64,000 nucleotides of DNA from Comamonas suwonensis (GTDB taxonomy: Bacteria > Pseudomonadota > Gammaproteobacteria > Burkholderiales > Burkholderiaceae_C). Within the stretch, counting starts at the first letter, position 1. Each line of letters starts with the position of its first letter. Location: contig NZ_JABBCQ020000002.1 in NCBI RefSeq assembly GCF_012844455.2, positions 310,001 to 374,000 on the forward strand, given 5' to 3'. Shown here one piece after another: positions 1 through 64,000 of the stretch. Below the pieces are notes generated by a model. The model worked only from the letters and a program-made list of their open reading frames with translations, had not been told where the DNA came from and ran no database searches. Made by a program: the position numbers and the translations under genes.

Positions 1-1
1 C

Positions 2-811
2 CGCCGCGACCCCAACCAGGGCACTTGTACCAACGCCTGCCGCTGGGATTACAAGACGCACAATGCGGCTGTGGACCCCAACACGGGCGAAGCGCTGGGC
101 CAGACCATGGAAAACGGCTTCAACTTTGAAGACGCCAAGAACGATCTGGACAACCAGTTCACCAGCACCTGCGGTGACCAACAGCGCCACCCCAAGGCTG
201 ACGCGATTTACTTGCTGGAAGAAAAAGGCCGCCCTGGCGAGATGATGCCCATCATGGAAGATGAGCATGGCACCTACATCATGAACTCCAAGGACTTGCG
301 CGCTGTGGAGCATGTGGAGCGCCTGACCAAGATTGGCGTGGACTCGCTCAAGATCGAAGGCCGCACCAAGAGCCTGTACTACGTGGCTCGCACGGCACAA
401 ACCTACCGCCGCGCGATTGACGACGCCGTGGCTGGTCGTCCCTTCAACCCCGAGCTGATCACCGAACTCGAAGGCCTGGCCAACCGCGGCTACACCGGCG
501 GCCTGATGGAGCGCCGTCCTGCCAACGATTACCAAAACTACGAAACCGGCCACAGCGTGCTGCAGCGCAGCCACTTTGTGGGTGCGGTGCGTAGCTACGC
601 CGACGGCATGGCCGAGGTGGAAACCATGAATCGCTTTGCGGTGGGCGACACGATTGAAGTCATTCACCCCCAGGGCAATCGCCAGATCAAGCTGGAAAAA
701 ATGTTTGACCTGGAAGGCAAGCCCGTGGACGTCGCCCAAGGCAACCCGATCCGCGTGCGCATTCCGCTCGAAGGCCCGGTTGAAGGCGCGCTGATTTCGC
801 GCCTGCTGTAA
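2..811 (+). CDS. trhP: tRNA hydroxylation protein TrhP/YegQ (peptidase U32 family), 5' end missing
   Basis: The gene is open from the left edge in the frame starting at base 2, so its N-terminal part lies outside the window; about 269 residues remain. The first visible residues (RDPNQGTCTNACRWDYK) and the later IEGRTKSLYYVARTAQTYR are typical of the YegQ branch of the U32 family. In enterobacteria this protein, renamed TrhP, is needed for prephenate-dependent 5-hydroxylation of wobble uridine in tRNA; despite the family name it is not thought to be a protease there. The C-terminal part (from about 550) looks like the small U32 C-terminal beta domain. A strong terminator follows at 834-868. 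Function is transferred from the family. Confidence 0.88.
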   Translation, partial: RRDPNQGTCTNACRWDYKTHNAAVDPNTGEALGQTMENGFNFEDAKNDLDNQFTSTCGDQQRHPKADAIYLLEEKGRPGEMMPIMEDEHGTYIMNSKDLRAVEHVERLTKIGVDSLKIEGRTKSLYYVARTAQTYRRAIDDAVAGRPFNPELITELEGLANRGYTGGLMERRPANDYQNYETGHSVLQRSHFVGAVRSYADGMAEVETMNRFAVGDTIEVIHPQGNRQIKLEKMFDLEGKPVDVAQGNPIRVRIPLEGPVEGALISRLL

Positions 812-833
812 GCTCAACTAGCGTTACCTCTTC

Positions 834-868
834 CAACGCCCCATACGCTGGGGCGTTGCTCTTTTTTC
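834..868 (+). terminator. Rho-independent terminator after trhP
   Basis: Nine-base perfect inverted repeat CAACGCCCC (834-842) / GGGGCGTTG (850-858) with a 7-base loop, followed by CTCTTTTTTCC. It sits 22 bases after the trhP stop. Confidence 0.85.
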
Positions 869-928
869 CGTAGCTTCTTGCACCCGTTCTGCTTCAAATT
901 TCAATGAAATTATTTTTGAAATGCATGA

Positions 929-950
929 ATATCAGGCGCAAGCAGCTCAT
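929..950. repeat. Dispersed short repeat, copy 1 (GCGCAAGCAGCTCAT family)
   Basis: ATATCAGGCGCAAGCAGC followed by TCAT. Near-identical copies lie at 9621-9641 and 48111-48131. All three are intergenic. Similar sequences are, from memory, common between genes in Comamonadaceae; their role is unknown. Confidence 0.6.
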
Positions 951-1005
951 TTATTGATAGTGACCCCCGGCAAACTGCCAGCGGCCACACACGAACAGAC
1001 ACACC

Positions 1006-1866
1006 ATGGATCTCCGCATTGACGAAGGCCTCAAGGCCTATATCGACCCTTTGACCGCTGACGAGCATGAGTCGCTGGAGCGCAGCATCCTCGCCGAAGG
1101 CTGCCGCGATGCGCTGGTGGTCTGGGATGATCTGCTGATCGACGGCCACAACCGCTACGGCATCTGCCAAAAACACGGCCTGCCCTTCAACACCATTCAG
1201 GCCACGCAGTTCAAGAACATAGACGACGTCCACCTGTGGATGATCGACCAGCACCTGGGCCGCCGCTCAGTGTCTGACTTCCAGCGCGGTGTGCTGGCCC
1301 TGCGCAAGCGCGAAATCATTGCCGAGCGCCGTGCTGCTGCGGCCGCTGCGGTGAACGCAGCCAAAGCATCCCAGCCCGCCAGCGAGGAAGCCCCATGGGA
1401 AGGCGATACCGACCCCGCAGTCGCCCAGGCACTCGCCAGCGTGGCCAAGGTCCCCGATGAGGCGTTGGACACACGCGAAGCGCTGGCACGTGCCGCCCGC
1501 CTGTCGGCTGGCCAGGTCAAGATGATCGAGACGATCCAGGAAAAAGCGGCGCCTGAAGTGGTCGCCGCCGTGAAGGCCGGCGAGCTGTCACTCAACGCGG
1601 CTGCCGTCGTTGCCACCCTGCCGGAGGAAGAACAACAGGCCGTGGCCGCCGAAGGTGCCGATGCACTCAAACAAGCCGCCAAGCGCGTGCGCGACGCCAA
1701 GAAAAAGCCCAAGGCTGCCAAGCCCGAAGCCGATGAGTCGGCAGAAGCGGCACCCGCTGCCAGCGCCGAAGAGCTGCAAGCCCGCGTAACCGAGCTGCAA
1801 GCCGAGAACGAGCGCCTGCGCATGCAGGTCAAGACTTTGCAGGAGCTGCTGGCCGAACAGGCTTAA
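1006..1866 (+). CDS. ParB/Srx N-terminal-like domain protein with alanine-rich coiled-coil tail
   Basis: 286 residues. Residues 20-55 carry a ParB-type N-terminal pattern (LERSILAEG, then LLIDGHNRYGIC); GHNRY corresponds to the arginine box of ParB proteins. HLGRRSVSDFQRG at about 82-94 takes the place of the ENLQR box. The middle (about 155-210: ARLSAGQVKMIE, GELSLNAAAVVATLP) resembles the helix-turn-helix part of ParB. The tail is rich in A, K and E and ends in a heptad-like coiled coil (about 248-284). No parA partner, replication gene or obvious parS site is nearby, so it is not the main chromosome partition protein. Related proteins are often called plasmid partition or replication-related. 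No clear Shine-Dalgarno precedes the ATG. It may be a solitary nucleoid-associated or phage/plasmid-derived DNA-binding protein. Confidence 0.7.
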   Translation: MDLRIDEGLKAYIDPLTADEHESLERSILAEGCRDALVVWDDLLIDGHNRYGICQKHGLPFNTIQATQFKNIDDVHLWMIDQHLGRRSVSDFQRGVLALRKREIIAERRAAAAAAVNAAKASQPASEEAPWEGDTDPAVAQALASVAKVPDEALDTREALARAARLSAGQVKMIETIQEKAAPEVVAAVKAGELSLNAAAVVATLPEEEQQAVAAEGADALKQAAKRVRDAKKKPKAAKPEADESAEAAPAASAEELQARVTELQAENERLRMQVKTLQELLAEQA

Positions 1867-1892
1867 AGCCAACGCGCCGCAGCAAAAACATG

Positions 1893-1938
1893 CAGCCTCC
1901 CCAACTGGCGAATGCCGGATGGGGAGGCTGTTGTATTT
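1893..1938 (+). terminator. Terminator after the ParB-like gene
   Basis: Perfect 10-base stem CAGCCTCCCC (1893-1902) / GGGGAGGCTG (1921-1930) followed by TTGTATTTTG. The loop contains a second small hairpin (GGC-GAAT-GCC). Confidence 0.75.
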
Positions 1939-1974
1939 TGCGCAGCCATATAACCACAAACAGCCAAATGACAG

Positions 1975-1993
1975 CTGTTCTCATTAATATCGG
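1975..1993. promoter_or_regulatory. Possible Fur box upstream of the FecA-like receptor
   Basis: On the minus strand the stretch reads GATATTAATGAGAACAGCT, which fits the common AATGAGAAT half of Fur sites but is weak on the other half. It lies about 110 bases before the receptor start, a reasonable place for iron control of a TonB receptor. Weak match, inference only. Confidence 0.3.
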
Positions 1994-2080
1994 CGCCTGC
2001 CTATAAACGCCACATAGCCAAGCGCGCTTTTGACGTAGTCCGTGCCGCCACGGAGCTACGCTCTGACTGCAAGCCAGCCA

Positions 2081-2098
2081 TTGTGTGTGCACACACAA
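2081..2098. promoter_or_regulatory. 18-base perfect palindrome just upstream of the receptor ATG
   Basis: TTGTGTGTGCACACACAA equals its own reverse complement and ends 6 bases before the ATG at 2105, in the place where a ribosome binding site would normally be. It could be an operator or an RNA hairpin that limits translation. Confidence 0.55.
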
Positions 2099-2104
2099 CA
2101 CCCT

Positions 2105-4318
2105 ATGGCCAACCCAAATCACTCCTCTCATCGCGCATTCCGTTTGAGCTGCGCAGCCGCCGCTGTCGCAGCCTTCTTTGGCAGTTTTGCCAGCCCCGTT
2201 CTTCATGCACAGACCACGGCCGCGCCGGAAGTCGCACTGGATTCCGTCACCGTCACCGGCAACTGGCTGGACGGCGACACGCCCAATGCCGAAAAAGTGC
2301 TGGAGCACCCCGGTGCCCGTACCATTGTCGAACGCGAGCGCATTCAGGAAAGCGGAGCCACCACACTGCGCGAAGCGCTGCGCCTGGTGCCCGGCGTGCA
2401 GGTTCAGGACAGCAATGGCACGGGCGGCAGCGATATTTCGCTGAACCTGAGCGTGCGCGGCCTGACAGCGCGCCTCTCGCCGCGCTCCTATGTGCTGCAG
2501 GACGGCATCCCCGTCTCTTATGCACCTTACGGTCAGCCGCAGCTATCGCTGGCCCCCGTGGCGCTGGGCAACCTGGAATCCATCGACGTGGTGCGCGGAG
2601 CCGGCTCTGTACGCTACGGCCCGCAGAACGTGGGCGGCATCATCAACTTCACGACCCGCGCCATTCCCAAGACCTTTGCCGCCGAAGCCTCCATAGGCAC
2701 GGAAATCTACGGCCACAGCGGCAACACCAAGACCAGCCCCAGCCTGTTTGTGGGTGGCACCAACGAGGCCGGTCTGGGCCTAGCCCTGCTTTACTCCGGC
2801 ACGCATGGCAAGGGCTGGCGCAGCAGCAACGACAGAACCGATGTCGACGATTTGCTGCTCAAGGGCAGCTACCAGCTCACGAGCAAGAGCAGCCTGTCCG
2901 CATCGCTGCACCATTTCGAGGGCAAGGGCCAGATGCCCGGCGGCCTGACCACCAAGCAATACGCAGCCGACCCGTTCCAGAGCACGCGCAACTACGACCA
3001 GTTCACGGGCCGGCGTACCGACGGCTCGCTCAAGTACAGCTACAAGGATGGCCGCGACAACTTCGAAGTGCTGAGCTACTACGTGGATTCCTTTCGCGGC
3101 AGCTATATCGAGCGTGACGCCACCGGTGCCAATGCCGGCAAGCGCAGCCTAACGGCCGCGCCGCGCAACTACAGCTACTACGGCGTGGAGCCGCGCTACT
3201 CGCGCATTTTCGAGACCGGCTCCGTGGTGCAGGAAGTCAGCGTGGGCTACCGCTACCTGAAAGAAAAAAGCTCAGAGACGGCGCTGGCCACCTCGGGCTT
3301 CTATGTGCCGGGCCAGGTCAACGCCATGGCGCTGCCGCTGAATGTCACCCAGACCAGCCAGGGCGGCACCACGGCCAATGCCTTCTATATCGACAACCGC
3401 ATCGACGTGGGCAACTGGACCATCACGCCCGGCGTGCGCTACGAACGCATACGCAGCTTCAACAATGTGGTGGACTACAAGGGCTCCACCGCCGCAGCCA
3501 TCTACCCGACGGCTGCCGCCAACGAATGGCTGCCCACGCTGTCGGTGCTCTAGCGCGTCAACAACCAGTGGACGGTGTTCGCCAATGCAGGCAAATCGTT
3601 CGGTCCGCAGCAATATGCTCAGCTGGCCCAGTCGTCCAATAACCAGCTCTATCCCGAGTCAGCCAAGACCTATGAGCTGGGTACGCATTACAAAAGCGAC
3701 ACCTGGAATGGCGAGCTGACGCTGTTCAACATCGACTTCGACAAGGAGCTGTTCCTGGACCGGCCCGGCGACGGCACGGGCAACGGCATCTGGACCGATC
3801 TGGGTGCGACACGCCATCGTGGCCTGGAATCGGCACTGCGTTACGACTTCGGCAAGAACTATCCTGCGCTCAAAGGCTTCTCGCTGGGCGCGACCTATAC
3901 CTTCACCCAAGCCACCAGCCAGGCCGGACCGTTTGCTGGACGCGACCTTCCGCTGTACGCCCGCCACACCGCCGGGCTGTCGGCGCGCTATGCGGTCGAT
4001 CGCTGGACCTTCAACGCCGAGCTCAACGCCCAGTCCAAACAGCGCTCACCCGGCACCCCAGGCACCAGCGGCAAGCCCAACCCTTATGTCACTCAGGAGG
4101 ACGCCAACGGCAATCTGGGCGACATTCCCGGCTTCGCGATTCTGGGCCTGCGCACCAGCTATCAGGCCAGCAAGGAGTTGAACAACCTGCGCCTGACCGT
4201 GGGTGTGAAGAACGTGTTTGACCGCCGCTACTTCACCCGTTCCACCGACAACAATGGCGGCGGAAAGTACGTGGGCATGCCACGCACCGTGTATCTGCAG
4301 GCCTCGCTGCCGTTCTAA
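2105..4318 (+). pseudogene. FecA-like TonB-dependent siderophore receptor, interrupted by in-frame TAG at 3551
   Basis: Outer-membrane TonB receptor. ATG 2105 is chosen because it begins a signal peptide (basic start, then AAAAVAAFFGSFASPVLHA) with cleavage before QTTAAPE. A plug domain follows (VQDSNGTGGSDISLNLSVRG; RYGPQNVGGIINFTTRAIP is FecA-like), then barrel strands. The frame stops at a TAG (3551-3553) after 482 residues and continues without any shift for 254 more codons to a normal receptor C-terminus (NVFDRRYFTRS, then VYLQASLPF). The whole would be about 737 residues, normal for the family. One base change from a Tyr or Gln codon explains the stop. Truncation removes the second half of the barrel, so the product should be inactive unless UAG is read through or the base is a sequencing error. 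The PepSY gene downstream is the expected neighbour. Confidence 0.85.
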
Positions 4319-4324
4319 GCACCA

Positions 4325-4369
4325 GCGCCCCAGCGAATCCAGCCTCCGTGGCTGGGTTGCCTGGGGCGC
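4325..4369 (+). other. Two-part stem-loop between receptor and PepSY gene
   Basis: Outer stem GCGCCCCAG (4325-4333) / CTGGGGCGC (4361-4369) with an inner stem CCAGC (4339-4343) / GCTGG (4351-4355). No T-run follows, so it is more likely an mRNA-stabilising or Rho-related structure than an intrinsic terminator. Confidence 0.45.
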
Positions 4370-4385
4370 GACGACCTCTGACTCC

Positions 4386-5498
4386 ATGACTTCGCTACGT
4401 TCTCTGTGGCTGCGGCTGCATCGCTGGTTCGCCCTGAGCCTGGGCTGGATTCTGATTCTGGCCGGACTCACGGGAGCGGTGCTCATCGCTGCCCAGCCAC
4501 TCGATCGCCTGGCCCATCCCCAGCTGTTCAAAGCCCCAGCCGCTACGCCTGCCGCAGCACTGGCACCGATACTGGAGCAGGCCCGCCAGGAGTTCGGTGA
4601 CAAGGCGACCTTTCGCTTCAAGCTTCCTCAGGAGGCTGGAGACAGCCTCTGGCTCAGGGTGCAGTCGCATAGCTGGCGCGGCACTGTCTATCTGAACCCT
4701 GCATCCGGGCTAGAGCAAGGCCGCCGCGGCGAGACAGAAGGGTTTGTCAACTTCTTGTTCAAGCTGCACAGCACCCTGCTGCTGGACGCGAATGGCAAAG
4801 CCATACTGGCCTGGACGGCTTTGGCCTATGTCTTGCTGCTGCTGACCGGCGTCATTCTCTGGTGGCCCAAGCGCTGGCCTGGCAACTGGCATATCGAGCT
4901 GAACAAGAATCTGATACGCGCCCTGTTCGATCTGCACCGCATAGGCGGTGTGGTCATGGGCTTGCTGATTGCCGTCTTGGTCGTGACCGGTGCCTATATG
5001 GCCTGGCGGCCGCTGGGCAATGTGCTCAATGCGCTCAGCGGCTCCACGCCGGTCAAAGCCCCCAAGCTGCCACCGCTTTCAGTGGATACATCGCCCGCGG
5101 CGCCCAGCCTGGATGCCCTGCTGGCCGGTGCACGGGCCGCCATGCCCGACGGCCAGGCCAGCTTTGTGCAGATCGCGGCCAAGAACGCTGAGGCCAAGCA
5201 GGCCATGCGCATACGCTTTCGTGCCCTTGGCGAGCCGCACCCCAATGGCGTCAGCTCGGTATGGCTGGACCCCCGCACCGGAGCCGTGCTGGCCGTGCAG
5301 CGCTGGTATGAGCTCGACCCCGGAGCAGCAGCAGTGGCTATTGCCTATCCGCTGCATACCGGCGAGCTGGGCGGAGTGCTGCTGGAAATCATCAATGGCC
5401 TGACTGGGATGGTACTGGCGGGGTTAGGCCTCAGCGGCGTCTGGCTATGGTGGCAGCGCCGCAAGGCCAGAAAGCTGGCCAAAAGCCGAATGTCCTGA
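4386..5498 (+). CDS. PepSY-associated transmembrane protein (PiuB-like)
   Basis: 370 residues from the ATG at 4386 (MTSLRSLWLRLHRWFALSLG). The opening LHRWFALSLGWILILAGLTG is the usual start of PepSY-associated membrane proteins. Four membrane segments can be read: about 15-37, 138-160, 190-212 and 335-358, with periplasmic PepSY-like regions between. Members next to siderophore receptors (PiuB, FoxB types) are proposed to act in the inner membrane in releasing or reducing iron from imported chelates. The gene lies 67 bases after the receptor stop on the same strand, probably in one transcript. Because the receptor is interrupted, this gene may now be an orphan. Exact biochemistry is not established. 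Confidence 0.8.
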   Translation: MTSLRSLWLRLHRWFALSLGWILILAGLTGAVLIAAQPLDRLAHPQLFKAPAATPAAALAPILEQARQEFGDKATFRFKLPQEAGDSLWLRVQSHSWRGTVYLNPASGLEQGRRGETEGFVNFLFKLHSTLLLDANGKAILAWTALAYVLLLLTGVILWWPKRWPGNWHIELNKNLIRALFDLHRIGGVVMGLLIAVLVVTGAYMAWRPLGNVLNALSGSTPVKAPKLPPLSVDTSPAAPSLDALLAGARAAMPDGQASFVQIAAKNAEAKQAMRIRFRALGEPHPNGVSSVWLDPRTGAVLAVQRWYELDPGAAAVAIAYPLHTGELGGVLLEIINGLTGMVLAGLGLSGVWLWWQRRKARKLAKSRMS

Positions 5499-5645
5499 GC
5501 GCTCATCGTCAACAGACCAAGCTCCTTGATCCGCCAATTCAACGGCAGCTGACGCCATACAGACATTCGAGGCCAGGTCTGCTTGCGTCGCGCCGCAAAG
5601 CACCTCAGCATCGCAACTCCACAAAGCGCAAGCAAGGAGTTCGTG

Positions 5646-6041
5646 ATGGCAATGAATCCCGTAGGCTGGTTCGAGATCTATGTGCAAGACATGCAGCGTG
5701 CCAAGACCTTTTACGAGGCCGTTCTCGGCTACCCCTTGCAGGCGCTGCCCATGCCCGAAGGCGGCGAGCATCCGGATATGGAAATGTGGGCTTTTCCGGG
5801 CCAGCCGGACAACGCCGGCGCGACCGGCGCGCTGGTACACATGCCCGGCTGTCCAACCGGCGGCGGCAGCGGCGGCACCATGATTTACTTTGTCTGCGAA
5901 GACTGTGCCGAGCAGGCCGCACGCGTAGCGAAACAGGGCGGCAGCCTTCAGCGCGAGAAAATCTCCATCGGCCCTTATGGCTTTATTGCCCTGGCGACCG
6001 ATACCGAAGGCAATATGTTCGGCCTGCACTCCATGAAATAG
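5646..6041 (+). CDS. VOC (glyoxalase/bleomycin-resistance fold) family protein
   Basis: 131 residues. ATG 5646 has AAGGAG 7 bases upstream. The protein begins MAMNPVGWFEIYVQDMQRAK, the normal first beta-alpha unit of a single VOC module, and closes with IGPYGFIALATDTEGNMFG, the usual metal-site strand with D and G near the end. YhbV/YdeN-type small VOC proteins of this length work as homodimers; many bind a divalent metal, but the substrate cannot be predicted from sequence. It stands alone, 147 bases after the PepSY gene and before a bidirectional terminator. Confidence 0.8.
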   Translation: MAMNPVGWFEIYVQDMQRAKTFYEAVLGYPLQALPMPEGGEHPDMEMWAFPGQPDNAGATGALVHMPGCPTGGGSGGTMIYFVCEDCAEQAARVAKQGGSLQREKISIGPYGFIALATDTEGNMFGLHSMK

Positions 6042-6053
6042 CACCTAGCCAAG

Positions 6054-6097
6054 GCAAAAAAAGGCCTGCCGCGCAAGCGAGCAGGCCTTTTGCTTTT
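6054..6097. terminator. Bidirectional terminator between VOC gene and acnA
   Basis: Stem AAGGCCTGC (6061-6069) / GCAGGCCTT (6081-6089), A-run before and TTTTGCTTTT after, between two convergent genes. Confidence 0.85.
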
Positions 6098-6105
6098 CAG
6101 CCACC

Positions 6106-9018
<2,913 letters not shown>

Positions 9019-9620
9019 CGCGAGACTCTCCATCGATAGGACACAGGGAAGCACTTGTATTTACATTGTGCACATAACCTGCAATCAAGCGATGTGGGAC
9101 GACGCACTATCCATGTCTTTGATGGCAAAGCTCTCTTTTCCAATGCCGTGCATTGCTGAAATGCGGCATCCAAATATCTGAAGTGAATGCATCACAGCGG
9201 TTCATCAGAAATCGCCAGCAGCTACTTTTTCAATAGCAAAGAAATTTCAGCACTTCAGGCGTGGCTTGCTGGTCTTGCTTGCATCCGTACCGGCCGCTGC
9301 CCTCGCATTCGGGCCTTATTCGGGTTTTACAAGCCAAATTGCGGCAGCCCCGCAGGGCTCAGCTGCGCTATGACGATCGCTGGATGCTGCCGCAGGTGCA
9401 CCCCAATCAGCGGCTCGTACTTTGAGGTGTTGCGGCCACCAGAGCACCAAGGCCTCGTCTTTTGTGCGGAGCCCTGTCTTCATTAAACAACCCAGCCCCG
9501 CGTGCGACCTGCCGGGCAACCCTGCGAAGGCGGAGCATTACACGCAATGACTTAAAAATTGATAGCACATCCCGCACATTGATATTCGGTTTCAGTATTT
9601 TTTAATACAGAAGCCCACTG

Positions 9621-9641
9621 ATATCAAGCGCAAGCAGCGAT
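9621..9641. repeat. Dispersed short repeat, copy 2
   Basis: ATATCAAGCGCAAGCAGC followed by GAT, close to the copies at 929-950 and 48111-48131. Intergenic, upstream of the acnB terminator hairpin. Confidence 0.55.
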
Positions 9642-9656
9642 CAAAACCAAAGCCAT

Positions 9657-9692
9657 AAAAAAAGCCCGCGCATGAACTGCACGGGCTTTTTG
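9657..9692 (-). terminator. Terminator after acnB
   Basis: Stem AAAAGCCCG / CGGGCTTTT around a 13-base loop (about 9660-9690). On the minus strand the stem is followed by a T-run (TTTTTTTATGG), so it ends the acnB transcript. Confidence 0.8.
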
Positions 9693-9736
9693 CATGAGGA
9701 GCCGGGTCAGCAACCCGGCGAACTCATGGAGGGCGC

Positions 9737-12322
9737 TTAAATCTTGGCAGCCACTTCGGCGTACTCAGCGATTTCGTTGAAGTTCATGTAGCGATAGACG
9801 GATGCTTTGTCGGCATCGATCACGCCCATTTCCTTCAAGTACTCTTCCTTGGAAGGCAGGTAGCCCAGACGCGACGCGATGGCTGCCAGCTCGGCCGAGC
9901 CCAGGTACACGTTGGTGTTCTTGCCCAGACGGTTGGGGAAGTTACGAGTCGACGTCGAGATGACGGTAGCACCTTCGCGCACTTGGGCCTGGTTGCCCAT
10001 GCACAGCGAACAGCCGGGCATTTCAGTACGCGCACCGGCGGTACCGAAAGCGGCGTAATGGCCTTCCTTGATCAGCTCGGTCTGGTCCATCTTGGTGGGA
10101 GGAGCCACCCACAGCTTGACGGGGATGTCGCGCTGGCCACCCAGCAGCTTGGCTGCGGCGCGGAAGTGACCAATGTTGGTCATGCAAGAACCGATGAAGG
10201 CTTCATCGATCTTGACACCGGACACGTCGGACAGAGTCTTGGCATCATCAGGATCGTTAGGACAGCAAACGATAGGTTCCTTGATGTCGGCCATGTCGAT
10301 TTCAATGATGTGAGCGTACTCAGCATCCTTGTCGGCAGACAGCAGATCAGGGTTGGCCAGCCAGGCTTCGACCTTTTCGATACGGCGCTGCAGTGTCTTG
10401 GCGTCAGAGTAACCGTCGGCGATCATGTTCTTCATCAGAACGATGTTCGAAGTCAGGTATTCCTTGATGGGCTCAGGGTTCAGCTTGATCGTGCAACCAG
10501 CGGCAGAACGCTCGGCAGACGCATCGGACAGCTCAAATGCTTGCTCAACCTTCAGGTTAGGCAGGCCTTCGATTTCCAGGATACGGCCCGAGAATTCGTT
10601 GATCTTGCCGGCCTTGGCAACGGTCAGCAGACCTTGCTTGATGCCGTACAGAGGAATCGCGTGCACCAGATCGCGCAGGGTCACGCCGGGCTGCATTTCA
10701 CCCTTGAAGCGAACCAGCACCGATTCGGGCATGTCCAGCGGCATCACGCCGGTAGCGGCACCGAAGGCCACCAGACCGGAGCCTGCAGGGAAGGAAATAC
10801 CGATAGGAAAGCGGGTGTGCGAGTCGCCGCCGGTACCCACGGTATCAGGCAGCAGCAGGCGGTTGAGCCAGCTGTGGATCACGCCATCACCAGGACGCAG
10901 GGCCACGCCGCCACGGTTGGAGATGAACGAAGGCAGTTCGCGGTGCGTCTTCACGTCCACCGACTTGGGATAAGCGGCGGTGTGGCAGAAGGACTGCATC
11001 ACCATGTCGGCGGAGAAGCCCAGGCAAGCCAGGTCCTTCAGCTCGTCACGGGTCATGGGGCCGGTGGTGTCTTGCGAGCCAACGGTGGTCATGCGGGGTT
11101 CGCAGTACGTGCCGGGGCGCACGCCCTGACCTTCAGGCAGACCACAAGCGCGGCCAACCATCTTTTGGGCCAGAGTGAAACCAGCCTTGGTTTCCGCAGG
11201 CGCTGTAGGCAGGCGGAAAGCGGTGGAAGCGGGCAGACCCAGAGTCTCGCGAGCCTTGGCCGTCAGCGAACGGCCGATGATCAGGTTGATACGGCCACCG
11301 GCTTGCACTTCGTCCAGCAGCACGTCGCTCTTGAGTTGGAACTCAGCAACCGTGGCGCCGTCCTTCAAGATCTTGCCTTCGTAGGGCAGCACGTCGATGA
11401 CGTCGCCCATTTCCAGCTTGGAAACGTCCACTTCGATGGGCAGAGCGCCGGAGTCTTCTTGCGTGTTAAAGAAGATAGGAGCGATCTTGCCACCCAGAGT
11501 CACGCCACCGAAGCGCTTGTTGGGGACAAAAGGAATGTCCACACCGGTCGCCCAGATGATGGAGTTGGTAGCGGACTTGCGCGAAGAACCGGTACCGACC
11601 ACGTCGCCCACGTAGGAGACGAGGTTACCCTTTTTCTTCAGGTCTTCAATGAACTGCATGGGGCCGCGCTTGCCGTCTTCTTCGGGCTTGAACGCCGCGT
11701 CGGGACGCGTGTTCTTGAGCATGGCCAGGTAGTGCAGAGGAATGTCGGGGCGGCTCCATGCGTCAGGAGCGGGCGACAGATCATCGGTATTGGTTTCACC
11801 GGGCACCTTGAAGACGGTGACGGTGATTTTTTCTTCCACCTTGGGGCGCGATGTGAACCACTCGGCATCCGCCCAGCTTTGCATCACTTCCTGGGCCTTG
11901 GCGTTACCGGCCTTGGCCTTGGTGGCAACGTCGTTGAAGAAGTCAAACATCAGCAATGTCTTCTTCAACGCGTCAGCGGCTACGCCGGCGACTTCAGCGT
12001 CATCCAGCAACTCAATCAGGGGGTGAACGTTGTAGCCGCCCACCATGGTGCCCAGCAGCTCGGTGGCCTTGGCCTTGGAGATGAGACCCACCTTGATGTC
12101 GCCGTGAGCCACGGCGGCCAGGAAGGAAGCCTTGACCTTGGCTGCATCGTCCACACCAGGCGGCACGCGATGAGTCAGCAAATCCATCAGGAATGAGTCT
12201 TCGCCAGCGGGTGGGTTCTTGATCAGCTCGATCAGGTCAGCAACCTGCTTGGCATCCAGAGGCAACGGGGGGATGCCCAGTGCGGCGCGTTCTGCCACAT
12301 GGTCACGGTAGGCTTTCAACAT
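9737..12322 (-). CDS. acnB: Aconitate hydratase B
   Basis: 861 residues, start [19 protein letters not shown] with GGAGAG upstream, the standard AcnB length and N-terminal HEAT-like domain. Catalyses citrate/isocitrate isomerisation; AcnB enzymes can also isomerise 2-methyl-cis-aconitate in propionate use. Cluster cysteines lie in [13 protein letters not shown] (about 710) and [16 protein letters not shown] (about 769-772), followed by [12 protein letters not shown]. Last gene of a leftward run mdh-tam-CitE-like-A/K-rich protein-acnB. A 9-base inverted repeat lies in its leader (12375-12407), so part of its expression may come from its own promoter or be modulated there. Confidence 0.97.
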
Positions 12323-12374
12323 GGGGGTCTCTCCAATGGTTTTTGAAAAAGGCTGCGCGGTTAGCGCGAATTAC

Positions 12375-12407
12375 AGGGCTGACACATATGTGCGATAGGT
12401 CAGCCCT
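12375..12407. other. Inverted repeat in the acnB leader
   Basis: AGGGCTGAC (12375-12383) and GTCAGCCCT (12399-12407) form a perfect 9-base stem with a 15-base loop, between the A/K-rich gene and acnB. No T-run follows on the minus strand. Possible operator, processing site or mRNA structure. Confidence 0.5.
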
Positions 12408-12421
12408 CAGCCTCGCGGGAC

Positions 12422-12991
12422 TTACTTGTTGTCCAGCAGGCTAGGAGGTGGGTTCTTGCGGATGGCTTCGGCCACTTGTTGCTGCTCGGGGCTCATGCAT
12501 TCGTCAGCCAGGCGCTGACCCGCTTTCTGGTTCATCAGCATCGACTTGTTGGCGATCTGCAGCCACACCGCACCAGCGGCTTTGTCTTCCAGGCGCACGG
12601 TGCCGGTCGAGGTCTTCACGGGGACCATGTGGTACTTGAAACCACGGCCGTCCACAATGAAGTAGCCGGGGTTGGCCGTATCAGCGTTCACATTGACAAA
12701 AGCTCCCAGTTCGCAGGCGATACGGCCTTTGTGCACGCGCTCGGCGACGGCCAGGTCTTCTGTGCTCAAAGCAGCGGAAGCGGGGCCCGCGGCCACGACC
12801 GCAGCGCCGCCCGCAACGGCTGCTGCAGCAGCGGCTTTGCCCTTCTTGGCAACAGGCGCCTTCTTAGCAGCGGGAGCCTTCTTGGTAGCCACAGCCTTGG
12901 CCTTAGCCTTGGTTGCGGTTTCGGCCACAGCAGAGTGGCTGATTGCAAGCAAAGGAGCTGCAATCATCAAAGTAGCGATCAGGGTCTTCAT
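12422..12991 (-). CDS. Exported Ala/Lys-rich protein of unknown function
   Basis: 189 residues. A signal peptide is clear (MKTLIATLMIAAPLLAISHS, cleavage near AVAE). Then comes a low-complexity stretch of A and K with a KKAPxAKK-type repeat (about residues 26-56), an Ala/Gly/Val segment, and a compact C-terminal domain (about 75-175) with RIACELGAFVNV and GYFIVDGRGFKYHMVP. Shine-Dalgarno GGAG lies 9 bases before the ATG. I do not recognise a family. The lysine-rich linker resembles histone H1-like tails but follows a signal peptide, suggesting a periplasmic or envelope protein that could bind anionic polymers. It lies 41 bases after the CitE-like gene and 99 bases before acnB, so it is cotranscribed with TCA genes, for which no link is obvious. 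Confidence 0.7.
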   Translation of the reverse strand: MKTLIATLMIAAPLLAISHSAVAETATKAKAKAVATKKAPAAKKAPVAKKGKAAAAAAVAGGAAVVAAGPASAALSTEDLAVAERVHKGRIACELGAFVNVNADTANPGYFIVDGRGFKYHMVPVKTSTGTVRLEDKAAGAVWLQIANKSMLMNQKAGQRLADECMSPEQQQVAEAIRKNPPPSLLDNK

Positions 12992-13032
12992 AGGAATAGC
13001 TCCTGCAGACTTGTTATGAGTTCGTTTGGGGG

Positions 13033-14028
13033 TCAGTGCGAGGCAAACCAGGATTGAACTTCAACCGGCAAAGCCTGCCCCGTCTGGTGAGCGCGCTCAA
13101 GCAACTGCCAAAAATAGCGGTAGCTGGCGCGGTCGTGTAGTACACCACCAAAATTGATGGGCGCCCAATTCTGCACTGCTGCAGCAGTAAGAATCTGTGC
13201 CGCTTGCTTTACTTCATCTTCAGCGGGAGAAAAAGCGCGCAAGATGGGACGAATCTGATCCGGATGAATGCTCCACATGCGTGTGTAGCCGAGCTCGCGC
13301 GACGCTTTTTGTGCGCAGGCCTGCAGAGCCTGTGGATTCTTGAATTCAGTCACTACGCAATGCGAAGGCACTTTGCCGTGGGCATGACAGGCGGCGGCGA
13401 TCTCCAGCTTGGCACGGACCACCATGGGATGCTCAAACTGGCCCTGCGCCGTCATAGCCGATGCCGGAATCGCGCCACCGTGGGCCGAGACAAAGTCCAT
13501 CAGCCCGAAGGAGATGCTTTGCACGGCGGGGTGTGCGGCAATGTCAAAGGCCTGCTGCACTGCGGCGGGCGATTCAATCAAAACATGTAGCGGAACGCGC
13601 TTGCCTGTAGCGCGCTGCAGGGCTTTTTCAGCCTTAAGCACGTCATCCAGACTTTCAACCTTGGGAATCATGATGTGGCACAGGCGTTCTGCAGCGTTGC
13701 CAGCAATGATGTCCATATCCTGCTGAAAGTGCTCATGGTCCACCGCATGCACCCGCGCTGCCACGCGCGCGCCATGCACAGCGCCGTTAGCCAGCTCGGC
13801 CACCAGCTTTGCATGCTGCGCTTCCTGCCCCACGGGGGCACCGTCTTCGCAGTCCAGCGTGACATCAAACACGCAGGTGCCGAACTCTTGCATCATCTCG
13901 GCCTGCAACTGCAGGCTTTTGCGCATGCGCACTTCCACGCCGCTGTAATGATCACAAACAGGCAGACGCTGAGCGCCGCCTTGTGCGTCCAGCAAGACCT
14001 GAGCGGGGTGAACCAATTCTTTCGTCAT
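13033..14028 (-). CDS. HpcH/HpaI-family CoA ester lyase (CitE-like)
   Basis: 331 residues. TIM-barrel lyase of the citrate lyase beta subunit/malyl-CoA lyase group. Visible family features are the acidic metal site CEDG (FDVTLDCEDGAPVG, about 53-66), RVHAVDHEH, MIPKVESLDDV, and ESPAAVQQAFDIA with the catalytic-site glutamate. Family members cleave or form malyl-CoA, methylmalyl-CoA or citramalyl-CoA. No citD/citF subunits are present, so it acts alone, not as citrate lyase. The start overlaps the tam stop by four bases (ATGA), showing translational coupling. A malyl-CoA thioesterase/lyase or citramalyl-CoA lyase (itaconate clearance) role would fit the TCA setting; the substrate is uncertain. 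Confidence 0.85.
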   Translation of the reverse strand: MTKELVHPAQVLLDAQGGAQRLPVCDHYSGVEVRMRKSLQLQAEMMQEFGTCVFDVTLDCEDGAPVGQEAQHAKLVAELANGAVHGARVAARVHAVDHEHFQQDMDIIAGNAAERLCHIMIPKVESLDDVLKAEKALQRATGKRVPLHVLIESPAAVQQAFDIAAHPAVQSISFGLMDFVSAHGGAIPASAMTAQGQFEHPMVVRAKLEIAAACHAHGKVPSHCVVTEFKNPQALQACAQKASRELGYTRMWSIHPDQIRPILRAFSPAEDEVKQAAQILTAAAVQNWAPINFGGVLHDRASYRYFWQLLERAHQTGQALPVEVQSWFASH

Positions 14029-14831
14029 GACTTGCGCTGCGCCACTATGAACAGTCTAGGAAAAGCCAACAGGCGCTTGCCGTCAGCTCGCAAGGGGTAT
14101 GCCGCCTCAATGCGGCGCTCGTATTCAGTCAGAAACTCTGCTTGCAACGCGGCGGGCAGGCCTTCTACAAAAGGTTTGAGACCCGTGCTGCTGAGCCACT
14201 GCACAATGGCCGCCGCCGAATCCATAGGGTGCTGGTAGATGGTGTGCCACACATCAACGCTTGCCACCTCATGCTCGGGCGCAGCCAATAAATCGTAATA
14301 GGCCCCAATGGGCAAAATTTCGGTTCGCACTTTGCCTGCATCGCCGATGTACGGGGCAAACTGCGGCAATTGCGCAACTTCGCGCATCAGCCGGTGCGAG
14401 GGTTGCTGACGGTTGTCAGGCATCTGGATCGCCAGCACGCCGCCGGGCGTCAGCAGCGAAAACAGACGGGGAATCAGGGTTTCATGCTCACCGACCCACT
14501 GCAGGGAGGCGTTGGCATAGATCAGATCAGGTGCCGCTTCATTGGCCACCAAAGTCCAGGTGGCGATATCACCCGCTTCGAACCGGGCCGTGGGCAGCTG
14601 CTTACGTGCAGTCTCCAGCATGGCCTGAGAGTTGTCGATGCCAAGCACGCTCGCATTGGCAAAGCGTGCGGCCAGCAACTCGGTAGAGTTACCCGGCCCG
14701 CAGCCCAGATCCACGAGGTGGAGGCTGCGAGCCGGTTGCTCGACCAGATTCACCCGTGCCAGCAACTCTGCGGCCGGGCGCGTGCGCTCATTGGCAAAGC
14801 GCAGATACAGCGCGGGGTTCCAGTCTTGCAT
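14025..14831 (-). CDS. tam: Trans-aconitate 2-methyltransferase
   Basis: 268 residues. Class I SAM methyltransferase: the SAM site [19 protein letters not shown] at about 37-55 and the start [20 protein letters not shown] are characteristic of Tam. It methylates trans-aconitate, a spontaneous isomer of cis-aconitate that inhibits aconitase, so it is a detoxifying enzyme of the TCA cycle. The gene begins 8 bases after the mdh stop and overlaps the CitE-like start by 4 bases. Placing tam in an operon ending with acnB makes functional sense, since the aconitases are the source and the victim of trans-aconitate. Confidence 0.9.
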
Positions 14832-14839
14832 GGTGCTTA

Positions 14840-15829
14840 TTACAGCAGGTGCTTGACGCCGTCTTGCTCGCCTTGCAGCTCAGCCAGAGTCTTGTTGATG
14901 CACTCTTGCGAGAAAGCATCAATTTCCAGACCTTCGACGATCTTGTATTCGCCGTCAGCAGTCGTGGTCACGGGGAAGCCGAACACGATACCGGCAGGAA
15001 TGCCATATTCGCCGTTGGAAGGCACGCCCATGGTGACCCATTCGCCGTTAGAGCCCAGAGCCCAGTCGCGCATGTGGTCGATAGCAGCGTTAGCCGCCGA
15101 AGCCGCCGAGGACAGGCCACGAGCCGCAATGATGGCGGCGCCGCGCTTGCCAACCGTGGGCAGGAACACGTTGGCGTTCCATTCCTGGTCGTTGATCATG
15201 TCCTTGACCGACTTGCCGTTCACGGAAGCGAAACGGTAGTCTGCGTACATGGTGGGCGAGTGGTTGCCCCACACGGTCAGTTGCTTGATGTCGCCCACGG
15301 CGAAGTTGGCCTTGGCAGCCAGCTGGGAAGCAGCGCGATTGTGGTCCAGACGCAGCATGGCAGTGAAGTTCTTTGCAGGAAGATCAGGTGCCGACTTCAT
15401 GGCGATGTAAGCGTTGGTGTTGGCGGGGTTGCCCACAACCAGAACCTTGACATTGCGCGAGGCCACAGCGTTCAGAGCCTTGCCCTGAGCGGTAAAAATC
15501 TGAGCGTTGGCAGCCAGCAGATCAGCACGCTCCATGCCCGGGCCGCGAGGACGCGCGCCAACCAGCAAAGCGTAGTCGGTGTCCTTGAAAGCGGTCAGAG
15601 GGTCAGCGTGTGCTTCAATACCAGCCAGCAGAGGGAATGCGCAGTCTTCCAGCTCCATGATCACGCCCTTCAGAGCGTTTTGAGCCTTTTCGTCGGGGAT
15701 TTCCAGCAGCTGCAAAATGACAGGCTGATCTTTACCCAGCATTTCGCCGGATGCGATGCGAAACAACAGGGCGTAACCGATTTGGCCAGCTGCGCCAGTA
15801 ACGGCGACACGGACGGGCTTCTTGCTCAT
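14840..15829 (-). CDS. mdh: Malate dehydrogenase
   Basis: 329 residues, the length of the cytosolic-type NAD-dependent malate dehydrogenases found in Burkholderiales. N-terminal nucleotide-binding motif [19 protein letters not shown]; substrate and catalytic residues in [32 protein letters not shown] and the catalytic His in [13 protein letters not shown] (about residue 190). Oxidises L-malate to oxaloacetate. GGAG lies 9 bases before the ATG. First gene of the leftward operon and divergent from the GntR-type regulator, with the TCTTATATAAGA palindrome about 137 bases upstream of its start. Confidence 0.97.
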
Positions 15830-15965
15830 GGTGAAACTCCAATATTGGAAAAAAGTGAGATGTTAGGGGCTCGAGGTAACACCAGCGTAACCACCAGTAG
15901 CACAAGCTCCGCAAACATGCGGCAAGTGTACTGCTGATTTCAAATCCCAGTCAATTTGTCTTATG

Positions 15966-15977
15966 TCTTATATAAGA
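15966..15977. promoter_or_regulatory. Palindromic operator candidate between mdh and gntR
   Basis: TCTTATATAAGA is a perfect 12-base palindrome; an extra TCTTAT half-site is missing one base of spacing just upstream (TTATG-TCTTAT). It lies 93 bases before the regulator start and 137 bases before mdh. AT-rich palindromes of this kind suit GntR/HutC proteins. I believe similar sites have been predicted near TCA genes of betaproteobacteria but cannot verify it. Confidence 0.55.
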
Positions 15978-16069
15978 TATGATCCTCACCTAGCGGCCAA
16001 CGCAAACCTGCTTGTAACCTGTTTGTTTTTGCACATTGCATCGCGGAGGCGATCCCTTCAAAAAATACT

Positions 16070-16861
16070 ATGCCCACCCCTCACAACACAGCCCCGGACA
16101 ACAACGCCAGCAATAACACTGGCGCCGGCGTATCTACCCCAGCATTCAGCCCTCTGTATCAGCAGATCAAAGGCCTGATCCTCCAGGGACTGGAAGCTGG
16201 CGAATGGCGCCCCGGAGAACTGATTCCCAGTGAAATGGAACTGGCTGCCCGCTTCAAGGTCAGCCAAGGCACGGTCCGCAAGGCGATTGATGAACTGGCC
16301 GCTGAAAACCTGGTCATGCGCCGTCAAGGCAAGGGAACGTTTGTAGCCACTCATGCCGCACAACAGGTTCAATACCGCTTTCTGAATCTTCGCCCCGATG
16401 CTGGCGATCTGCAAGGCGAAGGCCGCGCAGAGCGCCGGATTCTCGAATGCCGTCGCCTGCGCGCGCCTGCCGAGGTGGCTCGCGCCCTGGCGCTTCGCAC
16501 CGGCGATGCCGTCATGCATGTGCGCCGCACCCTGTCCTTCGCAGGAATTCCGACTATTTTGGAAGACATTTGGCTGCCAGGCAACGCCTTCAAGGGCCTG
16601 ACTGCAGAACAAATGTCGAATTACCAGGGCCCAACTTACGCCATGTTTGAGCTGGATTACGGCGTGCGCATGGTGCGGGCTGATGAAAAAATTCGAGCCG
16701 TTCTCCCGGATGCAGAGCAGGCGCAACTGCTCAACATTCCCAGCACCACGCCCTTGCTCAGCGTAGAGCGCACGGCTTACACATATAACGATGTTCCCAT
16801 GGAGTTACGACGTGGTTTGTACCTCACGGACACTCACCATTACCGCAATGCCTTGAACTGA
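16070..16861 (+). CDS. GntR-family (HutC subfamily) transcriptional regulator of the TCA genes
   Basis: 263 residues. Residues about 25-95 form the winged helix typical of GntR (PLYQQIKGLIL, GELIPSEMELAARFKVSQGT, VRKAIDELAAENLVMRRQGK); residues about 110-255 are a UTRA ligand-binding domain (LLSVERTAYTYNDVPMELRR near the end). UTRA regulators sense small acids or sugars. The gene is divergent from mdh and immediately upstream of sdhCDAB-gltA, so a role as local TCA regulator with a TCA intermediate as ligand is likely, by context. A 20-residue Asn/Thr/Ala-rich leader precedes the HTH; a later start is possible. Confidence 0.88.
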   Translation: MPTPHNTAPDNNASNNTGAGVSTPAFSPLYQQIKGLILQGLEAGEWRPGELIPSEMELAARFKVSQGTVRKAIDELAAENLVMRRQGKGTFVATHAAQQVQYRFLNLRPDAGDLQGEGRAERRILECRRLRAPAEVARALALRTGDAVMHVRRTLSFAGIPTILEDIWLPGNAFKGLTAEQMSNYQGPTYAMFELDYGVRMVRADEKIRAVLPDAEQAQLLNIPSTTPLLSVERTAYTYNDVPMELRRGLYLTDTHHYRNALN

Positions 16862-16875
16862 ATCCCCCCGTAAAA

Positions 16876-16905
16876 GCGTTGATTGCGCCCATTCCCAATC
16901 AACGC
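16876..16905 (+). other. Perfect stem-loop between gntR and sdhC
   Basis: GCGTTGATTG (16876-16885) and CAATCAACGC (16896-16905), 10-base stem, 10-base loop. It lacks a T-run on the plus strand. It may end gntR transcription inefficiently or be a processing site before the sdh mRNA. Confidence 0.5.
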
Positions 16906-17006
16906 TATGCAAATTCGGCTAACGGATTCTGCTGCATTGCAATAGAATTTTGTGTCGCTTCGCACTAGCGATTACAACGCAGTTACATCCACGAAAGTAC
17001 CCTGCC

Positions 17007-17432
17007 ATGACAGAGCAAAAAGCAAAACAGCGGCCAGAGTTCCGCAACATCAACTTCTTCTCGGACCTTCCGACCTATCGCCTGCCCCTGGCTGGCATCG
17101 TGTCCATCTTGCACCGCATTAGCGGTTTGCTGATGGCACTCTTGCTGCCGTTCATCATCTGGATGTTCGACAACTCGATCTCGTCGGAAATTTCGTTTGA
17201 TACCTTCACTTCGGTGTTCGCCGGTCAGTTCGGCTGGTTTGCCAAGCTGGTCTGCCTGGCACTGATCTGGGGCTATCTGCACCACTTCTGCGCTGGCGTC
17301 CGTCACCTGGTGATGGACGTGAACCACCACGCTGTGAATAAGCAGACCGGCAAGTCCACTGCTGTTGGCGTACTGGTTATCAGCGTCGCGCTGACCGTGG
17401 TGCTGGGCGCCAAGCTGTTCGGTCTGTACTGA
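17007..17432 (+). CDS. sdhC: Succinate dehydrogenase cytochrome b556 subunit
   Basis: 141 residues from ATG 17007 (MTEQKAKQRPEFRNINFFSD). Membrane anchor of complex II. Three membrane helices: about 31-52 (SILHRISGLLMALLLPFIIW), 70-92 and 115-138. SILHRISG carries the conserved Ser/Arg at the quinone site, and the heme b ligand His is in WGYLHHFCAGVRHLVMD. It is followed after 40 bases by sdhD. Product is an inner-membrane protein. Confidence 0.95.
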   Translation: MTEQKAKQRPEFRNINFFSDLPTYRLPLAGIVSILHRISGLLMALLLPFIIWMFDNSISSEISFDTFTSVFAGQFGWFAKLVCLALIWGYLHHFCAGVRHLVMDVNHHAVNKQTGKSTAVGVLVISVALTVVLGAKLFGLY

Positions 17433-17472
17433 TCGGCCCCGGTTAACAACATCCCACGATAAGGAAACAACC

Positions 17473-17838
17473 ATGTCCGTGAATTACGGCTCCAAGCGCA
17501 CCGTTGTCGGCGCGCACTATGGCACCCGCGACTTTCTGGCTCAACGCTCTACAGCTGTCCTGATGGCTCTGTACACCGTGGTACTGCTGGTTCGCTTTTT
17601 GACAGTCGGCGGCCCCGTGGGCTACGAGCAGTGGGCTGGCATTTTCGCCCCCCAGTGGATGAAATTTCTGACCCTGGCCCTGTTTGTGGCTCTGGGCTGG
17701 CACGCATGGATTGGCGTGCGTGACATCTGGATGGACTACGTCAAGTCTGTGGGCCTGCGCCTCTCGCTGCAAGTGGCCACCATTGTCTGGCTGCTCGGAT
17801 GCGTCGGCTGGGGCATCCAGGTTCTGTGGCGTCTCTGA
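17473..17838 (+). CDS. sdhD: Succinate dehydrogenase membrane anchor subunit
   Basis: 121 residues, with AAGGAAA before the ATG. Begins MSVNYGSKRTVVGAHYGTRD, a start shared by betaproteobacterial SdhD. Three hydrophobic helices are visible (about 27-47, 59-80, 95-118); LFVALGWHAWIGVRDIWMDY holds the second heme His and quinone-site residues. Pairs with SdhC to hold SdhAB on the membrane and pass electrons to ubiquinone. Confidence 0.95.
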   Translation: MSVNYGSKRTVVGAHYGTRDFLAQRSTAVLMALYTVVLLVRFLTVGGPVGYEQWAGIFAPQWMKFLTLALFVALGWHAWIGVRDIWMDYVKSVGLRLSLQVATIVWLLGCVGWGIQVLWRL

Positions 17839-17871
17839 TTGAGACTCGGTCTCCACGATTGAAGGTTAAGA

Positions 17872-19677
17872 ATGAGCTACTCCAAAGCAAATATCACCAA
17901 GCGCAAGTTTGACGTCGTGATCGTCGGTGCCGGCGGCTCCGGCCTGCGCGCCGCACTGGAACTGTCGCGTGCCGGTCTGTCGGTCGCGTCCCTGTCCAAG
18001 GTTTTTCCTACACGCTCGCACACTGTGGCCGCTCAAGGCGGCGTGTCCGCTTCGCTGGGCAACATGTCCGACGACAACTGGCACTACCACTTCTACGACA
18101 CCATCAAGGGCTCTGACTGGCTGGGTGACCAAGACGCCATTGAGTTCATGTGCCGCGAAGCACCGAACGTTGTGATCGAACTCGAACACTTCGGCATGCC
18201 TTTCGACCGCAACGCTGATGGCACCATCTACCAGCGCCCATTCGGCGGCCACACCGCTAACTACGGCGAAAAGCCCGTGCAACGCGCCTGCGCTGCCGCT
18301 GACCGTACCGGTCACGCCATGCTGCACACGCTGTACCAGCAGAACGTCAAGTCCAAGACCAATTTCTTCGTAGAGTGGATGGCTCTGGACCTGATCCGCA
18401 ACTCCGACGGCGATGTGGTGGGCGTGACTGCACTCGAGCTGGAAACCGGCGACCTGTACGAGCTGCACGCCAAGGCTGTGCTGATGGCAACTGGCGGTGC
18501 TGGCCGTATCTTCCAGGCATCGACCAACGCCTTCATCAACACCGGTGATGGCCTGGGCATGGCGGCACGCGCTGGCATTCCATTGCAGGACATGGAGTTC
18601 TGGCAGTTCCACCCCACTGGCGTGGCCGGTGCTGGCGTGCTGCTGACCGAAGGCTGCCGCGGCGAAGGCGCAATTTTGCTGAACAGCGAAGGCGAGCGTT
18701 TCATGGAGCGTTACGCTCCTACCTTGAAGGACTTGGCACCACGTGACTTCGTGTCGCGCTCGATGGACCAGGAAATCAAGGAAGGTCGTGGCTGCGGTCC
18801 TAACAAGGACTACATCCTGATGAAGCTGGACCACCTGGGTGCTGACACCATTCGCAAACGCCTGCCTTCCGTGGAAGAAATTGGCCACAACTTCGCCAAC
18901 GTGGACATCACCAAGGAACCCATCCCCGTGGTTCCGACCATCCACTACCAGATGGGTGGCATCCCCACCAACATCAACGGCCAGGTTGTGACTTATGACG
19001 GCACACAGAACCGCGTTGTGAACGGCCTGTACGCAGTGGGCGAATGCTCTTGCGTGTCGGTGCACGGTGCCAACCGCCTGGGCACCAACTCGCTGCTGGA
19101 CCTGCTGGTCTTCGGCAAGGCTGCCGGCAAGCACATTGTGGAATTCGTCAACGGCTTTGGCTCGCACCATGAAGTGCCCGCCGACGGCGCTGACCGCACA
19201 CTGGCTCGTCTGAACCAGCTGCAGGACTCCAAGGAAGGCACTTACGCCCAGGATCTGGCAGGCGAAATCCGCACTTCCATGCAGACACACGCTGGCGTGT
19301 TCCGCACCCAGAAGAGCATGGACGAAGGCGTGACCAAGATCAACGCCCTGCGCGAACGCGTGGGTTCCGTGACGCTGAAGGACAAGTCCATGGTGTGGAA
19401 TACCGCACGCATGGAAGCTCTGGAAGTGGACAACCTGATCGAAGTGGCACAAGCCACCATGACATCGGCCGCAGCCCGCAAGGAATGTCGTGGTGCACAC
19501 ACCGTGTACGACTACGAGCACCCTGCCGACCATGCCGAATTCCCGCTGGGCCGCAACGACAAGGAATGGCTCAAGCACACACTGTGGGATAGCGCCACGA
19601 ACGGCCTGTCTTACAAGCCTGTGAACCTGAAGCCCCTGACCGTTGCAAGCGTACCCCCCAAGGTTCGTACGTTCTAA
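17872..19677 (+). CDS. sdhA: Succinate dehydrogenase flavoprotein subunit
   Basis: 601 residues. N-terminal FAD site VVIVGAGGSGLRAALEL, the covalent-flavin His segment TRSHTVAAQGGVSASLG (His about 44), the capping-domain HPTGVAGAGVLLTEGCRGE and the FAD-binding HGANRLGTNSLLDLLVFG are all intact. Oxidises succinate to fumarate, passing electrons to SdhB. It sits between sdhD and sdhB in a single operon; flavinylation is helped by SdhE, encoded two genes downstream. Confidence 0.98.
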   Translation: MSYSKANITKRKFDVVIVGAGGSGLRAALELSRAGLSVASLSKVFPTRSHTVAAQGGVSASLGNMSDDNWHYHFYDTIKGSDWLGDQDAIEFMCREAPNVVIELEHFGMPFDRNADGTIYQRPFGGHTANYGEKPVQRACAAADRTGHAMLHTLYQQNVKSKTNFFVEWMALDLIRNSDGDVVGVTALELETGDLYELHAKAVLMATGGAGRIFQASTNAFINTGDGLGMAARAGIPLQDMEFWQFHPTGVAGAGVLLTEGCRGEGAILLNSEGERFMERYAPTLKDLAPRDFVSRSMDQEIKEGRGCGPNKDYILMKLDHLGADTIRKRLPSVEEIGHNFANVDITKEPIPVVPTIHYQMGGIPTNINGQVVTYDGTQNRVVNGLYAVGECSCVSVHGANRLGTNSLLDLLVFGKAAGKHIVEFVNGFGSHHEVPADGADRTLARLNQLQDSKEGTYAQDLAGEIRTSMQTHAGVFRTQKSMDEGVTKINALRERVGSVTLKDKSMVWNTARMEALEVDNLIEVAQATMTSAAARKECRGAHTVYDYEHPADHAEFPLGRNDKEWLKHTLWDSATNGLSYKPVNLKPLTVASVPPKVRTF

Positions 19678-19704
19678 TCCAGCAGCCCACGAGAGAAGAT
19701 CAAA

Positions 19705-20409
19705 ATGAAGCGCACATTCAAAATCTACCGCTACGATCCTGATCGGGATGCCAAGCCTTACATGCAAACCGTGCAAGTCGAGCTCGACGGCCACGAACGC
19801 ATGCTGCTGGACGCCCTGGTCAAGCTCAAGGAAATGGATCCATCGATCTCGTTCCGTCGCTCCTGCCGTGAAGGCGTGTGCGGCTCGGACGCCATGAACA
19901 TCAACGGCAAGAACGGTCTGGCCTGCTTGACCAACATGAATACCCTGAAGGGTGACATCGTGTTGAAGCCCCTGCCCGGCCTGCCCGTGGTTCGCGACCT
20001 GATCGTGGACATGACCCAGTTCTTCAAGCAGTACCACTCGATCAAGCCTTACCTGCAAAGCGATGTGTACGCAACGCCAAGCAAGGAACGCCTGCAGTCC
20101 CCCGAAGAGCGCGAAGAGCTCAACGGCCTGTACGAGTGCATTCTGTGCGCAAGCTGCTCCACCAGCTGCCCTTCGTTCTGGTGGAACCCCGACAAGTTCG
20201 TGGGCCCGGCCGGACTGCTGCAGGCTTACCGCTTCATCGCGGACAGCCGCGACACAGCCACGGGCGAGCGCCTTGATAATCTGGAAGATCCTTACCGACT
20301 CTTCCGCTGCCACACCATCATGAACTGCGTGGACGTGTGCCCCAAGCACCTGAACCCCACAGCAGCGATTGGCAAAATCAAGGAGCTGATGGTTCGTCGA
20401 ACCGTCTGA
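19705..20409 (+). CDS. sdhB: Succinate dehydrogenase iron-sulfur subunit
   Basis: 234 residues. The three clusters are recognisable: [2Fe-2S] in SCREGVCGSDAMNINGKNG (about 52-70), [4Fe-4S] in CILCASCSTSCPSFWW (about 146-161) and [3Fe-4S] in CHTIMNCVDVCPKHLNP (about 203-219). It carries electrons from the SdhA flavin to ubiquinone. GAGAAG precedes the ATG, and its TGA overlaps the sdhE start by one base. Confidence 0.98.
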   Translation: MKRTFKIYRYDPDRDAKPYMQTVQVELDGHERMLLDALVKLKEMDPSISFRRSCREGVCGSDAMNINGKNGLACLTNMNTLKGDIVLKPLPGLPVVRDLIVDMTQFFKQYHSIKPYLQSDVYATPSKERLQSPEEREELNGLYECILCASCSTSCPSFWWNPDKFVGPAGLLQAYRFIADSRDTATGERLDNLEDPYRLFRCHTIMNCVDVCPKHLNPTAAIGKIKELMVRRTV

Positions 20410-20702
20410 TGCTGATGACGAATACTCTGCTCGGTGAACGTGAGCGCGACCTGCTTAAGTGGCGCAGCCGCCGTGGCCTGGTTGAGAACGATCTCTTCAT
20501 TGAGCAGTTCTTCGCCACCTACGGAAGCCAGCTCACGCAACAAAACGCGGCTGGCATGTCTGCCTTGATGGATCTGGCAGACAACGACCTGATGGATCTT
20601 TTCTTGCGTCGCAAGGAACCAGAAGGTCAACTCGACACCCAAGAAGTAAGGGAAGTCCTGGAGATGCTGCGCAAGCGCGTACCCGGCGGCTCACCCCAGT
20701 AG
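20409..20702 (+). CDS. sdhE: SdhE, FAD assembly factor for succinate dehydrogenase
   Basis: 97 residues from ATG 20409 (MLMTNTLLGERERD); a second ATG two codons later gives 95. The TGATG overlap with the sdhB stop couples translation. The diagnostic RGxxE motif is present as SRRGLVENDLFIEQFF. SdhE (DUF339, CptB/YgfY family) helps covalent attachment of FAD to SdhA. LADNDLMDLFL near the middle is also family-typical. Confidence 0.92.
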   Translation: MLMTNTLLGERERDLLKWRSRRGLVENDLFIEQFFATYGSQLTQQNAAGMSALMDLADNDLMDLFLRRKEPEGQLDTQEVREVLEMLRKRVPGGSPQ

Positions 20703-20731
20703 GCTAGGCAATTTAGAGAAGGAAGTTTGAA

Positions 20732-22042
20732 ATGAAACTCGCTGACAACAAAGCAACGCTGTCTTTTAGCAATGGCGCCCCTAGCGTCGAATTGCCGGTC
20801 TATCAGGGCAGCATCGGCCCTGACGTGATCGACATCCGTAAGCTGTACGGTCAATCCGGCAGTTTCACTTATGACCCGGGCTTCCTCTCTACCGCTGCCT
20901 GCCAGTCCGCTATCACCTACATTGATGGCGACAAGGGCGAGCTGCTGTACCGCGGCTACCCTATCGAGCAACTGGCCAAGAACTGCAACTTCCTCGAAAC
21001 CTGTTACCTGCTGCTGTACGGAGAGCTGCCCAACGAAGCCCAGAAGGCCGAGTTTGAAAACACCGTGACCCAGCACACCATGGTCAACGAGCAGATGCAG
21101 TTCTTCCTGCGTGGCTTCCGCCGTGATGCACACCCCATGGCGGTGCTGACCGGCCTGGTGGGCGGCATGTCGGCTTTCTATCACGACAGCACCGACATTA
21201 CCAACCCTGAGCACCGCAACATTGCGGCGATCCGCTTGATTGCCAAGATGCCTACTCTGGTGTCCATGGCCTACAAGTACGGCGTGGGCCAGCCCTACAT
21301 GTACCCGAAGAATGACCTGTCCTACGCAGGCAACTTCATGCGCATGATGTTCGGCAACCCTTGCGAAGAGTACAAGGTCAATCCCGTGATTGAACGTGCT
21401 CTGGACCGCATCTTCATCTTGCACGCCGACCACGAGCAAAACGCGTCGACATCGACCGTGCGCCTGTGCGGTTCGTCCGGCACCAACCCTTTCGCAGCCA
21501 TCTCTGCTGGCGTTGCTTGCCTGTGGGGCCCTGCCCACGGCGGCGCCAACGAAGCCTGCTTGAACATGCTGGAAGACATCCAGGCCAACGGCGGCATCGC
21601 CAAGGTTGGCGAGTTCATGGAAAAGGCCAAGGACAAGACCAGCGGCGTGAAGCTGATGGGCTTTGGCCACCGCGTGTACAAGAACTACGACCCCCGCGCC
21701 AAGCTCATGCAGGAAACCTGCAACGAGATCCTGCAAGAGCTGGGCCTGGAAAAAGATCCTCTGTTCGCCCTGGCCAAGCAAGTCGAGAAGATTGCTCTGG
21801 AAGACGACTACTTCGTCTCGCGCAAGCTGTACCCCAACGTCGACTTCTACTCCGGCATCGTTCAGCGCGCTATCGGCATTCCAGTGAACCTGTTCACCGG
21901 CATCTTCGCTCTGGCACGTACCGTGGGCTGGATCGCTCAGCTCAACGAGCAAATGGGTGACCCCGAGTACAAGATTGGCCGTCCTCGCCAGCTGTACACC
22001 GGCGCCGCTCAGCGCGACGTTCAGCCTATCGGCAAGCGTTAA
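20732..22042 (+). CDS. gltA: Citrate synthase (type II, hexameric type)
   Basis: 436 residues with AAGGAAG before the ATG. Catalytic residues are readable: His in [12 protein letters not shown] (about 269), His in [17 protein letters not shown] (about 312) and Asp in [16 protein letters not shown] (about 370). The extended N-terminus ([20 protein letters not shown]) is that of the NADH-sensitive Gram-negative enzyme. Condenses oxaloacetate with acetyl-CoA. Last gene of the sdh operon, followed by two terminator-like hairpins. Confidence 0.97.
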
Positions 22043-22048
22043 TCACCC

Positions 22049-22120
22049 TCAAACCCGGCTCGCCGGGTTTGCCAAGGTGCCCAAAAGCCCGCAGCTTGCA
22101 AAAGCTGGCGGGCTTTTTTT
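22049..22120 (+). terminator. Tandem terminator hairpins after gltA
   Basis: First hairpin AAACCCGGC / GCCGGGTTT (about 22049-22068). Second, stronger one: AAAAGCCCG-CAGCTT / AAGCTG-G-CGGGCTTTT (about 22083-22118) followed by a T-run to 22120. Confidence 0.85.
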
Positions 22121-22127
22121 GAGATTT

Positions 22128-22175
22128 CAGCTGCATAGCTACAAAAACAGAAGCTGTTAGCGCTCATGATCAAAT
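22128..22175. repeat. Diverged copy of the AGCTGCTAGCGC-type repeat
   Basis: Reads CATAGCTACAAAAACAG and then AAGCTGTTAGCGCTCATGAT, related to the CATAGCTGCTAGCGC copies at 31431 and 37728. The rest of the gap to 22375 shows no gene. Confidence 0.4.
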
Positions 22176-22375
22176 CACTTCAGCCTCTTTCACCTTCAAA
22201 ACCAGGGCAGTTCTAGCGCAACCCGCTCACTTATTCATCGCAAGCTGCTTCACTTAGAGCTGCTAACACTACTCAGCAAATCAGAGGTTTGCGTCGAAAC
22301 GAGGCACGAAGTCGCAGACAGTACAAGCGTACGACAGGCGAAGCAACGACGTATCAAGGGTCATGTTCGCAGCTG

Positions 22376-23371
22376 TCAAGGCACCAGCAAGATAGGCTGC
22401 ACGGCACCATGCGCCTCCAGTGCGCGGTGGGCTGCTGCGGCATCTGCCAGCGCAAACTCCTGCGGCTCGCCCATGCGGAAGTGCTTTTTACGCAGCGCCT
22501 CAAACACGCGCGCTGCCATGGCTTCGCGCTCGGCAGGCTTTTTCACAAAGTGGAACACCATAGGCCGACTCACGCTGTTTGACTTGGCCGCAAGCCGCGC
22601 AATCTCCAGCGCAGGCACCGGGCCGGACGACTGTCCATACATCACCAGCTGCCCGCCAATATTCAAACTGGCCAGCGACCCATCAAAGCTGACCTTGCCC
22701 ACGGCGTCATAAGCCACATCGACGCCTTCGCCATGCGTCAACTCCAGCACGCGGGCCGCCACATCCTGAGCACCCTCACCCCGGTAGCGAATCACCTCGA
22801 CACAACCGGCCTGATCGGCCTTTTTCGCTGTCGCATCGCTGCCTGCAGTACCAATCACCATCGCACCCTGCCGGGTGGCCCACTGGCTCAAAATCTGACC
22901 CATGCCACCGCCCGCCGCCTGCACCAGAATGCGCGTGCCCTGCCCCACTTGGGCGACGCGGTGCAGCAGCACATCAGCCGTCAGCCCGCGCAGCAAGCTG
23001 GATGCAACCAGTGCGTCGCTCAAATCATCGGGCACGGCGATCAGCTCACTGGCCGCAATCACGCGCTCTGCCGCGTAAATGGCATAGGCCGCAGAGATAT
23101 AACAAACCCGCTCACCCACTTTGAAGCGGCTCACGCCCTCACCGACTTCAGCGACCACGCCCACAGCCTCGATACCGGGCGTGCCAGGCAGCGCCAGCAT
23201 CTTGTACAGGCCTGAACGCACATAAACATCGTGAAAGTTCACACCAATGCGCGTGTGCTGCACGCGGACCTGACCCGCCGCCAGAGCCTGCGAGGCCACG
23301 GGAGCCATCTTCAGCACTTCTGGGCCTCCGTACTCGGTAATCACAATCGCTTGATGCATGGCCTGACTCAT
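22376..23371 (-). CDS. NADPH:quinone oxidoreductase (zeta-crystallin type)
   Basis: 331 residues starting at 23371 (MSQAMHQAIVITEYGGPEVL), chosen because AAGGAG lies 7 bases upstream. Zinc-independent medium-chain dehydrogenase: GVNFHDVYVRSGLYK in the N-terminal fold and the NADPH-binding LVQAAGGGMGQILSQWA (about 148-164). QorA-like enzymes reduce quinones by one electron or act on enones. TPGIEAVGVV lacks the zinc-ligand cysteines, as expected. Divergent from rhlE with 123 bases between. Exact substrate unknown. Confidence 0.88.
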   Translation of the reverse strand: MSQAMHQAIVITEYGGPEVLKMAPVASQALAAGQVRVQHTRIGVNFHDVYVRSGLYKMLALPGTPGIEAVGVVAEVGEGVSRFKVGERVCYISAAYAIYAAERVIAASELIAVPDDLSDALVASSLLRGLTADVLLHRVAQVGQGTRILVQAAGGGMGQILSQWATRQGAMVIGTAGSDATAKKADQAGCVEVIRYRGEGAQDVAARVLELTHGEGVDVAYDAVGKVSFDGSLASLNIGGQLVMYGQSSGPVPALEIARLAAKSNSVSRPMVFHFVKKPAEREAMAARVFEALRKKHFRMGEPQEFALADAAAAHRALEAHGAVQPILLVP

Positions 23372-23494
23372 GTTTTTGCTCCTTGCTTCTTGAATGGAAT
23401 GACTGTAGCTTGTCCCTGCGCCCTGCTGCGACGCGGTAATTCCCGCACAATGCGCCTCCTGCACACCGCTATTGATTCTTTTCATCCTGCCTCT

Positions 23495-24793
23495 ATGTCT
23501 TTTGCCCCTCTAGGCCTGCGCGCCGAGCTTTTGAATGCTGCCCAGGACCTGGGCCTGCACAACGCAACGCCGATCCAGACCCAGGCCATCCCCGCCGTAC
23601 TGGCCGGGCGTGACCTCTGGGCCTGTGCGCCCACGGGCTCGGGCAAGACTATGGCTTACCTGATGCCGCTGCTGCAAGGCTGGATGGCGCAAAAGCGCAG
23701 CCACACCGGCTTTGTGCGCCCACTGGCCACCCTCATTCTGGTGCCCACGCGCGAGTTGGCTCAGCAGGTGCATGAAAGCCTGAGCGACCTGACGCGCAAG
23801 CTGCAAGATCAGCCTCGCAGCCGCGTGGTTTACGGCGGTGTCTCCATCAACCCGCAAATGATGCAGATGCGCGGCAGCGCCGACTTTCTGGTCGCCACGC
23901 CCGGTCGTCTGCTCGATCTGGTCAGCAGCAACGCCGTGCGCCTGAATGCTGTTCAACATCTGGTGCTGGACGAGGCTGACCGCTTGCTGGATCAAGGCTT
24001 TGCCGAAGAACTCAACCGCCTGCTGGCCCTGCTGCCCGCCAAGCGCCAGACCCTGCTGTTCTCTGCAACCTTCCCACAGAACGTAGAAGCGCTGGCCACC
24101 CAGCTGCTGCACGACCCCGTGCGCGTGCAGGTCGATGCTGACAGCACTACCGAACACTCGGCCAGCCCCGAAAACATCACCCAGCGCGCCATTGCCGTGG
24201 ACAGCCCGCGCCGCGCCCAGCTGCTGCGCAAGCTGGTCAAGGATGGCGAAGGCCAACCCGAGTGGGAGCGTGCACTGGTCTTTGTCGCCAAGCGCCACAC
24301 CGCAGAAATGCTGGCGGACAAGCTGTACAAGGCCGGCATCTTCGCCACCACCTTCCATGGCGACATGAGCCAGGGAGCCCGCAAAGATGTGCTCGAGCAG
24401 TTCAAGTCCAAACGCTGGCAGTTGCTGATCACCACTGATCTGGCCTCGCGCGGCATTGATATTGCGCAGCTGCCTACGGTCATCAACTACGACCTGCCAC
24501 GCTCGCCCGCCGACTATATTCACCGTATTGGCCGCACAGGCCGCGCCGGACATGCGGGAGCCGCTATCACTTTTGTCCCGCCCGCAGAAACTGCGCACTG
24601 GGAGCTGATCTGCAAACGTAACCAGCTCGACATCGCACTGGAACAAATTGAAGGTTTCGAGCCCACCGAAGAGGTGCCGCCACCGCCCGTTGCACAAGAC
24701 GGTAACGGCGGCATCAAGGGCCGCAGACCCAGCAAGAAAGACAAGCTGCGCGCTGCAGGACTTTTACCAGTCAACGGCACCAGCAAGATCTAA
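23495..24793 (+). CDS. rhlE: DEAD-box RNA helicase RhlE
   Basis: 432 residues from ATG 23495 (MSFAPLGLRAELLNAAQDLG). All helicase motifs are intact: Q motif TPIQTQAIPAVLAG, motif I APTGSGKT, PTRELAQQV, motif II DEAD (VLDEADRLLDQGF), SAT (LLFSATFP), and motifs V-VI TDLASRGIDIAQLP and HRIGRTGRAG. RhlE proteins remodel rRNA and mRNA structure in ribosome assembly and RNA decay. The C-terminal tail is short and basic (GRRPSKKDKLRAAG) rather than the long glycine-rich tail of some RhlE proteins. It is followed by its own terminator. Confidence 0.92.
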   Translation: MSFAPLGLRAELLNAAQDLGLHNATPIQTQAIPAVLAGRDLWACAPTGSGKTMAYLMPLLQGWMAQKRSHTGFVRPLATLILVPTRELAQQVHESLSDLTRKLQDQPRSRVVYGGVSINPQMMQMRGSADFLVATPGRLLDLVSSNAVRLNAVQHLVLDEADRLLDQGFAEELNRLLALLPAKRQTLLFSATFPQNVEALATQLLHDPVRVQVDADSTTEHSASPENITQRAIAVDSPRRAQLLRKLVKDGEGQPEWERALVFVAKRHTAEMLADKLYKAGIFATTFHGDMSQGARKDVLEQFKSKRWQLLITTDLASRGIDIAQLPTVINYDLPRSPADYIHRIGRTGRAGHAGAAITFVPPAETAHWELICKRNQLDIALEQIEGFEPTEEVPPPPVAQDGNGGIKGRRPSKKDKLRAAGLLPVNGTSKI

Positions 24794-24816
24794 ATCTGGC
24801 CTCGCATTCAAACCAC

Positions 24817-24841
24817 AAGCCGCAGCAATGCGGCTTTTTTG
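24817..24841 (+). terminator. Terminator after rhlE
   Basis: AAGCCGCA (24817-24824), loop GCAA, TGCGGCTT (24829-24836), then TTTTT. Confidence 0.88.
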
Positions 24842-24992
24842 TGGCCGTTCCTCAGAGAGCTACCCCAGATGAAGACATTTGATTACATCTTCACGGGACT
24901 CATTTGTAACTTTACAAAATTGGTCATCGATAAGCTGCAATCAGACGAAGCAAGCTGATTTCTCAACAAGGCAGCCTAAGCGCTGAAAATCG

Positions 24993-25445
24993 ATGAAATG
25001 CCCTAAAGTACTTGTGGTGTCATCTCTGTTGATCTTCTGCTCGGCGCTTCACGCTGAGGAGACTTGGTCCCTCAATCTGCATACGTTCAGCCATCACTTC
25101 TCGGAAAGAGAACATGGCAAAACATGGAATGGCACCAACCCAGGTCTCGGCCTTCGAAGAGACTTCGGCAATGACTTCTCCATTCAGGCGGGCTTCTACA
25201 AAAACAGTCTCAGCAAGTGGAGCACCTATGCCATTGCAGAGTATTCGCCCCTTTCAGTCGGCAGCTTCGATGCAGGCTTGTTTGCAGGCATTCGAACCCA
25301 CTACAAAAAACCCGTCGAATTCGCTGGTGGTGCGCTCGTCCGGTGGCGTGTCACAGAGCACATCGAAATTACCGGCCGCCTGAGCCCCAAAACCTGCAGC
25401 TACTGCTCTGGGTTTGTCAGCGCTGAATTGGGCTGGAAGTTCTGA
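24993..25445 (+). CDS. Small exported protein, probable eight-strand outer-membrane barrel
   Basis: 150 residues. Signal peptide MKCPKVLVVSSLLIFCSALH with cleavage after LHA (mature EETWSLNL). The mature part alternates aromatic and polar residues (WSLNLHTFSHHFSE, NPGLGLRRDFGNDFSIQAGF, YAIAEYSPLSVGSFDAGLF, FVSAELGWKF) and ends in Phe, as outer-membrane barrels do. The general plan (TW...NPGLG...GFYKNS...Y) recalls small barrel proteins found in phages and proteobacteria and is faintly PagP-like, but I cannot place it in a named family. No catalytic residues can be assigned. No strong Shine-Dalgarno is visible. It lies between rhlE and the large helicase, transcribed like both. Confidence 0.65.
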   Translation: MKCPKVLVVSSLLIFCSALHAEETWSLNLHTFSHHFSEREHGKTWNGTNPGLGLRRDFGNDFSIQAGFYKNSLSKWSTYAIAEYSPLSVGSFDAGLFAGIRTHYKKPVEFAGGALVRWRVTEHIEITGRLSPKTCSYCSGFVSAELGWKF

Positions 25446-25600
25446 TTGGAAAGTCATGGGGTCGCGCGTGCCAACCACTTTGGGGATCCCGTCTCGGCAA
25501 GCCCAAAGGTAACTTGTACCGCTAGCCCAGAGCTTTACAGCGCTGGAGCCATCTACTTTTCCCAGTACAGTCAGTGCCAACTGATTGATCTGGGAAACCC

Positions 25601-28600
25601 ATGTCCGCCAATGAGAATTCAAGCGCAGCCTCTGGCTCGGAAGCCTGCGCGTCTGGCGATGCCATCGCCGCTGCGCCAGTTGCAATCGCTTTGCCCTCCA
25701 CCCCCATCTCCCGCCAGCTCGAAAAAAGCCGCCAGTCACTGCTGGACCTGTCCACACGCAACCGGCTGCTGAGCCTGCCGCAGGCCGCCACGGCCAAGCT
25801 GCTGCACTTTGCCGATGAGTTGACGCCCGAGGTTTATCGCCTGCTGGTGACGGATGGCAAGGCCATGCGCTTTGTGCCGAGCAAGACCGACGAGACTGCG
25901 CAGGACCCCACCGAAGCGCAGCCTTCCGTCCTGCCCCAACCCGAAGACGATGCCATCGCAGAACGCGACGAGCGCGGCGTGGCACAGCGCCACCGTGACC
26001 TGAAGCTGCAGACGCGCCTTAGCAGCGAAAAGCTGCAGCGCCGCCTGCTGGACATGCATTCCGATGCCCGCACCTTTCTGGAAGAGCAAGGCGTCAACAT
26101 CCTGTTTCTGGCACTGGGCCATCTGCAATGGTTTGACCGCAATGCGCCAGACAAGCCGCGTTTTGCGCCGCTGATCCTGCTGCCCGTGGCACTGGAGCGC
26201 AAAAGCGCTGCCGAGCGCTTTACCTTGAGCTGGCTGCAGGAAGATGCGACTGAAAACCTTTCGCTGGCGGCCAAGCTCAAGGCCGACTTTGGCCTGGAGT
26301 TGCCTGAATTCAAGCCCGGTGATGACTTTGACCCTGCCGCCTATCTGGCAGCCGTCAGCACCATGGCGTCTGCCCAGCCCGGCTGGCAAGTGCTGCCCGA
26401 TGCGATGACGCTGGGGTTTTTCAGCTTTGCCAAGTTCCTCATGTACCGCGACCTGGATGCGAGCACTTGGCCGCCAGAGAAGCGGCTGGATCAGCAGGCG
26501 CTGATTACTTCTGCGCTGCAGCATGGTTTCGAGGCCAGCGTGCAGATCTTTCCCGAAGATGCCGATGTGGACGAATTGATTCCCGTCGTCAGCCAGCGCC
26601 ATGTGGTGGATGCGGACAGCTCGCAATCGCTGGCCATCGAAGCCGTGCGCCGCGGCGAGAATCTCGTCATTCAAGGCCCCCCCGGCACCGGCAAGTCCCA
26701 GACCATCACCAACGTGATTGCCGCCGCGATTGCCGATGGTAAGAAGGTGCTGTTCATCTCCGAAAAAATGGCGGCGCTGGAGGTGGTCAACCGCCGCCTG
26801 AAAGCCGTGGGCCTTGGCCCCGCCTGCTTGGAACTACACAGCCACCACACCAACAAGCGCAAGGTTCTCGAAGAACTCAAGGCCACGCGTGACCTGGGCC
26901 GCCCGCGTGTGGAGCACCGCGACCAGATCATCAACGAGCTGACCCACGTACAGCAGCAGCTCAATGCGCACAGCGAGGTCATGCATCAGGCGATGATGCC
27001 CTGCACGCTGACGCCTTATCAAATTCTGGGCCAGCTGGCAAAGCTCGATGCGGTGCAAATTGCCCACCTGCCCGACTTGCTGCAAGGTGCTCAGGACTGG
27101 ACACCCACGGACTTTTCTGCACGCCAGCAAACCGTGCAGGCGCTGCGCCAGGCCGCCAGCAAGGTCATGCCCGTTCAGCAGCATCCATGGCGCGGCGTCC
27201 GCCACCCCGCCCTGCTCAAAATGGATGCCGAACGCTTTGCCCAGCAACTACCTGCTGTGCAGAATTTTCTGCAGCAGATGCTACAAAATAGTGAGCAACT
27301 CGCGCAATCACTGAATGCGCTAACGCCACAAAACATTCAAGGTATTGAAGAGCAGATTGCACTCGCTCAGCAACTGGCCTCTGCGCCCACGCTAGACAGG
27401 CAGTCTGTCGCCAGTGCCATCTGGAGCCATGGCCTGGGCCAGTTGCAAAAGTTGCTGGAAACGGGCCTGCAATTCAGCCAGCAGGCACAAGGCCTACGCA
27501 GCCGCTTTGCAGAGTCGGCCTGGAACCAGGACTGGAACAGCGCCCGCCAAAGCATTGCCGCCCATGGCGATTCACTGTTTCGCCTCTTCAACGGCGGCTA
27601 CCGCCAGGCGATTGCCAACGTCAAGGCGCATCTCAAAGAGGCGCTCCCCAAAACCAAGACCGAGCGTATTCAGTGGCTGGATGCGCTGCTGCAGGCACAA
27701 GGACTGCGCCAGACACTGACCCAGCAAAGCGCCGATGGAACGGCCGCCTTTGGCCAGCTCTGGCTGGGCGAGCAAAGCGATTGGAGCCAGCTGCAGGCGG
27801 TGCTGCGCTGGATGAGCGGCCCGGACGGTCAAGGCCGTAGCGAGTCCTTTCGTCAGCTTTATGCCCAGCTGCCATCGCCTGCGCACTGTGCGGAGCTGGC
27901 CGCAACAGCGACAGCATCGCTACAAAGATTTGAGCAAGCAGCGTCGGCCATGCTCTCCAATTACCAGTTAGATACGCCAGAAGCCTTTGGTGCTCCAGCG
28001 CTATCCGGCATTGCTTTTACCGCACTGAATGCGCGACTGGCACAGTGGATAGCCCAGCCCGCCGCCCTGCTGGACTGGACCCAATACCACGCCACCCGCG
28101 AGCAGGCTCGCGCCTCGGGGCTGGCCCCGTTGGTCGAGCAGTTGGAGCTGGACGCCATCACGCTGGATGCCATGTCGCCCAGCTTTGAGCGCGCCTATTA
28201 CGAAGCACTGCTGCGCCAGGCCACACAGACGCATCCTGCGCTGGTGGCCTTTAACGGCGACCAGCACAGCCAGAAGGTGCGCCAGTTCCGCGCACTGGAT
28301 ATCGAACGCATTGAACTGGCACGCGCCCAGTCCGCGCTATCGCATTACGAACAGGTGCCGCGCACGGCCTCTGGCATCGGGCCGCTGGGTGTCATCAACG
28401 GCGAGATTGCCCGCAAACGCGGCCACATGCCGCTGCGCAAGCTGTTCAAGCTAGCGGGCGAGGCGGTGCAGGCCATCAAGCCGGTGTTCATGATGAGCCC
28501 GCTGTCCGTGGCCCAGTTTCTGGAGCCTGGCGCGGTCGAGTTCGACCTGCTGGTCATTGACGAGGCCAGCCAGATCGAGCCTGTGGATGCGCTGGGTGCC

Positions 28601-30442
28601 ATGGCCCGCTGCAAGCAGCTGGTGGTGGTGGGCGATGACCGCCAGCTGCCGCCCACGCGCTTCTTCTCGCGAATGACCAGCGAGCAGGACGAGTTCGACG
28701 ACGACGATGAAGAGCAGCTCATCGCCGGCGCCGCAGATGTGGAAAGCATTCTGAGTCTGTGTCTGGCCAAAGGCATGCCCCAGCTCATGCTGCGCTGGCA
28801 TTACCGCAGCCGCCACCAGTCGCTGATTGCGGTGTCCAACCAGCAGTTCTACAACAGCGGTCTGTTCATCGTGCCCAGCCCCTACACGGCGCGCGCGGGC
28901 ATGGGCCTGCGTTTTCACCACATCCCTGAGGGCCGGTTTGACAGCGGTGCCACGCGCATCAACCGCATCGAGGCCCAGACCATTGCGCGTGCCATCATGG
29001 CGCACGCACTGCAAACACCTCAGCTCAGTCTGGGCGTGGCGGCGTTCTCATTGCAGCAAAAGATCGCCATTCAGGATGAGCTGGAGTTGTTGCGCCGCCA
29101 GCAGCCCGAAGCCGAGTCTTTCTTCGTCGCCCACCCCAATGAACCCTTTTTCATCAAGAACCTGGAAAACGTGCAGGGCGACGAGCGCGATGTGATCTTT
29201 ATCTCGGTGGCCTATGCACGCAACGCCCAAGGCTATCTGCCCATGCGCTTTGGCCCTGTCAGCGCCGATGGGGGTGAACGCCGCCTGAACGTGCTGATCT
29301 CGCGCGCCAAGCAGCGCTGCGAAGTGTTCTCCTCCATCACCGCTGACGATATTGACTTGGAGCGCGGCAAAGGCAAGGGCGTTGCCTCGCTCAAGGTGTT
29401 TTTGCAATACGCCGCCACGGGCCAGCTGGCTGTGGCGAGCATCAGCGGACGCGATCTGGAATCGCCACTGGAAGAAGATGTTTACGAGGCGCTGACCGCG
29501 CAAGGCCTGCAGATCGAAACGCAGATTGGGATTGCCGGTTTCTTTATCGACCTTGCCGTGGTGGACCCCAAACAGCCGGGCCGCTATCTGCTGGGTATCG
29601 AGTGTGATGGCATGAGCTACCACCACAGCCGCTCCGCCCGTGACCGTGACCGTCTGCGCCAGTCGGTGCTGGAGAGTCAGGGCTGGAGATTGCTGCGCAT
29701 CTGGGGCTGCGACTGGTTCCGCCAGCCACGCGCCGAGACGGAAAAAGTGCTGGCCGCCGTGCAGCGTGCGCAGCAAAACTTTGAGCCCAATCTGCCGCAA
29801 GCCCAGACTCCACCTGCGCCAGCAGCTATGGAAGTGATAGAGCGTGAAGCCATAGAGGCAGAATCTGCGGAAGATACCGGCAGCCGCGGCAAGGACGCGC
29901 CCGAATCCGTCTATGCCGAGGCACGCCTGGATGTGCCACCCAGGGATCTGCACAGCCTACCGACCTCGCTTCTGGCGCAACTGGTGCTGCAGGTGGTGGA
30001 GCAGGAAGGCCCGGTTCACTTCGACGAGCTCACCACGCGCATGCGCACCCTTTGGGGTCTGCAACGCGCGGGCAGCCGCGTACGCGATGCGCTGGATGCC
30101 GCCCGCCAATCGCTGCTGGCCGACGGCGTCATCACCGCCGAAACCGACTTTCTCGATCTGCCGGGCCGCACGGTGCGCGTGCGCGACCGCTCTGCCCTCA
30201 GCTCGGCCAATCTGCGCCGTCCCGACTGCCTGCCGCCCTCAGAAGTGCGCCAGGCCATCAAGCAGGCGCTGCAGTCCAGCCTGGGCGGCCAGCGCGACGA
30301 GCTGCCTGCGGCCGTAGCGCGCATGCTGGGACTGAACGCCGTCACCGCCTCGGTGCGCGAGATGATTCTGGGACAGCTCGATGCACTGCACCACAGCGCC
30401 GAGGTCCGATTCAACGGCACGCTGTACCAGTTGCCTGCCTGA
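25601..30442 (+). CDS. DUF4011 / SF1 helicase / Vsr-like nuclease / DUF3320 multidomain protein, candidate defence protein
   Basis: 1613 residues. Order: DUF4011-like N-terminus (SRQLEKSRQSLLDLSTRNRLL at about 35-54), Walker A GPPGTGKSQT (about 359), a long helical insertion (about 450-950), Walker B with DEASQIEP (about 987), GDDRQLPPTRFF (about 1008), NVQGDERDVIFISVAYA (about 1190) and RLNVLISRAKQR (about 1228), all of superfamily I. Next comes a PD-(D/E)xK/Vsr-like nuclease (ESPLEEDVYEAL about 1286, FFIDLAVVD, GIECDGMSYHH about 1331, RDRDRLRQ, RIWGCDWF), then a DUF3320-like end (from about 1453). Both active sites look complete. This architecture was pointed out, as I recall, in surveys of defence islands, and related proteins are candidate antiphage systems. 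Here it stands alone, without a methylase or other defence genes. Cytoplasmic; target unknown. Confidence 0.85.
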   Translation: MSANENSSAASGSEACASGDAIAAAPVAIALPSTPISRQLEKSRQSLLDLSTRNRLLSLPQAATAKLLHFADELTPEVYRLLVTDGKAMRFVPSKTDETAQDPTEAQPSVLPQPEDDAIAERDERGVAQRHRDLKLQTRLSSEKLQRRLLDMHSDARTFLEEQGVNILFLALGHLQWFDRNAPDKPRFAPLILLPVALERKSAAERFTLSWLQEDATENLSLAAKLKADFGLELPEFKPGDDFDPAAYLAAVSTMASAQPGWQVLPDAMTLGFFSFAKFLMYRDLDASTWPPEKRLDQQALITSALQHGFEASVQIFPEDADVDELIPVVSQRHVVDADSSQSLAIEAVRRGENLVIQGPPGTGKSQTITNVIAAAIADGKKVLFISEKMAALEVVNRRLKAVGLGPACLELHSHHTNKRKVLEELKATRDLGRPRVEHRDQIINELTHVQQQLNAHSEVMHQAMMPCTLTPYQILGQLAKLDAVQIAHLPDLLQGAQDWTPTDFSARQQTVQALRQAASKVMPVQQHPWRGVRHPALLKMDAERFAQQLPAVQNFLQQMLQNSEQLAQSLNALTPQNIQGIEEQIALAQQLASAPTLDRQSVASAIWSHGLGQLQKLLETGLQFSQQAQGLRSRFAESAWNQDWNSARQSIAAHGDSLFRLFNGGYRQAIANVKAHLKEALPKTKTERIQWLDALLQAQGLRQTLTQQSADGTAAFGQLWLGEQSDWSQLQAVLRWMSGPDGQGRSESFRQLYAQLPSPAHCAELAATATASLQRFEQAASAMLSNYQLDTPEAFGAPALSGIAFTALNARLAQWIAQPAALLDWTQYHATREQARASGLAPLVEQLELDAITLDAMSPSFERAYYEALLRQATQTHPALVAFNGDQHSQKVRQFRALDIERIELARAQSALSHYEQVPRTASGIGPLGVINGEIARKRGHMPLRKLFKLAGEAVQAIKPVFMMSPLSVAQFLEPGAVEFDLLVIDEASQIEPVDALGAMARCKQLVVVGDDRQLPPTRFFSRMTSEQDEFDDDDEEQLIAGAADVESILSLCLAKGMPQLMLRWHYRSRHQSLIAVSNQQFYNSGLFIVPSPYTARAGMGLRFHHIPEGRFDSGATRINRIEAQTIARAIMAHALQTPQLSLGVAAFSLQQKIAIQDELELLRRQQPEAESFFVAHPNEPFFIKNLENVQGDERDVIFISVAYARNAQGYLPMRFGPVSADGGERRLNVLISRAKQRCEVFSSITADDIDLERGKGKGVASLKVFLQYAATGQLAVASISGRDLESPLEEDVYEALTAQGLQIETQIGIAGFFIDLAVVDPKQPGRYLLGIECDGMSYHHSRSARDRDRLRQSVLESQGWRLLRIWGCDWFRQPRAETEKVLAAVQRAQQNFEPNLPQAQTPPAPAAMEVIEREAIEAESAEDTGSRGKDAPESVYAEARLDVPPRDLHSLPTSLLAQLVLQVVEQEGPVHFDELTTRMRTLWGLQRAGSRVRDALDAARQSLLADGVITAETDFLDLPGRTVRVRDRSALSSANLRRPDCLPPSEVRQAIKQALQSSLGGQRDELPAAVARMLGLNAVTASVREMILGQLDALHHSAEVRFNGTLYQLPA
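27281..27340. repeat. Dispersed-repeat-like sequence inside the helicase gene
   Basis: GCTACAAAATAGTGAGCAAC followed by TCGCGCAATCACTGAATGCG resembles the intergenic repeat family (compare 31430-31480). It is read in frame and encodes about 20 residues (LQNSEQLAQSLNALTPQNIQ) in the helical insertion. Confidence 0.4.
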
Positions 30443-30461
30443 TTGGAGACTTGCAGAAAAA

Positions 30462-30484
30462 ACGCCCTGAGATCTTCAGGGCGT
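30462..30484 (-). terminator. Terminator between helicase and small membrane protein gene
   Basis: ACGCCCTGA (30462-30470) / TCAGGGCGT (30476-30484). On the minus strand it is followed by TTTTTCTGC, so it ends the leftward gene at 30512; it probably also slows the helicase transcript. Confidence 0.75.
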
Positions 30485-30511
30485 CTGGCATGCCTGTCAT
30501 GCAAAACAGCT

Positions 30512-31018
30512 TCAGCCCTTGTCCACCTTGTGGTCCTCGCTCTTGGCATCCTCCATGGCTTCGGGCTCCAGCTCTTCGGCAGAGCGGTTCAGGTGCACGA
30601 ATAGGCCCCAGCCGCCCATCAGAACGCCCACCGACACCAGCAAGGCAGCGGAATACAGCAGCTTCTCGGGCTCTTCCTGCGCCTTGAAGGTGGCCACCAG
30701 ACCCTCTATCGCCAAGGCCACCACGAGCACCACCATGAAGCGCGACAGAAAACGGCGCACCCGCGTCGGGCCGCTGATATGGGCATCGCGCATCACCTCT
30801 TCTTCCATGACGGTCTGCGCAATCTGCAAGGCCACGACCCCGGAGGCCAGCGTACCCAGCGCTTCGACCAGGTGCAGCGTGACACTGCCCTCCATACCGC
30901 CATGAACCACCTGCCAGCCTTTGCTGGCCGCCACCCAGACCAGGGCCACGGCGGCAAGCGCGAACAACAAGGCAATCAAAGAATGCAGGGCAATAAAAAC
31001 AGCGTGCAGAATTTTCAT
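30512..31018 (-). CDS. Small integral membrane protein of unknown function
   Basis: 168 residues from 31018 (MKILHAVFIALHSLIALLF), with GGAG 8 bases upstream. Four hydrophobic segments: about 5-30, 47-68, 92-112 and 120-145, with RVRRFLSRFM between the second and third. The C-terminal 25 residues are acidic (ELEPEAMEDAKSEDHK). Such proteins are annotated only as hypothetical or general stress-type membrane proteins in Burkholderiales, and I cannot assign a function. It is convergent with the large helicase and divergent from the XRE gene. Confidence 0.7.
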   Translation of the reverse strand: MKILHAVFIALHSLIALLFALAAVALVWVAASKGWQVVHGGMEGSVTLHLVEALGTLASGVVALQIAQTVMEEEVMRDAHISGPTRVRRFLSRFMVVLVVALAIEGLVATFKAQEEPEKLLYSAALLVSVGVLMGGWGLFVHLNRSAEELEPEAMEDAKSEDHKVDKG

Positions 31019-31138
31019 GGGTGCGCTCCTGGGTACTTCGTCGATATTTGCACTACAGCCCTGGTCTGCTCGTAGGGAATTGTCAGTAGCAGCACCGGCA
31101 AGCCCGGGATCAGCCTTCAGGACCACTACCATTGGCAT

Positions 31139-31597
31139 ATGCCTCGCCAGAACACCAGCCCCGCAGACTTTCCGCCAGCCATCCTTGCGCAGATCGAGCA
31201 ACTTGCCCAGAGCATCGTGGCCCAGCGCAAAAGCCGGGGGGAGACGCAGGCCCAGTGGGCGAGCAAACTCGGTATCTCTCAGCCGACCATGGCACGAATT
31301 GAGCGCGGGGACCCGGCGGTGGCGATGGCGACTTATGTCTCTTGCCTGTGGCAGCTCAACCCGGCGCTGGATCTGGGGCAATTACTCCCGGCCAAAGAGA
31401 GCCAGGCATGTGCCCCAAACGCTTCCATTACCATAGCTGCTAGCGCAATCAGTACCAAGGCTAGAAGCCAAAAAGACTCCAAACTGCAAAAAGAAGTCTC
31501 TAGCAAGGCCGCCGCCATAGAACAGCAAGCGCAGATTGAACGCAACTTTGCGGCGGCCAAGGCGGCGCTGGATTTCTTCAAAAGCCCGCCATTTTGA
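31139..31597 (+). CDS. XRE-family helix-turn-helix regulator
   Basis: 152 residues. HTH at about 30-60 (ETQAQWASKLGISQPTMARI with ERG after it), a normal Cro/C1-type fold. Residues about 97-114 (SITIAASAISTKARSQKD) are encoded by a copy of the dispersed CATAGCTGCTAGCGC repeat, and the tail after it is helical (KAAAIEQQAQIERNFAAAKA). HipB-like antitoxins have similar HTH domains, but no hipA toxin gene follows; the next gene is convergent. Possible orphan regulator. No clear Shine-Dalgarno before the ATG. Confidence 0.8.
   Translation: MPRQNTSPADFPPAILAQIEQLAQSIVAQRKSRGETQAQWASKLGISQPTMARIERGDPAVAMATYVSCLWQLNPALDLGQLLPAKESQACAPNASITIAASAISTKARSQKDSKLQKEVSSKAAAIEQQAQIERNFAAAKAALDFFKSPPF
31430..31480. 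repeat. Dispersed repeat (CATAGCTGCTAGCGC) inside the XRE gene
   Basis: CCATAGCTGCTAGCGC at 31431-31446 is identical over 16 bases to the intergenic copy at 37728-37743. It is translated in frame here. Confidence 0.65.
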
Positions 31598-31612
31598 AGT
31601 TCTGAAAACAAA

Positions 31613-31643
31613 AAAACCCGGCCTGCGCTAGCGACCGGGTTTT
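31613..31643. terminator. Bidirectional terminator between XRE gene and glycerate kinase
   Basis: AAAACCCGG (31613-31621) / CCGGGTTTT (31635-31643) between convergent genes. The minus strand continues into TTTGTTTTC. Confidence 0.85.
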
Positions 31644-31683
31644 GGCTTTGGATAACACTTGGCAAAGCGCCTGGTAAAGCGCT

Positions 31684-32826
31684 TCAGCCCATGCGCTGCC
31701 CCATGGCCAGCACGGCGGCAATATTGCGTGCCGATGAGCGCACATTGTGCTCGGCCTCGGCCAGCGCGTCTTGCAAGGTGCAGATACGGCTGAGCACGCT
31801 GAAGATGGCGTCAATGCCATACTCATGCACCACTTGCGCATTGGCACCCAGACCACCGGCAATGCCAATGACAGGTTTGCCAAACTGCTTGGCCACGGTG
31901 GCCACACCAAAGGGCGTTTTGCCGAAGATGGTCTGCTGGTCAATACGGCCTTCGCCGGTAATGACCAGGTCAGCATCACGCACAGCAGCTTCCAGACCCA
32001 CGGCACGCGCAATGATTTCGCAGCCAGGGCGTAGCTGCCCTTTGAGGAAAGCCATCATGGCCGCGCCCATGCCGCCTGCGGCACCAGCACCCGCCACGGC
32101 ATCCACGGCCACACCCAAGTCGCGCTCGATGATGGCCGCAAAGTGCTTGAGGCCGGCATCCAGCGACTGCACCATGTCAGGCATTGCACCTTTTTGCGGG
32201 CCAAAGATGGCCGATGCACCGCGCTCGCCAGTCAGCGGGTTGTCCACGTCGCAGGCCACTTCGATCTGGCATTCGGCAAGGCGCATGTCCAAGCCGCTCA
32301 TGTCAATGCGCGCCAGCTGAGCCAGCGGCGCACCGCCGCGTGCCAGTTCAACGCCTTGCGCATCCAGCAGTTGCACGCCCAGCGCCTGCAACATGCCAGC
32401 GCCGCCGTCATTGGTGGCGCTGCCGCCAATGCCCAGAATCAAGTGGCGGGCACCCGCATCCAGCGCAGCGATGATCAACTCACCCGTGCCGTAGCTGGTG
32501 GTGATGTTGGGATTGCGCTGCGCGGGTGGCACCAGGGCCAGACCGCTGGCCGCAGCCATTTCGATCATGGCGGTGCGGCCGTCGCCCGTCAGGCCGTAGA
32601 AGCCGGTGATGCGCTGGCCCAGCGGGTCCGTCACTACGACGTCAACCTGACGGCCCTGCGTGGCTTCGACCATGGCTTGCACCGTGCCCTCGCCGCCATC
32701 GGCCATGGGCACTTTGACGTATTCGGCGTCCGGGAAAATTTCCTTGAATCCCAGCTCGATCTGCGTGGCCACTTCCAGCGCGGACAGGCTTTCCTTGTAG
32801 GAATCGGGGGCGATCACAATTTTCAT
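31684..32826 (-). CDS. Glycerate kinase (GarK/GlxK type)
   Basis: 380 residues. Starts MKIVIAPDSYKESLSALEVA; the family signatures MADGGEGTVQAMVEA, TSYGTGELIIAALDAG, LGIGGSATNDGGAGMLQALG and VITGEGRIDQQT are all present. Glycerate 2-kinases of this group turn D-glycerate into 2-phosphoglycerate, feeding lower glycolysis. The gene follows the GntP permease by 17 bases and ends at a terminator, forming a two-gene uptake-and-phosphorylation unit. garK and glxK cannot be told apart from sequence alone. Confidence 0.93.
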   Translation of the reverse strand: MKIVIAPDSYKESLSALEVATQIELGFKEIFPDAEYVKVPMADGGEGTVQAMVEATQGRQVDVVVTDPLGQRITGFYGLTGDGRTAMIEMAAASGLALVPPAQRNPNITTSYGTGELIIAALDAGARHLILGIGGSATNDGGAGMLQALGVQLLDAQGVELARGGAPLAQLARIDMSGLDMRLAECQIEVACDVDNPLTGERGASAIFGPQKGAMPDMVQSLDAGLKHFAAIIERDLGVAVDAVAGAGAAGGMGAAMMAFLKGQLRPGCEIIARAVGLEAAVRDADLVITGEGRIDQQTIFGKTPFGVATVAKQFGKPVIGIAGGLGANAQVVHEYGIDAIFSVLSRICTLQDALAEAEHNVRSSARNIAAVLAMGQRMG

Positions 32827-32843
32827 GATGCAGTCCTACCGGT

Positions 32844-34181
32844 TCAGAGCATGAAGGCGCTGGCCACCCAGATGCAAGCAAAACTGACCATGCCCATGAC
32901 GATGGTGGAGGTGGTGAACACGCGCAGCGAGTCTTCCATTTCGATCTGGGAGAACTTGGTCACCACCCAGAAGTAGGAGTCATTGGCGTGCGACGCCACG
33001 ATGGAACCAGCACCAATGGCCAGCACCGCAAAGATGCGGCCGGTTTCTGAATCCAGACCAAAGGTGGCAAGACTTGGCGCAATGATGGCCGCCGATGTCA
33101 GCGCAGCCACGGTGGACGAACCCTGTGCCGTCTTGAGCAGCGCAGCAATGATGAACGGCACCAGCAGGCCGATAGAGGCATTGCCCAGAGCCTGGCCCAG
33201 TGCGCCACCCACGCCGGTTTCTTTGATGATGGCTCCGAACATGCCACCTGCAGCCGTAATGATCAGCGTGGGGCCGGACTTGATGATGGCCTCTTCCAGC
33301 ACGGCGCTGAAGTCACCCTTTTTGCCGCCGTTGCAGGCCAGCAGCCACATGCCGCACAACATGCCTACCAGCAAGGCGACAGGGGGGTTGCCCATGAAGT
33401 GAAAAATGGTGGCAAAGCCATCTTTGTAGCCCAGTGTGGTGAGCAATGTAGAGATGGAGATCAGCACCAGTGGCAGCACCACGGGCAGCAGGGAGAAACC
33501 GAACGATGGCAGGTTGGCGGTGGATTGCTGCTCGCTGTCTTCAGCCACGGCAGGTGCGTAGTCTTTGCCCTTGCACATCCAGTTGGCCCAGTAGTAAGCC
33601 GCCAGCAGGCCGGGAATGGCAAACAGCACGCCAGCCAGCACCAGCAGACCCAGATTGGCATTCAGCGTGGTGGCTGCGGCCAGTGCACCGGGGTGCGTGG
33701 GCACCAGGCAGTGCACGGCATACAGCGATGTCCCCAGAATGGACGCGATCAGCGGCATGGGCACCTTGGAGCTGGCGCTGATGCTGCGGGCGATGCCGCT
33801 CAGAATGATGTAGCCCGTGTCACAGAAGATGGTCAGGCCGGGGATGAAACCCGTCCAGGCCATGGCGGGTCTGGCATTTTTTGTGCCGGCCAGATTCAGG
33901 ATGTGGGTGGCAATGCTCAGGGCACCACCACTTTTTTGCATACATACGGCAATCGCAGCACCAAAGATGATGATGAAGGAGATACCGCCCAGCGTGTTAC
34001 CAAAGCCGGTCTTGAGCGCATCCGTCACCTTGGGAAGGGGCAGGCTGGTGCCGAACACCGCCAGCAGCAGCGAGACGGCAAACAGCGCGCCAAAGACGTT
34101 CGCTTTAAGTTTGGCCGTGAGAAAAATGATGGCCAGAATACTCAGGACCACCAGAATGGAAGAGATAGCAATACTGCTCAT
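32844..34181 (-). CDS. GntP-family permease, probable D-glycerate or gluconate-type transporter
   Basis: 445 residues, almost entirely hydrophobic with about 12-14 membrane helices. Family features are TGFGNTLGGISFIIIFGAAI, GFIPGLTIFCDTGYII, CLVPTHPGALAAATTL and GAGSIVASHANDSYFWVVTK. GntP carriers are proton symporters of gluconate and related sugar acids. Pairing with glycerate kinase points to D-glycerate as substrate, an inference from context. Gluconate has a separate TRAP system at 59 kb. About 250 bases upstream contain its promoter and no gene. Confidence 0.88.
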   Translation of the reverse strand: MSSIAISSILVVLSILAIIFLTAKLKANVFGALFAVSLLLAVFGTSLPLPKVTDALKTGFGNTLGGISFIIIFGAAIAVCMQKSGGALSIATHILNLAGTKNARPAMAWTGFIPGLTIFCDTGYIILSGIARSISASSKVPMPLIASILGTSLYAVHCLVPTHPGALAAATTLNANLGLLVLAGVLFAIPGLLAAYYWANWMCKGKDYAPAVAEDSEQQSTANLPSFGFSLLPVVLPLVLISISTLLTTLGYKDGFATIFHFMGNPPVALLVGMLCGMWLLACNGGKKGDFSAVLEEAIIKSGPTLIITAAGGMFGAIIKETGVGGALGQALGNASIGLLVPFIIAALLKTAQGSSTVAALTSAAIIAPSLATFGLDSETGRIFAVLAIGAGSIVASHANDSYFWVVTKFSQIEMEDSLRVFTTSTIVMGMVSFACIWVASAFML

Positions 34182-34429
34182 GATGATTTTAGATAGCTGA
34201 AATTCGGGTCACACGCCCATGCGTCATTCGCAATGGGAACGGATACCGGAGCGACGTCAGAGTCCCGGGCATCTCCGTGTGAATCGCTGCGAAGGGCTCA
34301 AAGCACCTGCAGCAATGGCGGCGCGATTATAAAAGTTACAGGCGACCATGAAGGCTCATGCTCACTTACCCATGAGTCAGCGTCACATATAGAAGAGCAC
34401 CCCGTCCCCTACCGCCGTTTTATGGTCCA

Positions 34430-35452
34430 TCAATCCCCGAAGCGTTCCCGGTAAGCCACAGGCGTAATGCCCAGCTTCTTGACAAACAGGTGGCGCAACG
34501 CCTGCTCCGAGCCCAGGCCCACATGGGCGGCCACGGTCTTCAGCGGCCACTGGCTTTGCGCCTCCAGCAGCTGCTTGGCCGCTTCAAGCCTTGCGTTTTC
34601 TACAAAGGCCGATGGGCTTTGCCCTGTTTCCTGCTGAAAGACACGGCGAAAGTGGCGCTCGCTCATCGCCGCCTGCTCGGCCATTTGGGCCAATGTCACG
34701 GGCTGATTCAGATGCGCCAGCAGCCATTGCTGCACCGCCTGCACCCCCCGGTGCTGGGTGGATTGCGCGGCCAGCGGTACGCTGAACTGGGACTGGCCAC
34801 CGGGGCGCTTGAGATACATCACCAGATCCCGCGCCACCTCCAGCGCCAGCGCATGACCAAAGTCCTGCTCCACCACGGCCAGCGCCAAATCAATGCCTGC
34901 AGTCACCCCAGCCGACGTCCAGATCTGGCGCTCGCCATCGCTGTCTTTCACATCGTCGCGCACATAAATGGCATCGGCATCCACCTGCACACGCGGGTAG
35001 CGCTGGGCCAGCAGCTTGACCACGCTCCAGTGCGTGGCAGCACGGCGCTCGTCCAGCAAGCCGGCCTCGGCCAGAAAGAAGCTGCCCGAGCACAGGGCAA
35101 TCAGGCGCGGCACACGGGCGGCCATGGACTGCAGCCACTGCACCAGCTCACCCGATGTGCCCAGCACCGTCTCGATATGGCGCGAGCCCACAACGATCAC
35201 CGTGCAGCCCGTGCCGTTTGCAGCCAGATCACTCAGCGACTGCGTGGCCTGCAGCGCCATCAAGGTATCGGACTGCACCACACCCTGCGCCGCCGATGTA
35301 ATGCGCACCTCATACCCACCCTGCTGGTCACGGGCGCGCAGGTGGATATTGGCGTAATCGAAGACGGACATGGGGCCTATGGCCTCCAGGGCCTTGAAGC
35401 CCGGGTAGACGACCAGATCAATGCGGTGCGCGCCAGCGTGGCGGTGTTCCAT
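34430..35452 (-). CDS. GlxA-type transcriptional regulator (DJ-1/PfpI domain plus AraC HTH)
   Basis: 340 residues. N-terminal class I glutaminase-like DJ-1/PfpI domain (about 10-190; nucleophile-elbow region LIALCSGSFFLAEAGLLD) used here as a ligand sensor, then an AraC double HTH (about 235-335: VTLAQMAEQAAMSERHFRRV, LKTVAAHVGLGSEQALRHLF). Proteins of this plan often control catabolism of glyoxylate, quaternary amines or amino acids. It lies upstream of and in the same direction as gntP-garK, so it could control them, but the 248-base gap shows separate transcription. Confidence 0.87.
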   Translation of the reverse strand: MEHRHAGAHRIDLVVYPGFKALEAIGPMSVFDYANIHLRARDQQGGYEVRITSAAQGVVQSDTLMALQATQSLSDLAANGTGCTVIVVGSRHIETVLGTSGELVQWLQSMAARVPRLIALCSGSFFLAEAGLLDERRAATHWSVVKLLAQRYPRVQVDADAIYVRDDVKDSDGERQIWTSAGVTAGIDLALAVVEQDFGHALALEVARDLVMYLKRPGGQSQFSVPLAAQSTQHRGVQAVQQWLLAHLNQPVTLAQMAEQAAMSERHFRRVFQQETGQSPSAFVENARLEAAKQLLEAQSQWPLKTVAAHVGLGSEQALRHLFVKKLGITPVAYRERFGD

Positions 35453-35616
35453 ATCAAAAATAAGAGCTTAAAGCGCAGGTGGATAAAGAGCTACAGGCCT
35501 TTATTGATAAAGCTGCAGCAAAGAGTTGCCACTATACGCAGACCCGCCATTGCATCGGCGCGCCCGCCCGAGCAACCACCGCTACAGTTGTGGAATCCCG
35601 TGCTGAGAGATACCCC

Positions 35617-36435
35617 ATGATTCCTGGCCCCTTGTTTTCCTGGCCGCAGCTTTTGCTGTTGCTCTACCCATTTGTTGCTGTGCTGCTGGGAGCCGGTCTG
35701 CTGCTCTACGGCCTGAGCTGGAAGCTGCGCAACCGGCATCTGCCTGCCGATCAGCGCCCACGCTTCTGGCGCGCCAGCACCATGGTTTTCAGTGTGATCG
35801 CCGTCGTGGGTTGCCTCTGGGGTGTGTTTTTACAGTTCAAAAGCTGGCAGTTTCAGCAAGACTTCGCGTTGCAAACCCACTATCGCCAAAGCCGCCAGCA
35901 GTTTGTGCTGCCGCAGGACTTTCAATATGGCGAGCTGCTGATCCCCAAGGGCAGCCTGATCAACCGCTATGACGCCTTTGACAATGGCGAGCCCCAGCGC
36001 CCGCTGCGCATGAGCCGGCTGGATGCCGTGCGCTTTGCCCATCCGGTACAGGTCGCGGGCACCTGGGCTTCGGCCATGAACGGGGGCGTGCTGGAGCTGG
36101 TCCGCGATCAGCGCATCGGCCCGGTGTTCCATTTCGATGACAAGGCCCAGGATGGCTATGGCGGCTGGGTTCTCGACCCGTCGCGCCCTTATCTGGAGTG
36201 CAAGAAAGGCCAACAGGCACGCTTCAATGTTCCGCTGATCGACTACGACATCGTGGCCGAATTCGGCAAACCCGAGCCCGACGGCCCCGATGCGCGCTTC
36301 AAGCCCAGTCAATGGGCGGTGACGGAATGCACGGACAGTGAGCCCATCGAAGTCAAGCCTGCCTACACCGACAAGGGCCCGAAAGAGACACAGACCGAGG
36401 TCTGGGGGCCGCTGCAGCCGAGCAGGGAGGACTGA
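35617..36435 (+). CDS. Membrane-anchored protein of unknown function
   Basis: 272 residues from ATG 35617 (MIPGPLFSWPQLLLLLYPFV). Two membrane helices near the N-terminus (about 11-33 and 53-74) separated by a basic loop (KLRNRHLPADQRPRFWRAS). A soluble domain of about 190 residues follows, presumably on the outer face of the inner membrane, with GELLIPKGSLINRYDAFDNG and VLDPSRPYLECKKGQQARF. It has no similarity that I recognise. A weak GAGAGA precedes the start. It stands alone between two regulators or enzymes of other pathways. Confidence 0.68.
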   Translation: MIPGPLFSWPQLLLLLYPFVAVLLGAGLLLYGLSWKLRNRHLPADQRPRFWRASTMVFSVIAVVGCLWGVFLQFKSWQFQQDFALQTHYRQSRQQFVLPQDFQYGELLIPKGSLINRYDAFDNGEPQRPLRMSRLDAVRFAHPVQVAGTWASAMNGGVLELVRDQRIGPVFHFDDKAQDGYGGWVLDPSRPYLECKKGQQARFNVPLIDYDIVAEFGKPEPDGPDARFKPSQWAVTECTDSEPIEVKPAYTDKGPKETQTEVWGPLQPSRED

Positions 36436-36509
36436 GACGCCCTGAGGTGCCGTGAGATAGCGTGATCTGCGGCCAACATGGCTGTGCCTGCGGCCATTGC
36501 GCTGGGTGA

Positions 36510-37721
<1,212 letters not shown>

Positions 37722-37727
37722 TCAAAA

Positions 37728-37743
37728 CCATAGCTGCTAGCGC
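37728..37743. repeat. Dispersed repeat copy between frmA and fghA
   Basis: CCATAGCTGCTAGCGC, identical to 31431-31446 inside the XRE gene. Confidence 0.65.
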
Positions 37744-37752
37744 CTTCAAAGC

Positions 37753-37790
37753 AAGGGTTTCAGGCATCAAAAGGCTTGAAACCCTTTTTC
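37753..37790 (+). terminator. Terminator-like hairpin between frmA and fghA
   Basis: AAGGGTTTCA (37753-37762) / TGAAACCCTT (37777-37786) followed by TTTC. It would reduce readthrough from frmA into fghA, or mean that fghA has its own promoter. Confidence 0.6.
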
Positions 37791-37826
37791 AACATGCGCA
37801 TGCAGCTTTCTATTCAGGAGCATCTG

Positions 37827-38690
37827 ATGTCCTCTTCTTTCGAACTCAAAACCGCCCACGCCTGCTTTGGCGGCGCCCAGCGCTATTACGAGCATTTCTC
37901 CAGCGAGATTGGACTGAACATGAAGTTCTCCATCTATCTGCCGCCCAAGGCCGTGCTGGGCGAGAAGGTGCCCGCGCTGATTTATCTGGCTGGCCTGACC
38001 TGCACCGAAGAAACCTTCATGGCCAAGGCCGGTGCGCAGCGTCTGGCAGCAGAGCTGAACATCGCCCTGATCTGCCCCGACACCAGCCCACGCGGCGCGG
38101 GTCGGGCGGGGGAGGCGGACAGCTGGGACTTTGGTGTAGGTGCAGGTTTTTACCTCGACGCAACCACCACGCCCTGGGCGCTGCACTGGCGCATGGAAAG
38201 CTACATCCTCAACGACCTGCTGCCGCTCGTGGGCAGCAAACTGCCTGTGGACATGGCACGTCTGGGCATCTTCGGTCACAGCATGGGCGGCCACGGCGCG
38301 CTGACACTGGCGCTGCGCCACCCCGGCAAGTTCAAGTCGCTCTCGGCCTTTGCGCCCATTGCCAATCCTGTGAACTGCGCTTGGGGCCAAAAGGCATTCA
38401 CCGGCTACCTCGGAGACGACAAGGCCGAATGGGCCAAGCATGACGCCAGCGAGTTGATGAGCACGCAGACCAGCGCCCCCTACCCCGGCGGCATTCTGAT
38501 CGACCAGGGTCTGGCCGATAAATTCCTGATGGAAAAGCAGCTGCTGCCCGAAGCCTTTGAAGCCGCCTGTGCCAAGGCCGGTCAACCACTGACCCTGCGC
38601 CGCCAAGCCGGTTACGACCACGGCTACTACTTTATCCAGACCTTTATCGACGACCATCTGCGCCACCATGCACAGCAACTCACGGGCTAA
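37827..38690 (+). CDS. fghA: S-formylglutathione hydrolase
   Basis: 287 residues from ATG 37827 (MSSSFELKTAHACFGGAQRY), with CAGGAG 6 bases upstream; in-frame starts further up fall in the terminator-like hairpin. Esterase-D family alpha/beta hydrolase: nucleophile Ser in GHSMGGHGALTLAL, Asp in IDQGLADKFL, His in GYDHGYYFIQ. Hydrolyses S-formylglutathione to formate and glutathione, completing the FrmA pathway. Usual length for the family. Confidence 0.94.
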   Translation: MSSSFELKTAHACFGGAQRYYEHFSSEIGLNMKFSIYLPPKAVLGEKVPALIYLAGLTCTEETFMAKAGAQRLAAELNIALICPDTSPRGAGRAGEADSWDFGVGAGFYLDATTTPWALHWRMESYILNDLLPLVGSKLPVDMARLGIFGHSMGGHGALTLALRHPGKFKSLSAFAPIANPVNCAWGQKAFTGYLGDDKAEWAKHDASELMSTQTSAPYPGGILIDQGLADKFLMEKQLLPEAFEAACAKAGQPLTLRRQAGYDHGYYFIQTFIDDHLRHHAQQLTG

Positions 38691-38712
38691 ATCTTCAAGC
38701 TAGCAGCGCGCC

Positions 38713-39636
38713 TTAAAGTGCAGCAGACAATCCGCCTTCAGGCTGATTGTCTGCATCGGCCTGCTCAACCAGCCACGCAGCAAACCTGTCTCGCGCTGCA
38801 AAGCGGGGGGCATCCTGGTTCCAACACAGGTAATAACCACGGCCGCAAGAAACGGTGGTGTCAAACGGCATCACCAGCTCGCCCGCCTGCAGCTCTTTTT
38901 GTACCAGACAGCGCGGCACCACGGCCACGCCCATTCCGGCCTTGGCAGCCACAATCAGATGCATGGTCAGATCAAAGCCCGGGCCCAGTTGCGGCTTATC
39001 GGCCACACCCGCCTGGGCCAACCACAGTGCCCAGTTGTCCGGGAAATTGGTGTGGTGCAGCAGGCTGGCCGTCAAAAAATCGCTGGGCTGATGAAATTGA
39101 GGGCTCAAGGCCGGTGCGCATACCGGAACCAGCTCACGCCCCAGCAAGTAGCGGGCTTGCACCTGCTCGGGCCAGCGGCGGTGGGGGCGTTTGACCTCTA
39201 CCCACAGATCGACATCGTCGCGCGTGAAGTCTTCGTCATGCTTGAACTGCCTCAGCTCCACATGCACTTCGGGGTGGCGCTGATTGAACTCAGGCAGGCG
39301 CGGCATAAGCCATTGAATAGACAATGTGGGGATGACACTCAGGCGTACCAGCTGCGGCATGGCGGCTCGGCCCAGTGTCTCGGCCGCCAGTTCCAGCGCC
39401 AGCACATGGCGCTCGGTCAGCTTGCGCAGTTGCTCTCCGCGCGCCGTGAGCGAGACCCCTGCCGAGTTGCGCTCAAACAGGCGGCTGCCCTGCAAATGCT
39501 CTTCCAGCCGCTGCACGGCACGGCTGACCGCTGCCTGCGTGACGCACAGCTCGTCGGCCGCACGGCGAAAACTTCCGTGGCGGCAGACCGCCAGGAATGC
39601 GTGCAGTTCGACCAGTGAGGGGGAGCGAATTTTCAT
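38713..39636 (-). CDS. LysR-family transcriptional regulator (GcvA-like)
   Basis: 307 residues. N-terminal HTH (LHAFLAVCRHGSFRRAADEL, then CVTQAAVSRAVQRLEEHL) and a C-terminal periplasmic-binding-protein-like effector domain (TLSIQWLMPRLPEFNQRHPE, the GcvA-type pattern). Divergent from the Bug binding protein and M20 hydrolase genes, which it probably controls. Inverted repeats in the shared 100-base gap are candidate sites. Confidence 0.9.
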   Translation of the reverse strand: MKIRSPSLVELHAFLAVCRHGSFRRAADELCVTQAAVSRAVQRLEEHLQGSRLFERNSAGVSLTARGEQLRKLTERHVLALELAAETLGRAAMPQLVRLSVIPTLSIQWLMPRLPEFNQRHPEVHVELRQFKHDEDFTRDDVDLWVEVKRPHRRWPEQVQARYLLGRELVPVCAPALSPQFHQPSDFLTASLLHHTNFPDNWALWLAQAGVADKPQLGPGFDLTMHLIVAAKAGMGVAVVPRCLVQKELQAGELVMPFDTTVSCGRGYYLCWNQDAPRFAARDRFAAWLVEQADADNQPEGGLSAAL

Positions 39637-39646
39637 GATGGGAGCG

Positions 39647-39682
39647 ATGACATTATGTCATCGCACATGACGAGAATGTCGT
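39647..39682. promoter_or_regulatory. Candidate LysR sites upstream of the Bug/M20 genes
   Basis: ATGACATTATGTCAT (39647-39661; 6-base arms around TTA) and, one helical turn on, ACGAGAATGTCGT-like GAC-GAGAAT-GTC (about 39669-39681). Two sites with dyad symmetry beside a divergent LysR gene are typical of LysR control. Confidence 0.5.
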
Positions 39683-39736
39683 TTGCCGAGCGGCTGACGC
39701 CTACGTAATCTCGCGCCTTATCCATTGAGACATAAC

Positions 39737-40714
39737 ATGCAAATCAACCGTCGCGAATTCGTAAGCTTGGCCGCTGCTGCCGGCCTGTCCCCTCTCTCTC
39801 ATGCAGAGGCACCCTATCCCAACAAGCCGATCACACTGGTCGTACCTTTCACGCCCGGTGGCTCGGTCGACAACTCGGGCCGTCTGATGGCCGACCGCCT
39901 GAGCCGTCTGCTGGGCGTTCCCGTCATCGTGGACAACAAGGGCGGCGCTGGCGGCTCACTGGGCTCGGCCTTGGTGGCCAAGGCCAAGCCCGACGGCTAC
40001 ACGCTGATCGTCACCTCGCAGAGCACGCATGTCGTCAACCCCGCCGTCACCCCCAAGCTGCCTTACGACGCAGTCAATGACTTTGCGCCCATCACACTGA
40101 TCGACCGCCTTTCCAATGTACTGCTGGTCAACGCCAGCCTGCCCGTGCGTACCTTTGCCGATCTGGTCAAATATGCCCAGGCCAACCCTGGCAAGCTGAA
40201 CTACGCCAGCGCAGGCACAGGCTCCGTCTCGCACCTGAGCATGGAGCTGCTCAAGACACAGGCCAAGATAAATCTCACCCATGTGCCCTATCGAGGTGCC
40301 GGCGTGGCCATTACGGACGTGATGTCGGGCCAAGTTCAGCTGGCCTGGAACAATCTGTCCACCAATCTGGCCAGCATCAAAAACGGCAAGCTGCGTGCTC
40401 TCGCCGTGGCCGCCCCTCAGCGCGTGGCCCAGTTGCCCGATGTGCCCACCTTTGCCGAGCTGAAGCTGCCCGACCTGAACCTCACCTCCTGGACCGGCAT
40501 CGCCGCACCGGCCAAGACACCCCAGCCCATCATCGACCGCCTCTACCAGGCCATGCGCACGGTACTGCAGGACCCTTCAACCCACGCCACCTGGACCGAG
40601 AAGGGCATGATGGTGCCGGAAGAGCTCAAGCCACAGGCCTACCGTGCCGAGATCATCGAGCGCATCAAGTTCTACACGCGCATCGCCAAGGCCAATAACA
40701 TCGTTCTCGAATGA
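39737..40714 (+). CDS. Bug/TctC-family periplasmic substrate-binding protein
   Basis: 325 residues from ATG 39737. Starts MQINRREFVSLAAAAGLSPL: a basic start, RREF and a hydrophobic run, cleaved near SHAEA; RR-x-F suggests possible Tat export. Mature part begins YPNKPITLVVPFTPGGSVDN, the family hallmark, with GGAGGSLGSALVAKAKPDGY and NNLSTNLASIKNGKLRALAV later. Bug proteins bind carboxylates or amides and work with TctAB carriers or as sensors; no tctA/tctB gene is near. Translation is coupled to the M20 gene (ATGA overlap), so the ligand is probably the hydrolase's substrate. Confidence 0.9.
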   Translation: MQINRREFVSLAAAAGLSPLSHAEAPYPNKPITLVVPFTPGGSVDNSGRLMADRLSRLLGVPVIVDNKGGAGGSLGSALVAKAKPDGYTLIVTSQSTHVVNPAVTPKLPYDAVNDFAPITLIDRLSNVLLVNASLPVRTFADLVKYAQANPGKLNYASAGTGSVSHLSMELLKTQAKINLTHVPYRGAGVAITDVMSGQVQLAWNNLSTNLASIKNGKLRALAVAAPQRVAQLPDVPTFAELKLPDLNLTSWTGIAAPAKTPQPIIDRLYQAMRTVLQDPSTHATWTEKGMMVPEELKPQAYRAEIIERIKFYTRIAKANNIVLE

Positions 40715-41910
40715 CAGCGACCGCTACGCAACAGATGAGCTTCGCCCGTATCGCCCAGTTCCTGCCCTATGAGCAGGAGCTGGTTTCCATTCGCCGCCAT
40801 CTGCACCAGAACCCCGAGCTGGCTTTTGCCGAGCACGGCACCTCCGACTTCATCGCAGGCAAGCTCGCCGAATGGGGTTACGAGGTCACGCGCGGCATCG
40901 GCGGCACGGGCCTGGTCGGCACGCTGAGTCACGGCGATGGCAGCCGCCGCCTGGGCATTCGCGCCGATATGGATGCGCTGCCGATTCAGGAAGCCACGGG
41001 CGCCGAGCATGCCAGCCTCATCGCAGGCTGCATGCATGCCTGCGGCCACGACGGCCATATGACCATGCTGCTGGGCGCGGCCAAGTATCTGGCGCGCCAC
41101 CGCAACTTCAGCGGCACCTTGCACCTGATCTTTCAGCCCGCCGAAGAGCGCGGCTTTGACAGCGGTGCCAAGGCCATGGTGGAAGAAGGCCTGTTCGAGC
41201 GCTTCCCCTGCGATGCCGTCTATGCCATGCACAACCACCCGGGCTTGCCGCAAGGCCAGTTCGCGATGCGTAGCGGCTCCTTCATGGCCGCTGGTGACCG
41301 CGTGTTCGTAAAGATTGTCGGCGTGGGCGGCCATGCCGCCCGCCCGCACCTGGCGGTGGACCCGCTGGTGGCAGCGGCTGCCATCGTCACCAGCCTGCAA
41401 ACCGTGGTGGCACGCAATGTGGACCCGACCGAATCGGCGGTGGTCACCGTGGGCCGTCTGCGCTCGGGCGATGCGCTGAACGTCATTCCGGCCGATGCCG
41501 AGATTGGCATCAGCGTGCGTTCCCACTCACCTGCCGTACGCATTCTGCTCAAAGCACGTATTACCGAACTCATCACCTGCATTGCTCAGGGGCACGGTGC
41601 ACGGGCGGAAATCAACTATGTGGAAGGCTACCCGGCACTGGCCAACAATGCGCAGGCCGTAGAGCTTGCGGCGCAGGTGGCCACGGACCTGGTGGGTGCC
41701 GAGGCGGTAGATACAGCCTTTCCCCAGCTCATGGGTAGCGAAGACTTTGCCTACATGCTGCAGCGCTGCCCCGGCGCACTGGTGCGTCTTGGCAACGGCC
41801 CCTCGGACGGCGGGCGCAGCCTGCACAACCCGAAATACGACTTCAACGACGCCAACCTGCCCTATGGCGCAGCGTTCTGGAGCCAGCTGGCCGAGCGCTT
41901 TCTGCGCTGA
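40711..41910 (+). CDS. M20-family metal amidohydrolase (hippurate hydrolase / aminoacylase type)
   Basis: 399 residues. Metal-binding motifs are intact: GIRADMDALPIQE, CMHACGHDGHMTMLLGAAKY and the catalytic EE in IFQPAEERGFDSGAK, plus MHNHPGLPQG and the closing NPKYDFNDANLPYG. Such enzymes release amino acids from N-acyl or N-benzoyl conjugates. It overlaps the stop of the Bug gene by four bases. Together they look like a module for recognising and hydrolysing an N-acylated amino acid, under the LysR gene at 38713. Substrate cannot be fixed from sequence. Confidence 0.9.
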   Translation: MTATATQQMSFARIAQFLPYEQELVSIRRHLHQNPELAFAEHGTSDFIAGKLAEWGYEVTRGIGGTGLVGTLSHGDGSRRLGIRADMDALPIQEATGAEHASLIAGCMHACGHDGHMTMLLGAAKYLARHRNFSGTLHLIFQPAEERGFDSGAKAMVEEGLFERFPCDAVYAMHNHPGLPQGQFAMRSGSFMAAGDRVFVKIVGVGGHAARPHLAVDPLVAAAAIVTSLQTVVARNVDPTESAVVTVGRLRSGDALNVIPADAEIGISVRSHSPAVRILLKARITELITCIAQGHGARAEINYVEGYPALANNAQAVELAAQVATDLVGAEAVDTAFPQLMGSEDFAYMLQRCPGALVRLGNGPSDGGRSLHNPKYDFNDANLPYGAAFWSQLAERFLR

Positions 41911-41987
41911 AAAAAGCGCTGGCCACGGTCCCGCATTTTTTTGTGCAGATCATGTGCCAGCGCTAAATTGCTCAATCCATCACACCA

Positions 41988-42236
41988 TCAATAGCCGCGT
42001 TGCTCACGCTCATACGCACGCTGCGTTTTCACATATAGCTGCTCGACCTGCTCGCGCGCCCAGGGCGTTTTACGCAAGAACTTCAGGCTGGACGCAACAC
42101 TGGGGTCTTGATTGAAGCAGCGTATTTGCACGCGGCGGCCCAGCTCGCTCCAGCCGTAGTAGTCCACCAGATCGGAGACGATGCGCTCCAGCGTCAAGCC
42201 ATGCAGCGGGTTGTGCGGTTGTTCTTGGGAAGTCAT
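41988..42236 (-). CDS. VF530 family protein (DUF2132)
   Basis: 82 residues from 42236 ([20 protein letters not shown]). The whole protein matches the small VF530 fold: [40 protein letters not shown] and [14 protein letters not shown]. The family was solved structurally and suggested to bind DNA from its shape; its biological role is unknown. Convergent with the M20 gene and transcribed alone. Confidence 0.88.
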
Positions 42237-42492
42237 GTGCGCATTGTCGAGGATTCGCCTGGATAAGGTCACACAAGGGGAAAGACCAAACAAGCACAAG
42301 CCGCCTCCCCAGTCTTCTGAGACAACAGGGAACTAGATTACGCCATGCCGATGGCATGGCCTTGCCCTTTCATATGCGCCGACGAGAGATCACACTTTTG
42401 AGCAGTGCACCGGCCTTGCCAGACAGCGCAACAAAAAACGCAGCAAAAGCGCGTTGTATCGAAGGCTCTGATTGAATGTGAAGGAGCGCAAG

Positions 42493-42837
42493 ATGTCCCA
42501 TGAACAGCAGGTACCCGAAACAAAGGGTGTGACAGTGAAGTTGCTTTCAACCGTCGACCTTGGCCCCGAGATCGACGGCATGGCAGGGCGCCAGCTCCGC
42601 ATGCGCCTGGTGACCATAGCGCCAGGAGGCGTCTTTGGCCCGGTTCACAACCACAAGGACAGACCCGGCACGGTCTTTATCCTTGAAGGCACGATCACCG
42701 ACCATCGAAATGGCGTAGCGACGAACTACGGACCTGGAGTGGGCTGGCCCGAGGACCGAAACACCACGCACTGGCTCGAAAACCGGGGCTCAAGCACCGC
42801 GGTGGAGATCTCGGTCGATATCGTCAGGCAAGGCTGA
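42493..42837 (+). CDS. Small cupin-domain protein
   Basis: 114 residues from ATG 42493 (MSHEQQVPETKGVTVKLLST), with AAGGAG 6 bases upstream. Single cupin: motif 1 HNHKDRPGTVFILEGTITDH (His/His/Glu type metal ligands) and motif 2 around WPEDRNTTHWLENRG. Probably binds a metal; substrate unknown. Adjacent and convergent to a quinol-monooxygenase-like gene. Some small cupins of this kind accompany aromatic degradation genes such as the nearby mobA, but this is only a context hint. Confidence 0.8.
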   Translation: MSHEQQVPETKGVTVKLLSTVDLGPEIDGMAGRQLRMRLVTIAPGGVFGPVHNHKDRPGTVFILEGTITDHRNGVATNYGPGVGWPEDRNTTHWLENRGSSTAVEISVDIVRQG

Positions 42838-42855
42838 GCGGGGCCACCTATTGAC

Positions 42856-43155
42856 TCAGGTTACGCGCGGCTGACCGACCTCATACACCCGCAAATCTCT
42901 GTCGCCAATCTCCAGAGCAGGCCACGCAGCACGCCAAGTCTGGATATGGGCCGATGCGAAATGCGCATCCAGCGCAGCCTGGTCGCTCCACAACTCTTTG
43001 ACATGAATGAGTCCTGGCACAAATACATCTTCCGCATAGCCATACTCAAGGCATCCCACCTCTGCGCGGGATGCTTGTGCCATGGCCAGCATGGCCGGTC
43101 TGGCGCGTTCAAGATTTTCGGGCGGCAGTCGCACCGTCCCCACGATCAGCAACAT
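42856..43155 (-). CDS. Antibiotic biosynthesis monooxygenase (ABM) domain protein
   Basis: 99 residues with AGAGG before the start. Dimeric ferredoxin-like ABM fold: MLLIVGTVRLPPENLERARP, then EVGCLEYGYAEDV and HVKELWSDQAALDAHFASAH, as in YgiN-type quinol monooxygenases. These cofactor-less enzymes oxidise quinols or protect against them. It is on the same strand as, and downstream of, mobA but separated from it by the mobA terminator. Confidence 0.85.
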   Translation of the reverse strand: MLLIVGTVRLPPENLERARPAMLAMAQASRAEVGCLEYGYAEDVFVPGLIHVKELWSDQAALDAHFASAHIQTWRAAWPALEIGDRDLRVYEVGQPRVT

Positions 43156-43223
43156 GATTTACCTCTACAAAGCAAGCTGACTGGAAAAGACCCACTGCAA
43201 ATATCGTAGCAAACAGCGCCATG

Positions 43224-43247
43224 AAAAAGGAGGGCTAGCCCTCCTTT
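43224..43247 (-). terminator. Terminator after mobA
   Basis: A 22-base perfect palindrome, AAAGGAGGGCT / AGCCCTCCTTT (43226-43247); on the minus strand it ends in TTTTT. It lies 28 bases after the mobA stop. Confidence 0.88.
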
Positions 43248-43275
43248 CAGTCCCATCCACGGGGGATCCATTCCA

Positions 43276-45195
43276 TCACGCAAGCATAAAGGCCTCAAAG
43301 TACGCGCTCAGCGCGGCGTGATCGCCCAAGGGCAGAACCTGGGCCACATACTGGTCAGGCCGCACGATGACCAGCGCGCCATGCTGACGGTCCACGCCGC
43401 GCATGTCATAGATGTCCTGACCTGCACTCTTTAAATCAGGGCTGAAGACTTTTTCATAGTCAAGCAGACCCAGCTGGCCCTTGCTTGGCAATAGCAGCGC
43501 GGGCAGCTTCTCCAGCGCCACATCGGTATAAGCCTGCGGGAAAATAGCGCGCACATCGAAGATGCTGTCCATGTCCTGCCCTGCTGGCGTGAAGCGGCAC
43601 AGGGGCGATGCAGGATCGGTCTCCAGATAGCGGCACAGCGCCAACAGACCGGATTCAGGTTGATCCAGATCCGCCTGACCTGCAAACGCATACAGACGCC
43701 AGCGACCATCAGCCTTGCCGCAGTGACCCAGATGCACAGGCTTGGCATCCGACACGCGCACTACAGGCGCTGAGTGAAAACGCATCCCCACCGTAAAGCC
43801 GGTAGCCAGCGCTTGGTTCGCAGCCTCGCCCGTCAGCACCGAGGGTGCGTAATGCGTTCCCACGCCTGCGGTAAAGCGGCCATGCTGCTCAAAATATTTC
43901 TGGAACTCTTTGGGGTCCACGCCACCCTCGCCGCCTTCCTTGGCGCGGTCGCTGAACATCTGGGCCCACTCGCGGTCAAAGTCAATCAGTTGCTGGGCAA
44001 CGACCTGACGCTCAGATGAGTAAGTGTGCAGCAGCTCAGGCACGCATTGCTTGCGCAGCACGGCGGCCAGCTTCCAGCCCAGATTGAAGGTGTCTTGCAT
44101 GGAGAAGTTCATGCCCTGCCCAGCCTTAGGGCTGTGGGTGTGGCAGGCATCGCCAGCGATAAACACATGAGGCAGCGGCGAATTTTCGGTGGCGACGGCA
44201 TCCGTCACATCGTCGTACTTGTCGCAGATGCGCTGGCCGATTTCATACACCGACCACCAGGGCACATTCTTCACATCCAGCTTGTAGGGGTGAATGACGC
44301 GCTGTGCGGTTTCAATCAACTGCTCCACCGTGATCTGACGATGGGCCACACGCTCGTCCACGCCCAGCTTGTCCATCTCGACATAAAAACGCACCAGATG
44401 GCCGCCTTCACGCGGAATGATGAGCACATTGCCGTGCTCGGACTGAATGGCAGCCTTGAAGCGAATGTCGGGGAAATCGGTAACCGCCAGAACGTCCATC
44501 ACACCCCATGCGTGGTTGGCCGAATCGCCCACCAGCTGGCGTCCCATGGCTCGGCGCACATTGCTGCGCGCACCATCGCAGCCCACCACATAGCGGGCCT
44601 GCACGGTTTCGATCTGCCCGGCGTGCTGTGGATCAACGCGCTCCAGCGTCACGGTGACGGGGTAATCGGCAGCGCTGTGGTCCACCTTCACATCCACCAC
44701 GCGGCGGGCGTAGTGAGGCTCCATCTTGCTGGGCGAATTGCGCATGCGCTCCAGATAGAAGTCATGAATACGTGCCTGATTCAGGATGACGTGCGGGTAC
44801 TCCGACAGACCATCTTCCGTGTCCTGCACACGGCCGTGGCGGGCGATGTTGCCGGGTGTCTTGTCATCAGGCTTCCAGAATGTGACATCGTTGATCCAGC
44901 AGGCTTCCTTGATCACCTGGTCCGCAAAGTCAAAAGCCTCGAACATCTCCATGGTGCGGCAGGCAATACCGTCGGCCTGGCCCAACTGCATGGGACCTTC
45001 CTTCTGCTCGACGATGCAGGTATGAATGTCCGGGAATGCCGCCAGCTGCGCGGCCAGCGTCAGGCCTGCAGGACCACAACCCACGATGAGGACATCCACC
45101 TTGGCGGGTACGGTTTCGGTATGGGCATGTGCCAGTGGAGAGGCCTCAGCGACCAGCGGGCTGCCGGGACGAAAACCATTGAGATGAAATTGCAT
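43276..45195 (-). CDS. mobA: 3-hydroxybenzoate 4-monooxygenase
   Basis: 639 residues from 45195 (MQFHLNGFRPGSPLVAEASP), with AGAGG 6 bases upstream. This start and length agree with MobA of Comamonas testosteroni as I remember it; an in-frame ATG 60 bases earlier lies next to the operators and lacks a ribosome site. Class A FAD hydroxylase: DVLIVGCGPAGLTLAAQL, the VVGCDGARSNVRRAMG motif and GDACHTHSPKAGQGMNFSMQ, with a thioredoxin-like C-terminal domain (after about 470). Uses NADPH and oxygen to turn 3-hydroxybenzoate into protocatechuate. Ring-cleavage genes are not in the window. Divergent from the MarR gene. Confidence 0.93.
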   Translation of the reverse strand: MQFHLNGFRPGSPLVAEASPLAHAHTETVPAKVDVLIVGCGPAGLTLAAQLAAFPDIHTCIVEQKEGPMQLGQADGIACRTMEMFEAFDFADQVIKEACWINDVTFWKPDDKTPGNIARHGRVQDTEDGLSEYPHVILNQARIHDFYLERMRNSPSKMEPHYARRVVDVKVDHSAADYPVTVTLERVDPQHAGQIETVQARYVVGCDGARSNVRRAMGRQLVGDSANHAWGVMDVLAVTDFPDIRFKAAIQSEHGNVLIIPREGGHLVRFYVEMDKLGVDERVAHRQITVEQLIETAQRVIHPYKLDVKNVPWWSVYEIGQRICDKYDDVTDAVATENSPLPHVFIAGDACHTHSPKAGQGMNFSMQDTFNLGWKLAAVLRKQCVPELLHTYSSERQVVAQQLIDFDREWAQMFSDRAKEGGEGGVDPKEFQKYFEQHGRFTAGVGTHYAPSVLTGEAANQALATGFTVGMRFHSAPVVRVSDAKPVHLGHCGKADGRWRLYAFAGQADLDQPESGLLALCRYLETDPASPLCRFTPAGQDMDSIFDVRAIFPQAYTDVALEKLPALLLPSKGQLGLLDYEKVFSPDLKSAGQDIYDMRGVDRQHGALVIVRPDQYVAQVLPLGDHAALSAYFEAFMLA

Positions 45196-45263
45196 GAAGG
45201 CCTCTAGTGCGTCAGGTGAATCTTGTGCGGAAAGCGCTGGCGGACTGCTTTCCATTATCTTAG

Positions 45264-45303
45264 ATATGCATGCATATAGTATGCATACACACCAGATGTA
45301 TGC
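45264..45303. promoter_or_regulatory. MarR (MobR) operator region
   Basis: Perfect palindromes ATATGCATGCATAT (45264-45277) and GTATGCATAC (45279-45288), with a further half-site TGTATGC at about 45298. They lie between divergent mobA and mobR, about 70 bases from the mobA start and 60 from the mobR start, where a MarR repressor would block both promoters. Confidence 0.75.
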
Positions 45304-45349
45304 AGCGTATTATCTGTACATCAAAACGCAAACAAAATAAGGGTTAACC

Positions 45350-45877
45350 ATGAATCAAGCAGACTCTCGGGAGACGGTTACCATCCGTGACAACAACCAA
45401 CCCGTCTTCCCTCGACTGGAGGTTGAGACCTTTCCCGGCCATGGCATTCGCCGCTTGCAACAAGTGGCTGTGGCCATGTTTACGCAGGCCACCGATGCAT
45501 GGGGCATCACGCCTCTGCAATTTGCTGTGCTGCAAAAACTGGTGCACCTGCCAGGCATTGATCAGCGCACGCTGAGTGTGGAAGTGGGCTTTGACAAAGC
45601 CACTATTGGCGGCGTCATCGACCGCCTGGAAGTACGCGGCCTTTTGCAGCGCCAGCAAACCGCCAAAGACCGCCGGGTGCGCCTGCTCTCGCTCACCGCT
45701 GATGGAGAAGCCCTGCTGACCAGCGCTGGCCCAGCCGTGCTGCAAGCCCAGCAGCGCATGCTGGACCCACTGAGCGACGAAGAACGGGAGACTTTTGCGC
45801 AGCTGATGCGCAAAGTGATTGAACACCATGAGCAGGGCGGGCCAGAGGCCAACACAGCGGCTCGTGATGTAGCCTGA
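45350..45877 (+). CDS. mobR: MarR-family regulator MobR
   Basis: 175 residues. Winged helix at about 50-115 (WGITPLQFAVLQKLVHLPGI, then TIGGVIDRLEVRGLLQRQQT and DRRVRLLSLTADGEALL), flanked by helices for dimerisation. Divergent from mobA with palindromes between, the same arrangement as the C. testosteroni mobRA pair, in which MobR represses mobA and 3-hydroxybenzoate releases it (from memory). The symbol is assigned on context and partner identity. Confidence 0.85.
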   Translation: MNQADSRETVTIRDNNQPVFPRLEVETFPGHGIRRLQQVAVAMFTQATDAWGITPLQFAVLQKLVHLPGIDQRTLSVEVGFDKATIGGVIDRLEVRGLLQRQQTAKDRRVRLLSLTADGEALLTSAGPAVLQAQQRMLDPLSDEERETFAQLMRKVIEHHEQGGPEANTAARDVA

Positions 45878-46016
45878 GCACCATGCCCACCAGAGATCCA
45901 GCGCGAAGGCATTGACAGACTGTGCTACGCCGAAGGTCTAGGTAACGCCAGAAACCATTAACAATGGCGATAAAGGCGGCCTCCTGCAGGCGATCTCCGA
46001 TCCACATTCTGCGCGC

Positions 46017-46060
46017 GCCAAAGGGCTGCCCACAGGCAGCCCTTTGGCATTTTCTCTTTT
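46017..46060 (+). terminator. Strong terminator downstream of mobR
   Basis: Perfect 14-base stem GCCAAAGGGCTGCC (46017-46030), loop CACA, GGCAGCCCTTTGGC (46035-46048), then ATTTTCTCTTTT on the plus strand. The 140 bases between mobR and the hairpin hold no convincing gene. Confidence 0.9.
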
Positions 46061-46075
46061 GTTTCTCGTCCCACA

Positions 46076-46951
46076 TCAAACCGGTTTGCGCCCGGCTCGC
46101 ATCTCCGCGGCAATGCTTTGCAGCACGTCAGGCAAATCGATCACGCTGCGCACCACGTAATGCGCCCCTGCTTTTTTAAGCTTGGCCTCGGCAGAAGCCA
46201 CGCGGGCGTTGACCTCATCCTCTGGCGCATTGGCAAATTCCTGCAGGCTATAGCCCACTTCGTTGCCCGACAGGCTAAGCCCCACGGTCCACATGCCGGC
46301 ATTCAGGCCTTCCGCAATTCCAGGAACGGTGTCGTCCACCTTCACACAGGCACGCACATCGCTGACGGCCAGAGCCAGCACATTGGACAGCGCCATATAT
46401 GGGCCGGGGCGGCCACCAGCTTCCAGTTCATCGCCAGCCACCACATAGTCGGGCTGCACACCGGCTGCTGCGGCCTGCGGCAACAACTGGTTGAGAACTT
46501 CACGCGGATAGCCGGAGCAGGAGCCAATCTTCAGTCCCTGATCGCGCAGCCATTGCAGGGTCTGCACCGCGCCGTCGATAGGCGCAGAAAACTCGCCCAC
46601 CTTGGCAATCTGCATGGGCATGAAGCGGGCGTAGATGGCATCCACATCCTCATTGCCCGGGCTGTGGCCAAAGCGGGTCTGCCACTGGGCGGCAATACTC
46701 TCGTCCTGCAGCAACTGGTAGATATGGTCCCATTTGGACAGCCCCATAGGCCCGCGCGCCTGCGCCAGCGTGATGGAGACACCGAAGCTGGCAAAGGCTT
46801 CCACAAAAATCTGTGTGGGCGCAAGCGAGCCAAAGTCCACCAGCGTGCCGGCCCAGTCAAAGATGACGGCTTGCAGCGGCGACAGGTCGCCAGTGGCGGT
46901 AGTGGAGGCCTTGGAAACGGCTTGCTCTTCGGTATGGGTGGTGGTGTTCAT
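46076..46951 (-). CDS. phnX: Phosphonoacetaldehyde hydrolase
   Basis: 291 residues from 46951 (MNTTTHTEEQAVSK). HAD-family enzyme: catalytic Asp motif VIFDWAGTLVDFGSLAP (about 28-44), the cap-domain Lys region ARGPMGLSKWDHIYQLL (Schiff-base lysine in PhnX), GSCSGYPREVLNQLLP and VKVDDTVPGIAEGLNAGMW. Cleaves phosphonoacetaldehyde to acetaldehyde and phosphate. Last gene of the phosphonate run, 16 bases after the alcohol dehydrogenase. The extended N-terminus (about 25 residues, Thr/Ser-rich) is longer than usual; a later start is possible. Confidence 0.94.
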   Translation of the reverse strand: MNTTTHTEEQAVSKASTTATGDLSPLQAVIFDWAGTLVDFGSLAPTQIFVEAFASFGVSITLAQARGPMGLSKWDHIYQLLQDESIAAQWQTRFGHSPGNEDVDAIYARFMPMQIAKVGEFSAPIDGAVQTLQWLRDQGLKIGSCSGYPREVLNQLLPQAAAAGVQPDYVVAGDELEAGGRPGPYMALSNVLALAVSDVRACVKVDDTVPGIAEGLNAGMWTVGLSLSGNEVGYSLQEFANAPEDEVNARVASAEAKLKKAGAHYVVRSVIDLPDVLQSIAAEMRAGRKPV

Positions 46952-46967
46952 GATCAAACCTGGGCTT

Positions 46968-48059
46968 TCAAATTGAAATACTGCGAATAAAGTTACGACC
47001 GCGCGGGCCGCTGGCGGCCTTGGTCACCATGGTCTGCCAGTCAGCGGAGGCGATGCCGTAATGCGCGGGGTCCGTCGCCACACCCAGCTGCTGCAAAAAC
47101 TGCTGCAGGCGCTGCACGGCAACGGCAGGTGCCATGGCATCAAAGATGGAGAGCAGCGCGGCGTCCGCCACGGCATCTGCGCCCAGCGCCATCTCCAGCA
47201 CCAGTGGCAAGCTGAATGAGCAGGCAAGACCATGCGGCACGCCATGCTGCAGCGTGATGTCGTACGACAGCGAATGCGCCAGCGCCGTCTTGGTATTGGA
47301 AAAAGCCAGCCCGGCCAGCAGCGCGGCCTCAGCCATATCGCTGCGCAGTTGTGGGTTGTGCAAGTCCCGCATCAGCGCAGGCAATGTGGCCAGCGTGCGG
47401 CGGGCCGACTGCACGGCCAGCGCCATCGATATGGAGTTGCGGTTCACATTCCAGATGGACTCCAGTGCATGCGAGAGCGCATCCAGCCCAGAGGCCAGCG
47501 TCGCGCCCGCCGGCAGGCTGAGCATCAAGTCGGCATCAATCACCGCCGCCTCGGGCCAGGTGCAATGCTGGTGCAGCGAGTACTTCTGCCCCCCCGCCTG
47601 ATCCCAGATCGTGGCCCAGGGCGTCACTTCGCTCCCCGTGCCTGCCGTGGTGGGAATGGCAATCAAATGCTTGTGTGGCGCTGGTGGCAATTGCGCTCCC
47701 TGCTTCAAAATCGAGAGCAAATCCGAGAATTGCCCGGAGTCTGTGGCGCACAGCAAGGCCTTGGCTGAGTCAATGACGCTGCCGCCGCCCAGTGCCACGA
47801 TAACGGGCACCTCGGCATGATCGCGCTGCACCATCTCGTACAAAGGAGCCAGCCATTGCACATCGGGGTTGGGCGCAATGCTGTCGATCACGCCGCGCAG
47901 CTGACTGCACAGAAGGGCACGCACACGCTGCACCAGCCCCAGGCCATCGGCCTCGGGAAAAGTGACCAGCAGGCAGCTGCGGCCAGCCAGCAAGGCAGGC
48001 AGTTGGCTCAGGCTGTTGCGGCCCACATGGGTGTGCACGGGGTTGTGATAGGTCCACAC
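46968..48059 (-). CDS. Iron-containing alcohol dehydrogenase, phosphonoacetaldehyde reductase-like
   Basis: 363 residues with a GTG start at 48059 (MWTYHNPVHTHVGRNSL), AAGG 8 bases upstream. Group III metal-dependent dehydrogenase: NAD site ALGGGSVIDSAKAL, TAGTGSEVTPWATI, and iron ligands in ALSHALESIWN and QHGVPHGLACSFSLP. Very similar proteins are annotated as phosphonoacetaldehyde reductase (PhpC-like), which in biosynthesis makes 2-hydroxyethylphosphonate. Here, beside phnX and an importer and with no phnW, the reverse reaction, oxidation of 2-hydroxyethylphosphonate, is a reasonable idea but unproven. Disposal of the acetaldehyde made by PhnX is an alternative. Confidence 0.85.
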   Translation of the reverse strand: MWTYHNPVHTHVGRNSLSQLPALLAGRSCLLVTFPEADGLGLVQRVRALLCSQLRGVIDSIAPNPDVQWLAPLYEMVQRDHAEVPVIVALGGGSVIDSAKALLCATDSGQFSDLLSILKQGAQLPPAPHKHLIAIPTTAGTGSEVTPWATIWDQAGGQKYSLHQHCTWPEAAVIDADLMLSLPAGATLASGLDALSHALESIWNVNRNSISMALAVQSARRTLATLPALMRDLHNPQLRSDMAEAALLAGLAFSNTKTALAHSLSYDITLQHGVPHGLACSFSLPLVLEMALGADAVADAALLSIFDAMAPAVAVQRLQQFLQQLGVATDPAHYGIASADWQTMVTKAASGPRGRNFIRSISI

Positions 48060-48110
48060 GAGAAGTACCTTTTGCGTTTTTTTGAGCGAAATCTACCCCT
48101 CACGCTTGTG

Positions 48111-48131
48111 TATCAAGCGCAAGCAGCTCAT
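48111..48131. repeat. Dispersed short repeat, copy 3
   Basis: TATCAAGCGCAAGCAGC followed by TCAT, in the 120-base gap between phnE and the alcohol dehydrogenase. Matches 929-950 and 9621-9641. Confidence 0.6.
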
Positions 48132-48179
48132 GTTTTGGGAGTGCTTAAGACAGCCGTGCGCAGTTGCACTGCCGCTGAA

Positions 48180-49019
48180 TCAGTGGCGCGTGCCCTGCTG
48201 AATGCGGCTGCGCAGCCAGTTGGAGACCATGTCGGCGGCAATCACCATTACCGTGATGACGATGATGCAGGTCGCCGTTTCTTGATAGCGAAAGAGCTTG
48301 AGGCTGCTGACCAGCTCAAAACCCAGACCACCCGCGCCCACCATGCCCAGCACGGTGGCTGAACGCAGATTGACTTCGAAGCGGTAGAGCACCACGGCAA
48401 TCCACGCGGTGATCACCTGCGGCACCACGCCAAAGGCAATGATCTGCAACTGCGTGGCACCGGCACTGCGCAGGGCTTGCAGCGGGCCTTCGTCGATTTC
48501 CTCGATCGCCTCGGCGAAGAACTTGGCCAGCATGCCCATGCCGTGCAGGGCCAGCGCCAGCACACCGGGGAAAGGTCCAAGGCCCACAGCCGAGACAAAG
48601 ACCAGCGCCAGAATCAGCTCGTTGATGCTGCGCACCACGTTGAGAAACTGCCGCGTGATGCGACGCAGCCAGTGCCAGCTGTGCAAATTGCTGGCCGCGA
48701 TAAAGGACAGAGGCAGCGCCAGAATCACGCTCAGCAACGTACCCCAGACGGCAATCTGAATCGTCTCCAGCGCCGGTGCCCACAGGCGCGGCAACATACT
48801 CCAGTCCGGTGGCACAGAGCGCGAGAAAAAGTCGCCAATCTGCGGCATGCCGCCCGCCAGCTCGCCCCAGCTCATCTGTGCGCCCTCTGCGCTCCAGTGC
48901 AGAACCCAGACAATCGCCAGAGCCAGCCCTGCATACCCCAGCCAGCCGCTGATACCTGCGGGGCGTGCCGCCGTCCATTGCCAGCGATCCGGCGTGTTTT
49001 TCAAGCTGGGACTGTTCAT
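48180..49019 (-). CDS. phnE: Phosphonate ABC transporter permease
   Basis: 279 residues from 49019 (MNSPSLKNTPDRWQWTAARP). Six membrane helices; the EAA-like loop for contact with the ATPase reads LALHGMGMLAKFFAEAIEEI. GMVGAGGLGFELVSSLKLF near the end is characteristic of PhnE. The ATG overlaps the phnC TGA by four bases. Imports phosphonates with PhnC and PhnD. Confidence 0.94.
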   Translation of the reverse strand: MNSPSLKNTPDRWQWTAARPAGISGWLGYAGLALAIVWVLHWSAEGAQMSWGELAGGMPQIGDFFSRSVPPDWSMLPRLWAPALETIQIAVWGTLLSVILALPLSFIAASNLHSWHWLRRITRQFLNVVRSINELILALVFVSAVGLGPFPGVLALALHGMGMLAKFFAEAIEEIDEGPLQALRSAGATQLQIIAFGVVPQVITAWIAVVLYRFEVNLRSATVLGMVGAGGLGFELVSSLKLFRYQETATCIIVITVMVIAADMVSNWLRSRIQQGTRH

Positions 49020-49852
49020 TGCAAACCTCTTGCAGTGGCTACGGCAGACATGGGCTTGGGCAACCATGCGCCTGGCGCGGTCAGCACCATGCCCGGCTCT
49101 GCTTGTGCCTGCGGCGGGTGCGGCATATCGGTGCTGTAGATAGCGTTGAGCGCATCTTCATTGAGTAGCTCAGGCGCTCCATCAAACACCATGCGCCCTT
49201 GCGACAGACCGACGATGCGATCGCCAAACTCCTTGGCGTAATCAACCTGATGCAGATTGCAGACCACGGCAATGCCCAGCTCACGCGTGGCCTCGCGCAG
49301 ATACTGCAGCACGCTGCGGGCGGTCTTGGGGTCCAGACTGGCGACGGGCTCGTCCGCCAGAATCACCTGCGGCTGCTGGGCCAGGGCCCGTGCTATGCCA
49401 ACGCGCTGCATCTGCCCGCCCGACAGCGCTTCGGTGCGCTCATCAGCCTTGTGGGCCAGGCCCACGCGCTGCAGGCATGCATCGGCCAGCGCGATATCGC
49501 TTTGCCTGAACAGCTGCAGCACCGATGCCAGCGTGCCCACCTGCCCCAGTCGCCCGGTCAGCACGTTCTTGCGCACCGACAGGCGCTGTACCAGGTTGTG
49601 GTGCTGAAACACCATGGCCACATGGCGGGCCAGTTCGCGGCGCGAATGCTTTTGCATCAGGTCAATGCCCCCCACCTGCAGCTGGCCGCTGTCAGGCTGG
49701 TTCAGGCCATTCATGCAGCGCAGCAAGGTGGACTTGCCTGCGCCGGACAAGCCCAGCATCACCACAAACTCACCCGCCTTCACATCCATGTCGATACCGT
49801 GCAGCACGTGGTTGCTGCCATAGCTCTTGCGCAGATTGCGGATGGTGATCAT
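49016..49852 (-). CDS. phnC: Phosphonate ABC transporter ATP-binding protein
   Basis: 278 residues. Walker A LGLSGAGKSTLLRCM, signature LSGGQMQRVGIARALAQQP, Walker B VILADEPVASLDP and the switch His in VVCNLHQVDYAKEFGD, all intact. Residues after about 235 form a short Ala/Pro-rich extension. Overlaps phnD and phnE by four bases on either side, so the three are translationally coupled. Confidence 0.95.
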   Translation of the reverse strand: MITIRNLRKSYGSNHVLHGIDMDVKAGEFVVMLGLSGAGKSTLLRCMNGLNQPDSGQLQVGGIDLMQKHSRRELARHVAMVFQHHNLVQRLSVRKNVLTGRLGQVGTLASVLQLFRQSDIALADACLQRVGLAHKADERTEALSGGQMQRVGIARALAQQPQVILADEPVASLDPKTARSVLQYLREATRELGIAVVCNLHQVDYAKEFGDRIVGLSQGRMVFDGAPELLNEDALNAIYSTDMPHPPQAQAEPGMVLTAPGAWLPKPMSAVATARGLQ

Positions 49853-50724
49853 TTCATCTTCCCCAGGTCCAGATTCAGGGCCTTGGCGGTGTTGCGCACC
49901 ACGTCGTAGGCCTGATCGTTGGTCGGAGCAAAGCCGTTCAGCTCGCCGCGGTCCCCCCAGGGCAGGCCCTTGATCTCGGCCAGCGCGGCGGCTACTTTTT
50001 TCTTCGTGGCTTCGTCGAGGTTCTTGCGCCAGGCCATGGGAGATTCAGGGATGGGCTGCGAGCGCCAGATGATCTGGAAGTCCTCAGCCTTCACATGCCC
50101 TTTGGCAACGGCGGTCTGAAAGATGGGGTCGGCCACAGCTGCTGCATCCACCTTGCCATTGGCCACGGCCATGATGCTGGCGTCATGCGAACCCGAAAAG
50201 ATCACGCGTGAGAAGTATTTGTCGGTGTCAACCCCATCACCCTTGAGTCCAGCCTTGGGGAACAAATGACCCGATGCCGAGCTGGGATCGACAAACGCAA
50301 AGGTCTTGCCCTGCAGCGCAGCCACACTGGTCAGACCCTTGTCTTTCTTGCTGATGATCAGACTCTGGTACGAGCTTTTGCCCGACTTCTTGGCCACAGG
50401 AATGGCAAAGGCCTCGGCCTGCGCCAGCTGGCTGGCCAGCACATAGGAGAACGGGCCGAAATATGCCACATCGATCTTGCCCGAGCGCATGGCTTCGATC
50501 ACGCCGTTGTAGTCATTCGCCACAAAGGGCTTGACCTTCATGCCCGTCTTCGCAGCCAGTTGCTCCATCACCTGCTGACTGGCACGCATCATGGCCTGCG
50601 CATCTTCAGAGGGGATCAGGCCCACGCGCAGCTCGGTGAGCTGCTGCGCTATGACGCCGGTGGTGGCTGCCAGGGTCAGGCTGGCGACTGCGGCTTTCAG
50701 CCAGGTTTTGCGGGTCATCGTCAT
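49849..50724 (-). CDS. phnD: Phosphonate ABC transporter substrate-binding protein
   Basis: 291 residues from 50724 (MTMTRKTWLKAAVASLTLAA), with AAAGGA 8 bases upstream; two ATGs further up overlap that ribosome site. Signal peptide cleaved near VIAQQ. PhnD family: LRVGLIPSEDAQAMMRASQ, GKIDVAYFGPFSYVLA and FAFVDPSSASGHLFPKAGL. First gene of the leftward phosphonate operon and divergent from the LysR regulator. Confidence 0.94.
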   Translation of the reverse strand: MTMTRKTWLKAAVASLTLAATTGVIAQQLTELRVGLIPSEDAQAMMRASQQVMEQLAAKTGMKVKPFVANDYNGVIEAMRSGKIDVAYFGPFSYVLASQLAQAEAFAIPVAKKSGKSSYQSLIISKKDKGLTSVAALQGKTFAFVDPSSASGHLFPKAGLKGDGVDTDKYFSRVIFSGSHDASIMAVANGKVDAAAVADPIFQTAVAKGHVKAEDFQIIWRSQPIPESPMAWRKNLDEATKKKVAAALAEIKGLPWGDRGELNGFAPTNDQAYDVVRNTAKALNLDLGKMK

Positions 50725-50819
50725 GAGGTTCATCCTTTGCATGTGCGTCTGTAGAGTGCAGCTCTCGCTGGAGCCATCGCACCGTCATTGCAGTGCGTTG
50801 ATGCAAATGTTAGGGACGA

Positions 50820-50836
50820 CATATGACTGTCATGTG
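50820..50836. promoter_or_regulatory. Candidate LysR operator between phnD and its regulator
   Basis: CATATGAC-T-GTCATGTG: 8-base arms with one mismatch, containing the exact dyad ATGACTGTCAT (50823-50833). Located 59 bases before the LysR start and about 96 before phnD. Confidence 0.5.
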
Positions 50837-50894
50837 AAGGTTTCAAAATCAGTTTTGACAGCTTCTATAGATTCAACCTTGAGATGACATTTGC

Positions 50895-51800
50895 ATGAGC
50901 ACCGCCCGCTATCGCGCCTTTATCTCCGTCGCACAGCAAGGCAGCCTGAGCGCTGCAGCCCGCAGCCTGGGAGTGAGCCAGCCCACGGTCTCCAGCCAGA
51001 TCGCCACACTGGAGCGGCAAAGCCAGATCGAGCTATTTCACCGTCAGGGCTATCGCATGACGCTCACCAGCGCTGGTCACAAACTGATGGCGCTGGCGCA
51101 GAAGCTGCTGGCGCTGGAGTCAGAAACCGAGTTCTTTCTGCGTGACTCGGGCCAGCTCAATCAGGGCGAACTCAAGATCGGGGCCGTGGGACCCTTTCAT
51201 GTGATTGAAATGGTGGCCAGCTACCGCGCGCGCCACCCACAGCTACAGCTGTCTATCCGCATGGGCAACTCTCAGCAAGTACTGCAGGATCTGGAGAACT
51301 ACACCACCGACGTGTCTGTACTGGCCGGTTTCTACGACAGGCCCGAGCTACTGGCCCTCGAATATGCGCGCCACGCCATCATCTTGTTTGCCCATGTCGA
51401 TCACCCGCTGGCGCGGCGCGAGCAGATTGAAATTCATGAGCTGCGAGGCCAGCCCCTGCTGCTGCGTGAGCAGGGCTCCACCACACGCTCTGCACTGGAA
51501 AAAGTTCTGCAAGAAGCGGGGATTGAGCCTCGCACTTCTCTAGAGATCGGCAGCCGTGAAGCCATTCGTGAAGCCGTGGCGCGTGGTCTGGGCGTGGGTA
51601 CCGTGTCCGAAGCCGAGTTCATTGCCGACCCGCGCTTCAAACCCGTGCGCATTGCGGGCGATCCAGCCAGAACCACCACCTATGTGTATTGCATGAAAGA
51701 GCGCAGCGAAAGCCTGCTGGTACGCTCTTTTCTGAATGCCATAGAACGCCCGAAAAGCCCCCAGACAACAGACCAGTGCGTCTTTGCTCCAAAACCCTGA
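50895..51800 (+). CDS. LysR-family regulator of phosphonate catabolism
   Basis: 301 residues. HTH at about 5-60 (FISVAQQGSLSAAARSLGVS, QPTVSSQIATLERQSQIELF), followed by a LysR effector domain (ELKIGAVGPFHVIEMVASYR; REQGSTTRSALEKVLQEAGI). Sequence and position fit the LysR subgroup found beside 2-aminoethylphosphonate genes. Divergent from phnD, so it probably activates the phnDCE-ADH-phnX run in response to a phosphonate or its aldehyde. Related PhnR proteins are activators in Burkholderia and Pseudomonas. Confidence 0.87.
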   Translation: MSTARYRAFISVAQQGSLSAAARSLGVSQPTVSSQIATLERQSQIELFHRQGYRMTLTSAGHKLMALAQKLLALESETEFFLRDSGQLNQGELKIGAVGPFHVIEMVASYRARHPQLQLSIRMGNSQQVLQDLENYTTDVSVLAGFYDRPELLALEYARHAIILFAHVDHPLARREQIEIHELRGQPLLLREQGSTTRSALEKVLQEAGIEPRTSLEIGSREAIREAVARGLGVGTVSEAEFIADPRFKPVRIAGDPARTTTYVYCMKERSESLLVRSFLNAIERPKSPQTTDQCVFAPKP

Positions 51801-51983
51801 CCCGTCTGAAGCCGTCAAATGCTGGCGTCATTCGTCAAGCTGTATCTGAGGGCTCCATCTGAGAATTTTTGACATCGTGTGACGTGGCTTGCATCGCTGC
51901 GACACCGGCGCACCCGGAACCATTCCTCAAGCATTTGGGTGTACGGTTTTTTGGGAAACAGACCAGAAAAAACGGAGACAACG

Positions 51984-52979
51984 ATGAGCAAGACAATTCA
52001 ATGGCAAGCAGTCGCGCTGGGGGCCTGCCTGAGTGTGATGGGCGTTGCCACAAGCGTTTCAGCCCATGCACAAACGCCAGCATGGCCCAGCAAACCCATT
52101 CGAATGATCGTGGGCGGGCCAGCAGGCGGCAATGCCGACTCTCTCGCTCGCCTGCTGGCAGACGGCATGCAAAAGCAGTTGGGAAAGCCCGTCATTGTGG
52201 AATCCAAACCCGGCGCTGCCGGTGTGCTGGCCGTGACGGACTTGCTCAATAACGGCAAAGATGCGCACACGTTTTTGTTGATCCAGGGCGGCATCGTCAG
52301 TGAAACGCCGCTGGCCTACAAGGTCAGCTATCAGCCCTTCAAAGACCTGAAGCCGCTGGCCCAGCTCAGCCGTAACGGCTTGGTGCTCATCGCCAACAAA
52401 GACTTCCCTGCCAGCAATCTGCAGCAGCTCAGCGTCTATGGAAAAAAGCAGTCCGAAGGTCTGGACTTTGCCTCCTATGCTGCGGGCATGCGCGGTCATA
52501 CCTCCGGCATGCTGATGGGGCAGTTGATGGGCGTCAAGATGAAGCACCTGGGCTACAAGGGCTCGCCGCCTGCTCTGACCGATCTCATGGGGGGTCATAT
52601 CCCGTTGATGATGGATGGACTCACCACCTCCCTGCCCCTGATAAAGGCTGGCAAAGTCAAGGCTCTGGCCGTGAACTACCCCAACCGTATGGAGCAATTG
52701 CCCGACGTCCCAACCTTCAAGGAGCTGGGCTACCCACAGTTATCAGAAGTGAGCTGGTTTGGCGTCTGGTCTCGCCCTGATACGCCTGCCGACGTGCAGG
52801 CCAAGGTCCGTGAAATTGCACTGCAGTACTTCAAGCAGCCTCAGGTAGCCGCTAAGGTCAGGGACATGGGAATGGAATCTGGCACCGATGCAACGTCTGA
52901 AGCCCTGATGAGCGAGCTGCAAAAGGCTTATCAGCGCCAGCAGGCACTGCTCAAGTCGATTGACTATCAGCCCCAGTAA
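51984..52979 (+). CDS. Bug/TctC-family periplasmic binding protein, orphan
   Basis: 331 residues from ATG 51984 (MSKTIQWQAVALGACLSVMG), with GGAG 6 bases upstream. Signal peptide cleaved after SAHAQ. Mature part: WPSKPIRMIVGGPAGGNADS, the family N-terminus, then KPVIVESKPGAAGVLAVTDL and YPNRMEQLPDVPTFKELGYP. Binds an unknown small acid. No membrane subunits or enzyme genes are next to it. It follows the phosphonate LysR gene by 183 bases and is convergent with an AraC regulator. These proteins exist in dozens of paralogues in Comamonas and relatives. Confidence 0.88.
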   Translation: MSKTIQWQAVALGACLSVMGVATSVSAHAQTPAWPSKPIRMIVGGPAGGNADSLARLLADGMQKQLGKPVIVESKPGAAGVLAVTDLLNNGKDAHTFLLIQGGIVSETPLAYKVSYQPFKDLKPLAQLSRNGLVLIANKDFPASNLQQLSVYGKKQSEGLDFASYAAGMRGHTSGMLMGQLMGVKMKHLGYKGSPPALTDLMGGHIPLMMDGLTTSLPLIKAGKVKALAVNYPNRMEQLPDVPTFKELGYPQLSEVSWFGVWSRPDTPADVQAKVREIALQYFKQPQVAAKVRDMGMESGTDATSEALMSELQKAYQRQQALLKSIDYQPQ

Positions 52980-53000
52980 TAGCAAGCGCCTCTAAAAAAA

Positions 53001-53031
53001 TAAGGCCGGAGTCATTCAGACTCCGGCCTTA
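53001..53031. terminator. Bidirectional terminator between Bug and AraC genes
   Basis: TAAGGCCGGAGTC (53001-53013) / GACTCCGGCCTTA (53019-53031), perfect 13-base stem. An A-run lies left of it, so on the minus strand the hairpin is followed by TTTTTTTAG. Confidence 0.9.
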
Positions 53032-53067
53032 TCCATTCTGGATCACCCGGCGATCAGGTCCGCTCCA

Positions 53068-54090
53068 TCAGTTCACGGCCACGCTCGCAAAATTCAATGT
53101 GCGCCAGTGGCTGGGGCTTTGCTGAAACTCTGTATTGAACCAGCGCGTAAAAGAGCTGTTCTCGGCAAAGCCCGTCTGCAGAGCGACATCGCTGATGGAC
53201 AGGCGCGGGTTCTTCAGCGCCCGGGTCGCAGTCTGCATACGCACGGCATTGAGCGCCAGCTGAAAACTGGTGCCCGAGCTCTCCAGATTGCGCTGCAGCG
53301 AGCGCGTGCTGAGTCCAATGGTGCTGGCCACCTGGGCGATGCTGTAGCGACCATGGGGCAACAAGGCCTGAATGGCCAGCTTGACCTGCTGCTCAATATC
53401 TGGGCGGGCACGCACAGGCGCCATGGTGTCCAGAAAATGGCGCGCATACTGCTCCATGCTTTCGTCATAAGCGGGGTGAATCTGGTCCAAGTCTGCGCAT
53501 GAAAGCACCAGTCCGTCGAAATCAGAATCAAACACCATGTCCGAGCCAAAAATACGCCGGTGCTGCACCGTGCTGACCGGTGCCTCATGTGTGAAATGCG
53601 TGCTCATCGGGCACCAGTTGCGGCCCAGCTGATGGCGACACAAGGCCTGCAGCACCGCCACGCCCAGCTCTACCGGGTGACGTCCAGGCTGCTCCCGGCC
53701 CGTCGTCAAGTTCAGCTGAATGATGGCAATTTTTTTCTGCCGCACCACATTGACGCTGATGGTGCTGCTGAGCAGGTGCGAGTACTCAGAGATGGTGGCA
53801 ATCGCCTGCCCCAGACTGGCCTGGTGCTGAAGGGCAAGACTTAAAAAACCAAAATCCGAAAGTTTCCACAGCGCCCCCATTAACAGGCCTATCGATGCAT
53901 TATCAGCAGCGCTGGATGTCGTTTGAAGCAAATGGGCAAAATTGGTTTCAGGCACCCGAATTTCAGAAGCCTGCAGCCAGCTGAATTCAAGACCTACCTG
54001 CCGGAACATTCGTAATTGATCGATTCCCAGATCAGTGGCGACCTGAGAATATTTCTTGAGACTGATATTACGAACACTGCGCTGATTCAT
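53068..54090 (-). CDS. AraC-family transcriptional regulator (OruR/ArgR-like type)
   Basis: 340 residues. N-terminal 'arabinose-binding domain of AraC' type region (about 20-200: IGLLMGALWKLSDFGFLSLA) and a C-terminal AraC HTH (about 235-335: YSIAQVASTIGLSTRSLQRN, LSISDVALQTGFAENSSFTR, then PSHWR). Regulators of this plan control catabolic or virulence genes. It reads away from a very AT-rich upstream region of about 450 bases and is convergent with the orphan Bug gene. Target unknown. Confidence 0.87.
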   Translation of the reverse strand: MNQRSVRNISLKKYSQVATDLGIDQLRMFRQVGLEFSWLQASEIRVPETNFAHLLQTTSSAADNASIGLLMGALWKLSDFGFLSLALQHQASLGQAIATISEYSHLLSSTISVNVVRQKKIAIIQLNLTTGREQPGRHPVELGVAVLQALCRHQLGRNWCPMSTHFTHEAPVSTVQHRRIFGSDMVFDSDFDGLVLSCADLDQIHPAYDESMEQYARHFLDTMAPVRARPDIEQQVKLAIQALLPHGRYSIAQVASTIGLSTRSLQRNLESSGTSFQLALNAVRMQTATRALKNPRLSISDVALQTGFAENSSFTRWFNTEFQQSPSHWRTLNFASVAVN

Positions 54091-54540
54091 GACTTACTCA
54101 CTTCTGAATCAATATAAAAAGCCATTGGCTTACCTTGGAGCATTTTCCCCAACCTTCTTGATCAGCATCAACCGGGCATCTACCGAGAGCAAGCCTTCCC
54201 TTACAAATAAAATGACACCAAAAGCCAAAAACTGTCGCCATCGGACAAAAATCATTCGACTATTAATTACCAAAATGAAATTATTAAAAAATAAATTATC
54301 TATCTAAAAATTAAATCATCAAGAATCACTTAATCCAAGTCAGCAATAAATTAATATTTGATTTCTAAAAATAATTTTCAATAAAACAGAATTCTGTACG
54401 CACGAATATTAATTTTTTTAAAAATGAATGAAAGAGATAACTCTTGAGAAATTCCAATCAATACTGTGTCAACCAAGAGTTTAAAATCTGCTTCAAAACA
54501 GGCTTAAGCCCTTTACTGACAGGCGTAACACGCTACTTAA
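54091..54540. other. Very AT-rich intergenic region
   Basis: Between about 54190 and 54480 the sequence drops to roughly one quarter G+C by eye, against about 60% around it, with many A and T runs (TTATTAAAAAATAAATTATC, AATTTTTTTAAAAATGAATG). No gene with a ribosome site or family features is visible on either strand. It contains the AraC promoter region and could be a silencer-bound or acquired segment. Confidence 0.7.
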
Positions 54541-54658
54541 AGAAGAGCAAATATTGACCGTAATTCGCACTGACCCAGTGCGAGATGACTTGGCACTTCG
54601 CTATCCTTCGCTCACAATGCAAGGAATGCACCAACTTGGTGCCTATCTGCACGCCTTG

Positions 54659-54692
54659 GCCCGGACAACACCGTTGCCCGGGCTTTTGTCCG
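54659..54692 (+). promoter_or_regulatory. Attenuator-like leader of rnk
   Basis: Terminator-like hairpin GCCCGG (54659-54664) / CCGGGC (54678-54683) followed by TTTT, and a competing hairpin CGGACAA (54662-54668) / TTGTCCG (54686-54692) that shares bases with it, about 50-85 bases before the rnk start. Confidence 0.5.
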
Positions 54693-54743
54693 TTTGCGCA
54701 ACGCCAAAGCGCCAATTACTGCATCTCGCAAGGGAGTCACACC

Positions 54744-55154
54744 ATGGAGCGCAAGCCCAACATCACTTTGTCGTCTTTGGATCTGGAGCGCATCGAAACG
54801 CTGCTGGAAAAGAACAGCAGCCAGTTCCCTGGCCGCGACGCGCTGGAAGCCGAGCTGGACCGCGCGGATGTGCTCGACCCAGAAGATATGCCGCCCAACG
54901 TGGTGACCATGAATTCGACGGTGCGTTTCACCATGCTCGAAATCAACAAGGCCAACACGCTGACACTGGTCTACCCCAAGGACATGGATGGCAGCGCCGA
55001 CAAGGTCTCCATCTTTGCGCCCGTGGGCATTGCCTTGCTGGGCCTTTCTGTCGGCGATGAGTTGAAGATGCCTAGCCCCACGGGTCATCAGGTCACGGTG
55101 CGCGTCGATGCCATCGAGTTCCAGCCAGAAAGCTCGGGCGAGTTGCACCGCTAA
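54744..55154 (+). CDS. rnk: Regulator of nucleoside diphosphate kinase (GreA-like C-terminal domain)
   Basis: 136 residues from ATG 54744 (MERKPNITLSSLDLERIETL), with AAGGGAG upstream. N-terminal short coiled coil (about 1-45) and a GreA/GreB C-terminal domain (about 50-130: VVTMNSTVRFTMLE, FAPVGIALLGLSVGDELKMP). Rnk binds RNA polymerase like Gre factors but lacks the acidic tip needed to cleave backtracked RNA; the coil here is also short. Raises nucleoside diphosphate kinase levels in Pseudomonas and E. coli. Upstream lies an attenuator-like leader and the AT-rich gap. Confidence 0.9.
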   Translation: MERKPNITLSSLDLERIETLLEKNSSQFPGRDALEAELDRADVLDPEDMPPNVVTMNSTVRFTMLEINKANTLTLVYPKDMDGSADKVSIFAPVGIALLGLSVGDELKMPSPTGHQVTVRVDAIEFQPESSGELHR

Positions 55155-55171
55155 TCCAACCTGCATTCACG

Positions 55172-55200
55172 AAAAAGCAGCCTCGTCGGGCTGCTTTTTT
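55172..55200. terminator. Bidirectional terminator between rnk and acyltransferase
   Basis: AAAAAGCAGCC (55172-55182) / GGCTGCTTTTTT (55189-55200) between convergent genes. Confidence 0.85.
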
Positions 55201-55217
55201 AATGGGTGCCAACCGAT

Positions 55218-56396
55218 TTAGCGCAGACCGGCCAGCAAGGTCGTCAGCAAACCGGCACCAATCAGACCCGCCTGCCAGCGCAATGCCTGGTTCCACGAAG
55301 AGACATGGCATTCGACCAGCTGGTACAGCGCATAGCCCGCCGTCAGCGACAGCACAAAGGCAAACGGAATACCCACCACGGCCGCTGTGACCGAGCCATG
55401 CCAGAAGTGGTTGACCACCGCGTTAACCAACAGGCAGATGGAGAAGTGGATGAGAAACACCGAATACGAAATCTCACCCAGTCGACGCAGCGGCGCAAAG
55501 CCCTTCCAGCGCGCAATGCCCTCGGTACGCATGCACACAATCAGCAGCATGGCCGTCACGCCAGCCAGAAAGATGCGGTCGCGCCATTCATAGACCAGCG
55601 CACCAATGACCAGTGCGGCAATCAGCATGCCCCAGCTCCACGCCGTGATGCGCTTTTCTGCTGCCACGGCCCAGAAGGCCATCATGCCTATGCCATAGGC
55701 ACCCATGAAGTAAATGGCCCAGACATCAAGCTCAGTGTCCAGATTGAAGCTCAGCAGCGAGGCCGCCGCGCCCAGCACGACCAGCGCCTGCGCGCCAGTG
55801 ATTGCCCACGGCCACCAGCGTGCAACGGCCGCATCGCCCCAGCGCACAGCAATCCGTTGCTGCAGCCAGCGGACCCCGGCCAGCAACAAGACAGTCCCCG
55901 CAAACAGCTGAAAGTCGATGGAGACATACCAGACCCCGGCAGACAGCGACTCTTCACCCACAATGCCTTGCAGCAGCAGCGCATGGGCCATGAGCTGCCA
56001 AAGGTCAGGATCGGCAGAGACGGAGTCGTGATCAAACCAGGGACGAATGGCCGCTGAAATCACAATCGTCACCACCAGCGCCACTGCATAGGGAACGAGC
56101 AGGCGCACAAAGCGCTTGCCGATCTTGGCCCAGGGTGAATCAAAGCGTAACAACCCTTGGGGTGCAAGGCTGGCAGCGGCCAGAAAGCCGCCAATCACCA
56201 GAAATATCTGCACCGCCATACGGGCGTACTCATACAGCCAGTCCAGCAGATCTGGCATGACGGGGTGGGCCACATCGGACATCGGGCCGTAAAAGGCGAG
56301 GTGATGCCAGACGATAGCGGCGCAGGCCAGCCCCTTGGTGCAATCGAGCAACGCGCTACGGGAATGAGAAGAAATAGAAGTTGAACTTTGGGACAT
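55218..56396 (-). CDS. Membrane acyltransferase family 3 protein (OafA/YrhL type)
   Basis: 392 residues from 56396 (MSQSSTSISSHSRSALLDCT); further in-frame codons upstream are rich in Cys/Asn/His and have no ribosome site. About 10-11 membrane helices. Family features are the first helix ALLDCTKGLACAAIVWHHLA, with the motif His in WHH, GVWYVSIDFQLFAGTVLLL, and RLGEISYSVFLIHFSICLLV near the end. Such enzymes transfer acetyl or other acyl groups to carbohydrates of the cell surface; substrate unknown. Transcribed alone and divergent from the GbsR/MarR gene by 249 bases with no other feature seen. Confidence 0.87.
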   Translation of the reverse strand: MSQSSTSISSHSRSALLDCTKGLACAAIVWHHLAFYGPMSDVAHPVMPDLLDWLYEYARMAVQIFLVIGGFLAAASLAPQGLLRFDSPWAKIGKRFVRLLVPYAVALVVTIVISAAIRPWFDHDSVSADPDLWQLMAHALLLQGIVGEESLSAGVWYVSIDFQLFAGTVLLLAGVRWLQQRIAVRWGDAAVARWWPWAITGAQALVVLGAAASLLSFNLDTELDVWAIYFMGAYGIGMMAFWAVAAEKRITAWSWGMLIAALVIGALVYEWRDRIFLAGVTAMLLIVCMRTEGIARWKGFAPLRRLGEISYSVFLIHFSICLLVNAVVNHFWHGSVTAAVVGIPFAFVLSLTAGYALYQLVECHVSSWNQALRWQAGLIGAGLLTTLLAGLR

Positions 56397-56645
56397 CTGA
56401 TCACGGCCACCTGCAGCTAGCAAATCACAGGCAACAAAGTGCGCTTTTGATCCAAGACCCGAAAGGTCAGAAAGCCGACGTAAAAACAGGTGGCGATTTT
56501 GCGCTGATTCCCAACAATTTGCTGACGCGTTGCAAGTGTTACGCAACAAAGCATGCAAGGAATCACAAAATTAAATCACTGAAAGTGCTGGAGTTGCGCT
56601 CTGGCTTGATCCTCTGCCCTCCTGAGAAGCCCCTGCAAAGGCACA

Positions 56646-57230
56646 ATGGAGGCCATGACTCAAGCCAAACCACTGCCGGAACTGAGCCGGCAATTTGTTT
56701 CGCATTTTGGTGAAATGGGCAGCCGCTGGGGCATTAATCGCACCGTGGGGCAGATCTACGCCCTGCTGTTTATCTCGTCCGAGCCGCTGAATGCCGACCA
56801 GATCGCCGAGACGCTGGAATTTTCCCGCTCCAACGTGAGCATGGGACTCAAGGAACTGCAAGCCTGGCGGCTGGTTCAGTTGCGTCACCAACCCGGCGAC
56901 CGCCGCGAATACTTTCAGGCACCCGAGGATGTCTGGGAAATCTTCAAACGTCTGGCTGAAGAGCGCCGCCGCCGCGAGATTGAACCCACACAGTCCATGC
57001 TGCGCGCCGCCATGATGGAAGAAGCCAGTTCTGATGAAGAGCGCTATGCCCAGCAGCGCATGCGCGACATGCACGAGCTCATCGACAAGCTAATGAGCTG
57101 GTTTGACGATGTGCAGCGCCTCTCGCCAGAAACCGCCATGCAACTCATGGGCATGGGCTCTGCCGTGACCCGCTTGCTGGATCTGAAAGACAAGATTACG
57201 GGACGCGGCAAGTCAGCACCAGAAGCCTGA
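56646..57230 (+). CDS. GbsR/MarR-type transcriptional regulator
   Basis: 194 residues from ATG 56646, preferred over 56655 because AAAGG lies 5 bases before it. Winged helix GQIYALLFISSEPLNADQIA, LEFSRSNVSMGLKELQAWRL and QPGDRREYFQAPEDVWEIFK fits the GbsR group. A long helical tail (about 105-160) probably dimerises. In Bacillus GbsR senses choline; in proteobacteria the ligand of these proteins is unknown. No neighbouring betaine genes. Convergent with the LacI gene. Confidence 0.83.
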   Translation: MEAMTQAKPLPELSRQFVSHFGEMGSRWGINRTVGQIYALLFISSEPLNADQIAETLEFSRSNVSMGLKELQAWRLVQLRHQPGDRREYFQAPEDVWEIFKRLAEERRRREIEPTQSMLRAAMMEEASSDEERYAQQRMRDMHELIDKLMSWFDDVQRLSPETAMQLMGMGSAVTRLLDLKDKITGRGKSAPEA

Positions 57231-57257
57231 GCAAGGCACCGCTCAAGCCTCTTTTTA

Positions 57258-58331
57258 TTAGGTGCTAGATCTGGGCACCAAGGTGAAGCCCAGATCCATG
57301 CAAGTCTGCTTGACCGTCTCGCCATCCAATAGTTGCAGCAGCATGGTGGCCGCTTTCTCTCCCACCTCGCTTCGGGGCGTATGAATAGTGGTCAGCGGTG
57401 GCACCATCTGGTCGCTACCCGGTAAATCGTTGAAGCCCGCTATAGCAACCTGCTGCGGCACCCGCACACCGAGGCGACTGGCAGCCAGCAAGGCGCCCTG
57501 CGCGATGTCGTCATTGCAAAAAAAGATAGCATCCACCGCATGCTGGCTCTTCATCAGAGCCTCAAACTGCCTTGCACCCAGTGCCATCGATGAGCGTTCG
57601 GGGTCCAGGAACTCCAGCGCCGGATCATATAAATTGGCCTGCTTAAGCGCCTGACGGAACCCCTCCAGCCGCTGCATGACCCGTGCATCGAGCTGGGCGG
57701 CGCAAAAGGCGATGCGGCGGTAGCCTTTGTCCAGCAGATGCTGCGTGATCTCGGCCCCCGCCTGAGTCTGCGAAAAGCCCACACTATAGGTATCCTGGCT
57801 TCGCTCTGCCTGGTGCAGCTCCATCAGGTGCACACGCGGCACCGGATTGGCGGCCAAGAGCTTTCGAGACGCCTCACTGTGGTCAAACCCTGTCAACAGC
57901 AAACCTGCCGGGCGCATGGGCAAATAGGCTCGCAGCAGCTGCTCTTCTTCCTGAGAGTCGTAGTGCGTCACACCAATCAGCATGTGATAGCCACGCGCAA
58001 ACAGCACCTTGTGCGCGGCCTCCAGCACATCCACAAACAGCGTGTTTGACAACATGGGCACCAGCACCAGCACCTGCGTGCTTTTTTGCGATGCCAGCGC
58101 ACGCGCAGCAAGGTCAGGCACATAGCCCAGAGAGGCCGCCACCTCACGCACCCTATCCACCAGCGCTGGTGCGACTCTGCGCTCCCCCCGCAGGGCGCGC
58201 GAGACCGTCATTGAACTGACACCCGCTGCCTCTGCCACATCGCTGAGCGTGACCCTTCCGCTGGCACGTGAGCGACGTGAATTCGCTGGTTCAGAACTGC
58301 AATCCGCGTGAGGTTTTGAGGCGCGAGGCAA
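57258..58331 (-). CDS. gntR: LacI-family repressor of gluconate genes (GntR type)
   Basis: 357 residues with a TTG start at 58331, chosen because GGAGATT lies 7 bases upstream and no ATG precedes the HTH. A 25-residue polar leader comes before the HTH VTLSDVAEAAGVSSMTVSRA (with LRGE after it). Effector domain about 85-350: VLVLVPMLSNTLFVDVLEAA, FFCNDDIAQGALLAASRLGV, VAIAGFNDLPGSDQM. Closely resembles E. coli and Pseudomonas GntR, which repress gluconate genes and release the DNA on binding gluconate. Divergent from gntK, with two TAGCGCTA operators in the gap. Confidence 0.9.
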   Translation of the reverse strand: MPRASKPHADCSSEPANSRRSRASGRVTLSDVAEAAGVSSMTVSRALRGERRVAPALVDRVREVAASLGYVPDLAARALASQKSTQVLVLVPMLSNTLFVDVLEAAHKVLFARGYHMLIGVTHYDSQEEEQLLRAYLPMRPAGLLLTGFDHSEASRKLLAANPVPRVHLMELHQAERSQDTYSVGFSQTQAGAEITQHLLDKGYRRIAFCAAQLDARVMQRLEGFRQALKQANLYDPALEFLDPERSSMALGARQFEALMKSQHAVDAIFFCNDDIAQGALLAASRLGVRVPQQVAIAGFNDLPGSDQMVPPLTTIHTPRSEVGEKAATMLLQLLDGETVKQTCMDLGFTLVPRSST

Positions 58332-58368
58332 GGGAATCTCCTAATCAAATTTGGATTCAGCAAAGCTA

Positions 58369-58383
58369 TGATAGCGCTAACCA
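58369..58383. promoter_or_regulatory. LacI/GntR operator 1
   Basis: TGATAGCGCTAACCA: core TAGCGCTA is palindromic, the outer bases imperfect (GATAGCGCTAACC). It is 38 bases upstream of the gntR TTG, where it can autoregulate gntR. Confidence 0.7.
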
Positions 58384-58480
58384 AACTATTTGGATCCCCT
58401 ATCTGCAGCCGAAGCAGTTCTGAAGTCTACGAGTTCTGCGTAGTTCAGAGTTTCTCGCGGCGCATTTTTTTGACCAGTAA

Positions 58481-58494
58481 GGATAGCGCTATCC
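58481..58494. promoter_or_regulatory. LacI/GntR operator 2, overlapping the gntK ribosome site
   Basis: GGATAGCGCTATCC is a perfect 14-base palindrome ending 3 bases before the gntK ATG; the AAGGA at 58479-58483 that would serve as ribosome site runs into it. Confidence 0.8.
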
Positions 58495-58497
58495 AAA

Positions 58498-59049
58498 ATG
58501 AATAACAACAAGCTAGACACCCCTCAACCCATGGTTGCACTGGTCATCATGGGTGTTTCCGGCTGCGGCAAATCCAGTGCCGGGCAAGCCATTGCGCAGC
58601 AACTGGGCTGGGAACTGGTGGAAGGCGACAGCTACCACTCGCAGCAGAGCGTAGACAAGATGGCGGCCGGCATTGCACTGAATGATGAAGACCGCCAAGG
58701 CTGGCTGGAACGTCTTGCCCAGCGACTCACCCAAGCCAGCGCCAGCCATAGCCTGGTGCTCACCTGCTCTGCCCTCAAGCACAAATACCGTGAGCAATTG
58801 CGCAGCGCCCAGCGTCTGGGATTTGTGTTTCTGGAGCTGAATTACGAAACCGCTCTGACCCGCGTGCAGACCCGGCCCGGACATTTCTTCTCGCCTGAAC
58901 TCGTCGCCAATCAGTTCGCCACTCTGGAAGACCCGCGCCTTGAGCACGATGTGCTGACCATCAGTGCCACCACGGAGCTGGGCGAGATCGCCGGCCAGGT
59001 GCAGCAGTGGCTGAGCAGCACAACACCTGCATCGCCAATACCCAAATAA
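58498..59049 (+). CDS. gntK: Gluconokinase
   Basis: 183 residues. P-loop kinase: VALVIMGVSGCGKSSAGQAI (about 13-32), VEGDSYHSQQSVDKMAAGIA and LTCSALKHKYREQLR, as in GntK/IdnK. Phosphorylates D-gluconate to 6-phosphogluconate, the substrate of Edd. Start ATG 58498 gives a 12-residue polar leader and lies 3 bases from operator 2; the Met at 58531 is an alternative but has no ribosome site. First gene of the operon gntK-dctQ-dctM-dctP-edd-eda. Confidence 0.92.
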   Translation: MNNNKLDTPQPMVALVIMGVSGCGKSSAGQAIAQQLGWELVEGDSYHSQQSVDKMAAGIALNDEDRQGWLERLAQRLTQASASHSLVLTCSALKHKYREQLRSAQRLGFVFLELNYETALTRVQTRPGHFFSPELVANQFATLEDPRLEHDVLTISATTELGEIAGQVQQWLSSTTPASPIPK

Positions 59050-59063
59050 CAGGAAGCCCAACG

Positions 59064-59570
59064 ATGTCAACAAACAACCCAACAGAGCAAGAGCGCAAGC
59101 CACTGCTCAAACGGCTGGCCGAAGGGCTGATGGTGCTGGCTTTGGCCGGCATGGTGATTGCCGTTTTCATCAATGTGGTGCTGCGCTACGTCTTTCACAC
59201 CAGCATCGTGTCGTACGAGGAAATCTCGCGCCTGCTGTTCGTCTGGCTGGTCGCTATTGGATCCATCGTGGCCGCGTTTGAAGGCGCACATCTGGGCTTC
59301 GACATGGTCACATCCCGAGTCGGACCTGCTGCCCGCAAGGCGCTGTTCTGGATTTCACAGTTGCTGATTATCGCCTGCATGCTGCTGCTGCTGTGGGGCT
59401 CATGGGAGCAGGTGGTGGCAGGCTGGAGCAGCTACAGCACGGTTCTGGGCTACCCACTGGCGCTGGGCGCTGCGGCAACGCTGGTGCTGGCCATTGGCAT
59501 GCTGGTCGTGGTGGTGCGCGACATGATTCGCGGCACCCCCACCGAATCTTCTGAAACCAGCGTGGAGTAA
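59064..59570 (+). CDS. TRAP transporter small permease (DctQ type)
   Basis: 168 residues from ATG 59064 (MSTNNPTEQERKPLLKRLAE), with AGGAAG upstream. Four membrane helices (about 20-40, 55-72, 95-115, 130-155), the usual DctQ pattern; VVLRYVFHTSIVSYEEISRL is a family motif. Stabilises the large permease. Ends with TAAGGAG, which serves as ribosome site of the next gene. Confidence 0.93.
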   Translation: MSTNNPTEQERKPLLKRLAEGLMVLALAGMVIAVFINVVLRYVFHTSIVSYEEISRLLFVWLVAIGSIVAAFEGAHLGFDMVTSRVGPAARKALFWISQLLIIACMLLLLWGSWEQVVAGWSSYSTVLGYPLALGAAATLVLAIGMLVVVVRDMIRGTPTESSETSVE

Positions 59571-59580
59571 GGAGAGCGCC

Positions 59581-60861
59581 ATGGTTGTAACCCTGATTTT
59601 TCTGGCCGTTCTGATTGGCGGCATGGTCATTGGCATGCCGATCGCGCATTCGCTGATCCTCACCGGCGTGGCCCTGATGTGGCACCTGGACTTCTTCGAC
59701 ACGCAGTTGCTGGCGCAAAATCTGCAAGCGGGTTTTGACAACTTCCCACTGCTGGCCGTGCCCTTCTTCATTCTGGCGGGCGAGCTGATGAATGCGGGCG
59801 GTCTGTCGCGCCGCATCATCGACCTCGCCCGCGCCTTTGTGGGCCATATCCCAGGCGGCCTCGGCTATGTGGCCATTGGCGCTGCCGTGCTGCTGGCGTC
59901 CATGAGTGGCTCGGCCATTGCCGACACTGCAGCACTGGCCACCATCTTGCTGCCCATGATGCGCGACCAAAAGTACCCCGACAGTTACAGCGCAGGCCTG
60001 CTGGCTTCGGGCGGCATTATCGCCCCCATCATTCCGCCGTCCATGCCTTTTGTGATTTATGGCGTGACGACCAATACTTCCATCAGCAAGCTGTTTCTGG
60101 CAGGCGTGTTCCCCGGCCTGTTCATGGGTGCGTTCCTCATCGCCGCATGGTGGTTTATTGCCCGCAAATTCAAGCTGGCATCGGGTGAACGCGTGGGCTG
60201 GGGCCTGCGCATGAAGGCAATAGTCAAGAGCTTCTGGGCCATGATGATGCCGGTCATCATTCTGGGTGGACTGAAGGGCGGAGTCTTCACCCCCACCGAA
60301 GCGGCCGTGGTTGCCGCTGTCTATGCACTGTTTGTCTCCATGGTGGTTTATCGCGAGATGAACTGGACCAAGCTCTACGCCGTCTTTCTGGCAGCCGCCA
60401 AGACCACCGCCGTCGTTATGTTCCTGTGCGGTGCCGCGACTGTAACGGCCTACATGATCACCCTGGCCGACCTGCCCAATATGCTGGCCGACAGCTTTGC
60501 GGGCCTGCTGGACCAGCCCATGCTGTTCATGGCCGTGATGATGATTTTCCTGCTGGTAGTGGGTACCGCTATGGACCTGACACCCACCATCCTGATCTTC
60601 GGCCCCGTCTGCGCACCACTGGCCGTCAAGGCGGGTATCGACCCCGTCTACTTCGGCTTCATGTTCATTTATGTGGGCTGTATTGGCCTGATTACGCCAC
60701 CCGTGGGCACGGTGCAGAACGTGGTGGCTGGCGTGGGTAAATTGCGCATGGAAACCGTCATCAAAGGCACCAATCCTTTCCTGATGGTTTATGTGGTGCT
60801 GGCTGCGTTGTTTGTGATCTTCCCGCAACTGGTGACAACGCCGCTCAAGTGGCTGCACTAA
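59581..60861 (+). CDS. TRAP transporter large permease (DctM type)
   Basis: 426 residues, about 12 membrane helices. DctM signatures are GMPIAHSLILTGVALM, AVPFFILAGELMNAGGLSRR, ASMSGSAIADTAALATILLP, GIIAPIIPPSMPFVIYG and YVGCIGLITPPVGTVQNVVA. Secondary carrier, probably sodium-driven, here presumably for D-gluconate. Confidence 0.95.
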   Translation: MVVTLIFLAVLIGGMVIGMPIAHSLILTGVALMWHLDFFDTQLLAQNLQAGFDNFPLLAVPFFILAGELMNAGGLSRRIIDLARAFVGHIPGGLGYVAIGAAVLLASMSGSAIADTAALATILLPMMRDQKYPDSYSAGLLASGGIIAPIIPPSMPFVIYGVTTNTSISKLFLAGVFPGLFMGAFLIAAWWFIARKFKLASGERVGWGLRMKAIVKSFWAMMMPVIILGGLKGGVFTPTEAAVVAAVYALFVSMVVYREMNWTKLYAVFLAAAKTTAVVMFLCGAATVTAYMITLADLPNMLADSFAGLLDQPMLFMAVMMIFLLVVGTAMDLTPTILIFGPVCAPLAVKAGIDPVYFGFMFIYVGCIGLITPPVGTVQNVVAGVGKLRMETVIKGTNPFLMVYVVLAALFVIFPQLVTTPLKWLH

Positions 60862-60971
60862 GTCCATCAAGCACTCTTGTTTTCATAGCTGGATGCGTAA
60901 TAGCCTCAAGCGTATCCAGCCCATTTCACTTCAACAAAAGGGCTCTGCCCCATTTAAGCAAGGAGACGGTC

Positions 60972-61979
60972 ATGCGTATCAAATTTGCAGTCACAGCCCT
61001 CACAGCCATGTTGCTGGCAACGGGAGCCGTTCAGGCTCAGGACTTCAAACCCCGCCTGGTGCGCTTTGGCTACGGTCTGGTGGAAGACTCCAACCAGGGC
61101 CGCGCCGTGCGCATGTTTGCCAAGGAAGTAGAAAAAGCCACGGGTGGCAAGATGAAAGTGCGCGCCATCGGCAACGCGGCCTTGGGTTCTGACACCCAGA
61201 TGCAGCAAGCCCTGATTGGCGGTGCCCAGGAAATGATGGTGGGGTCTACCGCGACGCTGGTCGGCCTGAGCCCTGAAATGGCCATCTGGGACACCCCCTT
61301 CCTGTTTGCCAACACCAAGGAAGCAGATGCCGTGCTGGACGGCCCCGTGGGCGATAAGGTCAAGGCCAGCCTGGAGCCCAAGGGCATGGTCGGTCTGTCT
61401 TACTGGGAAAACGGTTTCCGCAACCTGACCAATAACAAGCGCCCCATCACCAAGCTGGAAGACCTGCAGGACGTGAAGCTGCGCGTGATGCAGAACAACG
61501 TCTTCCTCGATAGCTTTAAGACGCTGGGCGCCAACGCTGTGCCACTGCCCTTCTCCGAGCTGTTTACCGCGCTGGAGACCAAGGCCGTGGACGGGCAGGA
61601 AAACCCGTTCAACACCGTGATTTCCAGCAAGTTCTATGAGGTGCAGAAGTACCTGACGGTCTCCAACCACGTCTACAGCCCCTGGATCGTCACCGTCAGC
61701 AAGAAGTGGTGGGACACGCTGAGCCCAGCCGAAAAGAAAGTACTGCAAGACGCTGCCATCAAGAGCCGCGACTTCGAACGCAAGGACACACGTGAAGAGG
61801 CCACCAAGGCACTGGCTGAAATCAAGGCCAAGGGCATGCAGGTCAATGAGCTTCCCGCTGCAGAAGCGGGCCGCATGCGCGAAAAGCTGAACACGGTGAA
61901 CGCAGGCATTGCCAAGACCGTGGGTCAAAGCACCTGGGATTCCGTGCAAGCGGCCGTCAAGCAAGCGCGGGCCAAGTAA
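60972..61979 (+). CDS. TRAP transporter substrate-binding protein (DctP type), probable gluconate binder
   Basis: 335 residues from ATG 60972 (MRIKFAVTALTAMLLATGAV), with AAGGAG 6 bases upstream. Signal peptide cleaved after VQAQ. Family features: GGAQEMMVGSTATLVGLSPE, the conserved Arg region LRVMQNNVFLDSFKTLGANA, PLPFSELFTALETKAVDGQE and NPFNTVISSKFYEVQKYLT. Context (gntK, edd, eda) points to gluconate. It lies last of the transporter genes, the reverse of the common P-Q-M order. A 110-base gap with a repeat-like CATAGCTG fragment (about 60886) precedes it. Confidence 0.94.
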   Translation: MRIKFAVTALTAMLLATGAVQAQDFKPRLVRFGYGLVEDSNQGRAVRMFAKEVEKATGGKMKVRAIGNAALGSDTQMQQALIGGAQEMMVGSTATLVGLSPEMAIWDTPFLFANTKEADAVLDGPVGDKVKASLEPKGMVGLSYWENGFRNLTNNKRPITKLEDLQDVKLRVMQNNVFLDSFKTLGANAVPLPFSELFTALETKAVDGQENPFNTVISSKFYEVQKYLTVSNHVYSPWIVTVSKKWWDTLSPAEKKVLQDAAIKSRDFERKDTREEATKALAEIKAKGMQVNELPAAEAGRMREKLNTVNAGIAKTVGQSTWDSVQAAVKQARAK

Positions 61980-61994
61980 GCCTGCTCCCGCAGT

Positions 61995-62038
61995 CGCCAC
62001 GGCCCCGAACGGCTCCTCCCGTAAGGCGCTCCGTGGCG
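61995..62038 (+). other. Intercistronic stem-loop between dctP and edd
   Basis: CGCCACGG (61995-62002) / CCGTGGCG (62031-62038), 8-base stem with a GC-rich 28-base loop and no T-run. It could protect the 3' end of the dctP message, whose product is needed in excess. Confidence 0.5.
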
Positions 62039-62098
62039 GCTATCCCCTTTCCAGATGCATGAGCTCATAACGCTACTGCATCACCACAGATTCTCATC

Positions 62099-63946
62099 AT
62101 GGCAGTCCATCCCGTACTCGCTCAAGTCACACGGCGTATTCAGGAGCGTAGCCACGCCACCCGCACCGACTATCTGGAGCAGGTTGACGCCATGGCCGCC
62201 CGCCCGCCCCAGGTGCGCAGCATGGGCTGCGCCAACGTGGCCCATGCCTTTGCCGCGCTTCCCGGTGCCGACAAGATCCGCATCGTTGAAGAAAAAGGCC
62301 CCAACATCGGCATCGTCACCGCCTATAACGACGTGCTGTCTGCCCATGCACCGTTTGCTCGCTACCCCGACATCCTGAAAGACGAGGCCCGCCGCCATGG
62401 CGCCACCGCTCAGGTGGCCGGCGGCGTACCCGCCATGTGCGACGGTGTGACTCAGGGCATGCCCGGCATGGAGCTGAGCCTGTTCAGCCGCGATGCGATT
62501 GCCATGTCCACCGCCATTGCGCTGACCCACGATACGTTTGACGCAGCGCTGATGCTGGGCGTGTGCGACAAGATCGTTCCCGGCCTGCTGATTGGCGCAT
62601 TGCACTTTGGTCATCTGCCTACCGTGTTTGTGCCTGCGGGTCCCATGACATCGGGCCTGTCCAACCACGAAAAAGCCAAAGTTCGCGAACTGGCGGCGCA
62701 AGGTCTGGTGGGGCGGCAAGAGCTGCTGGCTGCGGAGAATGCGGCCTATCATGAACAGGGCACTTGCACCTTCTACGGCACGGCCAACAGCAACCAGATG
62801 CTGCTGGAAGCCATGGGCCTGCATGTTCCAGGCACCTCCTTCATCAACCCCGCCGAAGCCGAACGCGAGCTGCTGACACGCGAAGCCATGCGCACCGTGC
62901 TGTCCATCACCCATAGCAAGCGCTTTGCGCCGATTGGCCGCGTGGTGGATGAGCGCTGCATCGTCAACGCCATGGTGGCCCTGCTGGCCACAGGTGGCTC
63001 CACCAACCACCTGATTCACTGGGTGGCCGTGGCCCGTGCGGCGGGCATCATCATTGACTGGGACGATTTTGAACAGCTGTCCGCCGTGGTTCCACTGCTG
63101 GCGCGCATCTACCCCAATGGCAGTGCCGATGTGAATCAGTTTCAGAAAGCAGGCGGCCCCGGCTATGTCATCGCCCAGTTGCTGCAGGCCGGGCTGATGC
63201 ATGACGATGTACTCACCGTGCGCGAAGACGGCATGGCCGCCTTTGGCCGCATCCCCCATGTCGAGAACGGCAGCCTGCTCTGGAACGATGCAGGTGCATC
63301 GGGCGACGATGGCGTGTTGCGCCCGGCTAGCGCACCGTTTAGCCCCACGGGTGGACTCAAACTGCTCAAGGGCAATATGGGCCGCAGCGTGATCAAGGTC
63401 AGCGCCGTGCCCGAAGACCGCCACCACCTGCGAGCCCCCGCATGGGTGTTTGATTCGCAGGACGAGCTGCAAGCCGCCTTCAAATCTGGCGCGCTGGAAC
63501 AAGCCTGCCAGAGCAATGGCCACAACGGCGTGGTCTGCGTAGTGCGTTGGCAAGGCCCACAGGCCAACGGCATGCCAGAGCTGCACAAGCTGACCCCGCC
63601 ATTGGCCGTGCTGCAAGGCAAGGGCTACAAAATGGCACTGGTGACCGATGGCCGCATGAGTGGCGCTTCCGGCAAAGTGCCCGCAGCCATTCACCTCAGC
63701 CCCGAAGCGCTGGCAGGCGGCCCGCTGGCCAAGGTGCGCAGCGGCGACCTGATGACCCTGAATGCCAGCACTGGCCAGTTGCAAGCTGAAGTGAGCGAGG
63801 CCGAATGGTCATCGCGCGAACTGGCCCAGATGCCTGATGCCTTGAAGCGAAGCAATGGCCGAGGGCTGGGCCGGGAACTGTTTGCCGGATTCCGGCGCAA
63901 TGCGCTCAGCGCAGAAGAAGGAGCGTGCACATGGCTACTCAACTGA
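62099..63946 (+). CDS. edd: 6-phosphogluconate dehydratase
   Basis: 615 residues, normal for Edd. IlvD/Edd family with an iron-sulfur cluster; likely cluster cysteines are in [20 protein letters not shown] and [60 protein letters not shown] and [20 protein letters not shown] are diagnostic. Converts 6-phosphogluconate to 2-keto-3-deoxy-6-phosphogluconate. No strong ribosome site before the ATG. Overlaps the eda start by 16 bases. Confidence 0.96.
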
Positions 63947-64000
63947 CAGCCCTTTCCATCATGCAGGATGCCCCGGTCATCCCGGTCATCGTGCTGCACA
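63931..64000 (+). CDS. eda: KDPG/KHG aldolase, 3' end missing
   Basis: Only the first 23 codons are present ([20 protein letters not shown], then VLH). AAGGAG lies 7 bases before the ATG, inside the end of edd, so the two genes are translationally coupled. The start and its place right after edd identify the Entner-Doudoroff aldolase, which splits KDPG to pyruvate and glyceraldehyde 3-phosphate. Confidence 0.85.
   Translation, partial: MATQLTALSIMQDAPVIPVIVLH

Follow-up and report, generated by a model that had tools for sequence, protein, structure and literature searches.

What does a phosphonate operon do when it encodes an importer and the hydrolase PhnX, but not the 2-aminoethylphosphonate aminotransferase PhnW? 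This question is raised by a locus of Comamonas suwonensis, whose genome is 100% complete in 67 contigs. The window that we analysed is a stretch of 64,000 nucleotides of this genome, and its open reading frames were scored with NCBIfam profiles at curated cut-offs. Both the reading frames and the profiles bear out the initial annotation, according to which phnDCE, an alcohol dehydrogenase gene and phnX form one leftward run (46076-50742) beside a LysR gene. All five genes lie on the minus strand: phnX (46076..46957; TIGR01422, 333.7 bits, cut-off 220), the Fe-type alcohol dehydrogenase, hereafter ADH (46968..48059; TIGR03405 Phn_Fe-ADH/'PsrA', 468.0, cut-off 423.7), the permease gene phnE of a phosphonate ABC transporter (48180..49067; TIGR01097, 307.7, cut-off 216.7), its ATPase gene phnC (49016..49852; TIGR02315, 304.0, cut-off 266.1) and phnD, for a periplasmic binding protein with an altered cap (49849..50742; TIGR03431, 276.5, cut-off 261.1). 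NCBI already names the TIGR03405 family PsrA. The spacing consists of gaps of 10 and 120 bases and otherwise of overlaps; since the phnE reading frame overlaps that of phnC by 52 bases, the true start of phnE may be internal.

PhnX, which converts phosphonoacetaldehyde (PAA) to acetaldehyde and phosphate, is the sole copy over the cut-off in the genome. Its best solved relatives are phosphonoacetaldehyde hydrolases (e.g. 3iru, 2iof, 1rql), and its segments IFDWAGT and PMGLSKWDHI, which we take to carry the Asp nucleophile and the Schiff-base lysine, align with the phosphonatase-like chain 3iru. The divergent LysR-type gene (50895..51800, plus strand) scores slightly under the cut-off of TIGR03339 phn_lysR, the aminoethylphosphonate catabolism-associated LysR family (326.7 bits, cut-off 341.1). 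Between it and phnD, the stretch 50806..50886 holds 27 of the 28 invariant columns in an alignment of 11 intergenic regions from the closer operons of this layout, made without four more distant ADH-phnX operons (L107-L110). A promoter scan returned no sigma-70 match; the conservation itself suggests that this stretch probably contains the operator and promoters.

Where, then, does the PAA for PhnX come from? The absence of phnW noted at the outset extends beyond the window, because nothing in the whole genome passes the PhnW cut-off (TIGR03301; best 83.7 bits against 360.8). Nor did HpnW, the FAD amine oxidase, appear over its cut-off when the top 21 candidates of each genome were scored. PhnJ of C-P lyase (PF06007) was not found in the host genome, while the E. 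coli control was. No PEP mutase passes its cut-off in any of 28 genomes (the host and 27 others), which places the ADH outside phosphonate synthesis in the host, and within the operon no pbfA was seen. With PhnX present and PhnW, HpnW, PhnJ and PEP mutase absent, no source of PAA other than the ADH is evident in the host genome.

In our opinion, which we hold with good though not full confidence, the operon serves the use of 2-hydroxyethylphosphonate (HEP), a naturally occurring compound, as a phosphorus source. PhnDCE would bring in HEP, the ADH would oxidize it with NAD+ to PAA, and PhnX would cleave PAA to acetaldehyde and phosphate, a hydrolysis that would drive the unfavourable oxidation. 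Induction of the operon probably depends on the LysR protein. HEP as the substrate, the oxidative direction, NAD as the cofactor and induction are what we infer from the gene set and its relatives. We accordingly propose the ADH as a predicted NAD-dependent HEP dehydrogenase. The same oxidation, followed by PhnX, had been suggested for this locus on inspection, and it gains support at the sequence level from the swap of operon modules, the PhnD pocket, the sister ADHs and the kinship with TauF, all considered below.

An ADH gene directly beside phnX, together with phnDCE, occurs in 12 of 399 genomes of the host family (the host counted), and the same layout is found on a plasmid of Comamonas antarctica; given this recurrence, it is not a chance arrangement. 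The partner of the ADH varies, however. Among 29 places in the family where the ADH passes the cut-off, 14 have PhnX, 13 have PhnY/PhnA, one, at a contig end, has PhnA only, and one has none. Outside the family, among the matches listed, 22 loci divide into five with PhnX, seven with PhnY and ten with no nearby outlet for PAA (e.g. Vibrio pelagius and Variovorax VAI-C); cases include Comamonas antarctica, Agrobacterium, Leisingera thetidis and Ensifer sp. Family models confirm PhnA in one sister locus (629.7 bits, cut-off 407.6) and PhnY in four (793.5-878.3, cut-off 635.7). The importer is exchanged as well, being either PhnDCE or an MFS protein that is nearest to organophosphate antiporters, though under their cut-offs. 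A contig scan with a generic pattern gave at least 80 loci, of which eight were used as orthologues (L164-L171) and two more were mapped; seven others, among the matches listed, served as outgroups (L172, L175, L177, L185, L207, L229, L230). Eight of nine plasmid records were opened. From the ADH matches below the cut-off, G133 and G332 were opened, and G092, G369 (beside phnX and HpnW) and G161 were left out. These modules occur in beta-, gamma- and alphaproteobacteria, including a marine Leisingera. Hence, with some more reserve than for the single operon, we think it probable that HEP use is modular, combining a TIGR03405 ADH with PhnDCE or an antiporter-like MFS protein and with PhnX or PhnY/PhnA.

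PhnW is missing in 11 of the 12 family genomes with the ADH directly beside phnX, although its rarity relative to the other genomes with a phnX match is not significant (1/12 against 22/67, p 0.16). PhnW and HpnW are both missing in 5 of the 12 as against 1 of the other 67 (Fisher p 2e-4), with the proviso that such p-values are too small, since related sequences are not independent samples. The family genomes of the PhnY type present a different picture: 8 of 13 have PhnW over the cut-off on another contig, and seven of these eight have no PhnX over the cut-off. Within about 1.5 kb of the PhnW genes, in nine genomes checked, PhnA was seen once and PhnY never. As PhnW thus stands on other contigs without an adjoining PhnY, PAA derived from 2-aminoethylphosphonate may there feed the PhnY/PhnA of the ADH operon. 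In the host phylum, PhnW passes the cut-off in four of seven ADH genomes; in G635 it lies about 12 kb from the ADH, beyond the mapped stretch.

What does the importer bind? In E. coli PhnD, E177 and D205 are reported to hold the amine of 2-aminoethylphosphonate (PMC5700983). We aligned 42 such proteins to five chains of known structure. At the positions of E. coli T14, E177 and D205, the window PhnD has S, P and S, so that the cap for 2-aminoethylphosphonate (D/T/E) is not present; because both amine-holding acids are replaced, the imported ligand looks like a non-amine compound. Most PhnDCE importers of ADH operons have an 'S-R-S' pocket, P at position 177 being found in the window PhnD and two others and R in most. 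E177 and D205 are both kept in 5/5 operons with HpnW and in only 1/37 without it; locus L169, among the matches listed, has the ADH and no HpnW, yet an amine-type pocket. Seven binding proteins that keep D205 make up a third class. Phosphite transport was also considered, as the closest solved chains are PtxB-like, but it was rejected: the capping Asp and Tyr of 5jvb, 5lv1 and 5o2j (positions 14 and 205 by E. coli PhnD numbering) are S and S in the window PhnD.

The initial annotation called the ADH 'PhpC-like'. This is correct at the level of the family; more closely, 53 catabolic ADHs form a clade of their own (support 96/98), sister to five ADHs that adjoin phosphonopyruvate decarboxylase (Ppd), with PEP mutase too in four of the five. 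The Ppd-linked enzymes are expected to carry out the step from PAA to HEP. For this comparison 18 regions were taken from 20 PEP-mutase genomes, in addition to G570 (L265) and leaving out G592; an ADH match occurs in 4 of the 18, L304 (7.3 kb) standing outside that listing. The metal ligands D193, H197, H262 and H276 and the pocket residues T258, Y266 and W203 are present in 53/53 catabolic ADHs, the window ADH counted, and T258 and Y266 also in 5/5 Ppd-linked ones. R353-G354-x-N356-F357 is complete in 53/53 catabolic ADHs and in 0/4 PEP-mutase-linked ADHs, where G354 is missing. The predicted model of the window ADH has a pLDDT of 91.5, and its best match among solved structures, by both sequence and fold, is BkTauF (6jko, 26% identity), a sulfoacetaldehyde reductase/isethionate oxidoreductase whose substrate is the sulfonate counterpart of HEP. 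The chain entry of 6jko is labelled methanol dehydrogenase. At the positions of T258 and Y266 of the window ADH, TauF has T257 and F265, both essential: their alanine mutants retain hardly any isethionate oxidation. Tree and pocket thus relate the ADH to oxidoreductases of the PAA and sulfoacetaldehyde type. The proposed role of BkTauF differs, however, in that it is taurine nitrogen assimilation.

Could the ADH act in the opposite direction, reducing PAA from 2-aminoethylphosphonate to HEP for secretion, surface modification or overflow? That is the direction expected of the sister ADHs encoded next to Ppd and PEP mutase; such a conversion via PhnW and PhpC has been put forward in PMC9381506, for phpC genes located in catabolic operons, and the PhnW genes on other contigs in PhnY-type genomes could supply the PAA. 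We nevertheless regard this as improbable. A reductase needs a source of PAA, and PhnW adjoins the ADH in 0/29 family places and 0/22 outside loci as mapped; in the host genome, PhnW and HpnW both lack a match over the cut-off, and the amine-holding E/D pair is incomplete in 36 of 42 PhnDs. A biosynthetic reductase proper was rejected, as none of the 28 genomes has PEP mutase over the cut-off.

Fe-type ADHs often act on acetaldehyde, and acetaldehyde is the product of PhnX, so an enzyme that reduces it to ethanol, or a general ADH that joined the operon, might also be imagined. The PhnY/PhnA route ends in acetate, never acetaldehyde. As 13 of the 29 family places are of this kind, an ADH acting only on acetaldehyde or ethanol, which would have overturned the original proposal, becomes unlikely, and acetaldehyde scavenging was rejected as the main reading. 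Moreover, at W148, T150, W152, S161, T258 and Y266 the ADH differs from FucO and from the majority of the six generic Fe-ADHs compared; it matches the Ppd-linked ADHs at most of these residues and TauF, for which ethanol is not a substrate, at some. If the ADH were a scavenger, nothing evident in the host genome would supply PAA; we consider this reading very improbable. Quite improbable, in our view, is an operon for another amine or hydroxy phosphonate, in which PAA arises through an unrecognised enzyme encoded elsewhere and the ADH handles a side compound. PbfA, a lyase on 2-amino-1-hydroxyethylphosphonate, would be an example, and pbfA was looked for in the operon only. The ADH and HpnW do occur together in five mapped operons, and PMC10590968 describes FAD enzymes with phnX in phnW-less clusters. 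Against this, the ADH is the only feeder gene for PAA seen in the runs of the 12 family genomes with the ADH-phnX-phnDCE layout, and the altered PhnD pocket argues against an ammonium ligand.

HEP oxidation by the ADH, our preferred reading, sets the operon beside several known systems. With PhnWX, the 2-aminoethylphosphonate phosphonatase system, it shares PhnX, phosphonate import, LysR control and PAA as the intermediate, but it has an alcohol dehydrogenase in place of PhnW, and ten family PhnW operons (opened from 21 phnW genomes, two of the ten contigs being under 6 kb) contain no PhnD/PhnE match and in 9/10 cases only a distant PhnC-like ATPase. The sister ADH operons resemble PhnWYA in using PhnY (PAA dehydrogenase) and PhnA (phosphonoacetate hydrolase) as the outlet, but they have the ADH and, as mapped, no adjoining PhnW; in the window the outlet is PhnX. 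PhpC-type PAA reductases, so called here by gene context, are the sister clade with a shared pocket signature and would handle the same compounds, though in the opposite direction. PbfA, PbfB-D and PbfF likewise are accessory enzymes feeding other phosphonates into PAA, but from amine substrates. HEP is also reported to serve as a phosphorus source via C-P lyase with formation of ethylene (PMC5649143). C-P lyase works by radical chemistry. In the open literature we could not find a description of the route from HEP via PAA to phosphate; the sole relevant result for a HEP dehydrogenase there is the negative test of PbfF that PMC12366243 reports. No publication combining psrA, phosphonate and alcohol dehydrogenase was found in the open literature, which leaves subscription journals and preprints largely outside, and those on psrA and phosphonate appear unrelated.

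If the proposed route is correct, phosphate would be freed from HEP without C-P lyase, and hence without ethylene; the hydrolytic route would instead yield acetaldehyde or acetate, with a marker gene of its own. Some of the database entries named phosphonoacetaldehyde reductase, or counted as phosphonate-making phpC, would then be catabolic. According to PMC9381506, 53% of phpC genomes are without pepM and are suggested to make HEP from 2-aminoethylphosphonate; surveys such as this one, in which such ADH genes are scored as biosynthetic, would need correction. The use of HEP would recur in many bacteria, in two versions, one with PhnX and the other with PhnY/PhnA as the outlet.

We consider it quite probable that this operon allows the use of 2-hydroxyethylphosphonate (HEP) by way of its Fe-type alcohol dehydrogenase (ADH; 46968-48059, minus strand) and phosphonoacetaldehyde (PAA). 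The claim of the initial annotation that phnD, phnC, phnE, the ADH gene and phnX form one leftward run (50742 to 46076) under a divergent LysR gene is borne out, and all five genes score over the curated cut-offs of NCBIfam; against the model of LysR proteins tied to aminoethylphosphonate, the divergent regulator scores slightly under the cut-off (326.7 against 341.1). Since the ADH is a member of TIGR03405, which is Phn_Fe-ADH in NCBI (protein name PsrA), the tie of this family to phosphonates is already known to curators. What the sequences back are the gene identities, the absences, the recurrence of the layout, the swap of PAA-consuming enzymes, the change of the binding-protein pocket and the kinship of the ADHs.

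A phnW gene elsewhere in the genome, for which the initial annotation had left room, was not found. Searches of the own genome (100% complete; 4.72 Mb in 67 contigs) gave no PhnW, the 2-aminoethylphosphonate (AEP) aminotransferase, over the cut-off (best 83.7 bits against 360.8), no match to the FAD amine oxidase HpnW at E 1e-60, no PhnJ (the E. coli control was detected) and no PEP mutase over the cut-off. Given these four absences, the ADH is the only evident maker of PAA in this genome, and the single PhnX over the cut-off lies beside it.

Among 399 genomes of the taxonomic family, TIGR03405 is over the cut-off in 26, at 29 places, and marker genes were mapped 9.6 to 19 kb around all of these (for the own genome, a 13-kb part of the window). 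The layout with the ADH directly beside phnX and with phnDCE, which we call Type A, is present in 12 family genomes; PhnW is over the cut-off in one of them (G018, about 2 Mb distant), and five have neither PhnW nor HpnW. A phnX match at E 1e-40 occurs in 79 of the 399 genomes (over the cut-off in 77); outside Type A there are 67 such genomes, with PhnW in 22 and neither enzyme in one. Thus both enzymes are absent in 5/12 against 1/67 (Fisher p 2e-4, optimistic since the genomes are related); for PhnW alone, 1/12 against 22/67 is not significant (p 0.16, which kinship also makes optimistic). PhnX's most frequent companion in the family is HpnW rather than PhnW, over the cut-off in 61 of the 79 phnX genomes and near phnX in 51 of those 61, as judged from the listed coordinates. 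Genome G376 carries a Type A operon (L110, C1:777871) and a PhnA/PhnY ADH operon (L092, C1:788862) about 11 kb apart, G215 has three TIGR03405 ADHs, each in a different context, and in the Type A operon L266 (G300) the ADH, phnE and LysR matches each come in two pieces, a decaying copy or assembly errors.

The enzyme that consumes PAA is exchanged between these operons. Marker calls by tblastn with preset thresholds place PhnX at 14 of the 29 family places, PhnY with PhnA at 13, PhnA alone at one (a contig end) and neither outlet at one; HpnW is mapped at three of the 29 and PhnW at none. Family models confirmed PhnA in locus L093 and PhnY in L093, L089, L096 and L170, and the remaining PhnY/PhnA assignments are by similarity to these loci. 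Three further family places (two ADHs under the cut-off and one split ADH) all have PhnX, two of them with HpnW. The 22 loci mapped outside the family (8 among the genome-contig matches listed, 8 on plasmids, 6 from genomes of the phylum) have PhnX in 5, PhnY in 7 and no outlet in 10, and PhnW beside none. Annotated examples are LysR//phnDCE-psrA-phnX in Comamonas antarctica, LysR//psrA-phnD-phnC-phnE-permease-phnA-phnY in Leisingera thetidis, LysR//psrA-phnA-phnY-MFS in Ensifer sp., and phnX, LysR and psrA in Agrobacterium. Because PAA is the common substrate of PhnX and PhnY, an ADH that occurs with one or the other is expected to produce or consume PAA; where no amine enzyme adjoins the ADH, production of PAA from HEP is the simplest interpretation.

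The swap argument has a weak side. Of the 13 PhnY-type genomes in the family, 8 carry PhnW over the cut-off on another contig, and seven of these eight have no PhnX over the cut-off. Within about 1.5 kb either side of nine PhnW genes (that of G018 included) there is no PhnY, and PhnA is near one, so in genomes of this kind the amine route may use the PhnY and PhnA of the ADH operon. PhnW is also present in 4 of 7 ADH genomes outside the family, in G635 some 12 kb from the ADH. Where such an amine route supplies PAA, the ADH might act as a reductase yielding HEP, a role that we regard as unlikely. The swap argument is best carried by the own genome together with four further Type A genomes, all of which lack both amine enzymes. 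Still less likely, in our opinion, is that the ADH scavenges the acetaldehyde which PhnX releases along with phosphate. The PhnY/PhnA route ends in acetate, hence scavenging does not account for the pairing with PhnY/PhnA.

Returning to HEP oxidation, in a tree of 64 ADHs (midpoint root, several long branches, some joins flagged by the tool) the 53 catabolic ADHs form one clade (96/98). Its sister is a group (96/84) of five ADHs adjoining phosphonopyruvate decarboxylase, four of which, those checked, also have PEP mutase (the fifth is L172), and the two groups together separate from six generic Fe-ADHs (100/99). The signature T150, W152, S161, W203, N204, T256, T258, Y266 and T269 occurs in 53/53 catabolic and 5/5 decarboxylase-linked ADHs and in at most 1/6 generic ones. 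In phosphonate-making operons the expected ADH step is PAA to HEP, and the shared signature argues for the same pair of compounds in both groups. A structure model of the window ADH (pLDDT 91.5, built with 14 sequences) has the sulfoacetaldehyde reductase TauF as its best solved chain by E-value (6jko, 2.8e-26, TM 0.90), and a sequence search likewise puts TauF first. According to passages of the TauF study, this enzyme uses NAD+ to oxidise isethionate, which is the sulfonate counterpart of HEP, and showed no activity on ethanol, T257A and F265A almost abolish activity, and Tyr at the F265 position is a natural variant; the two residues correspond to T258 and Y266 of the window ADH. W148 and T258 align with the known pocket residues N151 and L259 of FucO, with a numbering offset of one assigned here.

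The importer points the same way. Passages of PMC5700983 and PMC10284923 describe how, in E. coli PhnD, the amine of AEP is hydrogen-bonded to the acceptors D205 and E177, which with T14 form a cap, while PtxB has Tyr and Asp at the cap positions and a small pocket. At positions 14/177/205, 29 of 42 ADH-linked binding proteins have S/A, R and S (P instead of R in three, that of the window included), seven have T, H and D, and six retain T, E and D. The amine cap is retained in 5/5 operons with HpnW against 1/37 without (p 7e-6, optimistic since the sequences are related), hence pocket type tracks the amine enzyme; the pockets would be amine-type in HpnW operons and, in ADH-only operons, mostly neither amine- nor phosphite-type. 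The sole exception among the 42 is L169 from uncultured Gammaproteobacteria, a phnC-phnD-phnE-ADH locus with an amine-type PhnD pocket, in which HpnW, PhnW and a PAA outlet are absent. One common pocket is found in all Type A and most PhnDCE-bearing PhnY-type operons, as expected if both import the same compound; the PhnY-type exceptions are four, L094-L096 and L246, with the third-class pocket (T14, H177, D205). Loci of this class (L094, L095, L096, L167, L168, L171 and L246) have two PhnE-like permeases. Other operons carry an alternative importer, an MFS protein nearest PgtP/GlpT/UhpT but under their cut-offs, and in ten PhnW operons opened neither PhnD nor PhnE was matched.

When aligned, 11 of the closer Type A operons share about 80 conserved bases in the LysR-phnD intergenic region, probably a LysR operator. 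The LysR gene is directly followed, in the same orientation, by a single TctC-family periplasmic binding protein gene (51879-52979). On the other side of the operon, at 43276-45877, a phenol 2-monooxygenase gene (NF006144, 1066 bits), probably unrelated to the operon, lies divergent from a MarR gene. phnX and the MarR gene converge, and between them is a perfect hairpin of 14 pairs (46017-46048), probably the MarR terminator because its T-rich tail is on the plus strand only.

Parts of the literature come close to this route. Passages in PMC12366243 state that HEP oxidation would supply PAA pathways and that PbfF, assayed for it, had none; PMC9381506, in the portion concerned, locates phpC in catabolic operons and proposes conversion of AEP to HEP; sections of PMC11203657 describe phnX accompanied by HpnW in place of PhnW, and of PMC5649143, C-P lyase acting on HEP with release of ethylene. 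A term search of the review PMC10574752 returned neither hydroxyethyl nor HEP, and the open-access matches listed include no description of hydrolytic HEP breakdown. HEP as the ADH substrate, the direction, the use of NAD+ and the regulation are what we infer: under LysR regulation, the ADH would oxidise HEP to PAA with NAD+, and PAA would then be consumed by PhnX in the window operon and by PhnY/PhnA in its sister operons.
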